Positions 1-64,000 of a stretch of 64,000 nt of DNA are shown here, one piece after another; positions within the stretch are counted from its first letter, which is position 1; each line of letters begins with the position of its first letter. The stretch covers positions 138,317,501 through 138,381,500 of the forward strand of contig CM059582.1 of assembly GCA_030407085.1 (NCBI GenBank). Reading direction: 5' to 3'. Under the pieces are notes generated by a model. That model was given only the letters and a program-made list of their open reading frames with translations. It was not told the DNA's origin and did not search any database. The translations under genes and the position numbers were made by a program. The DNA is from Trichopria drosophilae. Lineage: Eukaryota > Arthropoda > Insecta > Hymenoptera > Diapriidae.

Positions 1-1
1 G

Positions 2-1386
2 TCTGACCAACGAATTAGGCGCGATGTGTTATTACAGACATTTGGCGAATTTATTGAAAATCACCGCGGTAATGATAGGGTCCAGGTTCAGGCTCAGGTT
101 CATCGTGAACAAGAAGATTCTACGACGGAAAATAATAATAATAATGAAAATCTGGATAATTGAAGACGAATCCAGAAATCAGTTGCCGACTGAAATACAA
201 AATATAAATGCAAGGCTGGATCGAATGGAAAATATGTTCATGCAATCCATGCAAAACTGGCCACAACACAGAGCAAGTAGCACGAAGTTGCCAGAGGTAG
301 AGAAAAATGGAAAAGAAACCTTCCAGGATACTTTCGACATAAACTATTTACATAATATCGAAGAAATACAAAATACGGACCACAGGTCGACAAGGCCAAA
401 AGTCGGTCGACAAGTATGCTCAGCTCACCTAATGAGGTGACCACTAGGGAGGGGGGTGATCATTCGGCTAATAGAGCGAATGAAAATGACAGTCGTCATA
501 CTAGCCAATGGAGGCTGAATCAATCCCTCCGTTTCAGAGACCTAGGTGAAATTGTTCGCAAATGAAACGTTACTTTTACAGGCAACGAGCAACAGAGTGT
601 AGAAGAATTTCTAACTCGTATTCAAGAATGCAGCGTAATAGCTAGTATTAACGAGGAAGAATTGCTGCATGCTTTACCCTATCTGTTGACAGGTGTCGCA
701 TTACAATGGTATCGTTTTTCATACCAAAAATGGAGATCATGGTCGGAATTCAAGCACGACATCCGAGCATGCTATGGAAGCGACAGAAATCTTCAACGTC
801 GTCTGGAAAGAGAGGTACACATGTGGACGCAAGGACAGGATGAATCAGTCAGAGATTATATGATCTGTCTGCGATCCTTATTAAACAGATGGATACCAGT
901 GCCGTCTGAAGAGACGCAATTAGATTGGCTTCACCAAAATCTTCAACCTGAATTACAAATGGCTGTTCAGCGAGATCGGTCTCGATCGTTTGAAGAGTTG
1001 CTGTACCAGGCGAGGGAGGCCGAAAGAATTATTAAAGCCAGTCAGTCGTTGCATATAAAAGTAAAAGTAAGACAACTGTCCAGAAGAAGACTGATCTTAA
1101 GATGGCTACGGATGTGTCATCAGTTAAGATGCAGTCAAGGCGTCCGACAACCTCTTGGGACGAAGAAATGAAGAAGAAGATGGACGAAATGTTAGGGCAA
1201 GTGGAACGTCAAATCAATACCATGGTACAACGGAAGTTGGACGAGTTATCGTCTCCACGACGGAATCATAGGTTGGAAGAATATCCGGTTCAAGGTAACT
1301 CCCTTCGAGGAAAAGAGAAGATGCCGTGGCCTCGAACAGTGCCTTTTGAGCAAAGGATGGACAAACCCGAAACAAAAGTTTTCTAA
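2..1386 (+). pseudogene. Gag-like polyprotein remnant
   Basis: The frame at position 2 is open from the window edge to a TGA near 162. The same frame resumes around 431 and runs, with one TGA at 563-565, to 1171; 1102-1386 continues in another frame. The core around 662-1050 has the retrotransposon Gag signature: a leucine-rich start, a 'GVALQWYR' segment, then helical segments ending in 'EAERI'. The family forms the particle shell that packages element RNA. No zinc knuckle was recognised before the protease. Decay here means at least two stops and two frame changes. Confidence 0.75.
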
Positions 1387-1453
1387 GCCTCAGAAGAATC
1401 AGTCTTTCGGTAGAAAATATGGAACAGAACTTACAAGGCTATACCAAGTATAA

Positions 1454-3799
1454 TTGTCCACGATGTCAGGAAAACGAATTCAGGGACGCGTAGGTGAGGT
1501 CACACCTGTCCCTGAGGTTGCATCTAAGACCTCGACTCCAGAATTACAAGATGTTACACCAGTTTCCCTGGGCGTCCACCTGACGTCCGAAGATGGTTCT
1601 ACACGATGGTGGGTGACGACATTTGTCAACGGTCACCGCCTCAAGGCTCTGTATGACCCTGGTGCAGCGGGTACAGTAATTGGCCCAGTAGCTTATAGGT
1701 TAACAACCACCTGTGGTTATCCTATTGAAAAGTACGATGGCGTTGGAGCAAGAGTTGCTGACGGACGAGCCGTTTCGATAACCGGACAGATTAGGATGCC
1801 TTTCCAAGTAGGTCAGAAGGTTAGATGGCTGAAGGCCTTATTAATGCCCAGTTTAGAGCCTGATTGTCTTCTTGGCGCAGATTTTCTTCGCGCATTTAAT
1901 GCCATTTTGCATCCGCGCGACAACTTTCTAACAATTGATGGACAGAAAACAGGAGTACCTGTCGAAGTGGCGACGGTTTCCCTTCCACCTGAAGAGAACC
2001 AAGAGTCGTCTGGATTACGAGGATTAACGGATACTCTACGTGAACGTCGCCAAGATGTCGTTAATTCTATCATTCCCGCAGATAGTCCTCATATAGGTCA
2101 TACTCACTTAGTCAAGCACAAAATTGATGTCGGTAATGCTCGACCGATAAAACAGAGATACTATCCGATTTCAAAGAAGATAGAAGAAGAGATGCATAAG
2201 CAAGTGCAGCATATGCTTGACGAAGGAATAATTGAGACTTCGTAAAGTCCGCGGTCAAGTCCGGTCGTCATGGTGAAAAAGTCCGATGGAACATGGCGAT
2301 TTTGTGTGGACTATCGGAAAGTTAATGCAGTCTCTAAAACGGATGCATATCCTCTGCCGTTAATGGACTCAATTCTAAGAAAGCTACAGTGTGCTCGATA
2401 TATAACTGCGTTAGATCTCGGAAGTGCCTATCATCAAATCCCTATGGAAGAGAATTCCAAGCCAATCACCGCTTTTACTGTTCCTGGGAAGGGGCTCTTC
2501 CAATTCAAACGTATGCCGTTTGGTCTCAGCGGAGCACCTGCATGTGTGATTTGCCAAAGGAGTAAAATACCGCCATTAGCTCCAGCTGGAAAAATGGGAC
2601 GTAGGATGGTACCAGGTCCGTGGAAGATGGTAGCAGCGGATGCTGTGGGTTTATTCCCTAAAAGTCCTCGAGGAAAAGAATACTTAATTTTTTACCAAGA
2701 CTTATTTACTCGATGGGTGGAATGTATACCTGTTCGGAGCGTGAATACGACTACTGTATTAAAGTCGATGGAAGAAAAAATTATTCTGCGCTTTGGAACG
2801 CCAGAAATCTTTCATACGGATAATGGAAAAGCCTTCAGTAATCCGAAAATTGAAAAATATCTGAAGGAGAGGGGAATTAAATCTTCGACAAATCCAGCCT
2901 ACCATCCTCAGGCAAATCCTGTCGAACGAATTAACCGTTCGCTAAAAAGTATGATTGTGGCTTTTGTTGATGACAATCATAGAAAGTGGGACGAACATAT
3001 TGCTGAATTTGCGTTCGCCTACAATACTGCTGTTCATGAGTCGACTGGAGAAAGTCCAGCCATGTTGAATTTCGGCCGACAGCTAATTCCGCCGAATCAA
3101 TGCCGACGCCAAGAAGATTGTCAGGTAAATACCTGCCAAGAAGAACATTCAGTTCGTGATTGGGCCACACGCATGCGGAAACTGCAAGATATTCATCGTG
3201 ATGCTACCCACAATGTAGAGATAGCTCAAGAGCGTCAAGTAAACTATTATGACGCCAAGAAGCGTGATGTAAGATTTGAAGTCGGAGATAAAGTATTTAA
3301 ACGGAATCACGTATTATCTTAGGCAGCCCACGGCTTCGCAGCTAAGTTAGCTCCATAGTTTGTCGGACCGTATATTATTGCCGACCGACTTGGTTCCAAT
3401 GTTTATGAGCTACGAGATCAATCACGAAAATGGATCAGTAAAACAGAAGACTCGTCGTGTGATCAAGATGTTCGAGAAGAAGAAGATGACATAGAGCAAC
3501 GGCCAGTACCTTAGTCTGAACCGGAAGATTTAGGGCGTATGCAGCTTACTGTTCAAGCTGACGTACATAAGGCAGATGTGGTCGAACGTAGACCACGCGG
3601 TAGGCCGAGAAAGATTCATGATTCGAATTCAAATAGCACCGAAAAAGCGAAAGCGCCGATTGCGACGGCGACCAAGGTTTCAAATTCGAATGCGAGTAAA
3701 ATAATTAGGCGTCCGAGAGGTCGACCGCGGAAAGTTGACCGCGTACTATTACCGCTAGGACCGTTAAGGCATAGATATGCTACTCGGAGTAGGATTTAA
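1454..3799 (+). pseudogene. Pol remnant: protease, truncated RT fused in frame to integrase
   Basis: One frame covers the region, with in-frame stops at 2243-2245, 3320-3322, 3356-3358 and 3512-3514. The retropepsin motif is 'LYDPGAAGTVI', where the usual DTGA has become DPGA. RT begins near 2090 and reads through 'DYRKVNAVSKTDAYPLP' and 'MPFGLSGAPA', then jumps near 2550 into 'CVICQRSK', the end of the integrase zinc finger. The YxDD palm motif, thumb, RNase H and most of the zinc finger are therefore missing. The integrase core keeps its three acidic positions: Asp in 'AADAVG', Asp in 'HTDNGKAF' and Glu in 'NPVERINR'. The protein is inferred to be non-functional. The deletion preserved the frame, so a cut-down read-through product could exist only if the stops were suppressed. 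Confidence 0.8.
3539..3799 (+). other. AT-hook-containing C-terminal tail of the retroelement integrase
   Basis: The tail stays in the Pol frame and carries two copies of the AT-hook core, 'RRPRGRPRK', near 3587-3613 and 3713-3739, before ending in 'RHRYATRSRI'. AT-hooks bind the minor groove of AT-rich DNA. On a Ty3/gypsy integrase such a tail would plausibly steer insertion, much as chromodomains do in chromoviruses; that role is inference. A TAG at 3512 separates it from the integrase core in this copy. Confidence 0.6.
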
Positions 3800-3800
3800 C

Positions 3801-4117
3801 ATTTTAGTGAGCGATAGCTAGGTAATGTACAAGCTCGCAATAAAGGTCTCAGGTTTTCCTATTTCAAGTAATATAATAGGCCCCAATCGAACGCGAACAA
3901 TTATTGTTGTGCTATGCTATTAAAAAAAAAAAGAAAAAGGTGATGGGCACTCGATTATAGTTCATTTTCGCAACTGAAATGTTTGTTTTATTTGTTTTCC
4001 TTTCTCTTCTCTCTCTTTCCCTTTAGTCCTTCCTTTGTCGCTCTTAACTCCTAAGATGTGCCCGAGATTCGGAGACCGACTGGAGAGCTGGTACATCAGA
4101 CGGATAGCCAGCGTCTG
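3801..4117. other. Spacer without recognised gene
   Basis: AT-rich DNA with a short A run at 3920-3935 and a pyrimidine-rich tract around 4000-4025. The right LTR of the retroelement might lie here but no second copy exists in the window for comparison. No coding sequence is supported. Confidence 0.5.
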
Positions 4118-4328
4118 CACGGAAAAAAGTCCGCGCATATACAGTCAGGACAGCGTGTGCGCTGGTAATAGGGATCCCGCCTTTCCGTATCAACAATGGT
4201 GCACCGACCATGAGAGTACGGCGCTGTGAGCGCCACTGGAAAGAACGAACCCTCTCCATTTAAATACGAGGCTGAGTGAGCATCAGTTTTTTGAGTGCAC
4301 ACGGGCATCAAGATTCTCATTAGGGTTA
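4118..4328 (+). repeat. Outer left arm of fold-back element
   Basis: Near-identical inverted copy of 7440-7650. It includes a GC-rich stretch with a BamHI-like GGATCC and a 'TTTAAATACGAGGCTGAGTGAGC' type segment found in both arms. The arm is interrupted at a TA by the 4329-5927 insertion. Confidence 0.8.
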
Positions 4329-5927
4329 CCAGACGTATTCATTTATAACCGGACGCTCTAACTCTAAAACTATGAGCTTCTATAAGAAAATTATAATAAT
4401 GAGTTGTTTTGAAAAAGTAATTTATTTGATAATAGGTGTATGAGAATCTATCATCCGGCGTTGCTTAATACATAGTTCATAATCATATTGAATGCATCAA
4501 TTGTCCGGATCAGTGACATGTTGGATGAAATAATTTCACAGCAATTTTTTTTTGACGTTTCGATGACCATGTCCATTATTAGCAGAACTAAATAGTTTAT
4601 TAATTATGAATAAAAACATTAATTTAACAAAAATAATATTGTATGTAAAAAAAAATATAACACACCGTGTAAATACTTAATTAATAAGAAATTATTTCAT
4701 CCAACATGTCACTGATCCGGACAATCAATACATTCAACATGATTATGAAAATAAAAATAAGTAATTTATATGATATAAAATTAATTTTCGTTTAATATTT
4801 TTGTTTGTGTGAGTCTTATATCTATGAAATGTGACAAATGAAAAGAAAGGAGTTTTACGCAAAAATGCAAACTTTTCCACAAACGTAAAATTAAACATAT
4901 TCTTGAAAAAATTATGTTTTTTTTATACGGGTGAGCAAAATGTAGAGGATTTTTTTTTTAAATTATAATTTATTTATGAAAAATTCTGAAAATAATTTGG
5001 TGTATTCACTTATGAATTCTACGAGTTTTTTGTCCTTTGCAATTTTTGCCAAAAGTTGATAGTTCTTTGGGGGAAAAAATCCTAAACTATAATATTGGAA
5101 ATTCATTTCCTCGAAAACTATCAACTTTTCGAAAAAATTGCTAAGAACAAATAATTCTTACAATTCATCAGAGAATACACTAAATTTTTTTCAGAATTTT
5201 TTGTATATAAATTACAATTTTGAAAAAAATGTTGAAAAAAAATTTCTCAAAATATCATCAAAACATTTTGAAAAAATTCCACTATGTCGCTTGATGAATT
5301 TTAAGAACTTTTCATTCTAGGCATTTTTTTTTTAAAGTTCATAATTTTTGAGTTAGAGCGTCCACAAATTTCTCAAAGAAATGTTCATTGTTTACGCCAT
5401 TTTGAGGTCGTTAGAATGATGTAGAGTATAAAAGTAAAATTTTGTCTTAAAATTCAACTATTTTATGTACCATTATGCAAGGTTTAAACAAAATTCCAAT
5501 ATTCTAATAGCTCGAAAAAAATTGATAAGAATAAAAAATTCCCAATTTTTTGGAAATCTTTTAAATATTCGGCGCCATATTGGAATTTCTGATGGCTGAA
5601 ACTCAATTTTGACCTAGGAATCTTGAACAGCGACCTCGAAAATAGTAGGCTACGTACCTCTCAATTGTTTTAAAATTTGATTTTGATACGAAATACTTGT
5701 TTGAAAATGAAGTGTAAAAATTGTCATTTCAGGCGTTAATGGGTTAAACGGACAATCGATGCATTCAACATGATTATGAAATATGTATTAAGCAACGCCG
5801 GATGATAGATTCTCATACACCTATTATCAAATAAATTACTTTTTCAAAACAACTCATTCTTAGCATTTTCTTATAGAAGCTCATAAGTTTTAGAGTTGAG
5901 CGTCCGGTTATAAATGAATACGTCAGG
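4329..5927. mobile_element. 1.6-kb TA-flanked inverted-repeat element inserted in the left arm
   Basis: Its ends, CCAGACGTATTCATTTATAA and the inverse of TTATAAATGAATACGTCAGG, are imperfect inverted repeats that continue for about 200 bp (4329-4545 against 5745-5927). Flanking TA dinucleotides at 4327-4328 and 5928-5929 match a TA target duplication, as in Tc1/mariner-type elements. The uninterrupted right arm (7430-7445) shows the empty-site sequence. A further internal inverted copy of 4480-4545 sits at 4685-4750. The centre (4750-5745) is very AT-rich with no supported gene; a 60-codon frame at 5138 looks like chance. A diverged relative of 5100-5450 lies at 31070-31430. Confidence 0.75.
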
Positions 5928-5929
5928 TA

Positions 5930-6305
5930 TACGGAAAAACCTTTGGGAGCGCTGCTCACCCATGAACGGGGCGGGCAGCCCTCCCGCAGCACTTTTAATT
6001 TTTCAAATGATGATTAAAAATATAAGGGCGTAAAGATAAATTTTTTTTTTAATAGATATCGATTCATACTATTATTAAGGAAGTTTATGCGATATTTTTA
6101 GACTATCAAATTACTTATATGGTTTATAAAGATCGTTAAAAGCGTAAAAACCGGCACTTTTCCCATTTTAACGCTTCCGTATCAAAAACAGAGCAAAAAA
6201 AAATAAAATTGCACTAAAGCTTTTCTGTAGAGCGTGAAATTTTCTACAAAAAAGTCACGGGCAGCGATAGTGTAACATTAATAGTTTGGCCAGAAAGAAA
6301 ACACG
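5930..6305 (+). repeat. Inner left arm of fold-back element
   Basis: Inverted counterpart of 7072-7440, including 'GGGAGCGCTGCTCACCC' against the GAGCAGCGCTCCC segment of the right arm. The remaining 6306-6368 is the original loop, into which the retrozyme inserted. Confidence 0.75.
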
Positions 6306-6429
6306 AATTTAAACAGAATATTCCGAATATTTTACATTGGGTATCGATCAAACTGCAAGTTGACGTTCCAGTTGTGGCGACTGCCGTCGAACTCCTTTCT
6401 CGCAAGTGACTGCAGTAGCACAGCTTTCG

Positions 6430-6437
6430 TATATAAG
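6430..6437 (+). promoter_or_regulatory. TATA box in 5' LTR
   Basis: TATATAAG lies about 30 bp upstream of the start of the hammerhead (6462). Initiation 25-30 bp downstream would put the transcript start close to the first ribozyme nucleotide. The same box recurs in the 3' LTR at 6878-6885. The start site itself is inferred. Confidence 0.6.
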
Positions 6438-6461
6438 CCCGCAATTTCCACTCTTCCTCCG

Positions 6462-6534
6462 GATCGTATAAGGCAGGGCCCCACTATGTCGCCTTACTGA
6501 TGAGTCCAGTAGTGGGGACCGGGACGAAACGATC
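6462..6534 (+). ncRNA. Type III hammerhead ribozyme (5' LTR copy)
   Basis: All conserved core parts are present in order. Helix III is GATCGT (6462-6467) with ACGATC (6529-6534), 6 bp. The cleavage triplet GTA gives cutting after A6468. Helix I is TAAGGC (6469-6474) with GCCTTA (6491-6496), 6 bp, closed by a 16-nt loop. The core box CTGATGA is 6497-6503. Helix II is GTCC (6504-6507) with GGAC (6522-6525), and the core GAA plus A15.1 is 6526-6529. Loop I carries CCCCACTA (6479-6486), the exact complement of TAGTGGGG (6510-6517) in loop II, so an 8-bp loop-loop contact is possible. Helices I and II are closed and helix III is open, which defines type III. A GTA site is an accepted NUH triplet. 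No activity has been measured. Confidence 0.9.
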
Positions 6535-6619
6535 GACACAGTGGTCTGCATTATCCGCCACTGTCGGTATGGTAGATTTCCGCCATATCGGAAGGAGGTA
6601 ATGCTACCTTACCTCTTCA

Positions 6620-6638
6620 TTGGTGACCCTGGTAACCC
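6620..6638 (+). promoter_or_regulatory. Probable primer-binding site of the retrozyme
   Basis: TGGTGACCC follows the CA end of the 5' LTR after one base. Starting TGG, as complement of a tRNA 3' CCA end, and lying immediately after the LTR are the usual properties of an LTR-element primer site. The tRNA species was not identified. Confidence 0.5.
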
Positions 6639-6805
6639 AACTCCATTGCTTCCCTTACCGCATCTGTAGCTGCTCACACACGAGTCCAATTCCTCGTTCC
6701 GCTGGAGCCCTGAAAGGTTTGCTGTCAGCAATGAGTTGGGGTGAACTCGTTCCTTCTGAACTATCATTGTATCGTTCCGTCCTAGTCCTACGTCCTGCAA
6801 CGTCA

Positions 6806-6820
6806 CTGGAGGGGGAGTAT
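6806..6820 (+). promoter_or_regulatory. Polypurine tract of the retrozyme
   Basis: GGAGGGGGAG followed by TAT abuts the TG start of the 3' LTR. A purine tract here primes plus-strand DNA synthesis in LTR elements. Confidence 0.65.
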
Positions 6821-7067
6821 TGTGGCGACTGCCGTCGAACTCCTTTCTCGCAAGTGACTGCAGTAGCACAGCTTTCGTATATAAGCCCGCAATTTCCACT
6901 CTTCCTCCGGATCGTATAAGGCAGGGCCCCACTATGTCGCCTTACTGATGAGTCCAGTAGTGGGGACCGGGACGAAACGATCGACACAGTGGTCTGCATT
7001 ATCCGCCACTGTCGGTATGGTAGATTTCCGCCATACCGGAAGGAGGTAATGCTACCTTACCTCTTCA
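6821..7067 (+). repeat. 3' LTR of the retrozyme
   Basis: Second 247-bp LTR, offset 448 bp from the first, followed by the CAGT duplication. Transcripts starting in the 5' LTR would include this copy's ribozyme. Confidence 0.9.
6910..6982 (+). ncRNA. Type III hammerhead ribozyme (3' LTR copy)
   Basis: Identical in every base to the 5' copy; cleavage is predicted after A6916. Cutting at both ribozymes would release a 448-nt RNA (6469-6916) with the ends needed for ligation to a circle. Confidence 0.9.
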
Positions 7068-7071
7068 CAGT

Positions 7072-7650
7072 GTTATTTCTGGCTAAACTATTAATATTAG
7101 ACTAGGGCTGCCACTGACTTTTTTGTAGGAAATTTCACGCTCTGCAGAAAATCTTAGTGCAATTTTACTCTATTTTGCTCTGTTTTTGATACGTAAGGGT
7201 TAAAATGGAAAAAGTGCCGATTTTTACGCGTTTAACGATCTTTATAAACCATATAAGTAATTTGATGGTCTAAAAATAGTGCATAAACTTTCTTAATGAT
7301 TGTATGATTCCATATTTATTCAGAAAAAGATTTATTTTTACGCTCTTATATTTTTAATCATCATTTGAAAAGTTAAAAGTGCCGCGGGAGCGCTACCCGC
7401 CCGGTTTGGGTGAGCAGCGCTCCCAAAAGTTTTTCCGTGTAACCCTAATGAGAATCTTGATGCTCGTGTGCACTCAAAAAACTGATGCTCACTCAGCCTC
7501 GTATTTAAATGGAGAGGGTTCGTTCTTTCCAGTGGCGCTCACAGCGCCGTACTCTCATGGTCGGTGCACCATTGTTGATACGGAAAGGCGGGATCCCTAT
7601 TACCAGCGCACGCGCTGCCCTGACTGTATATGCGCGGACTTTTTTCCGTG
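7072..7650 (-). repeat. Right arm of fold-back element
   Basis: Uninterrupted arm that pairs with 5930-6305 and then with 4118-4328. It shows the empty site of the 4329-5927 insertion at about 7439-7442 and so proves that element came later. Confidence 0.8.
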
Positions 7651-8119
7651 TGGGTGGGGGATGTAACGTGAATGCCTTCTGTTAGTAATTTATGTTAATA
7701 TTGGATCTATGGCATCACGTTATATCTCGTGCTCAGGCGACAGCTACTAATATTAAATGTATGTAATTTTAATTTCATTATTATTATTATTTTATGCTGT
7801 AGCTTCGTAATGTAAACATTGCCCGAAATCAAGAGTTCGAAGAACTCGAGTACAGGGTGCAAGGTGGGGTCGATGCGCGTGCCAACGAAAACCCGCGAAA
7901 CTCGCCAGACCTTGCGAGACCTTGCGAAGATCAAGTGTTCTGCGGTGCGTCCTATAATTGGATCCTCCTCGTGTTTCGTACGCGTGATTGATTTTTTGTT
8001 ATTCACGGTACGTGAAAATTGTTCGTCCGAAGGGACTCTGTCGTCTGAACTTTAGTGTTTTTTTTTTGTTTGTGACGGCCACGCAACCCAGCGAGTGAGC
8101 GCACGCCGAACGTGTATGC

Positions 8120-8161
<42 letters not shown>

Positions 8162-8180
8162 TGTGTAGAAACCCGCCTAA
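7651..8180 (+). promoter_or_regulatory. Possible promoter and 5' untranslated exon ending at a splice donor
   Basis: 7840-8120 is clearly richer in G, C and CpG than its surroundings and is followed by a (GA)n run at 8122-8157. A good donor-like site, AAAT|GTAAGTACC, follows near 8180. This is how an insect 5' untranslated first exon often looks, and the next recognisable host exon on the same strand is the RanBP9/10 exon at 18042. Linking the two is speculation. No long open frame supports a coding role. Confidence 0.25.
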
Positions 8181-8667
8181 ATGTAAGTACCGGCTTTTCC
8201 TTCTAAACGGTTTATACGAATACCGGGCTTCTCATTAAGTTTGCTCATGGATAAAAACCTTGTTTGGTGGAATTATATGCTAATTTTATTTCAATTAAAT
8301 TCCATGTGAATTCTGTCTTTATCCTTCTTGTTACATTTTCTCCTCCTGAGAAATTAAACATTCCAATTTCTATTGTGTCGTCCATACAGTTTCTTGTGAT
8401 TACGTTGATATTAATTCATACATTCACATTGTCGAGTCAGTGCCGCGATAAATCCGGGAAAAATCGGTTAATCGAACGGTTGTGTCGATCGCCAAAATTT
8501 TAAAGTCGATCAACGACCAACCGCCCGACACCGCTGGACGTGCGACAAAAGTCGTACCACCGTTTATAACTGCCAACGCGGTACATGACTTTACGGCGAT
8601 TTAGCCTGATTAATTTGCTTTTATTTAATCGGCAAATTCTTTTATCCCTAACAAAAGGCAGTTATAT

Positions 8668-8870
8668 CATTATTCAAATTCTACTAATCTATTAGTAAAA
8701 TTTTACTAATTTCAAATTAGTAATTTTGTTCTTTTATTTTTTATTACTAAAGTGAATTAGTAGAATTTGACTAATTAATAAGTCATTTTTTACTATTTGA
8801 TGGTCAAAATCATTACTAATTCAATTGGTGACCGACGTCTTACTATTACATTAGTAGTTTTTGAATAATT
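8668..8870. mobile_element. MITE with TTATTCAAA..CTACTAAT inverted ends
   Basis: The left end TTATTCAAATTCTACTAAT and the inverse of ATTAGTAGTTTTTGAATAA match at 17 of 19 positions. Between them are further ATTAGTA/TACTAAT copies in both orientations. About 200 bp, AT-rich, no coding capacity. Confidence 0.6.
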
Positions 8871-8917
8871 CAAATTTATAGAGCAGGAAAATGCAGTCGA
8901 CATATTTTTCATCTATA

Positions 8918-9175
8918 CACTACAAAAACAAGTGTCTTATTTTGAGATGTTTTGTCCCTAGTTTTGAAACGTTTAAAATATTTTGTGTCCTCACTTATGA
9001 AACACTTCAAGTGTCTCCGTGTAAGATGCGAAACGTCTTAAACGTCTCAAACTGAGACACTTACATTCATCTCAGATTCAGACACGACTGGTGCCTTAGA
9101 GGGTATGAAACAAATAAGTATCTCATTTTGAGCTACGATACATCTCAAGATAAATTATAGGCGTGAATCGTTTAT
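8918..9175 (+). mobile_element. CACTA-like transposon terminus with subterminal repeats
   Basis: Begins CACTACAAAAACAAGTGTC and continues with many degenerate copies of AAGTGTCTC, GAGACACTT and TGAGACGTTT-like words in both orientations. A CACTA end with an array of short subterminal repeats is characteristic of CACTA/EnSpm elements, where the transposase binds the repeats. The other end was not found, so this may be a fragment. Confidence 0.45.
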
Positions 9176-10039
9176 CTAATGAGTGAATTTTTGTTCCTTA
9201 ATTTTAAGAATATGCAAAATTAGCGCACAAAAAAAAGAAGCCTCGGCTTTCAGGTTCGGAATTTCGAATTCGATCGAAATTACTGGCAATTACTTTTTAA
9301 ATGCTGTGGTTTTGTTAAAATTACCTGCAAAGAATGTAACAAATTAATTTTGCCAGGATCAAAGCGGAGGCTATAATTCAATAAATGAATTCGTCAAATG
9401 ACTCGAGAGGAACTACATTTCAAAACGTAACCAATTTACAAGCTTAGTGAACCTTTAGGTATCCAGATTAAAAGATAGATACCACTTGATTTAATAAATA
9501 ATCATTCTGGCATGTTCTTAGGCCACAATTCCAATGAGTATTAATTTTTGACATTTCCAACACAGTCCACATAGTAATTGGCAGACAATCAGCATTGCGT
9601 GCTCTATTGACGGCACAATTTTATTTCGTTTAAAAATGATAAATGAATTAACTCCAAATAACGCTTCCAAAAAATACGTAAAAAGAAAATTAATTTTTTT
9701 CGCCTTTTGTGAAATTGACATTGTATTAAATTTTTAGTAATTCTTCACATTCTCAGAATTGGTATTCCGCTAATTATTTATATTTATTAAACTATCTGCT
9801 TTGTGTTTCAAAGAAATAATTTTCTTCATCGTTTATTTAGTTGTCATTACCCGTTCGAATTCCTCCGCGATAATCAACATTATAATCTTGAATAATTCAA
9901 AAACTCTACTTTCCCGGAAATTTTGTATCAGGAAATAGTTGTCCCAAATTAACTGGAGAATCTACGGTTAACGGCTCGGAAGGGGTCGGCCGATCACCCT
10001 GTATATCAAGTAAATCCGGAAATTCAACGAGTTTCTTTG
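9176..10039. other. AT-rich stretch without recognised feature
   Basis: I see no gene or strong repeat. A 67-codon minus-strand frame at 9518-9721 is low-complexity and probably chance. Confidence 0.4.
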
Positions 10040-10505
10040 ACCATAACTTTGAGCTTATTATAAAAGCATACAGTTTAATGTCTTTGCATCAACTATTTGA
10101 TTATTACGACCATTTGTATGCATTCAAAATCTATTACCATCTTGTAAACTGTGTAGACAGTGTATCTCTGCTTCGCCATCGTTTATTGTCTTATAATGTT
10201 CGGATGCCTCGTGTCTTAATAGAATCTCATAATGTATCTAATTACGGTTTTTATTCAGTCGTTGGTCGCCTTCGTCGCATTTTGAACAACATGCCGCCTA
10301 ATGTAAGAAATTGTCCGTCGCTTAGCACCTGTAAAACGCGTATTCGGTATTATATTCTAAATTTACCTAAGCTTTACTTTTTCTCTTCATTTTTTTGTAT
10401 TTCCGATTTATTGAGCTTGCGTTTAGATCAATCGACAGACTGATGTATTTATTTTTATTTTTGTAAAGGGCGAGTTCGCCCGTTGAAACCGATTAAATAA
10501 ATAAA
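10040..10505 (+). mobile_element. LINE 3' end fragment
   Basis: The frame from 10078 to 10443 encodes the C-terminal tail typical of insect LINE ORF2 proteins: 'RMPRVLIESHNVSNYGFYSVVGRL' type sequence, then 'NNMPPNVRNCPSLSTCKTRIR'. It is followed by a short 3' UTR with a perfect GGGCGA/TCGCCC hairpin and a TAAATAAATAAAT tail. A hairpin plus short tail repeats at the 3' end are what the reverse transcriptase recognises in several LINE clades. No RT core is present, so this is a 5'-truncated insertion. Confidence 0.65.
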
Positions 10506-11339
10506 TTTTACATTTAGCGATAATTGCGATCGAATGTTAATGAAGACGAGATTTATTATTTTTTTTTATCCCTGTATTTTTATATTTGTTAATTTTCATT
10601 TAGTGTTTTATTACACTGTAAATATTACTGTAGCCCTTTCTTTATTAACGTAGAATCTCGATAGGTTCTCTTCATAATAAAACATAAGTAGTTACTGGTT
10701 ATCATTACGCAAGCTCATTGCAAAACATCAATGATTCAATTACGTTATTTCGCATATTATAAACATAAATAACTGTTTTTCATTTTTCTTTCATATGTAA
10801 AGAAAGGGTTGTGATTTAATTATTACAAATTATAAAAAGATATTTTAACTTACGGGAGAAGTGCAACGAGCCGAGACAGATAAAGACAAAATTCATTGGG
10901 CGCCAAAGTGTCCGCGTCGGTTTGAAATTTGAGGTATTCGTTTATGATTTTTGTCCGGTAGTGTGTTTAAATATTTGGTATTTAAGAACTTGTGGGAAAA
11001 GTATACATTATAAAAATTTAATCCGTTTCTGTGCGGCACGTTACACTATATATAAGTTTCTGCGTAAATACAGATTTGTTTGAATATGGCAGTGAATGGA
11101 TGAACGGTAGGATTAAATGTACCACTTTCACTCCATTTCAAATCTTTTAAAAAATTAGACGAACGCACATATAATAATGTTTCATCCCTCCGCATCATGA
11201 GAATCGTCATTAGCATCATCGTCATCACCATGACTGCAAACTGTTTCAGAGCTCCCAGTCAGTCTATTTTTAGGAAATTAGTATGACCCTGTAGTTAGCG
11301 GCGGATTCGTGGGAGCGCCAGCCACCAGCGGTTCTCAAT
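10506..11339. other. AT-rich stretch without recognised gene
   Basis: No coding frame or repeat that I can support; it includes a CATCAT-rich patch near 11200-11230. Confidence 0.4.
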
Positions 11340-11845
11340 TTTAAGACTTGAAAAACGTTTTGTGCCACGGCCGCTTCATACGATTTGGATTCCTGACATT
11401 GTTGGCAGCCTATATAGAAACTTCAAATATCTCCTGACCCCGCCGAGGTAGTAAAATGGGGAAAAGTTGCCTCAAATCTCTATAACAGCCGATTTCGAAA
11501 TTTTGATAGCAGAAAAACGTGTTGTGCCACGGCCGCTTCAAACGATTTGGATTCCTGACATTGTTGGCAGCCTATATAGAAATTTCAAATATCTGCTGAC
11601 CCCGCCGAGGTAGTAAAATGGGGAAAAGTTGCCCTAAATCTCTATAACAGCCGATTTCGAAATTTTCAGCCCTGAAAAACGTTTTGTACCACGGCCGCTG
11701 GGTATGATTTTAATTCCTGGCATTGTTGGCAGTCTACATAATAATTTCCAATATCCCCTGACCCCGCCGAGGTAGTAAAATGGGGAAAAGTTACCTCAAA
11801 TCACTACAACAGCCGATTTCGAAATTTTGAGAGCGGAAAAATACC
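11340..11845 (+). repeat. 162-bp tandem repeat, about three units
   Basis: The word CCACGGCCGCT recurs at 11365, 11527 and 11689, and ACCCCGCCGAGGTAGTAAAATGGGG-like blocks at 11437, 11599 and 11761, all exactly 162 bp apart. Units are roughly 85-95 percent alike by eye. This is a small satellite-like array. It touches the truncated end of an R4/Dong-like LINE at about 11850. Confidence 0.85.
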
Positions 11846-11849
11846 TATT

Positions 11850-13955
11850 GGCTAATTCCATGCCTATATCTCTCTCGAGTATGTGAGGGCGATGTTCAGA
11901 TATCGATGTAATTGATCCTCGCCTGATGCGTGTAATTTAAGATCATCCAGATAGAAAAGATGGGTGGTCTTATGCATACGTTCACCAGGCGGTCCACACA
12001 TGTACCCTTGAGATTTCCGGAGAGCAACGAATAGAGGCAATAGTGAAATGCAGAAGAGCAGAGGACTCAGAGAATCTCCCTGATAGACACCTCTTTGGAA
12101 TTGAACCAGTCGAGACGTGATTCGACGCTTGCCCTATGGCATGACAAAGCGTGTTTTCCAAAGAGGCATCAGGTCTTCTACAATGCTAAATATGTTTGGG
12201 TGGACATGGAGGCGTTTGAGCAACGAGCTTAAAAGTTCGTGCGATGTTGACTCACACGCCTTCATGTAATCCAGCCAGGCTATCGACAGGTTCCGTTTGT
12301 ACTGGACTGAGTCTTGACAAACACACCTGTCTAAGCAAGTTGTCCTTGCAGCCGGATACACCCATTTTGCACCCTCGTTGTTCTACTAGCCGTTGCCACA
12401 CCGGTTTCACGGATTTCTCAATACGTTCGTTCAAGATGTTAGTGAACCATTTGTATAACGTATTGAGACACGTGATGGGTCTATGGTTTCTCGGATCGGA
12501 CAAGTCTCCCGATTTTGGGATTAGTGTCGTTCGGCCCTCCACCTGCCAGTGCGGAATGGGTTGTTCTCCATTTATATAAGAGGTGAATATTCGGGCTAGT
12601 TGTTGATGGACAGAAGTGAACTTCTTCCACCAATAGTTATTAATTCCATCCCAGCCCGGCGAGGAAAAATTCCTCGCTCTTGTGATGGTATTTTTCACCT
12701 CTAATGCACTGACGGGTGGGCAATCTTCACTTTGTAGTGCGAGTTCATCACACAACTCGGTAAAGATTTCAATACCTGGAGTGTCTGCATTAAGCCTCGA
12801 TGTTTTCTCGTAGATGCTCCCCCAGAATTCCTCAACCAAGGCCATCGACGGAAACTCGCGTGAGGCTGCGATACGATGTTTGAAGAGGTTGGAAGCATTC
12901 GATCAGAATGTTGCATTTTGTCGAAATCCATCATCCTGTCTTTGCAGCCTCTTTTTGGCACCCGCCAAAACCCGAATTTTATCCGCCAAACGTTGCTTGA
13001 TGTTAAGCAACTTCAGCTTGTTCAGTGTGTGATAGTACGTCCGCAGTACTTGATGCGCGATCTTCTTGACTTTAACCGTAAATGAACGGCCAGATGTTAA
13101 ATAGTCGATCACACACTGAATTCGGGAAGCGAGTTTCCGTGTCAGATTTCGTGGAGTCACCAGATCACTCGCAGCCTCATAAACGGCACAATTTACTTGC
13201 CACAGGTCGCAGTCATCCGGAAGAGCATCCAGAAGTAGGCTATTTGCTCTGTCTATTTCTCGTTGTTTAGGCAAAATTTTTGTTGTCCGATTTCGCCTAA
13301 ACACGAGTGTCGTGCTTTCATAATGTGGAGCATCTCTCCCAGCACCGCATACGGGCTCAGTTGTTATTGCCCGCACATCCGGTACCGGTTGACAGCTGGG
13401 AACAACGAAACCTATCCGCCTCAGATAGGCCACATAATCTCTCAGTTGTTGTTGAGAAAAGCGATCTGCCAGTTCGGGATGCATTACTGCAAACCGACTA
13501 TGCATTCGCTCCATGTAGCCTCTCTATTGCGGACAGTTCTCCTCGTAGTAGCGCATTAGATCTTGCCTGAGATCCTCCGTCCACTGAAATCGTCTGTGGG
13601 AAAAAATGAGTCGTTGTCCAGGGACATCCGTTTCGGCCCCTCCACCTTGGGACTGGGCTGCATCCGAAGCAGCCCAATGGTCAGGAGCCATGCGCGTTGC
13701 ATTTCTTGTAACCGCATGTACAGGGAGTAGAGTCGTTGGTCCTACCCCCCTTTGTTATGCCTCTCTGGTTTGTCTCTTACCTCGCCATCCACTGGGGTTG
13801 GTTACCCAATCTCTGGCAAGGTTGCTAAGAGTCCAGGGCCCACCGGCTTTAATAAGCACACGTGGAGGTGAGAGTAGGCCATTTGGGAAGATAGGCTAAG
13901 ATGCAGCTTTTTCCATAGCCGCATTGTGTTACGCATCATTCCCTCTGGGCCCCTT
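11850..13955 (-). mobile_element. R4/Dong-like LINE, 5' two-thirds (copy 1)
   Basis: Minus-strand LINE whose 5' end abuts a (TTA)n tract at 13954-13972 and whose 3' part is cut at about 11850, inside the RT. It is closely similar over 11870-12550 to the second copy at 43740-44345, which carries the restriction-like endonuclease missing here. Dong elements are known to insert into (TAA)n, which fits the flank. Confidence 0.75.
11870..13600 (-). pseudogene. R4/Dong-like LINE polyprotein, N-terminal part and RT
   Basis: From 5' to 3' on the minus strand: a 'RFQWTEDLRQDLMRYYEENCP' type motif near 13540-13600, a stop, then an open stretch 13514-12903 ('ERMHSRFAVMHPELADRFSQ'). Frame shifts follow, and 12845-12252 encodes the RT start ('SSPGWDGINNYWWKKF', 'TLIPKSGDLSDPRNHRPITC'). 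Further RT sequence down to 11870 matches copy 2 out of frame. The N-terminal motif set and RT are those of single-ORF LINEs that use a restriction-like nuclease. At least three frame disruptions make it non-functional. Confidence 0.7.
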
Positions 13956-13972
13956 ATTATTATTATTATTAT
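13954..13972. repeat. (TTA)n microsatellite at LINE 5' junction
   Basis: About six TTA/TAT units directly adjoin the LINE 5' end and probably represent its target site. Confidence 0.7.
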
Positions 13973-15059
13973 TGAGTCATTCCATGTCAACAATATCAAA
14001 GTTGAGGTCGATGTCGCGGAATTCAACGAAAATGAAATATTTGATAGGTATAGGCGTGGAAAATAACATGTTAAAATATTTTGCCAAAATTTTTAAAATG
14101 GCGGCCGTGAGTTCATATTCACTGAATTTCTTTAAATTACTTATCTACTTTAAATATCTATATTTTCTAATTACTGCATTTAAATGGGACTATGCGCATT
14201 TTGTTCACAAAAATGATTACTTTTATCTAAAAATAAGACAATTTTTTTTTCTTCTTAATTTTACCAAAAACCGGTCCAAAAAAATGTTCAACTTAAATTT
14301 TTGCACAACACGCATATTTTTTTTTTTCAAATTCGACATCTCATTTTCTAGAAAAACCTTTCAGCTTTCATTCAAAAAAAAAAAATGGATGGAGACTCTT
14401 TTCGTTTTCGAGATATGATTTTTTTAAAGAGCGCGACTCCGGCTGTCGCCGGTGCTCTGAACCGCGCTTCAGGTGCAGTTCGGAGTGCTATCACTACTCC
14501 TCGCGGCGGCTCAGCGTGCTTGGTATTCGTGACAGCTATCAGAAGAGGGAGAAATTTTTATGAATGTGAATTAAGTTTGCTTTCAGCTCGAAGGGTTGAA
14601 AAAACCGGGCCACTGTGGAATCTTCGCGTTCATAACATGTGCCCGATGTTTCACCAATTTTTGTTTTCAATGTTTTTACAAGTATCACTGTGAAAATTGC
14701 ATTTTAGCTCCAGAACATTAAATAATAAATGTAGAAGTGTCTGATACGAATATGCTATAATAACGTATATTTTTATTCCATAATACAGATTGATTTTTAT
14801 TTGCATATTATAGTAAATGATGAATTGAAATTATTAGTAGTCAATAGTGATAACAAAAATAGCAATAATAATAGTCATAATAATAATAATTATGATAATT
14901 AAAGTGATCGTACCACTATCAATACTCATTAAGAATGTTAGGAAGGAATAAAAGAAAATATATTTTTACTACAAAATTATATTTTAAAAATGATTAAATT
15001 ATTTAAAATTCACAGTTTTTATCATTTTTAATAGTTTGTAACAAATTATGGAAAAAAGG
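13973..15059. other. AT-rich repeat-like DNA, no supported gene
   Basis: A 164-codon frame at 13924-14418 is dominated by AT-rich low-complexity codons (poly-Phe, poly-Lys) and is not convincing. A GC-rich patch at 14430-14600 is of unknown origin. 'AAAATGGCGGCC' at 14096 recurs in part as 'AACATGGCGGCC' near 17490, suggesting shared repeat ancestry. Confidence 0.4.
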
Positions 15060-15165
15060 GAAAAAAATTAAATCGCCAATGTCGAGATTCGAACGCACAA
15101 CCTTCGAATTACGAAGTAAACGCATTAGCACCTGAGCCCACGCGGCTTTGTATTCCCTTTTCGCT
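15060..15165 (-). mobile_element. tRNA-like SINE head
   Basis: Read on the minus strand, the segment has a tRNA-like order: a B-box-type GTTCGAATC (about 15083-15093) downstream of a D-arm-like GGCTCAGGTGCTAATGCG segment and an anticodon-stem-like ACTTCGTAATTCGAAGG. The acceptor stem does not close, so it is not a working tRNA gene. A tRNA-derived SINE or tRNA pseudogene is the likely explanation. Confidence 0.5.
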
Positions 15166-16357
15166 CGGTGCGTATAAGACTGTGTAAGACGTCAGAGTAA
15201 AATCTTAAAACCTGTTTTTCTCGAAAATGACTGCGTATGGGGTCGTGTTGCTTTGTGAGAAGTAAAGAGGTACTAAGCACCACATTATGGCCAAGTTTCA
15301 ACAAAATCGGAGAGCACCATTCCGTAGCGTCCCCTTGTAAGCCAACGTAATAAACTAAACCATTATTAGGTTTAGCGTGACCAGGATTAACATATGCATG
15401 TTCGGTATTGAGTCTAATTAGTGAAACAAATATCACGAAATTACAAATAACACAAAATAAGTTTCTAAGATTGGTTGGAAAATATCGAAGATACACACCA
15501 GTTGTTAAAATGCATCAAGAAATCTATTATACATAAAAATCATCATTCATCCAGTGACTAAGGGATATTTTAATCGAATAACGACGCATCAAAATGAAGT
15601 CATTAGGCAAATCATTTAAGAACCGTCTTCGATAAAGCATAAAAAAATTAGCGACTTAATATATAATATGTAATCAAGTGTTCATTGTGGAAATTATTAT
15701 GTACAGAATTATACAGGGTCATCGAAAAGTATCGGACCCCCCTAATATCTTCAGTTAGAATGCACTTAGGAGAAAATGTCCAATAGCAAAGTTGTATGGT
15801 TTCAAGCGGGGAGTAAGATGATGACCTTGACTTTGACCTTGACCATGTCCTTCAAGGTCATTTCAAAGTCAATCTTATTTTTTTAAATAGAACCCCCTAC
15901 ATTTTATTGCATATTCTTATAGCTTATCTCGAGAGCTTTCCAAAACACTATAATAAAATATTTTTTTATTAAGTACTTTTTGAGTTATAAAGGTTTGAAG
16001 TTAACAATTTTTTGACACAAAATGTAGAATATCTTGTAAAATATTATTTAGTTTTCAGTAATCATAACCTTAACTGGTCGGACTCGCACACCACTCTTGC
16101 CTTAACTGGTCGGACTCGCACACCACTTAACAAGATTTTGTCGAAACATTACATGATCTAATTTCGCTACATTGATCTATATTTGTTTTAGCGCTAACAA
16201 CCGAACCAAATTTTTTCTTCTGGAGAATAATCGATTATCTAACCTAATTTGACCTACGCCTAGGAGCAGGTAGCAGTATTCTTGACCTATAAGAATATCA
16301 ATCTGTCCCGGTCTATGAAAAGTGATACAATTTCAATTATCAACAGCCACCGATAAA

Positions 16358-16462
16358 GGACCCCGCACAAAACATATGAGAATAGATCCCAGTAGATTTG
16401 GATGAAATTTGAATATGATGTAGATAATATGGTCCTGATCAAATGTTCTCAAGCGCGCGCGC

Positions 16463-16526
<64 letters not shown>

Positions 16527-16806
16527 GTGTGTGTGTGTGTGTGTCTATGTGTCTATGTGTCTATGCGGGATTCTTAAATGGTTGTCACACAAATACTAAT
16601 CCATGGACACACAACGAAACCGAAAATATTTATATTTCTGCTAATTACCTTTTATGCTGTTATTTCGATTCGAATATCTCGGAAACTAGCGATTATTAGT
16701 CCTTCAGCCTAGGAGAACATTTGATCAGGACCATCTAATCTACATCATATTCAAATTTCAGCCAAATTTACTGGGATCTATTACCCATATGTTTTGTGCG
16801 GGGTCC
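16358..16806. mobile_element. Fold-back MITE with GGACCCCGCACAAA ends
   Basis: About 96 bp at the left (16358-16453) is repeated inverted at 16711-16806. The ends read AAAGGACCCCGCACAAAAC, the same terminus as the 8.5-kb element at 54349-62854, so this is probably a non-autonomous relative. The loop holds the GC/GT dinucleotide run. No clear target duplication. Confidence 0.75.
16453..16562 (+). repeat. (GC)n(GT)n dinucleotide repeat
   Basis: About 24 bp of GC units pass directly into about 70 bp of GT units and then TGTCTA repeats. Frames across it are artefacts. Confidence 0.9.
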
Positions 16807-17720
16807 TTTTGGTGTAAAGTGTCTATTTCTGAGACTATACAACATGTGTCATCGACTCCTGGGTCTGTTAGCTTAGGGTAGTTTTTACGATGGGGGGGGG
16901 GGGGCAGAGCCTCTCTCCTCCCTAGCGGGCTTCGTCTGATTACCCTAATAGCGGCGTTTACCCGAAGTAGCCATTTGACATACATATACAAGGTGTGGGA
17001 TGATAGTTGCTCCAAATGAAGGTGGGCAACCAGTGATAACGAAATTGACCCCCTCTCGGAAAAATACCCTCTCGTTGAGTTAGTTCGCCGTTAAGGGAAC
17101 TTTTGAGTTTCACCTTGAAATGACCTTGACTATAATATCGGTCATATCATATTCGGACGCAAAATTTTGTGCTCTTTCCGAATCCACGAAAAAAAGTAGG
17201 GGTTTCCTTTTAAAAAAATAAACTTGATCTCGAAATAACCTTCAAGGTCGTGTTAAAGGTCATTAAATAGCCAGGGAAAAATCCTTCAACTTTTGTCTCA
17301 AACATTTTCCCAAAAAATACACTCCCGCTAAAATATTTCGCCGTCCCGGGACTTTTGGCGGACCCTGTATATAAATGAACGAGTAAATGATCCCTGTAAA
17401 TGATCGAGTAAACGCTTAAAATTTATAAAAAATAAGGGCTATAAAATAGCGTGTGGTGCAGATCTGTATCATTCAAAATGATCGTCCAACATGGCGGCCA
17501 AAATGTAGAATTCGATATATTCTTTAATATGACTATGAGCTAAGCTTGTCGAATTAAATTTAAGTGTAACGGTATATACTAATGTTTGTGACCATAACAT
17601 TACTGAGTTTCTTCAACTAGACCAGTTTCTTTTCTGCCACAATGTAAAAATCTGAAAGAAATCTTATACGCAATGAAGTATATTCATGTTTATGTTTTCG
17701 CATTTGAAAGTCATATTCTA

Positions 17721-17942
17721 TACAGGGTGTCCCATTTTAATCGATACACGTATATAACTCGCCAGGGAAGCCTCCAATCGAAAAAACGGTAGAGACTGAA
17801 GTTGTAGGAAATCGAGAGGGAAAACGAACGGTGACCTTGAATATGACCTTAAATGCGATTCTCTATCGTTTTTTCGATTGGAGACGAAAAAATAACCTTG
17901 ACGAGTTATTTACGTGTATCGATTAAAATGGGACACCCTGTA
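17721..17942. mobile_element. 222-bp palindromic MITE, TACAGGGTGTCCC ends, TA duplication
   Basis: Inverted ends TACAGGGTGTCCCATTTTAA continue for about 80 bp per arm with few mismatches, and TA flanks each side (17719-17720, 17943-17944). Typical mariner-type MITE. It includes TGACCTTGA at 17832-17840. Confidence 0.8.
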
Positions 17943-18041
17943 TACAGAGAATAACAGAATATTGAGAATTATATAATATTATTTATATGTTTGTAGAATA
18001 GTGCGTACTAATTTTAAATATTGAAACTATTAACGCCACAG

Positions 18042-18397
18042 GTTATGGGAAGACCCACAAAGATGCAGCCAGCGTTCGTACGACGCATTCAATACCGGCA
18101 GCATGTGGATTATATTACTTTGAAGTAAAAATTATTAGCAAAGGCCGTGATGGATATATGGGAATTGGTCTTTCAGCGCATGGTGTTAATGTTAATAGGC
18201 TGCCTGGATGGGATAAACATTCTTATGGTTATCATGGCGATGATGGGCATAGTTTCTGTTCTTCAGGCACCGGGCAACCCTACGGGCCAACATTTACGAC
18301 AGGGGATGTGATCGGTTGCGGAGTGAATCTTATTGACAACAGCGCATTTTATACAAAAAATGGACATCATTTAGGCATTGCGTTTACTGATCTGCCT
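18042..18397 (+). CDS. RanBPM: RanBP9/10-type SPRY-domain exon
   Basis: An internal exon of 356 bp lies between a good acceptor (CCACAG at 18036-18041) and a good donor (CCT|GTAAGT at 18397/18398). It is open throughout and encodes the SPRY core of Ran-binding protein 9/10 with high conservation: '[20 protein letters not shown]', '[20 protein letters not shown]', '[19 protein letters not shown]' and '[20 protein letters not shown]'. RanBP9/10 are scaffold subunits of the CTLH E3 ubiquitin ligase, and the SPRY domain binds protein partners. The exon starts in phase 2 and ends on a codon boundary. Neighbouring exons were not recognised in the window, so the rest must be beyond long introns, or this is a retained fragment of a duplication. 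Confidence 0.85.
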
Positions 18398-19298
18398 GTA
18401 AGTTTCTTTCCTGTTTAAATTATCCTGTTTAAATAACTTAATGTGCTTTATTGTCTTCAATTTATATTAACAATTCTTCAGTATCATGGTTCATATTGAA
18501 TGCTATAGTTTGTTTTCGTAAGGTTGAACATCGGCAATAGATTTAAATGTTTGGCTATTGTAGATGCCAACACAATTGGGATAACGTGTTCTGGAAAGCT
18601 GCTGGGAACTGTGAAACATTTCGTATGTTAAATTTATTTCTATTCTTCTCGGTATTCCTATATCATTTATTGAGAAGATGCTGGAGTAAGTTGGGGAAGT
18701 TGCTTCGTATTTCATAGGGTTCTGAAAGTTTATATTTGACAAACTTATCTATTCACTTTTAACAAAAAACGAGAAGAGGAATTAAAATTTGGCTCCGATT
18801 CGGATACAAATGACTTACTTATAAGCAGTAAAAATGTTTATGAAACTGAAACTAGTCGCGTATTCATAGACGCAGATTCAGAATAGTAGCTAAAATTGTT
18901 GTTTATTTCGTCGCAACTCTTTCAAAGCATTCAATTGATTGAGGTATTAATACTACATCGTATTATGAATAGTTCTCATAACAGATACGTTTTCAAATAT
19001 CGCGGGACTTTCATTCTCAACACGTACTGTCGATCATATAGACTTTGTTATGTGACGTTGCAATGTAATAATTCAGAGTGACAGTTTGTCACATGCACGT
19101 GTTCTGCAACATCTCTCGATTTCATTCGGGTTTTTTCTACAAAAATGTTGCAATTACTCAGTAAGTAGTTATTTAATAATTTCAATCTTTACGATATTTT
19201 TAGCGACACAAGTATTACAATTTATTTAAACATGCTCTATATTAAAAAATGTCATTGAACTTCAAAACAGGGTGTTTAAACGATGTAACGTGGCAAAA
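18398..19298. other. Intron-like DNA after the RanBP9/10 exon
   Basis: AT-rich. A short plus frame near 18765-18887 reads like real protein ('FGSDSDTNDLLISS', 'ETSRVFIDADSE') but has no recognisable homology to me. A minus frame at 18503-18742 is equally unassigned. The continuation of the SPRY domain is not found here. Confidence 0.35.
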
Positions 19299-20281
19299 CA
19301 CGTTACAGTGCTATCTGCCACGAGACTCAATACGGGGATAACTTAAGGGGGCGACTGGTCTTCAAGAACCGCTAATATTTCGAATGTGTGCAATTTCCGA
19401 AATGATCCCATCACCTTATAGGGGGACTGCTCCGAAGAAGAGCTAGTGTTTATTTTGGTGATGACGTTATTCGGCTCTTTTTGAATGGTATATGTTATGA
19501 ATCTGCCGGGAGGCTTTTAGCCAAGGGGAAATGTTGTCATTATAGGGGGACTGCTCCGAAGAAGCGATAATTTTTAATTTGGCAACAATTTAGAACTAGA
19601 ATTAGTATTTTAGGAATGAATAATTGATAATTATAAAAGTACGTGTAATTCGGGCTATTGTTCATTATTTAATTTTATTTTTATTTCCTGAAATAATATA
19701 TTGCATGCGATAAATATTTCAGGCATAAACATGGGTATTCGTATTTGCTTTGTTTTGGAAGTCGGATCAAGGACGACCTTATTTTCGATTTCCAGAATTA
19801 CGAGACGTAAACATCCATCGTATACCGTCAAGCACGCTGCTGGGGATTCTGGAACGTTCGCGAAGGAGAGGGACAGCGAAGGAGATATGCCGAAACTTCG
19901 GGAACGTTCGAGAAGAATTAAGAGAGAAGGACGGGAGGGGACGTCTAGCCGTGTAAGCCCGTGCGGGCCGCGGGGTCCCTCCCTACTGTCAAGATCGCGG
20001 TGTAGAAAGGGTAAACGGCGGCCGGCGTGGCGCGAGCGTCAGCATTGCCATCGGCGCGTCGGATCCCCGGTCCGTTGGTAGCAGGCCTGAAACCTGAGGT
20101 ACGTCTGGTAATCAAAAAGGTACCAACAGCCCTGAGCACGAATACTTCCGGCTACGAAGTCCTTCCGTATGCCAATAATTCGATTCTTTATGCTCACGGT
20201 AGTGTAAATAAAATGCGCTTTTCCGATTGTCCGCTGCCGTTTCACGAGTAAAAGTGAAAGTAAAAAACGCGAATCTCATTC

Positions 20282-21111
20282 GGTTATCTTAGTTGGGTCT
20301 TCGGTTCGTACCGTGTTTCGGTAAATTTCTGCTTTGACCGCGAATTTCTCTATTGTTATCTTCCTGGAATCTTTCTTTTCACGGAGAATATCTCGAGTAG
20401 ATCCTTTAACGCGACAGTTGTTATCTCTTACTGTTTTATTTAGCATATTCGGGAAAAATGCGGTTATCTTACGATTTTCTAGTTCTCGTTACTTTCGGAA
20501 TGACGAAGCTCAAAGGCCACGCGCGACGCTATGGTTAACTATCAAAAACGCGATCGAAGATCTTTCTCTTAAAATTTCATGAGATGCTTTGGTAAGAGGA
20601 TAACTTCGTCTTTACGAGGACTTCAGGAAAAAGCCGTCACGTGGTTATCTTTTGTGATCGTTCGGTACCGGGGAGAAATAAATAGCAGTTCGGGCAAAAG
20701 CAAGGTCGAGTATAGTATGGTTATCTTTATCGTTTCGAATGAGCGGGTCCCGTGATCGGAAATAGAGATAGTAACGAAAACGGAAATACAACGCATGGAA
20801 AGCAAATTCCGCCGAACGTGATGCTCTGTAATGTCACACCGCGACGGCGACAATATGGCCGCCGGTTTTCGAACCGCGGCCCGCGACGTGATCTCCAGTT
20901 GGCTTGGAGAGCCGTTGATTAGCATGGTCGACATTTTAACTTCATTATTTAGCTTCTTATGAACGAAAATGTAAGCTCGTTAATTGTACCTTGGTTCGCT
21001 GGGTCGCTCTTGTGAGCGATCGTCTTTGAACTTCTTGGTTATCTTTTCACTCTGTTAGAGTGAACACTGTGGTTGTGTTATCTTGCCCCTCTTGTGAGGC
21101 GGCGCTATCTT
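20282..21111 (-). promoter_or_regulatory. Array of AAGATAACC (GATA-factor-type) motifs
   Basis: GGTTATCTT occurs exactly at 20282, 20462, 20643, 20719 and 21037, with near copies TGTTATCTT at 20354 and 21076 and GCTATCTT at 21104. Its complement, AAGATAACC, contains the WGATAA core bound by GATA-family factors. Two intervals are 180 and 181 bp. The surrounding sequence is only weakly repeated, so the word itself seems conserved. Function is inferred. Confidence 0.45.
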
Positions 21112-21659
21112 ACAAATTAACGAGCGGACTTTTTGTGCAATAAGAAGGATTTTCTCGGGTAATACTCCAGCCTATCTATCGGTAAGGAATTCATGCGTGC
21201 AATGCTAACTGAACCGGGCCCTCCTCGCAGTTAAATTACCTAGATTGCCGATTCACGAGCAATCTTTGTGGGGCCAAGGCTATCTAGCACTGCCGGAAGG
21301 TAGTGCCGTGTTTTTGTTATGTTTTTGTACGTAAGGCTAACTGTCTCTACTGAGACGCTAAAGTTGTTGCGTATAAGTATGAGTGTGTTAACTTGAATAT
21401 CAGTGTCCGCGGGGAATTAATCGGTTCATTAATTCACGCGGTAAAGTCGTGTGGGTTTCGGGTAGCGTATTTTCGGTGGTTTGTTCGCGGTTAGTAGATT
21501 TCAGTAAAGGGGAATAATCGGTTAATTTAGTCGGTTTCGGTAGTTTCGTGAGGTTCGGATAACGTCGTTCAGTGTAGTTTCTGTATGTGATTCGTATAAG
21601 TTCGTGTGGGTAGTGTAGTGGCGTATTGGGGAGGGCTCGTGATTATCGGACGAGCACGG

Positions 21660-21985
21660 TTCCTCGACGGGTTCGTCGCAGGGCGCCGTGGCCGCGTGCG
21701 AAAGTCCCGACCGAGTCCGTCGCAAGGCAGCGCGCTTCGGAAAGTCCTTGTCGAGTTCGACGGCGGGCAGCCCCGTCTTTAGAAAGTCCTGGTAGAGTTC
21801 GTCGCCAGGCGCTGCGTGCGAGAAAAGTCCTTGTAGAGTCCGTCGCAGGGAATCGTATTTAGAAAGTTCTGGTAGAATCCGTCGCCAGGCACCGCGTGCG
21901 AAAAGTCCCTGTCGAGTTCGTCGCAGGGCATCGTATTAGGAAGTCCCTGTCGTGCTTGTCGCGGAATTGCGTGTCGTCGCGTGTC
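21660..21985 (+). repeat. About 40-bp GC-rich minisatellite, 7-8 units
   Basis: AAAGTCC-type starts at 21701, 21741, 21783, 21824, 21863, 21902 and 21939 recur every 38-42 bp. Each is followed by a GAGTTCGTCGC-like block and a GCGTGCG-type end. Units differ by several bases, so the array is old. Confidence 0.8.
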
Positions 21986-22159
21986 GGGGAATCGTGTATG
22001 AAATGTGAACCCTATAATCTGGGGCGTGAGAGAGGGCGCGAGAAACTTAGCGAGCCGTCCTCGTCGGCCGTGGTCGCGTAGTCCTTCGTCTGCGCCCTCT
22101 CCCTTGCCGAGCCGGGAACTGGGGCTGAGATAGCGGGCACACCAGCGCGTGCGGCGCGC

Positions 22160-22169
22160 CTATAAATTT
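22160..22169 (+). promoter_or_regulatory. TATA box in CpG-rich block
   Basis: CCTATAAATT inside GC-rich DNA just before the CpG block ends. A start near 22190 would transcribe rightward into the CR1-like LINE and beyond. Speculative. Confidence 0.3.
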
Positions 22170-22389
22170 GTCGAACCTCGGTTCGTCTGGCGCCCTCATT
22201 TACCATCTGGCGCCCCGTGCGATTTTCGTGGACTCCAGGGAAAAGTTCGGTTTTGCAGGCGGCCACGAGCGACGACGACGGACGAGCGGAAGTGAAAAAG
22301 TTGGGGTTGGGGGTCACAACGCATTCTGCTCCGATTGTATCAAACGCCACCCAACCCAACCCAGGCATGGACCATACACTAAGAGACAG

Positions 22390-25300
22390 TATATTAGGTG
22401 GGATAAAACAAGACTTTACCTGTCACGATAGCTCACGCCTAATTGAGAATAAACGGCGAAGATTTGCAAAAGCAATCTATCATTTCACAACAATATGCTG
22501 TGAAAAGGACCAATTATGGTCAATAATTAGCCCTAAATTGCGAGCTGATGATACCATCGGAATAATCTTATTACGCATTCCAATATTAATACAAGTTAAT
22601 TCTAATTTAGAGCGAATCTGACGACTGCCTATCACGAACAATTGTGTTTTGTCAGAATTCAAAATAAGTGTATTAGCCTCAGACCATGTAGCTATAATTA
22701 CAAACTGACTAGAAAGAGTGAGCTTAGCCTCATCAAATTATATGTCAGGGTAAAAAGAATGTAGTACTGGAGTGTTGTCAGCATAGTTTTTAAGTTTTAC
22801 ATTTGTGCAGCAATCAAAAATATCAACTGTGTATATAATAAAAATAAAGTTTTACGCCCTCAGGTACCCCACACACCATGGCTTGGAAATAAGGGATTTA
22901 TTATTATTTTCAGTAGCTACTCACTGTGTTCTCTTGGAAAGGTACGACTTTACCAGACGGCACGCGGTCTCTGTAACACCGTAGAATTTGAGCTTCGCTA
23001 TAAGCAATTCATGGTTTAACGTATCAAAAGCTCGTGAAAAATGAAGTAGGCATAAAAAAGAGAGTAAGCCTTTATCAGCATTTCGTAAAATGTCGTCTGA
23101 TAAATCTAGCAGAGCGGATTCACATCCGTGGGATTTCCTAAATCCGGACTGAAAAAGAGGAAAACGCATATGTTGGTTGAAATATTTCGATAATTGGTCA
23201 TAAAGAATGGCTTCAGCTATTTTGGAAAACAAAGGTAGTCGGCTAATAGGACGACGGTCTTTTGGAGACATAGAAACTTTAATTTTTGGTAGTGGAGTGA
23301 CTAGGTCATGTTTCCAAGCCGAAGAAATAAAATATATTATGTTCAAAAATTGAGGCAAATAAAACTCATGTATGTACGCAAGCATTTCCCAGGAGATACC
23401 ATCTGAACCTGCAGCAGAACATTTAAGATTTGTAATTACTTTTTGGAGATCATAGATTCAAATTTGTCTAAACTGTCCGGATCATTGAAAGACTGAGCTC
23501 ACTAATTCTATTGTTACATAGACTTAAAGTGTAACTTTATATTCCGCCAGAACTCTTTATACTTGAGAGCGTTTAGTCTCAAAATCAACCTTACATTCAC
23601 TTAAAATATACGTCGTTTGATTACGTAGTAATTTATAATAAACTATATCGTTATCTGATCTAGATTTACGCATTTTAGTTTGAGCGATACTTCTCTTCTT
23701 GATGAAAATTTTAACTGTATTCGTTACCCAAGCTTCAATTCGTAAGCTTCAAAAAGTAATATATAACTCACAAGTAGTTTTTGTGAGAAATTCGACTTTC
23801 TCATCAACTGAGTGAAGAAGTGGAATCGCGACCCACGGCGCACAGGTAGTTACTTTAAAAAGCTCACGATCAAATACATTGAAGTCGCGTTTGAGTATAA
23901 ATTTATCTCGATGGTGTTCACAGAGACAAAGAATATCAGTACCAATCATCCTGTGATCAGCGGTCGGCGTGATGGTCGTGCGGGCTAAGGCGTCAGTCTT
24001 AGTCAGCCCGAACTGAACTTCGCGAAGGGCCCGAGTTCGAATCACCGTCCTGCAATTTTCTCTGCTTATGTCCAGTGTGGAATAACCGGGGAACTTTGCT
24101 GGGCGAAGGTACGAATTTGGGACCATTGCCGACCCCCCGTCGGCAGTTATCGGTACCGTCAGCGTCTTATCCGCGGTCGGTACGTCGTGGGTCTTATCTC
24201 GGATAAAGATGGGATAAGCCCCGCGTCGTACTCGATAAGGCACAGACCGACGAATCTGCTGGTGGTACCGATATTGGGGTAGGGGGGACTGGCTCTGGGT
24301 AGGTGTTGTGTGTGCCTATAGTTTCTGTCTTGTACTGTCTGTCTCTGTCCTGTACCTCTCCACCCGAGAGCCGACCCGCAAATAGACATATTCGTCATTA
24401 ACGCGGGGGAAAATTTCCTGTCCTTTGTCCTTTGTCCTTTGTCCATCCTGTGATCAGATACTCCAAGTGAGTCAACATTAAAAGTATTTAACATTATTCG
24501 AGATTAAAATCGCATCAAGTAAAGTGGCAGAAGAGTCTGTCAAGGTGGTTGGTGAATCAATAATTTGTTGCAGACCGGAAGAATCTATCCAAGAGTCGAG
24601 TTTGGATGAGTCAGGCTTAAATTTAGATAGCAAACCAGACTTGAGATCTCCCATTATTATTATTATTATTATTATTTGGTGAACTATTGTTCTTAAATGA
24701 AATAAAGTCTTCATAATTTATTGAAACACGGGAAGGACTGTATAGACCCCAAAGCCGAAACTGTTTTTATGATATCTTAAGATAAACCATAACACTTCCA
24801 ACCCAAACTCACTAAGGGCATTCACGAAACAGATGTAGTTAAACTCGTTTTTGAAATATACGGCAATACCCCCGCTACGTGAGTATTTTCTATCTTTTTG
24901 TAATAGACTGCAGCCGCTAATATTTATATCATCATTATTCATTCTATCGGACAACCAAGATTCGCAGGCACCGAAAATATCAATATTGAACGATAAAATA
25001 GAAACTTTAATTTTCACAAAATGGGGGGCAAGAGAGCGAACATTTAAAAAGAATATGCGTATACAATTAGAAGACGAAATTGATGTGTTAGATGATGCCG
25101 ATCTTGATTCAATTTTCTGCATACTTGAGTGGCTACCTTTATGTCGTCATGCTGAAACTTCCTCCAAATTATCTTCGCAAATAATTTCAATAGGATTTGC
25201 GTCCTTACTTGACTTGTAACGTACAATGCCTCTCCAAATGTAAATATATTTATCCACTTGCCCCTTAATGAGATCATGTGCTTTATTTTTTAGAGCTAAA

Positions 25301-25440
25301 GTATCCGCCGGAAGATGTTTATTGATGTACACTGATGTCTTATTAAAAGTAAGCGAATTTCTTCAGCTGAAAAATATTTCCGTAAGCTCATTGCTTTAAT
25401 AAATGACGTTCGAAGATCAGCATTTGATAATTTGACGGTA
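22390..25440 (-). pseudogene. CR1-like LINE relic: ORF1 tail, endonuclease and RT
   Basis: Order on the minus strand fits one LINE. An ORF1 C-terminal 'KLSNADLRTSFIKA' and 'INKHLPADTLALKNKAHDLI' segment lies at 25440-25150. The APE-type endonuclease follows ('FFLNVRSLAPHFVKIK', 'ACESWLSD', 'SGGIAVYF') at 25122-24718, with its end ('DSLGVSDH') at 24714-24470. RT occupies 23490-22921 ('RPISRLPLFSKIAEAI', 'FRKSHGCESALLDLSDD', 'FSRAFDTLNHELL') and the thumb ends near 22480. The catalytic box reads 'YADNT', so the second Asp is lost. Frame shifts and stops are many. The endonuclease is split by a SINE (23961-24436). Confidence 0.7.
23961..24436 (+). mobile_element. tRNA-Leu-type SINE with (TTGTCC)n tail and 14-bp target duplication
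   Basis: CATCCTGTGATCAG occurs exactly at 23947-23960 and 24437-24450, bracketing a 476-bp insertion. The head is tRNA-Leu-like: ATGGTCGTGCGGGCTAAGGCG for the D-arm/A box and GAGTTCGAATCAC for the B box, with a long variable-arm-like stretch between. The tail is TCCTTTGTCC repeated. It sits inside the LINE endonuclease, so it is younger than the LINE. The intact duplication suggests it is fairly recent. Confidence 0.85.
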
Positions 25441-26037
25441 AACCTTCGGATGAGCTGCACGTTCGAAATGAAACAATCGATAACGCGTTTTCGATGTATT
25501 TTTACCTCCTGAAAACGAATATGACAGTAGAAATTGGTGCTCGGCCATATCTTGGCCGAAATTTTGAAAAAACTGCCAAGAAACGCTTTTTTTTTTTAGT
25601 TTTTTGCATTTATTTCGAAAAGTACAAATCGTATCAAAAAATATTTCCAACAAAAGTTGTAGAGCGGGAAATTCTCTACAAAATAGATACTATACATTTT
25701 TTTTGTAAGCTCAACAGTAATGCCGTACAATAAACCTTACAACAATTTATGTTATCTCCTGCTTATTACTTCTTTGAGATACTGAGGTTATTGCTTAAAT
25801 TGTATTAGCATTATTTTTTACTGTTTACGGAGATCAGCTTGTTATTGCATTGTATCATCATTGTCAACTTTGATCATTTAAAGTTTTATGTTTGTATCGA
25901 ATGTTCAAATTTTTTGATGATTTTTACCTCTCCAGCAAGCGTTCAATTATTCCAATAAAAAGATCCGACTGTTTCGAAACATCCTTCGCGGCAATATCGA
26001 TTTGGGTTTTCAAATGTCACCGGGCCACGTTATCGAT
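25441..26037. other. AT-rich repeat-like DNA
   Basis: Contains TE-like prose such as GCTCGGCCATATCTTGGCCGA, a short palindrome at 25540-25560, and a T run. No gene supported. Confidence 0.35.
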
Positions 26038-26235
26038 GTGAAGCAGTCGATATTCACATGTTCACCAATTGTCACGGTGTGAATGATGCCCCCAAAATAA
26101 ATAAACTTTAAAATTTAATTTACAAACGAACCATACTTTGCTGACAATTATTTTTTGCACCATCGGCTTCAGAAAAAAAATCTTCATCACGGTATATCTC
26201 TCATGCGCCATTGCAACAACACCCTGTATAAACCG
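26038..26235 (+). repeat. Direct repeat, left copy
   Basis: GTGAAGCAGTCGATATTCACATG through ...CAACACCCTGTATA is repeated in the same direction at 26808-27025, with small insertions in the second copy. The two bracket a LINE fragment, so a duplication, or two related insertions, have enclosed it. Confidence 0.7.
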
Positions 26236-26246
26236 CGCAGCAATAG

Positions 26247-26847
26247 TCAAAGTATCTTAAAATCAGTGAGGAAACAAGGATGGTAATAAGGCGCGATTTT
26301 ACGCAGTTGGCGTAATGCAGAGAATACTTTGTTCGACATTTTCGTAAGGTGGTTCTTCCATGGAAGCGTCTCGTTGAACACGAGACCCAGGTTCGTCACT
26401 GATTTTACCCACGGTAAGACGATATCATGTATGGCAATCGGAGTAATTAAATCAAAATTGAGGGCATTAAGGTAAGAAGCACTGCCAACAAACAAAGCTT
26501 TAGTTTTGCCAAGATTTAGTGCAAGGTCATTAATACTAGTCCATTGACAGAAGAGGAAATACAGTACGCGTCCACGTTAAAATTCGTTGCCAATTTCTGC
26601 TGCCGTGGAAATGAGTATGAAAACAAATAAATCTCGTAAGTGAGAGCCTGAGTTTTTTCGGGCGAAGGTGACCCTCGGTATAAACATTAGAAATTTCTTT
26701 CCGTGTAGCCAAGTCTAGCTCAGCCACTGGGCATTTAAGAAAAATGTTAGTATCATCCGAGAATATCATGTGATCGTATTGTCGGAGAACGCCGGGCCCC
26801 GTTTTCGATGTGAAGCAGTCTATATTCACATGTTCACCAATTATCAC
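26247..26847 (-). pseudogene. Second CR1-like RT fragment
   Basis: On the minus strand the catalytic box appears as 'MIFSDDTNIFLKC' near 26770, then the thumb with 'FVGSASYLNALNFDLITP', 'VTNLGLVFNETLPWKNHL' and 'MSNKVFSALRQLRK' at 26495-26247. Similar to, but distinct from, the LINE at 22.4-25.4 kb. Frames are broken. Confidence 0.65.
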
Positions 26848-27025
26848 GTTGTGAAGGATTTAAAATTTAAAACTTAAAAACTAAAATTTCAAATGTAAAA
26901 CTTTAAAATTTAATTTACAAACGAACCATACCTTGTTGAAAATTATTATTTGCACCGTTGGCTTCAGTAAATAAAATCTTCATCATGGTATATCCCACAT
27001 GCGCCATTGTAACAACACCCTCTAT
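26808..27025 (+). repeat. Direct repeat, right copy
   Basis: Same family as 26038-26235, enlarged by an AT-rich 40-bp duplication of TTTAAAATTT words near 26860-26910. Confidence 0.7.
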
Positions 27026-27179
27026 ATAATGACATTAACGTAACTAAAAATTATACTGTTAAAACAATGAGTTTCTGGGGATTCGTTTTATCTCATAACA
27101 GGAATTTGCTTTAGTAGGAACGATTTTAAAATTGCTACATTATTGTTGTTATTGTTTAAATAATTAACGGGAGCACACT

Positions 27180-30100
27180 CGCGGGAAGACTAAGAAGGTA
27201 ATTTCAAGTTTGAAATTTGATTCGGAGAAGAAGCTGAGAGAGGCAGTTTCGAGGCTCTTCTGGCGATGAAGCGGCCAATTCTCGCGAACGATTGAGGAGA
27301 ATCTTAGGCAGTCTGGAATCGGGCAGTCTGAGAGTCTTTGTGATCCATTTTAGTGACCTATTAATTATCTCTACCGCAATCGGAGGAATACCCAGTTCTA
27401 AGCGAATTAAGTAGGGTGGGGTATTTCTCGGTAAATGGAGAAGCATTTTAAAAAAGTCTACCTGCACAGACTCCAGTCTGTAAAAACACCGTGGAGCCCA
27501 GAAAGGGGCCGCATATAATTAAACCGGCGTATCCATGGCTCTGTACAGTTTCCAGTATGCGTCTCAAGAGTCGATTTTTACGGAGTTAATTACCGCTAGG
27601 GTCGCTGCTGATGCGGCCCTACTACGGGTAATAGCGTCCTCGGTGGGCAGCAGGACCGATGCTTAGGAGAACACAATCCCCAGGAATCTGTAGGCGTTAA
27701 CGACCTCAATAGGCGTGTTGTTGTAAAGAAATCCCCTCAAGAACCGATCGAGTGGACCAGCCCCTCTGAAACGGACTCTTAGTTTTCTCAGCATTAACAG
27801 TGAGCCGTTTGATCGAACAGTAGTCCAAGAGGATTCCCAGTTTCCGACGAAGATCTGAGGGAGAAAAAGCGAGAATAGCAAGGTCGTCCGCGTAGAGCAG
27901 CATTAACTGATCCCTGGGTCTAGTGGCGTCCACCCCGCGCACATCGTTGTCTCGAAAGAAAGATACAATGTCTGAAATAAATAGAATAAATAATAAGGGG
28001 CTCAAAATTTCACCCTGCAAAACGCCTATTGTAACATTAAAACCCGAGGTTTTCGGTAGAGCGCGCTAAACAACCTGACGAATTTGGCGCTATCACCTAG
28101 TCCAAGGAACTGTCGCCAGAGAAAATAATGCGGAACGGAGTCAAAGGCTTTCTTAAAGTCCACGAAAAGCCTAAAAAGATTCGATTTCCGTCGACTCAAA
28201 ACAATTTGAGCGGTTACGAGGATGCAAAAGATATTGTCCTCCGTCCCTCTCCCCACACTGAAGCCGGATTGCTCCTCCGGCAGGATGTTTCTCTGCGTTG
28301 CTCACTTGGACAGGCGTGTACATAAGATCTGTGAGAAAATTTTCGCCAGGGCGTTAGTAATAGCGATTAAACGATAGTTGTGGGAATTGTTGCGCGCGCC
28401 CTTCTTGTGCAAAGGAAAAATCGACGCATGAGCCCAGCCAGAGGGGAATGACTCAGCCGCCAAGATACTATTGAAGAGCGAGAGAAGAAAAGAAAGCCCA
28501 TGGTCGTCCATGAGCTTAAAAAGCTCAGCAGGGATTTTGTCCGAACCAACGGCCTTCCCCACCCTCAAGGCACTCAGACAGTCCTTCAGCTCAGACAGGG
28601 AGAGAGGAGAGTCCCGCTCTGGGTCAAAAGTGCCAAAGTACTTCTCGGAACGCATTACTGTTTGCGGAAAAGTCGTGATAAAAAACGCGTTCCATTCTTC
28701 GTCTGTCACCTGGAGGCGAAGCATGGGTTTCGAACGGAATTGCCGAATCGCAGACTAAAAATTTGACAAACAAAAGACCTGCGTGTAGGTCTAAAGTCAT
28801 CGGACGTGGCCACACTGTAACCGTCCTCCCTCAAATGTCATAGGGCACGGCAAGAGATCTTTTGGCGGAGAAACACCCCCCGTGGAACCATTGCTTGACA
28901 GATACGAGGGGCGATTTATTGACACTCAGACGAAAGCAAAAGTCGGTATGTTTCAAGTGCATATTATTCTCGTCCGAGGGCTTCTGAAACCGAGACACCC
29001 GGTGAATTACGGAGCCATGAGCGGCTGGCTGCAAGGTGGATATGTTATCAGAGAGATTGAGTTCTACATATACTGGCGGATGGTCCTAGCCGAAGAGATC
29101 ATAAGGTCATGAATATATTGCACGTGAGAAATCGAGACCCAGACAAGGTCCAGGACGCTAAAACCCGTATGTCCTATAAAAGTAAAATGAGTCGGGAAGT
29201 CGTTGGACGTTCGGACATTTAATAAGGCATAATTGTTCGACGACATAAAATCCGACAAGAGGGTTCCGCGACGGTTGAGAGTTTCGTCGTAAAAATGCCT
29301 ACCAACTCGCACAGAGGATTCATCGAAGATGTGAGGGAGATCACTTAAAGTGTCTGATGGACCAACTCGGCAATTAAAATCGCTACCTAGGATAAAAATA
29401 CAGTTAGGGTACTGGCCAGTTAGTGTGTCTAGGACAGATTGCAGGGAGGAAAGTAGAGGTACTAAATCGGAAAGAGGAAAGAAGTAAAAGGATCCAACAA
29501 TTAAATTAAGTGGAAGCGTATTCAATTTATAAAAAAAGCCCGTGAGGAGACGAATCCAAAACAGTGGAACATATATTAGGGATAAAGAAGGTCGAAAGGC
29601 CACGGGGCGGCCTAGGATGCTGGCGCGGATGGCTAGCGAATCAATCACCAAGTGACCAGTAGAAATATCCTCTGTGCGAATTTCGGAGTCGCGCCAGGTT
29701 TTGGAGAAGTTTATAATTTTGAACGCGGAGTAAAAAGAACTACTTTTAATATTAGAAAAACTGCGAGCATTCCAGAAAATTAATTTTAAAAAATTACGGC
29801 GCAAGGATGACTTATTAAAAACCGGTAAAGAAGAAACTGCAGCAGTAGAAGACATCGGAGAAACGATGACAGCAGTGTGAGGTCGGGGACAGGTTAAAAA
29901 CCCGAGCCGAATGTAGGCTGAGTTTCTTCGGTGTCCATGGAAGAAGACCTTTTGTTGAGGTTCGGGCGCCTTTGACGAGATTTGCCCTGATAATTTTTTC
30001 CACCTTGTTCCTAATCTCAACTGTTTCGCTCGTACAGTTGGTAATACTGGACTGAAGTTCGGTAGATTGCATATTAATTGCAGCGAGTAGAGACTGCTGC

Positions 30101-30452
30101 AATGACACGAGCGTCTGCGCTGGTGCGGTCGAAGACATAGTCGTACCTACGGGCGACTGGGAATCCAGCCTGCCTTGCGCGGAGGGGGGGGGGGGGGGGC
30201 TACCCTCAGACGGCTAACACATTGGTCGTTCAAATCGTCCGCGTCAAGCTGGGCGTCTCGCTTTCGTTTCGCGAAACGGAAGTCTTCCAAAGCGCTATCG
30301 TTAGTCGAATAGTCCACAGGACGCCGTCCCTTTTCCTTAATGATTAGTAACGGGCTAAATCTTTGTGAGCCGCTTCGTTTTGCCAAGACGCCCAACTTTT
30401 CCCTCTTCGAAAATGCTCCATAGTGGTAACTAATAAAGTGAGATGGCGTCAA
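27180..30452 (-). pseudogene. APE-type LINE of unassigned clade, ORF1 and ORF2 remnants
   Basis: Reading 5' to 3' on the minus strand: a charged ORF1-like region (30452-30147) with a poly-Pro stretch made by a 16-base G/C run, then a helical segment from 30138. An apurinic-type endonuclease ('FILGSDFNCRVG', 'NRRGTLLSDFMSSNN') is at 30020-29064. RT with 'GSDKIPAELFKL', 'VDFKKAFDSVPHYFLW' and 'LLYADDLAILAF' follows, and the C-terminal 'QVDFFKMLLHLPRNTPPYLI' ends near 27204. Frame shifts occur about every 300 bp. Endonuclease and RT active-site words survive, but continuity does not. Clade not resolved (I-, RTEX- or Nimb-like candidates). Confidence 0.65.
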
Positions 30453-30479
30453 ACATGTCGATTGGGTGATTGTAAAAAG

Positions 30480-30790
30480 TTTATTAGTAACAGGATATTT
30501 TCAAGTTTAATCTCAAGATAATTAATTTAAATACACGAAAAAACGTTTGTCCTACAAAACGGATGGTTTAGCTTAAGGGTCCGCCACTCCAAACATGTCG
30601 AAATGAAGACGTCATAAAAAATAATTAGTAACAAGCTGATTTTTTTACAGTTGCTTAATCACTATTTTTATAATTAAATGGTCACATTACCCTACAAATT
30701 TGGTGGTATGTTTTCCTAGTCCTACGCTCGTACGTTGTCGATTCTACGACAATATTCTTTTTGTTAGTAACCGTAGGACGGAAATGACAC
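30480..30790 (+). repeat. Dispersed repeat related to 54213-54348 and 62855-63050
   Basis: 30510-30690 is found inverted at 62875-63050 and 30700-30775 inverted at 54270-54345. The family therefore has at least two copies; the second was split by the 8.5-kb element. Key words are CGTTTGTCCTACAAAACGG and CTACGACAATATTC. Terminal structure is unclear. Confidence 0.65.
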
Positions 30791-31069
30791 ATGCTAGATT
30801 AGTGTATTCTCTGCCTAAATAAAATAGTGACCTACACAAAAATGGGTATGTATCGCTAGTCCGACAAGAATTATTTTATAACTGCGGTTATTGCAATTTA
30901 ATATTACTAATAAAATGAATTTCTTTGATTAGTTGTAATGTATTATTATACCAAGGACCGTATCATCGAGAATTAATTTTCCGAAGTTATTTCATGAAAC
31001 GGTCGAGAATTTCTATATTGTTGCTTTGCAACAAATTAAAGTAATTGAAAAAATACTAAATTTCAATAT

Positions 31070-31430
31070 TTGAATTTTTTCCTCGAAAACTATCAGGTTT
31101 TGGAAAAAATGGCAAAGAACAAAAAACGCTTAGAATTAGAATAGTAAATATTAAAATAATTGTTTAAGAATTTAAATTACAAAATTTGTCAAAAAATCAT
31201 TTTAAAAAATCTGAAAAAATTCCAGTCCATTCCTCGATGATTTCTAGTATAGAAACTGTTCATTCATAGCATTTTTTCAAAAAGCTCATAGTTTTTAGTT
31301 TAAGCGTCCAGAAATGTTTCAAAGAAATTTTCATTGTTGGCGCCATTTTGAGGTCATCACAATGAAATGGGGTATAAAAGTAAAATTTTTTCTTAAGATA
31401 TTTTCTTGACCTTTATTCAGAGTTTCAATA
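31070..31430 (+). repeat. Diverged copy of the 5100-5450 repeat
   Basis: Shares 'CCTCGAAAACTATCA', 'AGCGTCCA', 'GGCGCCATTTTGAGGTC' and 'TATAAAAGTAAAATTTT' in the same order as 5110-5445. Related non-coding transposon sequence. Confidence 0.6.
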
Positions 31431-31494
31431 GAATCCCAACTTTGACCAATTCTGACTCAATTTTTGACGCAAAATTTGAATTGATAGTGTAACA

Positions 31495-33660
31495 AGACAC
31501 TCCCGAGCATAAAGACTTGAGTGTATGTACTTTATTTCTCGCACAATAATACTTCCTTGAGTAACAAATTATTGATTGCATGTCCTGTAACGAGATATAT
31601 CTAATGATATATATATATATATATATATGTGAAAAAAGCCACCCCCATTTTACAAAAAATGTGTATATTTTGACGAGAAACTAACACAGAACATTTTTGA
31701 ATAAATACAAAATGATTCTTTTTCAACTAACATTTAGACATAATGTTTTCAAATGAATAAAACGTTACCTTTGCTCTTGTAATTCAACAAAACAAACGCA
31801 GTTTTGAGCACATTTAAAGCCTAAGAATAATTTTTGATTCCGAATATATCACAACGAATTCCACCGTGCATCGAAAATATCTAAGGTGAAAAGCCGCGCG
31901 TAAATGACACTGGTGGCGTGGACAAAATATCCTACGGCACCCTTGAAAAATTGTCAACAACTCTGTGCGAATCTATCACAGCCGGGTGGGGGAAAAGCAT
32001 GGAGTGCACTGGTGTAACTGTATTCAATATGGCGGACGGAATTTAAAATTTATCATTTTAATTAGAAAAATACTCGGTCTTATAGTAAATTAAATTAGAA
32101 AAAGAAAACCTCTACTGCAATTTCTCGAAATTATGCATGTTTCTCGTGACAATAATTTATGAACAGATACAATTTCACTGTTATCGCATCTTTTCTAATT
32201 AAAATGATAAATTTTAAATTCCGTCCGCCATATTGAATCGGACATATTGAATTTCTGAATGTGTAATATACGTATGCAAAGTGCACACAATAATGTACGA
32301 TATGCATTAAAAAAAATGTTTTCTTTGTTCTTGTGAATGAATTTTTACCGAAATACATAATGTCGGTTCGTGCTTCACGCATTCCGGGCGCCATATTGCA
32401 ACATGCCATTTTGTTTTTCGGAAAGTACCGGTGATTTTTTGAAACTACACACTCTAAGCTACAATTTGAGCCCAAATAGACCTAAGTAGGTGTTTCTGAT
32501 TTTTAGACAGGTGGGGTGGCTTTTTTCACAAAGAATGCCCCATATATATATTTAAGCAGTTAATTATGCTGTAATATACTTACAGGAGGATTTTTAACTC
32601 CATAGATAATGGTTTTTAGGCAGATTGCTCGGTAAAACTCCTTTCTGCGATAAGATCGTCGAATGAGTATTTATGAATATATTCATTTTTATCTACACGG
32701 AAAAAAATTTCGCAACTCGCGGCTTGGAACCAGCGTCACAGGGCTCGCGTTACAGTAGTACAATAGGCGACATTTCGAAAATACGAAGTCAGCCGCATGA
32801 TGGCGTTCTGCACGCTGCATCTCATAATTCCTATCGCAGTGGATAGAAGTGTTGTAATACAGCGCTAATCCGATTGGTTCATCGTTCACTGCTTCGGAAA
32901 TCCGAGCACTCACGAACGATCCCGATGGAGACGGCGTGTCTTGACGTTCCTACACCCATAGAACTGTGTCAACATCTTTTCGCGGGCCCGTACACGCTAC
33001 GATCGCAAGGTTCCTAGCGTGTAGTTGCAGCGCTGCGGTCGGGCATTTACTCAACGGATCTGTGCGACTCTAGTACGTGCTGCTTCCATGGATAAAGGAA
33101 ACGACGCGCGTGAACTAGAGTCACGTGCGCGATCCTACAGTTACACCAGTGCACTCCATGCTTTTCCCCCACCCGGCTGTGATAGATTCGCACAGAGTTG
33201 TTGACAATTTTTCAAGGGTGCCGTAGGATATTTTGTCCACGCCACCAGTGTCATTTACGCGCGGCTTTTCACCTTAGATATTTTCGATGCACGGTGGAAT
33301 TCGTTGTGATATATTCGGAATCAAAAATTATTCTTAGGCTTTAAATGTGCTCAAAACTGCGTTTGTTTTGTTGAATTACAAGAGCAAAGGTAACGTTTTA
33401 TTCATTTGAAAACATTATGTCTAAATGTTAGTTGAAAAAGAATCATTTTGTATTTATTCAAAAATGTTCTGTGTTAGTTTCTCGTCAAAATATACACATT
33501 TTTTGTAAAATGGGGGTGGCTTTTTTCACAAAGAATGCCCCAATATATATCATTAGATATATCTCGTTACAGGACATGCAATCAATAATTTGTTACTCAA
33601 GGAAGTATTATTGTGCGAGAAATAAAGTACATACACTCAAGTCTTTATGCTCGGGAGTGT
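31495..33660. mobile_element. Large inverted duplication / fold-back with 525-bp arms
   Basis: 31495-32022 and 33133-33660 are inverted copies with only a few differences; one is an (AT)n expansion at 31607-31628 that replaced a GGGGCATTC end. The arms contain a transposon end, GGGGCATTCTTTGTGAAAAAAG, also seen alone at 32513-32547. The outer 120 bp of each arm (ACACTCCCGAGC...) corresponds to the broken 3' side of the jockey LINE, so host flank was duplicated together with the element. The 1.1-kb centre has a second small palindrome and a GC-rich piece starting TACACGGAAAAAAA near 32692. Confidence 0.75.
32029..32240. mobile_element. 211-bp palindromic MITE
   Basis: ATTCAATATGGCGGACGGAA and about 28 further bases are repeated inverted at 32193-32240. 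Perfect arms of about 48 bp with an AT-rich loop. Confidence 0.75.
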
Positions 33661-36189
33661 ATTATACTTATTATTTCGTTCGTCACAAACCATGGTGCGT
33701 TAACCAGCATCCTTAGTACTTTGGCCTGAATTCTTTCAAGGATTTCTATATTGCAGTTGGAGGCTGACCCCCATAATTGGACACCATGTCCAAATTGGTT
33801 TTAGGATGGATTTGTACAGCAAAATCTTATTTTCTAGAGATAATTTTGATTGACGGCCAATAAGCCAGTACATTTTTTGTAAGCGGTGACCTAGTTGTTT
33901 CCGTTTATTCCAGCTGTGGGTTTTCCACGTTAACCTACGGTCTAAGTGCATGCCCAGGTATTTTACTGACTCTGCTTGCGGTATTGTCTTTCCTTTAAAT
34001 TTTACTGGTGGACACGTTTCCCTACGTAGCGTAAAGGTTACGTGAGTTGACTTTGTTTCATTTACGTTTATCCTCCACTTTTGAAGCCAATCCTGTACCT
34101 TGTTTAAACTTGCTTGGAGATTATCAGATGCTGTGTTGGGGTTTGAATGCGAGGCCATAATTACTGTATCATCAGCGAATGTTGCCATTTGTGTTGATTT
34201 TGTTGTTGGAAGGTCTGCGGTATATATTAAATAGAGTAGTGGTCCTAAAATACTACCTTGCGGTACTCCGGAATTTATTGTATATAAGTTTGTACGTTCC
34301 TCTTGATATTTAACAAAGAAGTGTCTGTTACATAAATACGACTGCATTAGTAAGAATAATTTATGGGGAAGTTGTTTTTTGATTTTATACAGCAATCCCT
34401 TATGCCACACTTTATCAAATGCTTGCGCAATGTCTAGGAATACTGTCGAGCAGTATTTTTTGTCTTCAAAGTCTGTATTGATTTGTCTGGTCACTCTATG
34501 CACTTGTTCCACAGTACTATGGTGTTCTCGAAATCCAAACTGATGTTTTGGTATTACTTCTCTTTTCATTAAATCCGGTTTTATTCTACTTAGGAGTAGT
34601 TTTTCCAAGAGTTTTGCCAGTAACGGTAATAGACTAATGGGTCTGTATGATGTTATTAGTGAGAGGTCTTTGCCTGGTTTAGGCAAGAGAATAATTTCAG
34701 ATACTTTCCATAATAAAGGAAAGTAATTAAGCCTTATTACAGCATTATACAAAATAGTTAACAATCTCACTACTTTAACCGGTAACTCTTTTAGGATTTT
34801 TCCTGATATTAGGTCGTAACCTGGCGACTTTTTTGTGCTTAATTTACTTATTATGTTCTTGACTTCTTTTACAGTAAAATGTTTTAAGGGAGATTCTTAT
34901 TGTGGTGGTGCTATAAGGTAGTTGTTTATTTCGTTTTCATCTATAGATGTCATTTCGCTAGAAAAAGGTTCAAAGACTTTGCTCAGATGTTTTGCAAATG
35001 TTTCTGCTTTTTCCTTATTATTACGTATCCATTGTCCATTTTCAGTTTTGATTGGTGGGACAGCTCGTATTGGCTGCCTGATTCGTCTTGTTGCCTTCCA
35101 TAATGAATAATCTGTGTTTTCTGTTAGTGTCAATCCCATTAGATATTCTTGTATGGCTTGGTTTTTTTCCTCGTTTATTGCTTGTTTTAATTTTTTTATT
35201 GCCTTATTTAGTTTAGCTTTATCGTGGGGAGAGCGTGTAGATTGCCATTGTTTTCTCAACTTACGCTTCTCCATAATTTTCTTTTTGATGTTCCAGGAAC
35301 AATCTGCCTTTTTTTCATCCTTTTCAGCTTTTGTACGAGTTGATCTCCATGCTGCATTTTGTATTTCACTAGTGAGAATATCAATGGCGATTTCGACGTC
35401 TTCTTCTCTCTTGAGTGCGATATTACAGTTGACGCGTTCGTTTAATATTTGCTTAAACAAGGGCCAATTTGTGCTTGCATTACATAGATGAAGTGCTTTT
35501 GTTTTTTGTATTACTTTAGAGGATACTAATGCAATAAGTGGAGAGTGGTCAGATGTGAGGTCAAGACACGATTCTATTTGTACGTACTGTTTAGCAATGC
35601 CTTTTACGATGCAAAAGTCTATGACATCCGGTGTTTTTCTCCTATCCGTGGGCCAATAAGTAGGTTCCCCAGTTGATAATGGATATAAATTATTTTTCTG
35701 CATTGATAAGTATAGCTGCCTACCTTTGGGAGTAGGGATATGTGATCTAGAACCCCACCATGGGTGCTTAGCATTATAATCTCCACCTGCTATAAATCTA
35801 TGTCCAAGAGTCTTAAAAAATGTTGTATATTGTTCTTCTTTTATACTATGTTTAGGTGGAGAGTATATAGCAGCAAATGTGATTGGGCCATGCCAGTCAT
35901 TAACCGTTATGCTAGTTGCTTGCAAGTATTCCGTATTAAACTTATCATTTTCAGAATGTTTTATTGCACTTTTTATAATGATGGCAGTTCCGCCGTGTGC
36001 AGTTCCATCTGGATGTGGAGTATCGTAGATAGTGTAATTTGGAATCCTGAGATAACTTTTTCTAGTGAAATGCGTTTCCGATATAAACATTATATCTATA
36101 TTATGAACTAATAAAAATACTTTAAGTTCTTGGCTTCTTGTAACCAAGCCGTTAGCGTTCCAAACTGCAATTTTTAATAGAGACGCCAT
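33660..36189 (-). pseudogene. Jockey LINE ORF2 (endonuclease-reverse transcriptase)
   Basis: Starts ATG at 36189, overlapping the ORF1 stop. The APE endonuclease shows 'VWNANGL', 'ISETHF', 'GGDYNAKHPWWGS' and 'LTSDHSPL', all with catalytic residues intact. One TAA at 34897-34899 interrupts the frame before 'KKSPGYDLISGKIL'. RT keeps 'RPISLLPLLAKLLEKLL', 'FREHHSTVEQVHR', 'GVPQGSILGPLLY' and the catalytic 'FADDTVIMA'. A one-base shift near 33785 changes the frame, after which 'LERIQAKVLRMLVNAPW' type C-terminal sequence runs to the truncation at 33660. It needs only these two lesions explained, but the 3' end is absent. Confidence 0.85.
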
Positions 36190-36331
36190 TAGTTTAATTT
36201 AGTAATTAGAGCAGTTAATAAATTTAGTATAGTGTCCATTCTAAGAATTAATGTAGTCATCATTTCTTCAAGCTTACTTGTTTGTCCTTGTTGCTGTATT
36301 GGTGTAGTTACCTGTTGTTCTTGCTGCTTTA

Positions 36332-36364
<33 letters not shown>

Positions 36365-37421
36365 GGATATTCCCACACGTAATTTGTGCGTATGATATCC
36401 CTGGCTGTCTGAGATTTGATGTTGAATTTTGTCGTTCTTCAGTACGGTTTATCCGTTTTTCTCTTATTGCTGGAAATAGTTTTTGCAGCAGTTGCTTACG
36501 GACAATGCATCCTTTATAATTGGCAGGGTGAGCCCCTTCGCAGTTGCAACATTTTACTTCTTGACGTTTTTCTTTCCAGGAACAGTCATTGGTCAGGTGT
36601 ATTCCGGCACATTTCACACATCTAGGTGTTTTAAAGCAATAATTTTTTGTGTGTCCGAAACTTTGGCACTTCATACACTGCAGGATTTCTCTCTTTTTGT
36701 TGTAAGGTTGTTCAAAATGTATTACTGTATTTAGTAATCGTTTAATTTGGTAAATATCTTTGTTGTTTTCTTTCGGCTGTAACTCTACATAGAACATTGG
36801 TAGTGGGTGTTTTGTTTGAGGATGTAATATATTTGTTATTGAGTTGACATTATGTCCGTTATTTTTCAAATCTTCTTTTATTTCCTCTAAATCGGTTGAT
36901 GGGTGAATTCCTTTGAGCACAGCTCTGAAATTTCTGTCTTCCCTTTTTTGATAAGTATAACATTCGGTCTTCTTTTCTTTTAATGCTTGCATTATTGGTA
37001 AGTATTTATCAGTAGTGGTAAGTTGAATTTTGACTTGGTTGTCACTTATTATTTTTATTGTGTAATTTTCCGGTGCCATATTATCCAGTAGCTTTTTAAG
37101 TGGTGCTATATTTTCTACTCCATTTACAAATATAGGAGGTGATTTTATAGGTTTTAAGGCATTCGAAGTATTTTGCATGTCTTTATCCTCATTTATATTA
37201 CTTTCAGTTTCATTTTCGTATTGACTCAGTGCTGAAAAAGAGTTACTTGTTGGAACTGAATTATTTAGCCAATAGTTTGGAATCTTGGCCTGTCTTTTGG
37301 GATGTTTTTCGGTTGCGGTTGTTGGACTAGTCCTAATTCTCTTTTTCTTATTAGTATCATTCTGATTTTTCCACTCTCCCTCCTGCTCAGTGGAATTTAT
37401 ATTGCTGTTTGCCATTAACAT
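36189..37421 (-). CDS. Jockey LINE ORF1 (Gag-like, zinc knuckles)
   Basis: An open frame of 410 codons. The N-terminal third is polar; residues around 170-240 fit the PRE_C2HC region found before jockey knuckles ('FRAVLKGIHPSTDLEEIKED'). Three zinc knuckles follow: 'CMKCQSFGHTKNYC' near 245, 'CVKCAGIHLTNDC' near 264 and 'CCNCEGAHPANYKGC' near 286. An 11-Gln run lies near 353-363. Jockey ORF1 binds element RNA and forms particles. Its stop overlaps the ORF2 start as TAATG on the minus strand (36191-36187). Confidence 0.85.
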
Positions 37422-37750
37422 TATTTTACTTTAACGTTTTTCACGTATCACTGATTTTCATAAACACAATTTCTTGTTTACAATGTTTATCGCGTTCGAA
37501 ACTATTAGACTCTGATTGTTTACATTATCTAAGACGGAGCACAAACACGTCTGGCTCCAACGACGCTTCGAGCGAAACTGATTGTTTTATCTAAAAGTTT
37601 TTTTATTTATAAAAATCTAATTTTTTTTTAAAATACTATTCTAAAATTTATCTAAAATTAACGGATGATAAATACACTTTCTTAATTTACTTTAAAAATG
37701 GAGAATAACATTTTAAAATACTATTGTTTTTGTTTATTTAAAGAGCGAAA

Positions 37751-38605
37751 ACGTTTTTAATCCTTAGTTCGTTTGTAGTAAATGAATTCAGATAATTCCT
37801 GTTATCGCTAAAAGGGTACTTGATGAAAATATCTTATCATTCGAGTAAGTATACAAATGTACAATCCATAATTAAATTTCATGCGATTCGAAAAATTTGA
37901 TTCTTTAATCGTTGACAGTACAACTATTGTGTTCATATAAAGAGCTGAGAAGTTTTTAATCCTCAATTCGATATAGTAGGAAGTGCATTCAGGTAATTCC
38001 AGTTGATGCTGAAGAGTATTTGATGCAAATATTGTATCACTCGTGTATAGATGTAAAAAACAAAATAGCAGTAGCGTCAACAATTGGAGAATCAATGTAT
38101 TTTACTATTCGTTACTAAATACCAGACCAAATTTTATAAGTATACAAAGTTTTATCATTGATTTTATATTTGTATTCCAATATTAAAATATTTATATCAA
38201 ATACTCATCTGGGTCATCTGGAATTACCAGTATGCATTGTCTACAATCTAACTAAGAATTGAAAATACTTTTTCTTTTTAAATAAACAAAAACAGTAATA
38301 TTGTCAAAGATTAAATAATTAATGGAGTTTTCTATTCGTTAATAAATACAAGATCACATTTTTCTAAGCACGTATAATTTAATTACTCTTTTTACATTTA
38401 TCCTCGAATGATAAAATATTTTCATCAATACCTTTCACTGACGAATGAAATTACCTTAATGTATTCAACAATCGAACTAAAGATTGAAAACGTCTGCACT
38501 CTAAAATATACATAAAAACAGTTTTTAATTCTTAGTTCGATTTTAGAAAATCCATTCATGTAATTTAAGTTGTCACTGAAGGGTATTTGATGCAAATCCT
38601 TTGTA
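37751..38605. repeat. Five copies of an about 80-bp motif in mixed orientation
   Basis: A unit with GTTTTTAATCCTTAGTTCG ... GCATTCAGGTAATTCCAGTT ... AAGGGTATTTGATGCAAAT appears forward near 37751, 37938 and 38515 and inverted near 38190 and 38420. Spacing is about 100-240 bp and similarity moderate. Probably a degraded palindromic repeat or nested MITEs. No gene. Confidence 0.65.
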
Positions 38606-38970
38606 TTATTTTATATTACATTAATCTACTTCACTCTGCAGTTTCACGTCAATTTCTAAGAAGTTCTCCCTTTCATGGGATGTCTAATTTTCCAAACTGA
38701 AATGTTACATTTCCTTTTTCCCCTCAACCATTCGGTTGAATCTCTCCCAGCAGGTCATAACCTGCGTTCTGGATTGCGTTACGATATTTTAGCGTTGTCA
38801 AATTTAAAACTGCGATTATAAAACAATATAAGGAAAACCTACTCGTATGAAATAAATTATAAATACATAATGATACAAATAACAAAATTTTATATGATGT
38901 TTACAATAGTCCTTACATATGATGCAAATTTGGATACAGTCTTAAAGCAGAGAATAATATACACGAGTAC

Positions 38971-39138
<168 letters not shown>

Positions 39139-39198
39139 GTAAATACAATCAATTTATAATTAACGATAATTCCAACAACAATAAACTTATACTTGAAA

Positions 39199-41107
39199 TC
39201 ATGTCGAAACGTATTGTTCATTGTTTTTATGAACTAACAAGCATGGTGGACATATTTTTGGAATTTTTTCAACATGTATTAACTCTGTTACATCATTTGT
39301 CACATGTACCTTATAAGCGTGCACGTGAGAATCAAAATAAATAATATTTATTCGTTGTACAAGGTAATATACATGTCCACGTATACCATATATTTTATGG
39401 ATAATTCTCATTACAGGACCTTCATCATTAACTCTAATTATCAGCACCATGCCAGGCATATATTTTTTTCCATAAACAGTCACGTATTTATAAGTTTCAG
39501 CACACGTTATACTGTGAACAGCGGTGCTTATTTCATAATCAGCATCACTGAGTACTGCCCCAAATTCAATGGTAGGTGTCACTATCTGCTGTACTTTAAG
39601 ATGTGCTAAGTGCAACTGATTTCGCAAAGCTATTGTGTAAGGTAGGTTTTTCTTACACATGGTGTTGATGGCAAATGTTTTTAGTTCTTTATTTTTTCTT
39701 TCAAAAGGCATACCCCATGAATAAACCAGTGGACCATTTAATCGCATGATTTCAACATAATGAAGTAAAAAATGCATTTTCGGCTTTAAATTGCCAAAAA
39801 GCTCAATATATAATTCATTATGCTTCCTTATAAAGTTCCACAATATATACAAATCGGTCTTCATATATGTTGGAGCAGTTACAATGTTAATTATTTTCCT
39901 TATGAGCAGGTACAACTTCCAGTATCTATTTCCAGGAGGAACTTTGTGTCCAATGACGAGTCCTAGATATCTACATCGTGCCTAGTGTATCTAGGTCGTG
40001 CATCAGATCCACTGATTTATTTTCAGTAATATGAAAATTATCTACACTATGAAAAATACATTCTTCTTTTATTCCTGACGATTGAGACCGGGATTTTAAG
40101 GATACGCTGTAATTGGTTTTATTGCGCATGAATTCGGAAACCTGTTGACACATCTGTTTACACTGTGCAGATGTCGCCGTGCAAATTCGGCAATAACGAA
40201 ATGACTTAAAACTCGGAGTAAATCCACATGTCGTATTCATTCCTAAATTATCACCCAGCACATGAACCAGCTGGAAGTATACGTGTTTCATTTCACCATT
40301 ACTATTGAAATGCAATCCTTCGTTGGCTAATAAATTGAGATCTTCAATAATTTTCTTGAATGTAGCTTCATTGCCAAACATTTTGCTGTGTTTACCATAC
40401 AAAATGGTTGTCAGCAAAATATTATCCATTTTATGGGTTAGATGTATAGGCAAAAAAGGTAATGACACGTATACCCCCAACAACTTTTGACAACCCGCGT
40501 GGCTACCTAAAGCGTTACCCGGTTCGAACTCGTCTGTAAAGACGTTAAGTGGAAGTACGAATTTTTCATTTGAGGCGTATTTACTTCGCCACAGTTCTCC
40601 CTGCATAACGTTTGATATGATTTCCGTTTCGTTTTCAAGTTCTCTTACGTGTTCCTCAACTTGATGAAATATTCCAGGAAGTTCTAATACTGTTTTTAGG
40701 CTGTTTTCTAAAGGCATGTGTACAGCATAGCAACGTACTTTCTTCACTCTAATTTCATATTTGTTAATAATAACAAACTGGCGTTCCTGGCCTATTTCAA
40801 ACTTAATGGGATCTGTTAGTAAAGTTTCATTAGTATATGCTTTAAAACGCGAATGTTCAGTCAACTGGTTTTTAAGCGGGTATTTATTTTCGTTCATGAA
40901 AACGTGCACGTCCCCGCGAAGTTCAGATGAGCAGTTCTTTAATTTATGCTGTAATTGTTGATTCAGATAAGGTACAAATGTATCACCGATAGCACTATTA
41001 ACTTCTTCGACTATGTCATTAATAGCTGACCGGGGGATGGACGGAATATTATATAACTTTAACGTCAAAGCTAAAAACCTATCTTTTATGTCTTTTTGCG
41101 AAATCAT
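39199..41107 (-). pseudogene. CACTA-like (Transposase_21-type) transposase with internal deletion
   Basis: The first open block (41107-39971, 378 codons) starts with an ATG and contains 'LPLNVFTDEFEPGNALGSHA', 'ILLTTILYGKHSKMFGNEA', 'VHVLGDNLGMNTTCGFTPSF', 'YCRICTA' and 'SVDLMHDL'. This is the order seen in the tnp2/Transposase_21-like proteins of invertebrate genomes. It then breaks, and a second block in another frame (about 39965-39199) has 'VIGHKVPPGNRYWKLYLLIR', 'LKPKMHFLLHYVEIMRLNG' and 'GMPFERKNKELKTFAI'. Roughly 100-150 residues that normally lie between are missing. The start is only 121 bp downstream of the stop of the eight-exon gene, on the same strand. Family call is from motif memory, not a search. 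Confidence 0.6.
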
Positions 41108-41228
41108 ATTGAATGTTTATATAACGAAAATGAAATAGTTTAAATTTTCAACCGAAATTTATATCATCTTTTAATATTACATCAAACATGAACATTATAC
41201 AGGAACAGGTACTACATTAACTAATAAA

Positions 41229-44200
41229 CTAATGCCCATCTATGATACGCAGTTTGTCGATTTCGTGCATGACGTCGGTCACTGTCATATATTGACTCTG
41301 CTCACTTTTAATGCCGTAACAAGATATTTCCACAAATTGCCAAACGTGTGGGCAATGTTTCCCGAAGTCGACGAAGTTATACAATCCTTTTAAGGATTTG
41401 AAGCATATGTCCACGGCCTCTGTCGGGGTGTGAAGTTGGTAAATAACGTCGTTTTGAATTGCAACGAAGGATTTCACATTGTATGGGGATGTTCCACATA
41501 AAACTACGCGCGGCAGTACACTGATGTTCGGGTCCACACTTTGTATTATGTCCGTCTGCGATGTCCTTACTTTCTCGATTTCATCTTCATCTTCTGTTAC
41601 CTATATTTTTAAAATACAGTCAAATAGATAGAAAATTTGCCATAAAAAAATCGGCGTACTCTTTCAATTTTCATGCAATACTAAATAAAACTTAAAATTG
41701 TTTGTTTAATCACTCCAAAAGACCCCCCTCTAATGTGGATATGATTGATTCTCCCGGAACATTCATTTTGCATGATATTAAGGTTTTCTTAATAAATATT
41801 TTTGAAAATGTTCATTTATAATTCGTTACTTTATCACTTTCTGTACACTTCTGCAAAAGATATTGTGTGTTTCAATGATTCAATGATGTACGTTCTTCCA
41901 TTTGATCACATAAAAATAACTTCTCTAGCCTGCTCCCTGAATGTTTACAATTATTGTTTTTTTTTTTTTTTTTTGTCGGAGGGGGGAAATGCATTAGGCA
42001 CCATAGGGGGTTGAAGATATTGTGTAACCCCCCGTGTGTCGGACTCCCTCACCTTTGATGTTAACGGCAAGGTTTACCGACTAAAACCCTAACCTCCCTT
42101 GGCCCTCCAGAATCCACGTGTGCAGTCTGCAGTAGAAAAGTGGCTCCGATATCCATCTCCTCCGCTGCAGACTGCACCGGGCCATTTGTTTGCAACTGTA
42201 ACCACTCCCTCTACCATTGGGTAAGTGGTTACAGGATCTCGTGTGACCTCAGTAGACGGAGAGATCCCAGTAGCACTGCTTTCTGCATTCGGCCTGCGAT
42301 GGAATTTGCATGTTCTCGACAGGCCGGAATGCTTTTGATGTTTTGGAGGAAAGTTGGTCTCATTCCTCCCAGCACTCCAATTATCAGTACGACGAGCTTG
42401 ATTTTGAATCCTCGATACAGCCTGCGAATCTCGAACAGGAGTTCCTGATATTTCATCCGTTTTTCGTCCTCTTTGCTGACTATATTTGTTTCTGCTGGTG
42501 CAGAAAACTCGATGACGAAGATGGATTTGTCATCGAAGTCAACAAGGACGATGTCAGGCTTATTGGCTGATATTTGCCTGCTCGTCGGGAATGAGTAATT
42601 CCAGTATATTCGGCAAGACTCATTCCCGACTACGGATTCAATATCAGTGGGGACGTACGGCAAAACTGGGGTTGCATCAATACCATAAGTGCTGCGAAGA
42701 TGGTAATACAGCACTCGAAGAGCCGCATTGTGACGTTCGATGTATGCTGAAACTGCATATATTGGACATGCTGCCAAAAGATGCATTAGTGTCTCAGCAT
42801 GACATCTACACAATCTACAAAGCGTACTCTGTACCGCCTGGTGTAAGATGTTCTGGCGGTACGCTAAAGTATTGATGACCCCATCCTGGCACGCGAAGAT
42901 AAAACCCTCGGTCTCGGATTTCAAGCCGGCTGATCTTAAGAAGGAGAAGGTCATCTCTGCCGACAAGCCAAGTTGTTGGACATTTCGAAAGAATTGTCCA
43001 TGCAGCGGCTTGTCGATATGCCTTCCCTCCAACATACGGAGTTGTTCCTTCCGTATGTTAGCCCTGAGACGCACTGGGCACAGATTGATGACTGATTCAG
43101 CCTCCTGTGCACCACTACGTCCCACGTTGAAAACCAGACCGAGGTTTCGCGCCGCTCGTTCCGCCGCGTTGTACAAAAACGCCCCCTTCCCCTGAATTTC
43201 ATGCTGATGTACTAGCATCATCAGGGGATCCTCCGTTCGATTAATCACGTCTCAAGCTGTTTCGAGGACCAATCGGTCATGCATACACTCCAGGCTTAAA
43301 AGGCCACGACCTCCCATATTTCGGGGCAAATACAGTCGTTCCACGGAAGATCTTGGATGCAAACTGCGTTGCATACAAATCATCTTCCGTGTGCTTCGGT
43401 CAAGATCCCTTAGCTCGTCAACATTCCACTTCAGTGCTCCAAAAGAATAGAGCACTGGTGATACGGCCAACATATTCGTGGCTGCCACCTTATTTCTCCC
43501 GGTCAATTCTGATGACCAGATCTGACGGAGAATGCGCCGGTATTTCTTAATGATGGTGGTTTTAGCAGCCTGCACATCCTGGACATGCCTTTGAGGTACG
43601 CCCAGGTATGTGTAGGCTTCTTCGGCGCTAAGGTGGCGGATGACATTTCCGTTGACGAGCTCCATATCGTTGTTATGGGAGCCTGACCTTCCTCTGTGCA
43701 AATGAACGACTGCACACTTGTCCAATCCGAATTCCATACCGATATCTCTCGAGTATGTGAGGGCGATGTTCAGAGATCGATGTAATTGATCTTCGCCTGA
43801 TGCGTATAATTTAAGATCATCCATATAGAAAAGATGGGTGATCTTATGTACACGTTCACCAGGCGGTCCACACATGTACCCTTGAGATTTCCGGAGAACA
43901 ACGGATAGAGGCAATAGTGAGATGCAGAAGAGCAGAGGACTCAGAGAATCTCCCTGATAGACACCTAATCTAGAATCTACAATTCTCACTATGTTTGGGT
44001 GGACATGAAGGCGTTTGAGCAACAAGCTTAAAAGCTCGTGCGATGTTGAGTCATACGCCTTCATGTAATCCAGCCAGGCTATCGACAGGTTACGCTTGTA
44101 CTGGACTGCGTCCTGACAAACACACCTGTCGATAAGCAAGTTGTCCTTGTAGCCGGATACACCCATTTTGCAGCCTCGTTGTTCTACTATCCGTTGCCAC

Positions 44201-47200
44201 ACCGCTTTCACGGATTTCTCAATACGTTCGTTCAAGATGTTAGTGAACAATTTGTATAACGTATTGAGACACGTGATCGGTCTATGGTTTCTCGGATCGG
44301 ACAAGTCTCCCGATTTTGGGATCAGTGTCGTTCGGCCCTCCACCAGCCAGTGCGGAATTATTGTTATTATTATTCCTATTATTATTATTATTATTATTAT
44401 TTTTTGTTATTATTGTTGTTATTGTTATTATTATTATTTTAATAATAACTTTAACAACAACATTGGTTTCTTATGTCGCTCAATCTGTACGAAAAGTGAG
44501 AAATTTTTGCTCAAATCTCTACCAGATCAGCGTGAAACGTCACTGCAACCACGCCCCAAACCATGAGGTAGGTGATTGCAGTGTCAGTCATGAGTCGATT
44601 CCCGTCTGACAGCACCTCAAAAAATGTTAAACAGACAGCATGGTTCGTCTTACATATCGCGAACTGCTGCTTGTAAACAATTCCGAAAAACTGCACGATC
44701 GGGGATCGAACTCACGACCGGCGACCTCGTAGTCCAGTACGCTACCGCCTGAGCTACGAAGCCGGTATTATTATTATTATTATTATTATTGTTGTTGTTA
44801 TTGTTATTGTTATTGTTGTTGTTATTGTTGATTGATTTGTATTGTATTTATTATATTGTATTGTATCATAGTCAGAAGTAATTACTGCAGCTTTTTATAT
44901 CTACATGTCATTCATAAGTCGTTATGAAATTTCTCTTTTTGTAGAATCCGCAAACTATGATGCTCAAGTTACGAAGGAGTTAGATCTTCCGAAACTTGAT
45001 ATGATTCAGTGGTTTTGAGCCCAAGAAATTAATTTCTTAAATTTTCTTTTATATTCTGTTAATTTGTTACATTTACGGTCCAAAAAACAAATATTTCGGG
45101 AGAATAGCCAATATATGTAAAATAGCTCACTTGTATGTATTCAACGAAGTATTTCGAACACTCAGCCTTCTTGATCTTCCGGAATGGAATTTTGGATGCT
45201 TTAAATATCCAAGGGAGTACTAACAATGCTACGGTCTCCGGATCTGTGGGAGAAATATATTTCGTTAGGACGTAATGGAAATAACAGAAGATAACAACTG
45301 ATGTTTTCATGCGTGTTTCTTACCACTTTCAGTCGCGTCTTTCCAAGCGCTTAACAAGTCACGAATCTCCGTTTCTTTTTTAGCTTTCAACTCAGCACAT
45401 TTTAAAATTGATTTGGACAATACAGGCCACTTCTGAAGAAAGTAATCTTTTTCTTTCTCGTGTAATGTTACGAAGTCGTTTATAAGCTGCAAAAGTTTCA
45501 AATACAGAAAAAAATTAACTTTTCATCAAAAACAGAAAGGAGAATACATTTTAAAAGTTGATAGTATTATAATATTATACTTGTGGACATAAGAAAAAGC
45601 AGAGATGGGCATGAGATTAGTCATTTTCGTAAATAATTTAATTGAATGTACAAAATGACCAAAAAACTGCGAAATAAAAAAAAATTATCGTGAATCACTC
45701 ATAAAAGTGAAAAATGAAAAGTCACGAAAGAATGATTATTAAAATAATCCTCCGTATAATAAGATATCACCGGCTACCAACAACCGATGAAAAGTAGTCC
45801 CTCTCGACTTTCATTTTTGAAATTAATTTTTGACTGATAAATTATTTTATTCAAATTCATAACTTATTCTCTGTTTTTAATTGTATTTTTAATATTTTCA
45901 AGTTATGAGTGATTCGCGACTTTTTTAAATCTGTGTCATTATTAATCAAAATTTACCCATCTCTGAGAAGAAAGGAACCTTTTCATCTGTATTCTATGAT
46001 ATTTTTTTATTACCAATATATATCCATTTGGTGTCTTCAGAACTGGTATCGTAGAAAAAATCCGCTCAAAACTCAAATCTTTCATTAGCTCCTTACGAAT
46101 TTTTAACAGGGATCGCCATATGCATAGAGACTCTTCGCTTGAGTCAAGATTCTTCAAACTGTCATAATGGGTATCAGCGACGACTGAAAATGTTATGTAA
46201 AATTTGCATTCAATTGTTAAACAGTCATATAAGTAAAACGTCGATGTCGAAATAATATCTTAAAATAAATGAGTGCGAAGATGGTCTTCATACAAGTCTG
46301 CATCATAAAAATATTCTACATTTTCCAATTATATTTAGATATAGTAATTTGTGAGTATTTTAATTATAAATTTTGAATCGATGAAATGAAATGGTTCTCA
46401 TGTAGAAATCAACATTCTTAAAATTTTGGTTTATCATATGAAATATTAATTAGCAATTAAGTTAATTAAGAAGCATTATATATCCTTTTAAGTAAAAATT
46501 GTATTTAACAGACAAAGTCGTGCTTAAGAGAGCTTTGGACGGAAACCTTAATCTTACCTGATGACGAAAGATGCTTGCTTTCCTGTTCGTTGATTATATT
46601 TAGTTCGATCGCCAATGATCTAGTTGTCATGTACTTCATGTACAAAAAACCTCGTGCATTGGAATGCTTAACACTTGGTGTGTAATAAGCCAACTTATGG
46701 GAATCTTCTTTCGGAAAACATTGAACGATACTGGTTCTGAGTTCCAAAAATCTATCTCTTTTAATTCTGAAAAAGTATAAGCAATTCATTAATTCTGTAT
46801 TCATTAATGAATTTTTTCTTTATAGAGTAAGAACTAGATTACATCTCTGAATGAGTGAATTTCCCTACCTAAGGTAGTTGTAATGTGATTAATAATTGTG
46901 TTTTATCTTTATTTCAGTAAAGTCCCGTTAATTGTTGACAAAGGTCTTTGATATTATTTAGAAGATCATATGTATCGGTTATAATTATCTTAACTGAGTC
47001 CGAATATGGAAAAATCGAATCGTTCACATTTTAATTTTCTACTGTTCACCCATGCCGGTATACATTACTACCTTATCGGCTAAGCCCTTCAGAATCCACA
47101 TAAGGGGTTTTTATTTAATTTTTGAGAAAGTAAGGGGCTTCTAAAGTCATCCGGTAAAACATATTTGGATTTACCGAGAATCCTTCTTTGCCGATTGATC

Positions 47201-50200
47201 TTTTACCTTAAAAGTAAGTATGAAAACTATTCTCAACACTGTCTTAACATTTCAGGACCATTACTGCAATATGATGAACAGTTTCGGATTACTTTGTTCG
47301 GCCAAATTAAAAAAAAGGGGGGAATTAAAGTACGCTAGTGATGGGCCAAAGTAATCGATACTTTGGGTATCGATTGCATTCTGCCCATCACTAAAGTACG
47401 CCGGAGTCACGCTGTTTTAAAATTTTGTCCCTTCGGTATTTTGATTTTCGGAACTTAAAGGTCGAGCCCTTAAGAGGCCCATTGAAATGAAAAAACCTAC
47501 ATTAAACGGAGAGAACAGTGCAATAACTTACGTCACCGACTGTGACATCTCGTAGTCTATTATGAGTTGCGCAATTTTCGGCCGATATTTTGCAAAAATG
47601 TTGTCATCATTGAGTTTTACGTAATTATCATAAGCAGCGAATATCAATTCTCCTCTGTAGAAACTGTTTTTTATAATTTGGTACACCAAATTTTTTTCTC
47701 GCTCATTGGAAGTACCTTCAGTTAGGAATTAACCAAATAAAGAAAGTTTAATTAACAGAATGAATAAACACTAGTTTACATGACACAATACAGTAGAGGG
47801 TGAAAAAGCTACTTTTAACTTTCAACTCTAATTTTTAATTTAAAATCTTTTTCAATTCAAACTCAGTTTATGAGCTTAAAATCTCTGTGGAACATTGTTC
47901 GTAGAGATTACAAGAGGACTGAGCCATAGGCGTTCAATGAAACTACAGCCCTCCCCCTCTAATTGTCCACTAGGCGGGACCGAACTTCCCCTCACGGCTC
48001 TATAATTGTCCGCTTGCCTTTACCTCCCCTACTTCCCCTTCTCTTCACATTTATGTATGTATGTGTGTATGTATGAAACCCATGAAACCGGAGGCAGCGC
48101 ATGCGCACACATGTGTGTGTGTGTTTTCTTATAGTGAACCGGTGAAGTTGGTGGGGCAACTCTGACACCGCCATCTTGGCCAATTATAGAATCTTTCGCA
48201 GGGTCGATTACAGGGGAAGACAATTACATTGGAGACAATTAGAGAAGGATGAATGTACTGCAAATGGCTTTTTTACACCACCTGGTGGTATAAAAAAGCC
48301 ATTTTACAGTATGGACAAGAAAAGTTAACTTCAAAAATAAGCTTCATATGTTAAGTACACTTTACTCTTAATGAACAAAGTCTTATTTTTATTTTCAGAT
48401 CATTAGAATGAGTTATGTTGTGCAGGGCAATTACAAAGTAAATATTACAAAAAGACCATGACACTATACGTACAATAGTCAAAGTAGGATCTTAAGTTTG
48501 CGTATTAGCTGATGGAGTTATATTCTAAATAGGTGATAAAATAGTTCAATAATTTCAATATAACATCCAAATGGCCTTTTCACCCCATTCTACCCTAAAC
48601 ACAAAAATTTTTAGTATTATGTGAGATAATAAAACAAATGTACTTTGTGATCTCGACGGTTGTGCATGGTGACTGTGTACAGTTTGCAGTGGACTATTCT
48701 CAACATCGACAACCTCCAACTGCGATTTGGGAGGGAGTACGGCATTGTTGGAAGGTATATTACAGTGTGCAACAACGTTCGATAGTCCGCTGGCAATATC
48801 CAGCTTTTGTCTTTTTGAACCATTGGATGAAGAAGAAAAGTCGAATAATTCATGGCTTATGAGATGTGATACATCAGGATTGACATTCATATGTGGATGG
48901 TGAGGAATTACATGCTGGAGATTTTGAGGGTGCGATGAATACGGATGTTGAAACCCATTCTGATAATTTGGCACAACCATGTAATGAGGCGGAATGTTTA
49001 CTGAAAAATTAACGAAAAAATGATTTAAATGAAAAAGTAGTTATACAAAAGTAAAGAAAATAATTTTGATACAGTTTGTGGATCTTAACTGTCTCAGCCA
49101 GACATTTCTGTATGATTTTAAACTTAGGAAAAATACTGACACGAATATTAACAAATGGAATTTAAATTTAAACAAAACTCAAAGAAATCGAATTGGTAAT
49201 ATGAGTTGCCACAATGGCTGTATGGGTTAACATGGTCCTCCTCACAAATAACACATCTTGAAAAAGCATATTTATTAACATTAAATGAAAAATGATTATA
49301 TTGTTGGAATCACTGGTATTGTGGAAGAACGAATCATTTTTTTATGAGATTACCAAAAAACAGGTAAAAAATAACAAAAAATTGTATTTTGCGAGCAAAA
49401 AATTTAAAAGTTTATTTGAAAGAATAATGTCTTCACTTTCACCATACATATCGATGGGTCCTAACAGAATAACCGTATCTTTTACGTGACAATGGAAAAC
49501 GATGTATTTTTTGCGTTACGATAATAAACATCGCAACTAAAAATTTAACTGCTTTTGAATATTGAAGGTTACATGACTTTCAGGGTTAAGAATGAACTAC
49601 TAGATATCACGCCTAGAGGAAAAATATTTAATAACACTTCCAAGAATGTACATTATATTATTAATGATATTGTTGACGAGGCCAAATATCATTGTTGTTG
49701 AAAAAAATTGAAACATGCGAAAATAATTTGTTAAACAACTTTTGTTAAATGATCAAAATTTTCTGCTTGTCACCTTCATAAAAATTTTTAAAAATGAATG
49801 GATTCTAGTATATATTTGTATAAATTGAGATTTTTATATTAATTAATATAATACACTGTAAATTTGTTGGACTGAAACTCTTAATCCATATAGGACTGAA
49901 ACACATAACCAATCCCTTAGGACTGAAAATTAAGTCCTATGGATTTAATTGGTTCAGTCCAATACTTGGGATGCAGAAATTTCAGTCCAATGACTGGGGT
50001 GGTTTAACAACTCAGTCCAACTCGGGTGAAAATATATTCGATAAAGTGCGAATATATATAAATGAAATAAATCACACGAAGCCTAGTTATTGGAAAAGAA
50101 ATAATAGGCATTAAATGTATGTAAGTAAGAGTGTGTATTCAAATTTTGTTTTATTTTAAACAGTTAGTCAAAAAAACAAAATTTGAGGTTAACCGATCAA

Positions 50201-53200
50201 ATCTAAAACCAAAACAAAGTCTAGTCTTCGAGTAGGAATAAATATTAAAACAAAATGATGAAATATAAATTGCGGTATTTGGACAAAATCTGCTGAAGTT
50301 TGACAGAATCTGGTAAACAGACGTTTAAAAAATCTACACACCACTAGATATGCTTATAGACATAACCATAAAACAAATCGATTATTATTAATAAACACAT
50401 TAATAAACTGTAGTACTGTATATAATTATTCCAAATCATGCCGGATGAACACAAGTTTGACAAAATAACACATGTAAAGAAAGGTTAGGACACAGAAAGC
50501 TAAACAACCATGTTTGCATCTTTATACGCTGGAACTTATTAAATTTTGTTTGTTCGGTGATTCAGACAAAAATACAATTTTGGCTGAAATTTGAGATATG
50601 GATATGTTATTAACAAGATTTTAAACTCCCAGGTAGAAAATCGGTCGGGCAGAACTAGATTGGTTTAAATTAAACCAGTTCCTGGGCAGTCAATTTCAGG
50701 TAAAACTTTCCAGTAATTCATTTCTAGTTGTTGGACAGTAACCGGCAAGTTATACTATAATTTAATGCATACAAAAACTGCACAAAATCTAGCCGGTTAA
50801 ATCAGGCTAACGCAGGCCGAATAACTGCAACGAATGAATTAATTCTCATCTAAACCGAATTATGATTAAAGTACGAGGGCATACTTTTAAAAATAATCAT
50901 AAATTCTGTTACAACTTTACACCGAGTGTGAAGTTTTGAGGTTAACCTACTTCAAATGGATATGGTTTGATCTTACAGACTAGGAGAAATTTGTTTCAAA
51001 TTGATTGGTTGAAGTTATCGTATTGAAAACTTCAAAATAAAATAACAAGAATTTTAAGTACGACTCCGCTGTTTGCACATTTCTGCAAAAAGTGTCAATG
51101 TAAGTTGGTACTAACTATTCATCGTTAGGTTCTGTTTAAACAGATATTTTAAAACTACATGCGATGTAAAATATCACAAGTGAATCAATTGGATAATGAA
51201 ACTGTAAGTACGTTCCTTTCGCTTTAATAGGTATAGAAATTGTTTGGCTCCATGCTAAGGCCAAAAATGTAAATATTGCCATAAATTACTCCATAACCAT
51301 ACTTCTGAATACCTTTTGATCTTACAAACTAGGAGAAATTTGTTTCAAATTAATTGGTTGAAGTTATCGTATTGAAAACTTCAAAACAAAATAATAAGAA
51401 TTTTAAGTGCGAGTCCGCTGTTTGCACATTTCTGATATTTGACATCACATGTAGTTTTAAAATATCTGTTTAAAGAGAAGATAATGATAAATAGTTAGTA
51501 CTATCTATTATCATTAACTATTTATCATTAACTTCTGTTTAAACAGATATTTTAAAACTACATGTGATGTAAAATATCAGAAATGTGCAAACAGCGGACT
51601 CGTACTTAAAATTCTTATTATTTTGTTTCGAAGTTTTCAATACGATAACATCAACCAATTAATTTGAAACAAATTTTTCCTAGTTTGTAAGATCAAAAGG
51701 TATTCAGAAATATGGTTATGGACTAATTTAAGGCAATATTTACATTTTTGGCCTTAGCATCGAGGCAGACAATTTTTACCTGTTAAAGCGAAAGGTACAT
51801 ACTTACAGTTTCATAATGCAATTGATTCATTTGTGATATTTTACATCACATGTAGTTTTGAAATATCTGTTTAAACAGATGTTAATGATAAGTAGTTACC
51901 ACCAACTTACATTGACACTTTTTGCAGAAATGTGCAAACAGAGGTGTCGTGCTTAAAATTCTTATTATTTTGTTTTGAAGTTTTTAACATGATAACTTCA
52001 ACCGATTAATTTGAAACAAATTTCTTCTAGTTTGTGAAATCAAAACGTTTCCAGAAATATGGTTATGGACTAATTTAAGACAATATTTACATTATTGGCC
52101 TGAGCATGGAGCCAAACAATTTCTACCAATTAAAGCGAAAGGAACGTACTTACAGTTTCATTATCCAATTGATTCATTTGTGATATTTTACTTCACTTGT
52201 AGTTTTAAAATATCTGTTTAAACAGAACTTAATGGTGAATAGTTAGTACCAACTTACATTGACACTTTTTGCAGAAATATGTAAACAGCGGAGTCGTGCT
52301 TAAAATTATTGAACTGTACGGGTCGAGAATCTAGCTAGAGCAGTTGTCAAAATATGTAGTCTTATAAAACTAGACTGGTACTAGCTATTAACTGCACAGT
52401 ATCATATATCGGAGCACTAGACGAATTTTGTATCCCATGACTGCCAGGAAACTGGCCAGTTTCGCTGGCTAGCGCCCGATTATTGTCAATTTCACCAGCG
52501 TTTTGTATAAACTTTTTCACTACCTTAAAAGCAACTGTTTGACATAAAACTACTTGGAATAGTTTCAGAAGAGCAAAATCTATCAAGTTTCATGGTTATA
52601 TTTTAATTTTTAGCATAATTTCCATATTTATCTGATTTAAACAAACCTGATAAAAAACAGTTGCTTGGTATACAATGATGCTGAAAATTCTAATATAACC
52701 ATTAAGCTTGGTAGATTTTGCTCTTCTGAAACTATTCCAAGTAGTTTTATGTCAAACAGTTGCTTTTAAGGTAGTGCAAAAGATAATACAACGCGTCTAC
52801 TAAAAGTGACATATAACCAATTTATAAGCCGTCAAATTTTTAGTTACGATGTTTCCAATCGTAACGCTAAAGATACGGGTATTCTGTTAGGATCCATCGA
52901 TATGAAATACATTCTTTTTAAATATTTGAAAATCTTTTCGATGTGGCATTGAAGAGTCTTATTCTCGTTAATACAAACAGTCATAAAAATATACTAGTTT
53001 CCCACCAATTTCATAAACCATGACAAAGCAAAATATATAGTATTACATAGAAGTTAAAAAGAAAAGTTAAATTTGAAGAAAAATATCATCTTAATTTGAA
53101 GATGCTATGTGACTAAATGTACTGTTAAAAGTCACTATATATTATATAGTTGCCAACGTAAATTAAATTAATCTGTAATTAAACACAAAAACTTGTGTCT

Positions 53201-53380
53201 ATATTTATGAGAACGGCTTTACACCATATTCGTACCTAAGACATAATAGTCTTATAACTAGCGTAGTCAAAATACACAGATTTTTTTACCAAAAAAAGGA
53301 TTGTTTGGAGGTGAAGGATCAGCAGGAGCACCCATCTGATTAGAACTTTCTGTCACTACGTCGTGCCGATGAGGTATCAT
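41229..53380 (-). CDS. Eight-exon gene, predicted 571-residue protein of unknown function
   Basis: Exons on the minus strand: 53380-53290 (ATG at 53380), 49000-48644, 47715-47532, 46766-46558, 46183-45957, 45486-45324, 45243-45131 and 41600-41229 (stop). All seven introns have GT and AG ends, mostly good (GTAAGT, GTAAGA, GTGAGC; the GTACAT donor at 48643 and the AACTGAAG acceptor at 47716 are weaker). Reading phase is kept at every junction, and the summed length is 1716 nt, exactly 572 codons. The N-terminus is Pro/His/Asn-rich with a basic 'NGSKRQKLD' that could be a nuclear signal. The C-terminal part ('FVAIQNDVIYQLHTPTEAVD', 'VWQFVEISCYGI') resembles proteins often found next to Transposase_21-like genes. 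It may be a transposon accessory gene or a domesticated one. An R4/Dong LINE and a SINE sit in the last intron without breaking exons. Confidence 0.65.
41955..44357 (-). mobile_element. R4/Dong-like LINE (copy 2), 5'-truncated
   Basis: Lies in the last intron of the eight-exon gene. The 5' truncation at 44357 abuts ATT repeats, and the 3' end is followed by an A run on the minus strand (41958-41975). A hairpin, CTGTAACCACT with AGTGGTTACAG (42196-42239), lies where the ORF ends. It shares RT sequence with copy 1 at 11.9-13.9 kb. Confidence 0.8.
42229..44343 (-). pseudogene. R4/Dong-like RT plus restriction-like endonuclease
   Basis: A single frame of 705 codons is interrupted by just one TGA (43252-43254). 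RT motifs in order: 'TLIPKSGDLSDPRNHRPITC', 'IAWLDYMKAYDSTSHE', 'YQGDSLSPLLFCISL' and 'FYMDDLKLYA' (near residue 180). Downstream is a CCHC-like finger 'CRLCRCHAETLMHLLAACP' near 508, then the nuclease core 'KPDIVLVDFDDKSIFVIEFS' near 595-615, which fits the PD...E/DxK pattern of restriction-like LINE nucleases. 5' truncation removed the N-terminal part, and the rest is strikingly well preserved. Confidence 0.8.
44357..44460. repeat. (ATT)n/(GTT)n simple repeat between LINE and SINE
   Basis: About 100 bp of ATT, GTT and TAA units. On the minus strand it acts as the SINE tail and as the LINE 5' flank. Confidence 0.75.
44461..44766 (-). mobile_element. tRNA-derived SINE with LINE-like 3' hairpin
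   Basis: Minus-strand head at 44766: GGCTTCGTAGCTCAGGCGGT (A box), then an anticodon-like CTGGACTACGAGG and GAGTTCGATCCCC (B box). The acceptor stem does not pair, so it is a SINE, not a tRNA. Its 3' part (about 44533-44578) has a CACTGCAA.../...TTGCAGTG hairpin whose loop resembles that of the neighbouring R4/Dong LINE (42196-42239). It is flanked on both sides by (AAT)n. Confidence 0.65.
47336..47393. mobile_element. 58-bp hAT-type mini-MITE with 8-bp target duplication
   Basis: TAGTGATGGGC and GCCCATCACTA form perfect 11-bp inverted ends. AAGTACGC occurs exactly at 47328-47335 and 47394-47401, an 8-bp duplication as made by hAT transposases. It sits in an intron of the eight-exon gene. 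Confidence 0.85.
48256..48311. repeat. 56-bp near-perfect palindrome
   Basis: TACTGCAAATGGCTTTTTTA with its inverse TAAAAAAGCCATTTTACAGTA and a central ACCACCTGGTGGT. It can form a cruciform or RNA hairpin. Likely a tiny MITE in an intron of the eight-exon gene. Confidence 0.7.
49854..50035. mobile_element. CACTG-ended MITE with inverted GGACTGAA repeats
   Basis: Starts CACTGTAAATTTGTTGGACTG. GGACTGAA occurs at 49869, 49893 and 49920, then inverted as TTCAGTCC/CTCAGTCC near 49953, 49981 and 50011. CACTG ends plus subterminal repeats suggest a CACTA/Chapaev-type non-autonomous element. Lies in the first intron of the eight-exon gene. Confidence 0.5.
50945..52310. repeat. Giant palindrome of about 370-bp units, centre near 51505
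   Basis: Left of the centre, two related units run forward (from about 50950 and 51310); right of it, two or three run inverted (to about 51660, 52050 and 52310). Shared words include TTTGATCTTACAAACTAGGAGAAA, CTGTTTGCACATTTCTG and CTGTTTAAACAGATATTTTAAAA. No coding capacity. Confidence 0.75.
52522..52775. repeat. 250-bp palindrome with 80-bp arms
   Basis: 52522-52598 (from ACCTTAAAAGCAACTGTTTG) recurs inverted at 52695-52775. An AT-rich loop lies between. Confidence 0.7.
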
Positions 53381-53889
53381 GACACTATTTACATGAAAAT
53401 ATATCCTTACAATGAATATAATTTTGTGTCATAGTGCGTATAAAATTCGAGTTTACGCCTCGAATTTGTTACTCGAAAGTTTAGGAAATGTGACAGATTA
53501 TTTTACGCCCGCAAATTCGTGCGTAAAATTGAATTTTACGCGCATTACGAAATATTTATTTTAATATTTGCAATTGTATGGTGTTATGAAGGTTCGTAAA
53601 ATGTTATGTTATATCCAATGGTTCAAATGTGAAACTTACGTTATATCTATTGAAGGCAGACGAAATTCAAGTCTTCTATAACTACCATCTAATTATCTTT
53701 TAAAGAGGTGGTCGTACTGAAAAAATACAAATTATTTGATTTTTTATGCTATATATTAAGTTATATATTAAGTTTGCTCGTACTTACTGATTCAATACTT
53801 TATGTATTTTCGAAATTTACTAGTCTCGTAAGCACGCACGTGTTTTCAGCGGTTCCACTTTCTAATATATATGTACATTATGTAAACAA

Positions 53890-54130
53890 AACATGTGTAT
53901 GGTCATGGCGCACCAGTCGCGGCGCCGATCGAACGCCATTGGTTGGAATAAACCGATTTCACGTCATGACGATGATAGCGGAAAGGCCCGAGCCGAACCG
54001 AATCGCGGCGTCTCGATTTTCCTTACGTTTTGCTAGGAACGTCGAGACGTGGGCTTCAGATGAAATTCCCAAACACACCACATGATTCCTCGCAGCGCTG
54101 CGTTGGTAAATTCGAGTTGTTTCGCGGTCA
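53890..54130 (-). promoter_or_regulatory. CpG-rich segment upstream of the eight-exon gene
   Basis: A sharp rise in GC and CpG about 500 bp upstream of the predicted ATG (minus strand). It contains CCAACCAAT (minus strand, near 53938) and a CGTCATGACG palindrome near 53963. A promoter is possible; a transposon fragment is the alternative, since similar GC patches sit inside other repeats here. Confidence 0.3.
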
Positions 54131-54348
54131 ACGCCAATCTAACGTATAACTACTGAACATCTAGGCACAGAGTCCCGAAATTTTTTTCCGTGTATACATA
54201 CCTCTTTTAGTGTAGGACACTGGTAAAAAAGTGTTCTACACTTCATTCCCAAAAGGAAAAAATTTGGATTAGGTTGTTACTAATAAAAAGAGTATTGTCG
54301 TGGAATCGACAACTTACGAGCATAGGACTGGGAAAACAAACCACTAAA

Positions 54349-54800
54349 GGACCCCGCACAAACCTTATGGGAAGTGGCCCTCGGTTAAATTCGCTGAAAC
54401 CGATGTATGTTGTAGCCTTCGGTGTTCTGAAGAAAAGTGTCCATGGCCACAAAGCTGGAAAATCAATAGTTTTTCCTACACGTACGTTCAAAGTACAGCG
54501 CGACCTGCCTTAAAAACGGGAATGTCATTATTTGTTCTCAGCATTCAACGCTATGATTTTTAATGTAATTGGCCTGGAAAAATTTTGCAAAGACCATTTC
54601 CGAAAGCTCGAAGCCTCCTCTTTCAGATGCCGTTGAAAAAATTAACCTACGAAGCGCTATAAAAAAGTTATAGACCATTTTTCGAAAAAAAAATACGGAT
54701 TTTTAGCGATTTTTTTTCAATTCGTCGTTGTTAAATTGAAAATACTTTGCTAGAATCTCCTTACTACGACAAAAGGTAGCATGTATAATTGATGTAACTT
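54349..54800 (+). repeat. Left inverted terminal repeat of the 8.5-kb element
   Basis: Pairs with 62405-62854. Shared words include GGGAAGTGGCCCTCGGTTAAA, GCTGGAAAATCAATAGTTTTT and ACTACGACAAAAGGTAGCATG. Confidence 0.85.
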
Positions 54801-54904
54801 GATGTATTCTTTGTTTTGTATACCGCTCGTATTAATGTATAAAAGAAAAAGTTCGAAATTCTTTCTACCGCTGCCATTAGCGCTATCCAACATGTACCCC
54901 GTGG

Positions 54905-54906
<2 letters not shown>

Positions 54907-54952
<46 letters not shown>
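54907..54952 (+). repeat. (GT)n at the 3' junction of the R1-type LINE
   Basis: About 22 GT units ending directly at the LINE 3' end; (AC)n on the LINE sense strand. Confidence 0.9.
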
Positions 54953-54956
<4 letters not shown>

Positions 54957-55249
54957 CGAAGCGACGATGGAAAGCTCTACCAGCCATCCCTGCCAGCCGG
55001 TACCAGCAGGAGTGCGGGGCTCCCACCCGCTAAAACCACCTCCGCTCAGTCTGTGATTCCCCCCTCGGAAACCGCCGCAAGGCATTACTTCGAGGGGGGC
55101 AGTCTTTGCCTCAGTAGGCCCTCCGCCGATGTTTTGGCTCTTCAAGTCTGGGCGATGTTGTTGCCTCTTCCGTCTTCTTCTCTTCTGATGGCATTCAGCC
55201 TATCGATGATGGAGGTGGTGATGATGACCACCGCGTCCCATCCCTCCTG

Positions 55250-58120
55250 TTAGGCGAGCAGACATTCCCCAATGCCCTCAGGTGTTAGTGGTCCTCCTAC
55301 CGAGATCCAGAACTGTTCCCGTTCCGCTGCAAATCTCGGGCAGTGGAAGAGGACATGGGCCACGTCTTCGTCGACACCAGGGCATGCCGGGCACTCCGCA
55401 CTTTGATAAATGCGGAAACGATGTAAGTAGCTGCGAAAGCAGCCGTGCCCGGTGAGCACCTGGGTGAGATGAAAGGTGGTGTATCCGTGTTGTCTGCCCG
55501 TCCACTTTGCTACATCTGGGATGACGCAGTGGGTCCACCGCCCCGAATCCGCTGAATCCCATCTTTTTGCCACTCTTCTATGGTCCTCATGGACCATTTG
55601 TCGTGGTTCGGCTCCTGGTCGGCGATGTCCTGCCTTATACACCTGCCTTCGCGGTGTACTGCTGCCCTCTCCATAGCAAGAAGGTCTATGGGAGGGAGTC
55701 CCGCGACCACCGAGAGAGCGATGTCCGATACAGAACGGTAGGCACGGGCCACTCTTAGGGCGGCTGTTCTATAAGCCCGCCGGCAGGTGGCTCCGTAGCT
55801 CTTATGGATGTTCATGGCATCAGCCCATATCGGTGCCCCGTAAAGAATAACGGAGCTTACTACCGATGAAAGCAGGGACCGTCGCGGCTGTTTCGGCCCC
55901 CCCCCCCCATATTGGGCATGATGCTAGAGAGCGTACGAGCCACTTTGAAAGCCTTTACGCCTGCGTTCATCAGGTGTTGTTTGAACGACAGCCGCGCATC
56001 TAGAGTGACTCCAAGATATCTAAAAGTGTCCACCGTCCTGATCTGCGTATCTTCCACCGTGAAGGTGGCGTATACCCTTTTCTTCGTTCGAGAGATGAGC
56101 ACCGCCTCCGTCTTCTCAGCCGCCAGATCTAACCCATGGTTGCTCAACCACCTAGCTACTACCTCGATAGCTTCATCTCCGCTAAATTGCACCTCGTCGA
56201 TGGTCTTCGAGACGACGATTAGTGCAAGGTCGTCTGCGAAAGCTACCATGGACACCCCGTATGGGAGGGGTTGCCTGAGCAGTCCGTCATATAAGACGTT
56301 CCAGAGCAAGGGTCCCAGAACCGAACCTTGTGGCACGCCTCCCGTGATGTTGTAGGAGTGCCTGCCGTCATCGGTGTCATAATACAGGGTTCGTTCTGTT
56401 AGGTAGCTTGAGATGGCTTCTCTTAGGTAGAGAGGCACCTTCAGATTTTCGAGTGCCTGCATGATGCAATCCCACCTGGCCGAATTGAATGCGTTCCGGA
56501 TATCCAGGGCAATGATGCCACACATGCACCTGGTGTTTCGGCTGCCACTGATGGCATCCGTGGCTATTGCTTTCACTCGGCCGATTGCATCGATGGTTGA
56601 GCGCCCCTTTCTAAATCCGAACTGGTTTTCGGAAAGACCTCCGGCATTTTCGATGGCTGCTTCCAGTCTGGCACAGATAACCCTCTCATATAGCTTCCCG
56701 GAGATGTCAAGCATGCAGAGCGGTCGGAATGAGGATGGGTCGTCCGGGGGTTTGTTTCCCTTAGACCGCAGCACCAACCTCTGTTCCTTCCACTGCGCCG
56801 GGAAGCATCCTTCCTTCAGGCAAGCAATGAATGTCAATGTGAAGATGGTTGGTACATTCAGCGCTGCGATCTTCACTGCCATTTCAGGTACCCCATCCAT
56901 TCCTGGGGCCTTACGGGTGGAGATCTTCTTAGCAGCCATCATTACTTCGGCTTCGGTAACATCTGGCGGCTCGGCTGCACCAGCAATTGCCATCAGGCCA
57001 GTGCCAATCGGCCGTTCCCGCTGTTCTGGGAATAAATGTCCGACGACTTTGCCAAGGAAGGATGGACAAGATGGTGCGTTGGGTCCCCTGGGCTTGATCT
57101 TGTTCATGACCGTTTTATACGGTCGCCCCCAGGGATCGCGGTCCACCTCCTCACAAAAGTCCTGCCAGCACTTTCTTTTCGCGGCTTTGATGGCAATCTT
57201 GAGCCTCTTTCTCTTTCTTTCATAGTCCGCGGCCAGTTGGTAGTACCGGGGCTTATGGATTGCTCTCTGGTGCAGCCTTCGTGCCCGAAGGCACTCTCGA
57301 CGGATATCTGCGATTTCCTCGTTCCACCAGTAAACTGGGGGTCGGCCGCGAGGATTTGACTTCACGGCCATAGAGGCATCGCAAGCCGCTGTTATCGCTC
57401 GGGAGAGGCATCGGGCTCTCTCCTCTGCTGTTCCCTCCACCTCCGTCTGTTCCAAGCTGTAGAGGAACATTTCCCGATCGAAGGTGGCCGGTGCCCATCT
57501 CTCTTTGCTTGCGCTCTGCACCTTTCCTACTGCTCTGCCGGTCAGTTGGAGCTGGTACACCAAGGCTTGATGGTCACTGCCCGTGTATCGGTCGCTAACT
57601 TTCCAGCCCAACCCTTCCCCCATCAATTTTGGGTCGACGAAGGTCAAGTCGACTACGGAGGACTTGCCGGCCTTGGAGTAGGTCGGCTTTCCCCCCGTGT
57701 TAGCAATCTCCAACTCCAGTAACGAGAAGGCTTCAATGAGGGCATATCCTCGATGGTTGGTCTTCGCGCTACCCCATTCCGTCGCTCATGCATTGAAGCC
57801 CCCCCCCCCCCCCCCCCCGATCACTAATGGGAGTCGGGAGGTTCTTACACTGGCGACGATGGCCTCCAGGGATCCTTAGAACTTATACCAGCCACCTCCA
57901 CCCACGTGAAGCTGGGCAGGGGATCGGACATCTTATTGGATATGTGGAGATTCCCACACACCCAGATGGCCGCCCTGCTGGTGGAATCCTTCACCCAGCT
58001 CGGTTTACAAAGGTCCCGGTAAGCCTCGCTGATGACGGCGATATCGGCCTTCTCCTCCTTGACCAGTTAAAACATCAGGTCCTGGGCCACCGCACAGTGA
58101 TTGAGGTTTATTTGGAGCAC
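55250..58120 (-). pseudogene. R1-type LINE ORF2 (endonuclease, RT, zinc finger)
   Basis: The endonuclease start ('LQINLNHCAVAQDLM', 'ISEAYRDL') is near 58110-58000, with a stop and deletions after it. At 57799-57820 a 22-base C run (G on the coding strand) replaces the codons for the catalytic 'GGDFNAW' motif. From 57713 to 55860 a 617-codon frame holds the endonuclease end ('VSDRYTGSDHQALVYQL') and RT ('RPLCMLDISGKLYERVICA', 'FGFRKGRSTIDAI', 'GGVPQGSVLGPLLWNV', 'FADDLALIV' near residue 486). A 12-base C run at 55897-55908 shifts the frame. The C-terminal region follows in two frames and ends with the finger 'CPACPGVDEDVAHVLFHCP'. Confidence 0.8.
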
Positions 58121-59045
58121 CGACGGGAAGCAAGATATTGGCCGCCTGGGTTCCGCTATATGCTCCCCTGAGCTTGATATTCTCAGGGGTCACTGCTTCC
58201 GGTGAAGTCATCTCAATGATGGCCTGTGCCACCTCCTCCCGAGTTGTGGCCTCGTCCATGTCCTTGACGGTGATAGCTTCCTTATGGGACAGTGCCTGTA
58301 CGACAGCTGTCCCTTTTAGGATGGACGTCGCCGCTGCTTGGAGCTCTTGGGTGCACACGCCAGGCGTTGCAAGCTCTATGAGCAGTTCGCCTGCTTTCGT
58401 CCGCCTGATGGCGGTCACCCTTTCTCCTAACTTTTGCAGTTCTGGCGCAGCTTTCATGGTCTTCAGGATGTTGACATATGACGCACCGTCCGCTGCCTTG
58501 ATCTTGATGGCATCGGGGCGGAAGGGTCGGAGGCCGGCTTTTGATTCCGGCTCCCCCCTGTGTCGCTTGCCGACATCCGTTCCCTGCTGCTGCTGATGTT
58601 GTTGCTGCTGCTGCTGCCGTTGTTGCTGTCGTTCCTCCTGCGGATGTTGTTGCTGCTGATGCTGTTGCGGTTGTTGTTGCTGCAGCTGCTTCGCCTTCTT
58701 CTTTAGGCCGTTTCTGACCACCGTAAGCCAGTCCTGGTCATCCGACTGGGGTTGCCGCCGTTGTTCTGCAGCTGGTGGTACGGGGCGTTCCTCTTTATCC
58801 GCTTCTTTCCTGACCCGTTTTGTCGCTGGCAGCTTCAGCGGCGAGGGTCCTTTACGCTCCGGACGTTCGGGGGGCTTACGGAATAGGGGCGACGTTTGGC
58901 TCGCCCCGTCCTGGCAGGTGACCGACGCCTGCGAAGCCCCCGAACTTTCTCGTGCCTTGGCGTAATGGCTAAAGGCACGCAATGTGCCTCTGGCCATATT
59001 CTTGAGCTCCCTGTGGAGATTTTTCTTTTCCTGAATAAATTCCAC
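58005..59045 (-). pseudogene. R1-type LINE ORF1
   Basis: An open frame of 346 codons. The N-terminal half is basic, with a Gln/His-rich tract ('QQQQPQQHQQQQ') near residues 120-150. The C-terminal half has the conserved fold segment of R1-type ORF1 ('ASYVNILKTMKAAPELQKLG', 'VTAIRRTKAGELLIEL', 'IKLRGAYSGTQAANILLPVG'). The zinc knuckles expected next are missing: the frame runs straight into out-of-frame ORF2 sequence ('NKPQSLCGG') and stops. A deletion of several hundred bases therefore fused ORF1 to the ORF2 start. Confidence 0.75.
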
Positions 59046-59420
59046 AAGGAGCTGAAGTTTTTCTTCCAGGCGCTCGAAACTTACAGTTTCCGGCGCCTTT
59101 CATGACATAGTGTCACTTGTAGCATTTAATGCTGTTGGGGCCGAGTGACCAACCCCAACAACACTGCGGTTGCCTGATAACGACGCCGGAGAGCCCGCTT
59201 GCTCACTCGTACCCGACGCCGGTACTGGGGATCCGACCCCTGCACCGTAAGCTTTTATCTGCAGCTGATCTTCCATACTTGGTTTCTTGTTCGGGGTTCC
59301 TTCCCCTAGCTAGTTCTTTGGTCCGCGTCGGGTATTTTATTTCTCCGATACCTTTTACCAGCATTCCCCGATCCGCCACCTGGGGACGCGCCCGTTAGAA
59401 GGAACCAGCAAGACTCCGGC

Positions 59421-59421
<1 letters not shown>

Positions 59422-59492
<71 letters not shown>
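59422..59492 (+). repeat. (GT)n at the 5' junction of the R1-type LINE
   Basis: About 35 GT units. Together with 54907-54952 it probably represents the original target repeat. Confidence 0.9.
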
Positions 59493-59606
59493 AGATGTGT
59501 GCGAGCCACACCGGAGATCAGGACCCCGTGGTTCGTCAGTTCCTCGGTATTTAGCGACTCCAAACCCTCTCCGGTGTGTGCATGTGTGTGCGTGATTTTT
59601 TAACTT

Positions 59607-61644
59607 TTAATCCTCCACGATTTCGACGTTCAGGTCGTGTTGAGGATCTCTCCGTGCCGCGTCTCGAGTTACGTTCAGTAGTTCTCCGTCAGGATACTTG
59701 ACGTTAGGCTGATGTCTGGCATATCCGAGAAACCACAATACTGCAGCAACATGAGCACATGTGCCTAATGTTCTTGCTCCACTGTAGCATGTACAATAAT
59801 AACTCGTTATTAGATTATCATCTTCTACTACTTCAAGATCATCTACGGTAATATAAGTAATGAAAACATGATGCAGTACTGCATTTCGAAATCTTGAATA
59901 GAGCCGAAGTCTAATGAAATTATTTTCATTGAAAGATACATCAATTTGCAGTTCTTCATCTCCATCTCTTTGTAGTTTATCTTGTATGTATCCTGCTCAA
60001 AGAGAAACTTGGTATACACCGATAGTTATTTCTTGTAAATCATTTAATTCCAGTCTTGGAAAATTAGGTACCTGATTCTGTAACGTATGCCATTGACCGT
60101 TCCTGCGAATTAAATTGTCGACTTCGATTCTAGCTTGAAGTACATTTGGATCATTTCTTCGGCGTAGAATATCCCTAGCTACTTCTACAGTTGCATTTCG
60201 CATATCGATAGGAGGAAAATATTTATTTATTAGAGCACCAGCTATTCTGAAATAATCGCCGATATATTTTGCATTTTGAATGTTGAATACGTGATCGAAG
60301 ATTTTAAAAATCGACTTAAGGTGTCCGTTTCTTGCCTCGACGATCCATCTTACCTTGGTAACTATACGAGAATCGTGTGCTTCCTGCGTTGATAACTGCC
60401 TTTCACCTCTTAGAAGTAAGGCAGGCATTTTGTGGACAATACCAAGATGATTGAGAAGAGGAATTGCGTCTCTGTAACCTCTGTCAACCAAAAAAATGTC
60501 TCCATCACGAAACCAATTTACTAAACTTAGTGCATCTCTTTCAAATTCATTGCGAAGAATGGTAGCGTCATTGTTATAATAATCGGAAAAATAGGGTCCT
60601 AATATGGATAGTATATACCCATCTGGAGCTACAATAAGCGTTGGTTTTAATAAATGTCTACCTTTGTGTTGAGAATAAGACTGTCTGAGAACTCAAAAAT
60701 TGCTACTTTTGTGGATATAGACATAAGTGGCATCGCAGATAACAATAGCTTTCTGTCATCTGCCTCTTCATTATAAAGTGCATTTGCAAAAGGTGTTACA
60801 TGGGTATTAATATAATCATCTCTGTTAATAGCTTGTACACCTATGATTTCTTGTACGAACCTTGTTCTGAGAGATTTTCTGACCGTATTTATTGCCATGC
60901 TTACAGATTGCCTACTGGAGTAATTAAATGTTACTCACAAAAATTCATCCGAAATGCCTTGCCTAAACTTACACAAAAATAACATTAAATCTCGTCTATT
61001 CACATTTCTCACACCTCCAACTACAGGTACTGAATCGCAGTAGGAAAAAAGATTTTCAAACTGTTCTTTAGTTACTGCGAATAAACAGTGAAATTCGTTC
61101 TCACTCAAGCTGTCTACATTCTCTAATCTGCATTGAGTTTTAGCAACATTCCGGAGTTGCCCTAAGAAACGTTGTAAATGTTGTCCAGGAATAACGTAGG
61201 GTCTATTAATATAGGGCAAGCCAGGTAATAATTCTGAAATAATTAAATTATTTTCATTTAAATGGTGACCACAACATCTAATATTTTCAGGAACATAAAT
61301 ATTTTGTTCCACAAACACGTAAACTCTGCATTCTAAAGATATTCTTACAACATTTTGTTCATTATGACATATAATACACGCACGATTACCTCGCTGGGTT
61401 ACAACATTTAATCTGAGACTCTGAGACAAGAAGGATCATTATCAATTGCTGCTATTTCATTTGTAGCAGACTAATTACAATTGAAACAGAGTCTTGCATC
61501 ATTGTGAATATTAAGATTCGGTAAGTCATTCATTTCACGTCTGCTTACTGCTGATTGTTGTTTTCTCTCATCGTCACCTATTCGCGGCATTTGACGTGCC
61601 CTACCTATTAAATTGCAAATAAAACATGTTTGCCTTTGTGCCAT
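59607..61644 (-). pseudogene. DDE transposase (DDE_Tnp_4-like) with SWIM-type C-terminus
   Basis: ATG at 61644. The N-terminal region has zinc-ribbon-like pairs ('CFICNL', 'CFNCN', 'CIICHNE' and 'CCGHHL'), then 'SENEFHCLFAVTKEQFENLF' and a helix-turn-helix-like segment. The nuclease core shows Asp in 'VAPDGYILSI', Asp in 'IFLVDRGYRDAI' and Glu in 'VRWIVEARNGHLK'. The end carries 'YYCTCYSGARTLGTCAHVAA', a SWIM-type CxC...CxH zinc motif, and the frame ends at 59607. Lesions: TAG at 61471-61473, a frame shift near 61430, TGA at 60935-60937, a shift near 60670 and TGA at 59997-59999. ISL2EU/Harbinger-related is the closest family guess. Confidence 0.7.
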
Positions 61645-61689
61645 TATTTACAATTAGATTATATAACAGGTATATCATTTATTTAAGTA

Positions 61690-61914
61690 TCAATTTACAC
61701 AATCTCCGTTTACGATATTATATATACACAGAAAACATGTTCGGATAACGGCTGGACTATTACATGTATAGCATCGAGATGATAGATCTGGTGTAGACGC
61801 CGAACAATTGTTCGGACCGCTGCCAGCCGAAAAGTAGTTCGAAACGGGCAGAAATACATCCGCACACTTCAGCACGTGTAAAAGTGCTTCAACTATCGGA
61901 TAGTTCCTAACCAA
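61690..61914 (-). CDS. Cys-rich open frame upstream of the transposase
   Basis: A 74-codon frame with 'CYTCNSPAVIRTCFLC', a CxxC...CxxC arrangement like that of the transposase N-terminus. It may be an upstream exon or a separate small zinc protein of the same transposon. No splice pair was confirmed. Confidence 0.3.
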   Translation of the reverse strand: MVRNYPIVEALLHVLKCADVFLPVSNYFSAGSGPNNCSASTPDLSSRCYTCNSPAVIRTCFLCIYNIVNGDCVN

Positions 61915-62404
61915 TTTAGAAGAGCGGCGCGAATTGCAGAGCTCTCATGAACTAAGATCATTGACGTGTATGTACCTTGTATTATTTTATTAAGTTATGA
62001 GATTCATCAGTACGTTGAAAAAATGGATTTGAAAACATGAAAAAGATGACCAAAAATATAAAATGAATTGTTATCGCATTCGAAAAACTATTGTGGTTGC
62101 ATACGCAATAGCACTGTATGCGTTTTCGTCATTCGTAACGGTGTCGCTTCCACCGATGGGTATTCCCTTAGCCTTTTGGGGACGAGAGCCAGTATTTTTT
62201 TCACTTTTAACGCGATATCTGTTAATGTAATAGAGCTCAAAAAATTCAACATATGCCATTTCCGAAAGTTTGAATTGACCAATAAAGCGAGATAAAAAAA
62301 GTTATAGTCCATTTTGTCAAAACATCGCCGGATTTATCGCGACATTTTTCTTAAAAATCCACATTTTGAAATTAAAAAGTCCTAACTACGATAAGATGTA
62401 GCAT

Positions 62405-62854
62405 GGCTACCTACATCAAATATACATGCTACCTTTTGTCGTAGTAACGAGATTCTAGCAAAGTATTTTAACAATGTCGAATTGAAAAAAAAATCGCTAA
62501 AAAACCGTATTTTTTTTTGAAAAAATGGTCTATACCTTTTTTATAGCGCTTCGTAGGTTAATTTTTTCAACGGCATCTGAAAGAGGAGGCTTCGAGCTTT
62601 CGGAAATGGTCTTTGCAAAATTTTTCCAGGCCAATTACATTAAAAATCATAGCGTTGAATGCTGAGAACAAATAATGACATTCCCGTCTTTAAGACAGGT
62701 CGCGCTGTACTTAGAACGTACGTGTAAGAAAAACTATTGATTTTCCAGCTTTGTGGCCAGGGACACTTTTCATCAGAACACCGAGGGCTACAACATACAT
62801 CAGTTTCAGCGAATTTAACCGAGGGCCACTTCCCATAAGGTTTGTGCGGGGTCC
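62405..62854 (-). repeat. Right inverted terminal repeat of the 8.5-kb element
   Basis: Inverse of 54349-54800. Ends GTTTGTGCGGGGTCC at 62854. Confidence 0.85.
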
Positions 62855-63093
62855 TTTGTAGGACAATGTGACCATTTACTTATAAAAATAGTGATTAAGC
62901 AACTGTAAAAAAATCAGTTTGTTACTAATTATTTTTTTAAACGTCCTGATTTCGACATGTTTGGAGTGGCGGACCCTTAAGCCAAACCATCCGTTTCGTA
63001 GGACAAACGTTTTTTCGTGTATTTAAATTAATTATCCTTAATTAATTTCTGGGTGTATTGATGAAAAAGTAGAATGTAAGTAAACATTTTATG

Positions 63094-63098
<5 letters not shown>

Positions 63099-63139
<41 letters not shown>
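63099..63139 (+). repeat. (TA)n microsatellite
   Basis: About 20 TA units. Confidence 0.9.
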
Positions 63140-63141
<2 letters not shown>

Positions 63142-63259
63142 TCCCAGCCGTACCGTTTCTAAAATAATTCAATATTCTATCCGGCACTGTTTTTGACGCT
63201 GAGTGTACCGACAAGACTCGCAGTTGTGTACCGGCGTTGCCAGATTGCTGCCCTGTCTC

Positions 63260-63334
63260 CCTGTCTCCGGCACAGGCTTATGCTTGTGCACATGAACCTG
63301 TCTCTGGCGCAGGCTTGTGCTTGTGCACATGAAC
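63260..63334 (+). repeat. 38-bp tandem duplication
   Basis: Two copies of a unit beginning CTGTCTC and ending TTGTGCACATGAAC at 63260 and 63298, with three differences. Confidence 0.75.
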
Positions 63335-63504
63335 ATGACGGCACGCGTGTGTGCGAAGGGGTCACTTGAACAGGGAGCGCGGACTAACTTTTGGACAGAC
63401 GTTACCGCTGGGAACATCCTTAAAGAAATCAATTTTATAGTATAAAAGATTTATAGAGATTGTGTATAAATATAAGTATATATACCTATATAAATATTGA
63501 ATAT

Positions 63505-63538
63505 TACTTCGACCCAGACCTTAGGTCTGGACGAAGTA
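63505..63538. repeat. 34-bp hairpin, TACTTCGACCCAGACC / GGTCTGGACGAAGTA
   Basis: Near-perfect palindrome with one bulged base. The following 200 bp (to about 63700) has CGTACGTACG-type words and looks like transposon DNA. No gene is supported from 63540 to the window end. Confidence 0.6.
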
Positions 63539-64000
63539 TTGAATTTGGTCACTTCGGGCATAAAAATTACCCTATAGTTTTTCATCAAATGTCGACGTTT
63601 CAGACCCTAAGGAGCCCAAATCAACAATAAAAAAATGTGTGTCAGTGATCTTCTTGTACGTACGTACATCCGTACGTTCCGTTTTTTTGTCTCGCGCATA
63701 TTTTGGCCATTACTAAAAAACATCATCGTCATTAGTCTTCGCTAGCCTCTCGGGCGCGGTGATCACCTACGGGCGCATAATTCGTTTACGCCCTTGATAC
63801 GAAAATAACTACTTCGATATATCTAAAAGATATGTTATAGATATCTGAAAGATATCCGTCAGAGATCTTTTCGACACTTTCAAGATATCTTAGACGAATT
63901 ATATGTATGTATAATGTATATGTAAGATCATAATAATACAGACAGTAACTAGTAAAACATAGTAAACATGTAATATGCATCGAATAGTCTATTACAATAC

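Follow-up and report, generated by a model that had tools for sequence, protein, structure and literature searches.

Background

LTR retrozymes have been described from plants, whereas the metazoan ones are non-LTR elements with type I hammerheads (PMC7761336, PMC7229834, PMC11722881), and an earlier, sequence-only reading of the locus treated here also drew the line between LTR retrozymes of plants and small non-LTR ones of animals, the latter linked to Penelope-like retroelements. As described by Cervera, Urbina and de la Pena (2016, PMC4918200), the plant elements are non-coding and non-autonomous, with 4-bp target-site duplications (TSD), a polypurine tract (PPT) and a primer-binding site complementary to tRNA-Met; their LTRs, about 330-350 bp long, carry type III hammerheads in which stem I typically has 6 bp, stem II has 4 bp and the short loops are joined by non-Watson-Crick contacts, and the monomer of about 600-1000 nt is predicted to be a self-paired circle. 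The metazoan non-LTR retrozymes, according to Cervera and de la Pena (2020, PMC7229834), are bounded by tandem type I hammerheads that delimit a small RNA of 170-400 nt; they are described without LTRs, primer-binding site (PBS) or PPT, any TSDs being longer than 4 bp.

Type III hammerheads with loop-loop base pairing, known as pseudoknotted forms, are reported from fly and termite genomes and from delta-like RNAs in PMC7936874, the fly examples being drawn from work in preparation and the termite ones being isolated motifs for which that source describes no LTR element. In its toad and termite RNAs helix I is extended (a 5-bp stem, an internal loop and an extra hairpin) and stem II has 6 bp, and its search of hymenopterans, hemipterans and a cockroach is reported to have given no pseudoknotted type III hammerheads. 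Insects bearing type III hammerheads have also been mentioned, as work in preparation, as a possible source of the plant retrozymes (PMC7761336). As for anatomy, miniature non-coding LTR elements are represented among ant TRIMs by PbTRIM (PMC3532108) and Helenus/Ajax (PMC10886601). PbTRIM and some Helenus have hymenopteran hosts; PbTRIM has a tRNA-Leu primer site, LTRs of 152-184 bp and a 4-bp TSD, and no ribozyme is mentioned for any of these elements in the accessible text of the two sources.

Here, I describe a miniature LTR retrotransposon of 695 bp, delimited by repeat comparison and BLAST at positions 6373-7067 of the window (the whole 64-kb stretch of DNA that was analysed), a very young, non-autonomous element that very probably operates as a retrozyme in its insect host. 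The LTR-retrozyme interpretation had been put forward in the sequence-only reading, and it is supported by the anatomy of the element and by the type III hammerhead that each LTR contains. With the plant retrozymes the element shares a non-coding, non-autonomous build, a 4-bp TSD, a PPT, type III hammerheads in its LTRs with 6 bp in stem I and 4 bp in stem II, and a predicted self-paired circle; it differs from them in its shorter LTRs (247 bp), its shorter predicted monomer (448 nt), a tRNA-Trp-like primer start, long loops able to pair over 8 bp, and its insect host. Apparently having no tRNA-Met PBS, it is kept apart from the published plant set and may be regarded as a modified version of that plan. 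An animal host and a small ribozyme-bounded RNA are what it has in common with the metazoan non-LTR retrozymes, from which its type III topology and LTR anatomy set it apart. The pseudoknotted hammerheads resemble it in topology, in loop-loop base pairing and in their occurrence in insect genomes; PbTRIM resembles it in its 4-bp TSD, and differs in its shorter LTRs and in the hammerheads found here.

Type III hammerheads in insects are already known; what seems to be new is that an insect TRIM carries one in each of its LTRs. In the open-licence retrozyme literature, judged by titles and the beginnings of abstracts and with preprints lying outside it, no animal LTR retrozyme was found, nor were animal elements with a hammerhead in each LTR found in the literature consulted, PMC3088659, PMC11721086 and PMC12029980 included, as far as the accessible text of these sources goes.

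Anatomy and age of the element

The structural features are the following.

6369..6372, no strand: left target-site duplication CAGT (sequence)
6373..6619, + strand: 5' LTR, TG...CA, 247 bp, 246/247 identical to the 3' LTR
6430..6437, + strand: TATA-like box TATATAAG (sequence; putative promoter)
6621..6629, + strand: primer-binding-site-like TGGTGACCC, at the expected PBS place after the 5' LTR (sequence)
6808..6817, + strand: polypurine tract GGAGGGGGAG, separated from the 3' LTR by 3 nt (sequence)
6821..7067, + strand: 3' LTR, TG...CA, 247 bp (repeat comparison, BLAST)
7068..7071, no strand: right target-site duplication CAGT (sequence)

The LTRs start 448 bp apart in direct orientation, and their sole mismatch is a T/C difference at LTR position 216; being nearly identical, they indicate a recent insertion. 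Between them lies an internal region of 201 bp (6620-6820), which starts with TTGGTGACCC, ends with GGAGGGGGAGTAT and is closed at its 3' side by the purine tract followed by TAT. Thus the two repeats with one mismatch, the exact CAGT duplication and the purine tract that the earlier reading had claimed were all recovered. Its statement that the element has no ORF holds in essence: the three longest ORFs called mechanically measure 99, 107 and 114 aa, and a Pfam search up to E = 1 matched none of them. Carrying no recognisable protein, the 695-bp element is, as far as its sequence tells, non-autonomous.

The primer-site-like motif matches the 3' end of animal tRNA-Trp over 9 nt only, and it presumably differs from the plant tRNA-Met type. 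The TATA-like box recurs in the 3' LTR (6878-6885); its 5' copy lies 32 nt upstream of the first hammerhead base, so that transcription would be expected to start at about 6455-6465, adjoining the first ribozyme base at 6462.

BLAST found no second copy of the LTR or of the internal region in the 64-kb window, nor did a search there for an autonomous partner sharing the element's ends find one. When one mismatch was allowed, TTGGTGACCC occurred at 3 further places in the window and TGTGGCGAC at 7, none of which, judged by eye, resembles an LTR end.

Hammerheads of type III topology in the two LTRs

Two hammerheads were located by descriptor scans.

6462..6534, + strand: type III hammerhead of the 5' LTR, predicted cleavage after A6468 (descriptor scans; RF00008 15.6 bits, below cut-off)
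6910..6982, + strand: type III hammerhead of the 3' LTR, predicted cleavage after A6916 (descriptor scans; RF00008 below cut-off)

Each LTR reads GAUCGU-A/UAAGGC-16 nt-GCCUUA-CUGAUGA-GUCC-14 nt-GGAC-GAA-ACGAUC, with the predicted cut at the slash. In the 5' copy, stem III (6462-6467/6529-6534) and stem I (6469-6474/6491-6496) have 6 bp each and stem II (6504-6507/6522-6525) has 4 bp; the core boxes CUGAUGA (6497-6503) and GAAA (6526-6529) are intact, and the cleavage triplet is GUA. All 16 stem pairs are Watson-Crick, which bears out the full core with three paired helices per LTR that had been claimed beforehand, and the two LTRs do not differ in the core, the three stems or the loop-loop pairing described below, all of which are intact. 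Judged by its pairing potential, the topology in each LTR is that of a complete type III hammerhead. The difference in stem length, six minus four, comes to two here, a value to be set beside Perreault et al.

The covariance-model check proposed in the sequence-only reading went the other way. Rfam makes no call at its gathering threshold; among weak matches, Hammerhead_3 (RF00008) is listed at 15.6 bits and E = 3, against a gathering score of 48.5. The alignment matches the core and leaves out the 16- and 14-nt loops, and the low score is read here as a consequence of loops that are unusually long. By score the candidate is not a member of Hammerhead_3, and what is claimed for it is a type III topology with an intact core. 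Since the model skips the loops, the Rfam negative was supplemented with a descriptor and a random-sequence null.

The descriptor, with minimum stems of 4/4/5 bp, was applied to both strands of the window and matched twice on the + strand and nowhere on the - strand; on 33.6 Mb of random sequence it gave 0 matches. A larger null comprised 7.14 Gb of Markov sequence that reproduced the dinucleotide composition of the window (714000 stretches of 10 kb, one strand, GAAA required). In it, 47 stretches contained a match when the minimum stems were 4/4/5, and 3 did so when they were 6/4/6, which gives a chance expectation per 64-kb window, both strands counted, of about 8e-4 and 5e-5, respectively. 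On this measure the candidate core in both LTRs is far above chance.

Loop pairing and competing folds

The loops left out by the Rfam model contain two complementary strands.

6479..6486, + strand: loop 1 strand CCCCACUA, 8 bp with 6510-6517
6510..6517, + strand: loop 2 strand UAGUGGGG, 8 bp with 6479-6486

The complement is perfect over 8 bp, a length reached by only 166 of 100000 loop shuffles (0.17%). Loops 1 and 2 can therefore pair, a type of contact known from other hammerheads. When the ribozyme segment is folded alone, its minimum-free-energy (MFE) structure is not the hammerhead: the preferred plain fold, at -27.6 kcal/mol, is one long hairpin built from both loop strands, versus -15.5 kcal/mol for the nested hammerhead without loop-loop pairing. 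In stability this fold does not stand out from those of shuffled sequences (z = -0.82; 42/200 equally stable). The loop duplex would add about -14.4 kcal/mol to the hammerhead, a pseudoknot penalty not yet being counted, so that the hairpin and the pseudoknotted hammerhead states may be close.

These folds bear on the possibility that the element is an ordinary animal TRIM, which moves by linear-RNA strand transfer and carries in its LTR a captured hammerhead that is inactive or unused. Ant TRIMs of like size are known, at 480-781 bp and with a 4-bp TSD (PMC3532108), and both the non-hammerhead MFE fold and the low Rfam score agree with such a view. It is nonetheless considered unlikely: the core, stems and loop pairing are intact in both LTRs (although the LTRs of a new insertion are identical anyway), and active ribozymes in both LTRs would remove the R ends needed for strand transfer. 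Less probable again, and by a wide measure, is a chance resemblance, in which LTR sequence that is no ribozyme happens to fit the descriptor; the missing Rfam call would suit it, yet 7.14 Gb of random sequence held only 3 stretches of equal quality and few loop shuffles matched the pairing. A working hammerhead in the LTRs is thus the preferred reading in what follows.

The predicted circular RNA

Cleavage at both predicted sites would delimit a monomer, downstream of whose first ribozyme the LTR forms further structure.

6469..6916, + strand: predicted 448-nt monomer between the cleavage sites, a putative circular RNA (circular fold)
6535..6619, + strand: series of three stable hairpins in the part of the LTR that follows the ribozyme (z = -4.03; 0/200 shuffles as stable)

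The 448 nt are made up of 151 nt of the 5' LTR, the 201 nt of the internal region and 96 nt of the 3' LTR, and closing the predicted monomer would regenerate a single complete LTR. Its circular fold has a computed energy of -152.2 kcal/mol, compared with -131.2 +/- 6.0 kcal/mol in shuffled sequences (z = -3.5; 0/200 as stable). In this circular fold 7 bp of the competing hairpin between the loop strands recur; plant retrozyme circles are likewise predicted with the ribozyme in a blocked form (PMC4918200; PMC7229834). The hairpins occupy the 85 nt that follow the ribozyme, and the lone difference between the LTRs lies in one of them, where the pair is kept as G-U versus G-C.

Genomic setting

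The element is inserted in another transposon.

5930..7439, no strand: palindromic MITE hosting the insertion, arms 88% alike, with a TA duplication at 5928-5929 / 7440-7441

The MITE has TACGGAAAAAC-like ends and measures about 811 bp without the LTR element; a copy of its own target, free of the insertion, is found at 4288-4355 on the other strand. In the window, 31 reading frames reach 130 codons or more, 8 of which were scanned against Pfam; 5 of the 8 gave matches, all of them to transposon kinds. At the left end of the window lies a gypsy-like element with protease, reverse transcriptase and integrase (Pfam). Long open frames mark an R1-like LINE at 55860-59045 and a jockey-like one at 33736-37421, both on the - strand.

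Three LINE proteins were searched for relatives, the best 120 matches being considered out of 252, 2657 and 2399, respectively. Named relatives among the best 120 of 252 are Lasius, Lutzomyia, Colias and Tuta, with Lasius niger as the top-ranked named match; among the best 120 of 2657 they are Euphydryas, Neodiprion, Bactrocera and Trichogramma, the R1 proteins having their closest matches at 65-72% identity and named insects at 44-47%. The best 120 of 2399 include Mythimna, Graphocephala, Trichogramma, Eumeta, Leptosia, Lasius, Heliothis and Photinus, as well as a Menopon record flagged as contamination and one bacterial-symbiont MAG; here Lasius niger has the highest identity among the named matches (65% over 81% of the query), several others ranking above it. 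Apart from that MAG, the named relatives of the neighbouring transposons searched belong to insects of several orders, and the host is most likely an insect.

It follows that a plant retrozyme present through contamination or a very recent plant transfer, named beforehand as what would overturn the retrozyme interpretation, is the least probable of the alternatives and is rejected as very unlikely: type III hammerhead LTR retrozymes are indeed described from plants (PMC4918200; PMC11722881), where stem lengths of 6 and 4 bp are typical (PMC7936874), yet the element is nested in a MITE whose arms match and which has its own TA duplication, the transposon proteins searched on the contig have insect relatives by name (best 120 each), the loops of 16 and 14 nt contrast with the usual 6-8 and 4 nt of type III (PMC7936874), and the primer start described above is presumably not of the plant type.

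Some further features of the window may be mentioned. A frame of 141 codons at 48555-48980 on the - strand, rich in His, Pro and Ser, gave no Pfam match and resembles a coding exon of the host more than a transposon sequence. Tandem arrays occupy 51578-52307 (347 bp x 2.1) and 11350-11841 (162 bp x 3.0), both 88% matched.

A proposed mechanism

If the element works like a retrozyme, its life cycle may be modelled on that of the plant retrozymes, whose plan it follows (PMC4918200). The LTR promoter would start transcription near the first ribozyme base, the hammerheads of both LTRs would cut the transcript and release a 448-nt RNA, and a host ligase or the ribozyme would close this monomer into a circle. 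The circle, bearing one complete LTR, could then be the template for a tRNA-primed reverse transcription, for which tRNA-Trp is the best guess, by a reverse transcriptase borrowed from an autonomous element, probably of the Ty3/gypsy type; a Gypsy element primed by tRNA-Trp has been reported from an insect (PMC10886601). Because the circle carries one complete LTR, a reverse transcriptase passing the circle junction could yield an LTR-internal-LTR cDNA, which a borrowed integrase would insert with a 4-bp duplication.

Along the same line, the element may represent an independent animal LTR-retrozyme lineage, in which a pseudoknotted type III hammerhead of insects was captured in the LTR of a TRIM primed by tRNA-Trp and dependent on Ty3/gypsy, a proposal to which I give equal weight for and against. 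Were it true, the same circular-RNA strategy would have evolved twice.

An insect LTR retrozyme would break the division between plant retrozymes with LTRs and type III hammerheads and animal ones without LTRs and with type I hammerheads, and would make it a testable question whether circular RNA templates made by ribozymes evolved repeatedly in LTR elements or crossed kingdoms. It further points to a place in the genome where the type III hammerheads of insects and delta-like RNAs could reside, and an insertion this recent hints at enough activity for the system to be studied in the living insect.

Search for relatives in viral and prokaryotic collections

The collections searched for relatives were viral or prokaryotic, which makes the lack of relatives in them a weak test. 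An exact scan of viral contigs with the primer-site piece gave 0 stretches and one with the LTR start gave 4; the latter were taken as chance, their longest matches to the element being 17-19 bp. In prokaryotic genome contigs, 0 occurrences of the hammerhead-plus-LTR pattern were found. At 15 viral loci with hammerhead boxes, the pieces shared with the element came only from the hammerhead region and did not exceed 37 bp, apart from one 18-bp LTR piece (L007).

The same 15 loci served as a control of the descriptor, with stem III relaxed to 4 bp. Two were accepted, L001 and L006, whose loops are short and complementary over 2 bp, which says that the descriptor is strict; as the other 13 loci are unclassified, the control does not gauge sensitivity.

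Repeated matches to the hammerhead boxes (CTGANGA...CGAAA), at a single locus and on one strand, were seen in the viral contigs L001, L009, L011, L012 and L013. Their spacing ranges from about 330 to 1140 bp; they are candidates by boxes alone, some of which may be due to chance. Four such sites lie in L009, and in L013 the boxes are on the + strand at about 11248 and 11703.
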